6,457 nt of DNA from an uncultured Clostridia bacterium (lineage in GTDB: Bacteria; Bacillota; Clostridia; Oscillospirales; Ruminococcaceae). The position numbers were made by a program, and so were the translations under genes. Shown here in pieces: positions 1 to 6,457 of this stretch. The stretch lies in assembly GCA_937901805.1 (NCBI GenBank), contig CALDJI010000267.1, positions 1 through 6,457 of the forward strand, in the 5' to 3' direction. Every line of letters begins with the position of its first letter. Position 1 is the stretch's first letter. Under the pieces are notes generated by a model. The model was not told where the DNA came from. It was given only the letters and a program-made list of their open reading frames with translations, and ran no database searches.

Positions 1-566
1 ATAAAACTGATTAACCCGCTGAAAAGAGAAGTCGTAAATGTGACAGTGGCATTTACGACGCCAACTGCACCCTTTTGCAGATAATCGGCAAAAGTTTCCA
101 TGTATTTTCCCCAGTTGATATCCAAACTGGAAAACCAGCTGCTGATGGTAGGCAGATGCTGTTCATATGTTTTCCACCATTCTTGAACCTGCGCGATAAA
201 TTCTGGAATCTGGTCTTTAATTAGGATAACCGTTTTTGCTACATCTGGTATGACCAGAAAAAAAATAAAAAAGATAATCAGCACAATCATAAGCAAAGTT
301 AAAGTTATGCTGATAGGACGGATTGCTTTTTTAAACCTTTTGTGTTTCCCATGGGCGGACAGGTTTTCTAAAAGGTGCTCTATCCGTTTCATGGGGACTT
401 TCATTATAAAAGCTAGGGCAAGACCGACTAAAAATGGCGTTAATAGACTGACTATTGTGCCAAGCATATCGAATACTTTGGAAAGATTGATCAGTGTCCA
501 AAACAGGACGACCCCAAAGGCCACAATCAGAAGAATCCGCTTTGTGTTTTTTTGATCCAGTTCCAT
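1..566 (-). CDS. AI-2E family transporter (permease), N-terminal part, cut by the left edge
   Basis: This is a polytopic inner-membrane protein of the AI-2E/YtvI-like permease family. Members export or exchange small solutes or ions, and the substrate here cannot be told. The first 188 residues are present and the C-terminal half lies outside the window. Hydrophobic segments fall at about residues 11-28, 33-56 and 82-108, followed by a soluble amphipathic stretch (about 110-165) and the start of another hydrophobic segment. The second segment has the family-like pattern PFLVGLALAF followed by MKVPMKRIE. The ATG at 566 is preceded by AAAGGA (577-582) with 10-nt spacing. A nearby ATG at 576 in another frame stops after 16 codons, so it is not the start. 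A sigma-A type promoter lies about 25 bp upstream. The gene is probably host backbone and unrelated to the inserted element. The family call is fairly sure and the substrate is unknown. Confidence 0.85.
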   Translation of the reverse strand, partial: MELDQKNTKRILLIVAFGVVLFWTLINLSKVFDMLGTIVSLLTPFLVGLALAFIMKVPMKRIEHLLENLSAHGKHKRFKKAIRPISITLTLLMIVLIIFFIFFLVIPDVAKTVILIKDQIPEFIAQVQEWWKTYEQHLPTISSWFSSLDINWGKYMETFADYLQKGAVGVVNATVTFTTSLFSGLISF

Positions 567-889
567 TTTTCAGCCATCCTTTCTGTCAACTTATTATACA
601 CGGTTTTCGCAGATCCTGTCCGATTTGTCTTCAGAATTTAAAAAAAATTAAGGATTTACCGTATTATGAATAAGCGATGCTGGTGCAGAAAATGAAACAA
701 ACTCTTCCCTTAAAAAATAATGTCATGGTTTCTTTTGCAGAATGCATGATAAAACAGCCATAACTCATCATATTCCGTTTTAATGAAAGAACATGGCAAG
801 ATGTACTCATAGAAAAATTCATTGGATATTTTGTTCGTTTTATGAACATCGTAAATTTCCGCTATTTTGCAGATTGCCGGAATACGCAG
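567..889. other. Intergenic region with no supported gene
   Basis: Apart from the AI-2E promoter and ribosome binding site at its left end, I see no gene here. The longest frame (664-849, minus, 61 codons) has no ribosome binding site and no recognisable protein character. A weak 5-bp hairpin TTCCG/CGGAA lies just downstream of the 106-residue gene (about 857-882) but has no T tract, so I do not call it a terminator. Confidence 0.5.
593..622 (-). promoter_or_regulatory. Sigma-A type promoter of the AI-2E transporter gene
   Basis: On the minus strand a perfect -10 box TATAAT (593-598) is preceded, after an 18-bp spacer, by CGGACA (617-622), which matches the last four bases of the TTGACA consensus. 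Predicted transcription starts near 586, giving a leader of about 20 nt that contains the AAAGGA ribosome binding site. Confidence 0.65.
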
Positions 890-1210
890 TTATACCTGAC
901 TGCTCATCAATTTTTTTCCATTCATATTGTACACTGAGAATTCCGCCTGTTTTATATCTTCCATTGGCAGACAAGACCACTGGCATAGTTCAATCAATCC
1001 CTGGCAGGGGGCAGGCAGTGGGAATTTTATTGTTTTGTGTTTCTTTTCCATGTATAAAACAGTTTGTGTATGGATACTATCCATTCCTTGCAGCAGAATG
1101 GTCAAATAGATCCCACCACGTTTTGCCGGCTGAAAATAGAGTTCTCCAGAAAATTCCGTATTTGCAAGGCAGCTTTTCAGAGAAATGTTAATTTCTTTAT
1201 GGAATATCAT
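890..1210 (-). CDS. Hypothetical 106-residue protein
   Basis: I do not recognise this protein. It starts at an ATG (1210) with a strong ribosome binding site AAGGGGAG (1221-1228) at 10-nt spacing, which is the main reason to believe it. It has no signal peptide or membrane segment. It alternates polar and hydrophobic residues in short stretches, suggesting beta structure, and has four cysteines (14, 69, 76, 80). It lies between the AI-2E gene and cotJC on the same strand. The cotJC terminator (1406-1445) separates it from cotJC, so it probably has its own promoter in 1230-1400. On the minus strand CATACACT (1249-1256) resembles a sporulation sigma-E -10 element, but I find no matching -35, so this is only a hint. 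The opposite-strand frame covering 793-1191 lacks a convincing ribosome binding site and is read as a shadow. Confidence 0.55.
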   Translation of the reverse strand: MIFHKEINISLKSCLANTEFSGELYFQPAKRGGIYLTILLQGMDSIHTQTVLYMEKKHKTIKFPLPAPCQGLIELCQWSCLPMEDIKQAEFSVYNMNGKKLMSSQV

Positions 1211-1405
1211 AGGATTTTCTCTCCCCTTAACAGATAAGAACTATTTCCAGTGTATGCACAGCTTATAAAAAAGGTGTTTTTATGAAAGCTGAGAACAGGA
1301 TATATAAAAATTAAAAAATTTAATATGCAAAGTTGGATAATTTTTCATTTCAATTCGCTGATTTTCGGTAAGTCAAAAGACGGATATAAATTTCTGTAAG
1401 GATAC

Positions 1406-1445
1406 AAAAATGGAAAGTTCACCGATTTGTCATGTGAACTTTCCA
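1406..1445 (-). terminator. Intrinsic terminator downstream of cotJC
   Basis: A perfect 12-bp inverted repeat, TGGAAAGTTCAC (1411-1422) and GTGAACTTTCCA (1434-1445), encloses an 11-nt loop. On the minus strand it is followed directly by five T (1406-1410). It begins 8 bp past the cotJC stop codon, which fits a terminator of the cotJ operon. Confidence 0.88.
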
Positions 1446-1453
1446 AGAAAAGA

Positions 1454-1879
1454 TTATTTTCTTTTTACTTTTGGATCAAAGGACGGGTTAAAAGCATAGA
1501 AGTTTTTGGAGTCCAGGCGATCCTGAGTGAGCCGGAGCGCTTCACCGAAACGTTGAAAGTGAACAATTTCCCTTTCTCGTAAAAATTTGATGGGATCACG
1601 GACATCCGGGTCATCGACCAGGCGCAGGATATTATCGTAAGTGGAGCGGGCTTTTTGTTCTGCTGCAAGATCCTCGGTGAGATCTGTGATAACGTCGCCT
1701 TTTGATTGAAAATAGGCGGCAGTAAAGGGTACGCCTGCGGCAGAAGCAGGATAAAGTCCAGTGGTATGGTCAACAAAATAAGAATCAAAACCCTGTTTTT
1801 TGATTTCTTCAGGCGTTAAGTTTCGTGTTAATTGGTATACAATCGCACAAATCATCTCGACATGCGCCAACTCTTCGGT
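1454..1879 (-). pseudogene. cotJC: Spore coat manganese catalase (CotJC type), 3' fragment interrupted by an inserted element
   Basis: This is the C-terminal 141 residues of a manganese-containing catalase of the CotJC family, a spore-coat protein made in the mother cell. It matches the family through TEELAHVEMI at its start, AAEQKAR and REREIVHFQRFGE. Family metal ligands are visible: Glu and His in EELAH, the Glu of AAEQKAR, and a His 33 residues later in IVHFQRF. That spacing equals the Glu148-His181 spacing of the Lactobacillus plantarum enzyme. The N-terminal part, about 65 residues with the first Glu ligand, is absent. Upstream of the ACC codon (1877-1879) the frame runs through TGT, CTA and CAT into TAA (1889-1891), and 5 bp beyond that stop is the recombinase stop codon (1896-1898). 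A TTG at 1870 could be read as a start, but it corresponds to an internal family leucine. The fragment itself has no frameshift, which fits a recent or reversible insertion rather than decay. Confidence 0.9.
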
Positions 1880-1891
1880 ACATAGATGTTA
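1876..1891. other. Probable attachment-site junction (host cotJC / element end)
   Basis: Recognisable CotJC coding (Thr-Glu-Glu-Leu-Ala-His) ends at about 1879, and element sequence begins between 1880 and 1890. The exact crossover cannot be fixed without the empty site. If the native glycine codon before Thr is GGT, the bases GTACC could belong to either side. A small dyad ACAT-AG-ATGT (1880-1889) sits at the junction. Its meaning is unclear. Confidence 0.6.
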
Positions 1892-1895
1892 TCAG

Positions 1896-3467
1896 TTATT
1901 TGCGAAGTTTGGGATAAAGGACAAGTTTGAAATCATCCGGATCGCCGTGCCAGCGGGTACTGTGCTCTTTTGTGTAGATGGCTTTTTCCAAGACTTGCTT
2001 GAGCATTTTGTTTTTAGCTTCAGGGGAAGAAAGAGTATTATAAACATTCAGTAGAGCGTCAATTTTTGGAATAATTTCTTTCTGCATTGCCTGCTGTTCA
2101 TTTATAACACGGGATTGTCGCTCTATCGATTTTATAGTTTCCTGTACTTTTTTCAGCTTTACAGTAATGGCTTTGGAACGCTCTAGAAATTCTTGGACAG
2201 AGTACACCTCTTGTTCCAGCAAAGTATGGATTCTATCCGATTGTTTAAGCAGCTTTTCTTCTTCGCTGCGCAGTACTGGAAGAGGGCTTTTGGAATTATC
2301 AGAAATAGGTTCTTTAGTATTATTCTCTATATGGATACAGTATTCGTTGGCCCAGCTTTGCAATCCTGCAAGAAGTTTCCTTTCTACCCGCTCAATGGTT
2401 GAGCCGACATTGGTACAGGTCGGTTCCCGGCAAATCAGATAATCCGGGCTGTTGCCAGGGGAAGGACGCCGCACCATTTTTCTGCCGCATTTTCCACAAA
2501 TAATCAGCCCGGAAAGGGGGTTTTTTGTCTTCTTATCCCCCGGATTCGGATTGATACTGCGCCGCTGTTCGATGAATTTTTGCGCCTGTTCAAAAATTTC
2601 TGCGGACAAAATTGGCTCATGCAAGCCGTTTTCTAGGATATAGTCTTCATTACGGGGACGGTGGCGCACAATTATCCCGTTGTCCATGGATTTTTTCACT
2701 GCCCTGCGCCCCCATCGTACTTTGCCAATATAGGTTGGATTACACAGGATATCCCGGATGGTAGAAGCAGTCCAAACAGTGCCACTGCGTGGAGGAATCC
2801 CCATCTCGTTGAGACGGCGAGCAATTCTGTTACATCCCAGACGGTATAAGATACCGGAATCGTCCTGCACGCCGTTGGTATACCACTGATAGATGAGCTG
2901 TACAATCTTGGCCTCCTCCGGCTGGGGAGAAAGCGTATATCCTTTATCATGGGGAATTTTGACACGTTGATAGCCATAAGGGGCGCGGTTTCCTGCAAAT
3001 TTGCCTTCTTTGACGGAGGCTGCGCGCCCAGCCTGCAACCGGCGGTTGATGGTTTTGTATTCACGCCGGGACATAAACAGGCCAAACTCAAAATACTCTT
3101 CATCAAATTCGTTGTTTGGATCATAGATTTTTGTTGGCGTGATAATTTTTGTACCGGAAAATTTGAATGTCTGGGCGACAAGTCCTTGATCCATCGTATC
3201 CCCACGGGCAAGACGTTCGATTTCCATGACCAGCACGCCGGACCAGATGCCTTGCCCAACTTCGGCAAGCAGTTTTTGCATCTGTGGGCGCGCCGCAATG
3301 GTTTCTCCGGACACGACTTCCCGGTAGATATCCGTGATTGTGAGGTCGAGCCGCCCAGAGAGTTCCAGCAGGGCTTTTTCATGGCGGGCAAGGGTTTCTC
3401 CCTCTCCACGCTGTTCTGCCTCTTCATCGGCTCTGGATTTCCTGAGGTAGATGACATACTGCTCCAT
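1896..3467 (-). CDS. Large serine recombinase (site-specific integrase/excisionase)
   Basis: This 523-residue enzyme cuts and rejoins DNA at att sites through a serine-DNA intermediate. The N-terminal resolvase domain (about 1-150) has the catalytic serine at residue 11 in YLRKSRADEE and the active-site arginine pair R85 and R88 in ERLARGD, with R60 in the RPQMQKLL segment. A recombinase domain follows (about 160-300, containing NRAPYGYQRV and NPTYIGKVRWG). Then comes a zinc ribbon (C324, C327, C346, C351) and a C-terminal coiled-coil stretch (about 400-470). All landmarks and the length fit an intact enzyme. The ATG at 3467 has a near-perfect ribosome binding site GGGAGGAGGAA (3474-3484) 6 nt upstream. 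The stop codon lies about 17 bp from the cotJC remnant and the gene has the orientation of cotJC. It most likely integrated this element and could excise it, probably with a directionality factor. An 85-bp spacer with a hairpin separates it from the upstream gene. Confidence 0.95.
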   Translation of the reverse strand: MEQYVIYLRKSRADEEAEQRGEGETLARHEKALLELSGRLDLTITDIYREVVSGETIAARPQMQKLLAEVGQGIWSGVLVMEIERLARGDTMDQGLVAQTFKFSGTKIITPTKIYDPNNEFDEEYFEFGLFMSRREYKTINRRLQAGRAASVKEGKFAGNRAPYGYQRVKIPHDKGYTLSPQPEEAKIVQLIYQWYTNGVQDDSGILYRLGCNRIARRLNEMGIPPRSGTVWTASTIRDILCNPTYIGKVRWGRRAVKKSMDNGIIVRHRPRNEDYILENGLHEPILSAEIFEQAQKFIEQRRSINPNPGDKKTKNPLSGLIICGKCGRKMVRRPSPGNSPDYLICREPTCTNVGSTIERVERKLLAGLQSWANEYCIHIENNTKEPISDNSKSPLPVLRSEEEKLLKQSDRIHTLLEQEVYSVQEFLERSKAITVKLKKVQETIKSIERQSRVINEQQAMQKEIIPKIDALLNVYNTLSSPEAKNKMLKQVLEKAIYTKEHSTRWHGDPDDFKLVLYPKLRK

Positions 3468-3497
3468 ATTGGCTTCCTCCTCCCGAATGATAAAAGT

Positions 3498-3538
3498 ACC
3501 GCCTTCTCCTGCGCCAACAGGGGAGGGCGGTTTTCTTT
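3498..3538. terminator. GC-rich hairpin, possibly a bidirectional terminator
   Basis: ACCGCCTTCTCCTG (3498-3511) pairs with CAGGGGAGGGCGGT (3518-3531) over 14 bp, with two G-U pairs and a 6-nt loop. On the plus strand it is followed by TTTTCTTT (3531-3538). On the minus strand it is followed by ACTTTTAT, a weaker U-rich tail. It sits between the stop of the coiled-coil gene and the start of the recombinase, so on the minus strand it could end the upstream transcript and limit read-through into the recombinase. Confidence 0.6.
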
Positions 3539-3552
3539 ATTGTACAAAGAAG

Positions 3553-3846
3553 CTATGCAGTCAATTTTGCTTCGATGGCAGCCAGACGGGACTGCAAATC
3601 ATCCATCTGGCGTTTGAGGTTTTCCGTTTCGCGTTCCAACTCCCATTGCTTTTCATGGGTGAGCTTGTAGCCGTCGAAAAGGGTATCAATCCGTTTGGTG
3701 ACTTCATTTTCAATGAAAACTCTCGTACGGGTTTCGGATTCCTCAATTTTTTGGTTTAGGCGGTTTTCCACGTCCTGGATTTCCTCTTTGACTTCTCCAA
3801 TGGCGGAAAAAAGCATTTGAAACTGTTCCAGCATTTCTTTATCCAT
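3553..3846 (-). CDS. Small coiled-coil protein, 97 residues, function unknown
   Basis: The protein is almost wholly charged and helical, with heptad-like spacing of hydrophobic residues in two blocks (about 5-45 and 65-95). A short conserved-looking segment, KRIDTLFDGYKLTHEKQ (about 51-67), lies between them. It has no membrane segment, signal peptide or cysteine. I recall similar small coiled-coil proteins in clostridial genomes but know no demonstrated function. The ATG at 3846 is preceded by AAAGGGGTG at a suitable distance. The frame stays open upstream to 4032, but that extension overlaps the GIY-YIG gene, has a poor composition and lacks a ribosome binding site. The gene lies 55 bp after the GIY-YIG stop and 85 bp before the recombinase on the same strand. 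That position makes an accessory role in recombination or its control possible, but this is inference only. Confidence 0.75.
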   Translation of the reverse strand: MDKEMLEQFQMLFSAIGEVKEEIQDVENRLNQKIEESETRTRVFIENEVTKRIDTLFDGYKLTHEKQWELERETENLKRQMDDLQSRLAAIEAKLTA

Positions 3847-3873
3847 TGTGTTCACCCCTTTGTAATCTATACC

Positions 3874-3889
3874 CCCTGTGAAAACAGGG
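3874..3889. other. Short perfect hairpin between the GIY-YIG and coiled-coil genes
   Basis: CCCTGT (3874-3879) and ACAGGG (3884-3889) form a perfect 6-bp stem, with a GAAA loop on the plus strand. There is no T tract on either side. It lies about 25 bp upstream of the coiled-coil gene's start codon on the minus strand and could be an mRNA-processing structure, an operator half-pair, or chance. Confidence 0.35.
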
Positions 3890-3901
3890 CTAAGTAGAAG
3901 A

Positions 3902-5425
3902 TTATTCTTCGTCAGAATAATCGCTGTCATCCTCATAATCATAGCTGATGCTGTCAACAGGTTCATCGATTGACATACTTTGATGATACTGCTCTGCGGC
4001 CATTGTACGAACAAACTCTGCAGTTGGATCAAACTCTTGCACTAACTCTTCTAATTCATCTAATGTGACTTTGAAAAACTCTTTTCTCAGGTTGACCTTA
4101 TTAACCCGTTTTTCATTTAAGCGTTTATGTATAGTATTTTCCAAATCAACCGCATTGTTTGAAAAAATGAAGCTGTGGACGTCAAATGGGAATGGCACAC
4201 TGGCGCTGCCAAGTTCATCTACGCGCTCCTGCGGCTCAAGTCGGCGCGTCATTCCAATTTTGAAAACATCGTCCCCAAAAGAACCCAGATTACTAATGAC
4301 GTAAACATAACCGGCTTGACCGTTTTGCAGCCTCGTGATATCCTCTTTCTTTTTCTCTACTTCACCAAGCTGTAATTGCAGTTCTTGAATCCGAGCCTGT
4401 AATGCAGCAACTTTATCATCGTCAGTTGTTTTTGTGAGCTGGTCTTTTAAGCTGTTCATTTCTGCGTGATATTTACTTTCTTCTTTTTCAATTTTTTCAC
4501 GCTCTTGCAAAAGACGCTTTCTTTCTTCTGCTTCCTGACGCATTTGCTCTCGAATAGCACGCTGTTCTTCTTTGATCTGCTCCTTTTTCACATAATATTC
4601 ATATTCGATTTTTACGGCTTCTAAGAAATAATATTCAATTTCGCCTATGAACTTGGTCAAAGTTGAAGCGATAGTCTGATTCCCATCCATCGCAATTTTT
4701 AAATACTTTGCAGTGATCAGCTTAATATTTGAAAAGGCGTCTTCCAATTTTCCGTATTTCAAACTAAACAAAACATTCTGAAGTTCTGCTTTCAAGGCAA
4801 TTACCATTAAACGATAAATGGCAGCATTTGTCTTTGTAGTGTATCGGCTTTGATATTTTGCCAAGGTTTCTTCAATTTGTTTTGAATTTTGATTATATAA
4901 TTTGCGCAGCTGGCGGATGTCCATACTGTGGAGTTTTAAAACCACAGTTGGTTCCAGCAACTCGTCAAGGACGGCAATTGTTTTAGGTACTTCAAACCCC
5001 TGTTCCGACGCATCCATTGTTGAGTATGTATTCAGGGCATATTCCATGCTTCTGTAAACATTTTTGATTTTGGTTGAACGGGTGATGGTAGAATTCAGCG
5101 AGCGGTTCGCTTTCTCTATCTGCTTTTCTAATTCGGATGACTTGGTTCTTAAATCTGCAAGTTTTTGAGTGTCCAGATCTAGTTCAATCTGTTTTTGATC
5201 CCACAACATCTGGAGTTCTTGCTTCCCAGCACTTTGCGCGGAGATTTTGATATCCTCATAAAGCTTCTTTTGGTCAGAAAGAGTATTTTGCAGTTCTTTG
5301 ATTTCTGATTCCAGTTTGGATTTTTGATTTTCATAATAGGTAAGACTTTGACAATTTGGACAAAGACCCTGTGCATTTAAATGTAGAAAGAAACCTTTTC
5401 GACCGCATCTTTTACAGGTTTTCAT
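3902..5425 (-). CDS. Zinc-ribbon / coiled-coil protein with C-terminal T5orf172-type GIY-YIG domain
   Basis: This protein has 507 residues. The N-terminus is a small zinc ribbon with Cys4, Cys7, Cys22 and Cys25 as two CxxC pairs. A coiled coil follows (about 30-110), then a helical region (about 120-275) like the DUF4041 part often joined to this nuclease-like domain. A second, highly charged coiled coil covers about 280-365. The C-terminal domain (about 372-465) reads GYVYVISN, then FKIGMTRR, QERVDELGSAS, LENTIHKRL and RKEFF, the pattern of T5orf172/Mug113 GIY-YIG domains. Candidate catalytic residues are Tyr373 or Tyr375, Arg401 and Glu429. The tail is acidic (about 496-507). Members occur in phages and mobile elements, and nuclease activity is plausible but not established for this branch. 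The start at 5425 is chosen for AAAGGGGAA (5432-5440) 6 nt upstream and because the zinc ribbon begins there. An upstream in-frame codon at 5521 would add 32 residues inside the promoter/RNA region. Confidence 0.85.
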   Translation of the reverse strand: MKTCKRCGRKGFFLHLNAQGLCPNCQSLTYYENQKSKLESEIKELQNTLSDQKKLYEDIKISAQSAGKQELQMLWDQKQIELDLDTQKLADLRTKSSELEKQIEKANRSLNSTITRSTKIKNVYRSMEYALNTYSTMDASEQGFEVPKTIAVLDELLEPTVVLKLHSMDIRQLRKLYNQNSKQIEETLAKYQSRYTTKTNAAIYRLMVIALKAELQNVLFSLKYGKLEDAFSNIKLITAKYLKIAMDGNQTIASTLTKFIGEIEYYFLEAVKIEYEYYVKKEQIKEEQRAIREQMRQEAEERKRLLQEREKIEKEESKYHAEMNSLKDQLTKTTDDDKVAALQARIQELQLQLGEVEKKKEDITRLQNGQAGYVYVISNLGSFGDDVFKIGMTRRLEPQERVDELGSASVPFPFDVHSFIFSNNAVDLENTIHKRLNEKRVNKVNLRKEFFKVTLDELEELVQEFDPTAEFVRTMAAEQYHQSMSIDEPVDSISYDYEDDSDYSDEE

Positions 5426-5450
5426 ACAAAATTCCCCTTTTTTCGCAAAT

Positions 5451-5460
5451 TCGACAGACA
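5451..5460 (+). repeat. Direct repeat, copy 1 (TCGACAGACA)
   Basis: The sequence TCGACAGACA, preceded by GCAAAT, recurs exactly 120 bp downstream at 5571-5580. This copy covers the -35 region of the promoter for the small RNA. Confidence 0.7.
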
Positions 5461-5484
5461 AAAGTATGACGAATCTGCTATAAT
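5455..5484 (+). promoter_or_regulatory. Sigma-A type promoter of the predicted small RNA
   Basis: A perfect -10 box TATAAT (5479-5484) lies 18 bp downstream of CAGACA (5455-5460), which matches four of six bases of TTGACA. Predicted start is near 5491. No coding gene of normal size follows before the terminator at 5528-5565. The promoter points away from the divergent GIY-YIG gene and overlaps the probable leader or promoter region of that gene. Confidence 0.65.
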
Positions 5485-5490
5485 GTATTA

Positions 5491-5565
5491 CGAGGGGCAG
5501 ACTTGGAATGGAGCCACTCACTTACGGACCGTCTCGGTGTTGGTAGCGCCGGGGCGGTTTTTTTT
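5491..5565 (+). ncRNA. Predicted small RNA of about 75 nt (or very short leader transcript)
   Basis: The RNA is inferred from a consensus promoter and a strong terminator about 75 nt apart, with no ordinary gene between. Two stem-loops are predicted. The 5' one is GAGGGGC (5492-5498) with GCCACTC (5513-5519), 7 positions with one mismatch, and the 3' one is the terminator hairpin. A 12-codon frame (5508-5546, beginning MEPLTYG) has a possible ribosome binding site GAGGGG (5492-5497) inside the first stem, and its stop codon lies in the terminator loop. It could therefore be a leader peptide instead. The RNA is antisense to whatever part of the GIY-YIG leader extends above 5491. I cannot match it to a known RNA family. 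Target and function are unknown. Confidence 0.55.
5528..5565 (+). terminator. Strong intrinsic terminator of the small RNA
   Basis: ACCGTCTCGGTG (5528-5539) pairs with CGCCGGGGCGGT (5547-5558) over 12 bp, including three G-U pairs, around a 7-nt loop. It runs straight into eight T (5558-5565). It has no T tract on the minus strand, so it acts only on plus-strand transcription. Confidence 0.88.
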
Positions 5566-5570
5566 GCAAA

Positions 5571-5580
5571 TCGACAGACA
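5571..5580 (+). repeat. Direct repeat, copy 2 (TCGACAGACA)
   Basis: This is the second copy of the 10-bp repeat, preceded by GCAAA, just after the small-RNA terminator. It covers the -35 region of the probable promoter of the metallopeptidase gene. Confidence 0.7.
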
Positions 5581-5603
5581 TCTACAAATTAGACGGCTAA
5601 AAT
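5575..5603 (+). promoter_or_regulatory. Probable promoter of the ImmA/IrrE-type gene
   Basis: CAGACA (5575-5580) is followed, after 17 bp, by TAAAAT (5598-5603), a five-of-six match to the -10 consensus. The arrangement copies the upstream small-RNA promoter, with the same -35 inside the same 10-bp repeat. The predicted leader is about 60 nt and ends in the ribosome binding site GAGGTGAT (5661-5668). Confidence 0.55.
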
Positions 5604-5672
5604 ATGAATTGGAAAAATTTGTGTAATGATTATTTCAGGAATACTGATTAAAATCATGATGAGGTGATAGTG

Positions 5673-6347
5673 TTGATAACAAAATATGATGATGTACGGG
5701 ACTTAGTATGGGAAATCCAAAAAAAATATTGGATTAGTGAGTTGCCTGTTGATGTTTTTAAACTTTGCTCTTTTATGGGGCATACGGTAATGTCCTATCG
5801 GAAAGGGGCAGAGATCCTAAAGCTTTTGCGATTGGATGACCGTTGTGCAATTACTGATGGATTTACAACGGTCCTTGATGGGAGATTCCACATTTTTTAC
5901 AACGATAAATTATCTCGTAGACGTAACCGGTTTACAGTCGCACACGAGCTAGGACATATTTGTTGCGGCCACATCACTTTGTCAACAGGTGGCGTTACGG
6001 TAATCAACCGCGAAATCAATCCAGATATCCATGAGGATAATCCTTACGAACTTGCCGCAAATATTTTTGCATCGCGACTTTTAGCGCCCGCTTGTGTGCT
6101 GTGGGGACTGCACATTAGGGATGCAGACACAATATCAAGGATTTGCGACATAAGCATGCCGGCCGCGGAATCGAGAAAAAGGCGGATGGATACTCTCTAT
6201 AAGCGTGAGAAATATTGGCTTGAAACTAAAGGAAAGTCATGCTTTTTGCAATCCCCAGTAGAAAAGCTTATCTATGAAAGATTTGAAAACTATATGTACC
6301 ATGAAAGGTTTAATCTAGTTGATATATACCGCGATGAGGACGAGTAA
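5673..6347 (+). CDS. ImmA/IrrE family metallo-endopeptidase
   Basis: This is a zinc peptidase of the type that, in ICEBs1 and related elements, cleaves the element's own repressor to release excision and transfer genes. The zinc motif HELGH (residues 91-95 from the TTG start) lies in FTVAHELGHICCGH. The probable third ligand is Glu126 in NPYELAANIFASRLLAP, the usual family pattern. The protein has 224 residues and no N-terminal helix-turn-helix domain. No ATG exists near the N-terminus. The TTG at 5673 is chosen because GAGGTGAT (5661-5668), a full match to the 16S rRNA tail, ends just upstream at workable spacing. In-frame GTG codons at 5664 and 5670 lie in or too close to that site. No ImmR-like repressor gene is adjacent within the window, so its substrate is unknown. 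It diverges from the GIY-YIG gene. Confidence 0.88.
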   Translation: MITKYDDVRDLVWEIQKKYWISELPVDVFKLCSFMGHTVMSYRKGAEILKLLRLDDRCAITDGFTTVLDGRFHIFYNDKLSRRRNRFTVAHELGHICCGHITLSTGGVTVINREINPDIHEDNPYELAANIFASRLLAPACVLWGLHIRDADTISRICDISMPAAESRKRRMDTLYKREKYWLETKGKSCFLQSPVEKLIYERFENYMYHERFNLVDIYRDEDE

Positions 6348-6364
6348 ACGACCTTAGTCCTCAT
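6334..6364. other. Inverted repeat at the convergent gene ends
   Basis: ATGAGGAC (6334-6341) and GTCCTCAT (6357-6364) form a perfect 8-bp stem with a 15-nt loop that holds the stop codons of both converging genes. There is no T run on either side, so it is at best a weak shared terminator. Part of the symmetry comes from acidic C-terminal codons in both genes. Confidence 0.35.
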
Positions 6365-6457
6365 TCTCTTCGCGATATTTGCGGGATAGCTTGATTGCCT
6401 TATCCATATCTTCTTTTGGAACCAGATGAGTTTCAATGCCTCTCCCGCGGGAAGCAA
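6354..6457 (-). CDS. Unidentified protein, C-terminal 33 residues, cut by the right edge
   Basis: On the minus strand a frame enters from the right edge and ends at TAA (6354-6356). Its residues read ASRGRGIETHLVPKEDMDKA and then a basic-to-acidic helical tail ending in REENED. The amino-acid composition looks like a real soluble protein. I do not recognise the family from so short a piece. It converges on the metallopeptidase gene, with 6 bp between the two stop codons. Confidence 0.5.
   Translation of the reverse strand, partial: ASRGRGIETHLVPKEDMDKAIKLSRKYREENED

Follow-up and report, generated by a model that had tools for sequence, protein, structure and literature searches.

A recombinase-bearing element in the spore-coat gene cotJC of Clostridia, probably excised in the sporulating mother cell

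In the window analysed here, a stretch of DNA of 6,457 nucleotides, the 3′ part of the spore-coat gene cotJC adjoins the gene for a large serine recombinase (LSR). We think it likely that this joint is one end of a mobile element lodged in cotJC, and we predict that the mother cell excises it during sporulation in the manner of skin and SPbeta. The window ends at position 6457, with one junction of the element visible in it; its features are listed in Table 1.

Table 1. Features at and around the cotJC joint of the window
Feature	Positions	Strand	Basis and remarks
Hairpin with T-run, predicted terminator	1412..1444	-	After the cotJC stop; read from the sequence
cotJC 3′ part (Mn-catalase spore-coat protein)	1454..1873	-	Inferred crossover to stop; PF05067, tblastn matches in relatives
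Inferred crossover dinucleotide GA	1872..1873	-	Second Glu codon of TEE/LAH; 14 nt from GATAAC
Attachment-site arm GATAAC	1888..1893	-	Adjoins LSR stop codon; same place in 26/38 distinct 3′ junctions
LSR, 523 aa, predicted integrase/excisionase	1896..3467	-	PF00239, PF07508, PF13408; phrog_95 integrase, 348 bits
Small protein, 98 aa	3553..3849	-	Upstream of LSR; no Pfam match; phrog_15901 at E 1.9e-5 only
T5orf172/MUG113-domain protein, phage-type cargo	3902..5431	-	PF13455, PF10544; phrog_1847, 332 bits
ImmA/IrrE-type metallopeptidase, phage-type cargo	5664..6347	+	PF06114; phrog_1914, 119 bits

Read along the minus strand from upstream to downstream, the window carries an edge with no assigned gene, the T5orf172/MUG113 protein, the 98-aa protein, the LSR, the cotJC 3′ part and the hairpin. 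The cotJC frame is open from 1885 down to the stop at 1454, the PF05067 match (109 bits) covers residues 2-122, and codons 66-186 are free of stops. The gene's own DNA starts at the inferred crossover, the few in-frame codons upstream belonging to the element arm. The LSR is complete, with Resolvase, Recombinase and Zn-ribbon domains at full length, as in the SprA/SpoIVCA type, and with its stop codon adjoining the arm it provides the intact site-specific recombinase that marks an intervening element. These results bear out the earlier note on this DNA, which had described a cotJC 3′ half abutting an intact LSR in the same orientation and followed by a terminator; the predicted hairpin is absent from the output of our hairpin scan, its 11-nt loop exceeding the scan's loop limit of 8. 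The 98-aa protein is a candidate directionality factor by position only. A search with the four proteins encoded in the 4.6 kb of the element that can be seen gave no phage structural or lysis proteins, only phage-type cargo, and no family reached its gathering score in an Rfam scan of the window. The other side of cotJC holds an AI-2E/YtvI-like transporter (3-566) and an unknown 106-aa ORF (890-1210), whose products had no match in 15 stretches flanking cotJC in relatives. A recombinase 99% identical to that of the window occurs in another source (P0001, with four member sequences and two contigs of at most 4,738 bases, the neighbouring genes lying outside view), and an exact 40-mer near the window's right end was absent from the viral contigs.

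The joint was compared across 148 LSR loci, comprising the window, 80 loci from genomes and 67 from viral contigs. The relatives of the window LSR among these loci are at most 66% identical to it in the best segment, and their cotJC part starts at the same codon as that of the window. In 66 of the 148 loci, window included, the LSR has a piece of cotJC no more than 1.8 kb away (the 3′ part in 46 and the 5′ part in 20), and at 57 of these 66 the distance is within 125 bases; of the remainder, 19 loci are cut off by the end of their contig and 63 are without a cotJC piece. GATAAC, allowing one mismatch at most, stands at a fixed place in 26 of 38 distinct 3′ junctions (drawn from 45 of the 46 rows, L007 falling outside the limits of the script) against 0.36 expected from shuffles, and GTTATC stands at the mirror place in 10 of 19 5′ junctions against 0.12 expected in shuffles, the twentieth (L010) having been left out as its match runs past the joint. 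The whole palindrome, GATAAC-N14-GA-N14-GTTATC, is uninterrupted in eight loci that show no cotJC piece (L086, L088, L090, L092, L099, L120, L134 and L145, L088, L090 and L120 being nearly identical copies), which is what one expects of a free attP, and the spacing between arm and crossover in the window agrees with this uninterrupted pattern. Judged by these counts, the LSR-cotJC joint of the window is not a product of chance. Because the crossover GA lies within a GAR (Glu) codon, either purine that follows gives Glu, and joining keeps both the frame and the residue. A complete attP palindrome (11865-11906) was also seen beside a cotJC 5′ part (11956-12156) in locus L062, perhaps reflecting a tandem insertion. 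A further palindrome match, in L031, is probably fortuitous.

Relatives supply the other half of the gene. A family search found PF05067 pieces in 47 of the 48 genomes or records behind the LSR loci. In the closest of those loci by cotJC (genome G001), one contig carries cotJA, cotJB, the 5′ part of cotJC, a 6.4-kb element with its LSR and the 3′ part of cotJC, and the two halves join in frame to give a 199-aa CotJC; both parts likewise share a contig in G298 and G242, for example. The 5′ half at the far end and the restored frame, for which the earlier note had proposed to look beyond the window, are both present in G001 and other relatives. The cotJA-cotJB-cotJC operon is seen in relatives; in the window, where the 5′ side is missing, cotJC is recognised by its PF05067 match. 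Five break points occur, near codons 33 (site A), 65 (site B, that of the window), 104 (C), 136 (D) and 177 (E), and at site E both sides are present on one contig in G224. Junction pairs were laid out for 18 cases, in which the rows of sites A, C and D are not all cleanly aligned; 13 of the pairs are at site B and ten of these are distinct, nine of the ten keeping the frame and the exception (G020) having a 5′ part with one extra base. The cargo of the 6.4-kb element of G001 (locus L178) seems to comprise a GGDEF/HD regulator and a peptide signal pair of the Agr type.

Split cotJC is under purifying selection like the intact copies. No stop or frameshift was found within the matched part of codons 66-186 in any of 57 split 3′ parts, in a test where seven rows end before codon 186, L255 is without one whole codon and inserted codons are uncounted; the 57 are the long-enough parts among 70 split copies, the other 13 being short, apparently through a second break or a contig end. 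None of 41 intact copies has a stop. In a codon model of 97 distinct sequences, with branch lengths fixed from a one-ratio fit, omega was 0.062 on split tips, 0.068 on intact tips and 0.082 on inner branches, and forcing omega = 1 on the split tips cost more than 1,900 lnL units. The clean cotJC frame had led the earlier note to suggest that the gene has not decayed, and this suggestion is upheld by the open 3′ parts and by selection as strong as on intact genes. On the tip leading to the window, omega = 1 was worse than 0.05 by 46 lnL units; part of this branch predates the insertion, and the low omega therefore cannot place the selection in the period since then. Broad pairwise comparisons, keeping dS between 0.02 and 1.2, gave median dN/dS values of 0.18 for 35 split pairs and 0.32 for four intact pairs, with values up to 0.51; many pairs were saturated or of unlike composition, and we therefore place weight on the tree model and on close pairs.

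The most telling comparisons are those in which the split is old. An orthologous 4.8-kb element, 87-94% identical, occupies site A in three species (G242, G306 and G347); its two large ORFs are the LSR and an 861-aa gene. In the three pairwise comparisons dS is 0.63, 0.66 and 0.26 for the LSR, 0.47, 0.45 and 0.18 for the cargo gene and 0.50, 0.52 and 0.20 for cotJC, and these like-sized values imply that all three diverged together; dN/dS is 0.05, 0.06 and 0.02 for cotJC and 0.10-0.13 for the LSR. Between G009 and G010 the site-A element is 91% identical across 8.4 kb and dN/dS of cotJC is 0.02, while the LSR at site B of these two genomes (dS 0.03) looks recently exchanged. In the composite cotJC sequences of this pair the 5′ side overruns the joint and shows a stop at codon 66; codons of this kind do not enter the counts. 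A gene that is never rejoined should not show such low dN/dS as is found in these two groups. The earlier note had left two readings side by side, a developmental switch and an element newly arrived at a site that tolerates it; in-frame joins, vertical inheritance in some lineages, strong purifying selection on split cotJC and the sigK halves beside related recombinases favour a switch like skin and SPbeta, a preference that applies to the class of relatives, since one junction can give neither the age nor the excision of the window's own element.

Within the family of G001, 51 of 59 genomes have a match, and both intact and split copies of cotJC occur. Cultured species with a split cotJC include Lachnotalea glycerini DSM 28816 (L072) and perhaps Clostridium methylpentosum DSM 5476 (L040). 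A sample of 245 genomes drawn across the class gave 157 with a match at E ≤ 1e-6; in this sample counts were made by eye from tables, and cotJC copies were found by similarity, which badly decayed ones would escape. The first classing, of 138 genomes among the matches listed, gave 85 intact (spanning codon 1 to at least 175, a definition by which a break at site E would count as intact) and 53 split. When these 53 except G001 were searched again (52 genomes), G296 and G157 came to look intact and G172 frameshifted, bringing the final tally among the 138 classified genomes, again among the matches listed, to 87 intact, one with a frameshift and 50 in pieces. Of these 50, 44 have one or more partner pieces, one (G257) lies at contig edges, and for five (G260, G262, G279, G320 and G324) the search found no partner; the partner pieces are doubtful in G261 (weak match) and G284 (opposite strand, stops). 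In G284 the pieces, at 225266 and 452989 on opposite strands of one 5.5-Mb contig (C1), are 227 kb apart, perhaps through inversion between att sites. Four genomes (G348, G158, G026 and G064) have an additional intact cotJC besides the split copy. In G172 (L274) the frameshift lies near site B and the element is absent, which may be a scar or an assembly error. The earlier note had held that an intact second copy with a frameshifted remnant, or halves failing to restore the frame, would speak against its proposal; most of the joints laid out at site B are in frame, the counter-examples being the extra base of G020 and the frameshift of G172 without an element.

Some genes are broken more than once. 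Nine genomes of the class sample have cotJC in three pieces (G242, G306, G347, G131, G270, G258, G182, G281 and G214), and two (G027 and G028) have it in four, on several contigs and with the order partly inferred. The single 4.07-Mb contig of G242 carries two elements, each with its own LSR, and since these are 23-26% identical to the query LSRs, distant lineages evidently target the same gene. The 44 same-contig intervals listed have a median of 8.15 kb and range from 2.6 to 157 kb, and 26 of them do not exceed 10 kb.

The window LSR has YokA/SprA of SPbeta as its best solved relative (E 1e-51, residues 6-500 aligned). In the tree, the window LSR clusters with the set found beside asparagine synthase (SH-aLRT 96), which implies that targets change within the LSR family. 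The 63 loci without a cotJC piece comprise eight beside part of an asparagine synthase gene (L013, L026, L029, L033, L034, L037, L008 and L098), nine beside a LysM-GH18 gene, four beside a sigK half, the eight with an uninterrupted attP and 34 others; L013/L098 and L080/L122 are copies of each other. The sigK loci, all in viral contigs, were recognised by family models (L119, L140 and L144) or by similarity only (L138), and appear to be skin-like elements; sigK is the textbook example of excision timed to sporulation. Halves of the LysM-GH18 gene flank the LSR in L046 (11597-12451 and 1894-2316) and L076 (8510-9379 and 14277-14717). The asparagine synthase beside window-like LSRs is a possible further split gene. 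We presume that asparagine synthase and LysM-GH18 are mother-cell genes, as are asnO and yaaH of B. subtilis. We give about even chances to a broader proposal, in which the splitting of cotJC in Clostridia is programmed. In approximately one-third of the sampled cotJC-bearing species the germline copy would consist of two to four pieces, elements with distantly related LSRs having broken it at as many as five conserved codons, and each mother cell would restore the gene through up to three separate excisions. LSRs of this group would have converged on genes used by a mother cell that is bound to die, namely cotJC, sigK, asparagine synthase and a LysM-GH18 gene of coat or germination.

The mechanism that we propose for the window's element places the 5′ half of cotJC past 6457. 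The LSR, probably with a directionality factor, would excise the element in the mother cell, the rebuilt cotJC would then be expressed from the cotJ operon, and the forespore copy would remain split. cotJC appears among the sigma-E-controlled coat genes in the portion of PMC3416734 available to us. Upstream of the LSRs, a sigma-E promoter pattern was found in 5 of 144 loci against 1.9 expected, which is no clear signal, and a sigma-K-like pattern in 15 of 144 against 3.8 expected, a weak one. That the scan does not decide the timing is unsurprising: as far as the available text of PMC5025042 describes, C. difficile makes its recombinase constitutively, and the directionality factor alone is mother-cell-specific. 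SPbeta sets a precedent for the proposed outcome, its excision during sporulation rebuilding spsM (PMC4191935, in the part available).

Excision in the mother cell has to be weighed against an ordinary temperate phage or mobile element that uses cotJC as a convenient att site, inactivates a dispensable gene and leaves only upon phage induction. The phage-type cargo of the window (T5orf172 and ImmA), the uninterrupted attP forms in viral contigs, intervals reaching 157 kb and the second, intact cotJC kept by some genomes are all in keeping with such an element, as is the account, in the accessible portion of PMC12122855, that B. subtilis mutants without this coat protein have no apparent defects. 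We nevertheless consider it unlikely, because selection on split copies is no weaker than on intact ones, also where three species share an ancestral element, because small elements persist (26 of the 44 listed intervals at 10 kb or below) and because sigK is targeted by related LSRs. Mother-cell excision might instead be real but serve the element only, the dying cell offering a harmless port and the timing of cotJC gaining nothing. This is a sub-reading of our preferred explanation, so that its probability is not to be added to that of the latter, and we hold it to be a serious possibility on the lower side of even: sporulation genes recur as targets and several distant LSR lineages use cotJC, but intervals of only 2.6-4.8 kb suggest that the host has kept them, and sequence does not distinguish this reading from one with a regulatory benefit.

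Two further readings concern the pieces themselves, and both strike us as highly improbable. A single junction on a short stretch could suggest that the cotJC part is decaying or that the assembly has made a chimera of it, but its arm and spacing match those of relatives, it has no stop and the 99% identical recombinase is present in another source; the chimera and pseudogene readings were accordingly rejected on the strength of the open frames, the selection seen in the codon model and the attachment arms. The retained open frames would equally suit pieces that are translated separately and function together as a split protein, a reading that sits poorly with pieces of down to approximately 33 codons (site A) and with five different break points. 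Excision that rebuilds cotJC in the mother cell remains our preferred explanation.

Sporulation-timed gene rebuilding has so far been treated as a handful of cases with one element each. If cotJC is commonly in pieces, many clostridia would rearrange the mother-cell genome as a matter of course, and CotJC may have been listed as absent or truncated by gene finders. The junctions also offer many natural attB/attP pairs with a defined putative crossover. In the literature searched, which covered main texts, largely of open-access papers, no paper among those listed describes cotJC as a gene that carries an intervening element, and neither 'catalase' nor 'spore' occurs in the body of PMC10083194, a large survey of LSRs. 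The known sporulation targets named in the available portions of PMC10747680, PMC4191935 and PMC5595907 are sigK, spsM, spoVFB, spoVR, gerE and yabG.

Like the cotJC elements, skin in sigK (with SpoIVCA in B. subtilis and CD1231/CD1234 in C. difficile) is an LSR element inside a mother-cell sporulation gene that is rebuilt on excision, whereas the target here is a coat enzyme, not a sigma factor, and excision is predicted. SPbeta in spsM, with SprA and SprB, is likewise a phage-type element in a spore-envelope gene, and SprA is the best solved relative of the LSR, but the gene is another one and no SprB-like factor was identified in the window. The phi027 prophage of C. difficile R20291 adjoins a CotJC-like gene; it is described as adjacent, not as a sporulation-timed rearrangement, in the available parts of PMC11222575 and PMC12122855. 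Intervening elements in sporulation genes also include gin (gerE), vfbin (spoVFB), vrin (spoVR) and yin (yabG), and gin, which has also been placed in a laboratory strain of B. subtilis, illustrates that they need not be phages (PMC5595907, in the part available). As far as the accessible text goes, those are cases of one element per gene, whereas several LSR lineages target cotJC, at five positions in all, and the gene may lie in three or four pieces. In this respect cotJC resembles the heterocyst genes of cyanobacteria (nifD and others), in another phylum and another cell type, where several interruption elements may likewise occupy one developmental gene, nifD of Rivularia carrying four according to the available portion of PMC4874684.
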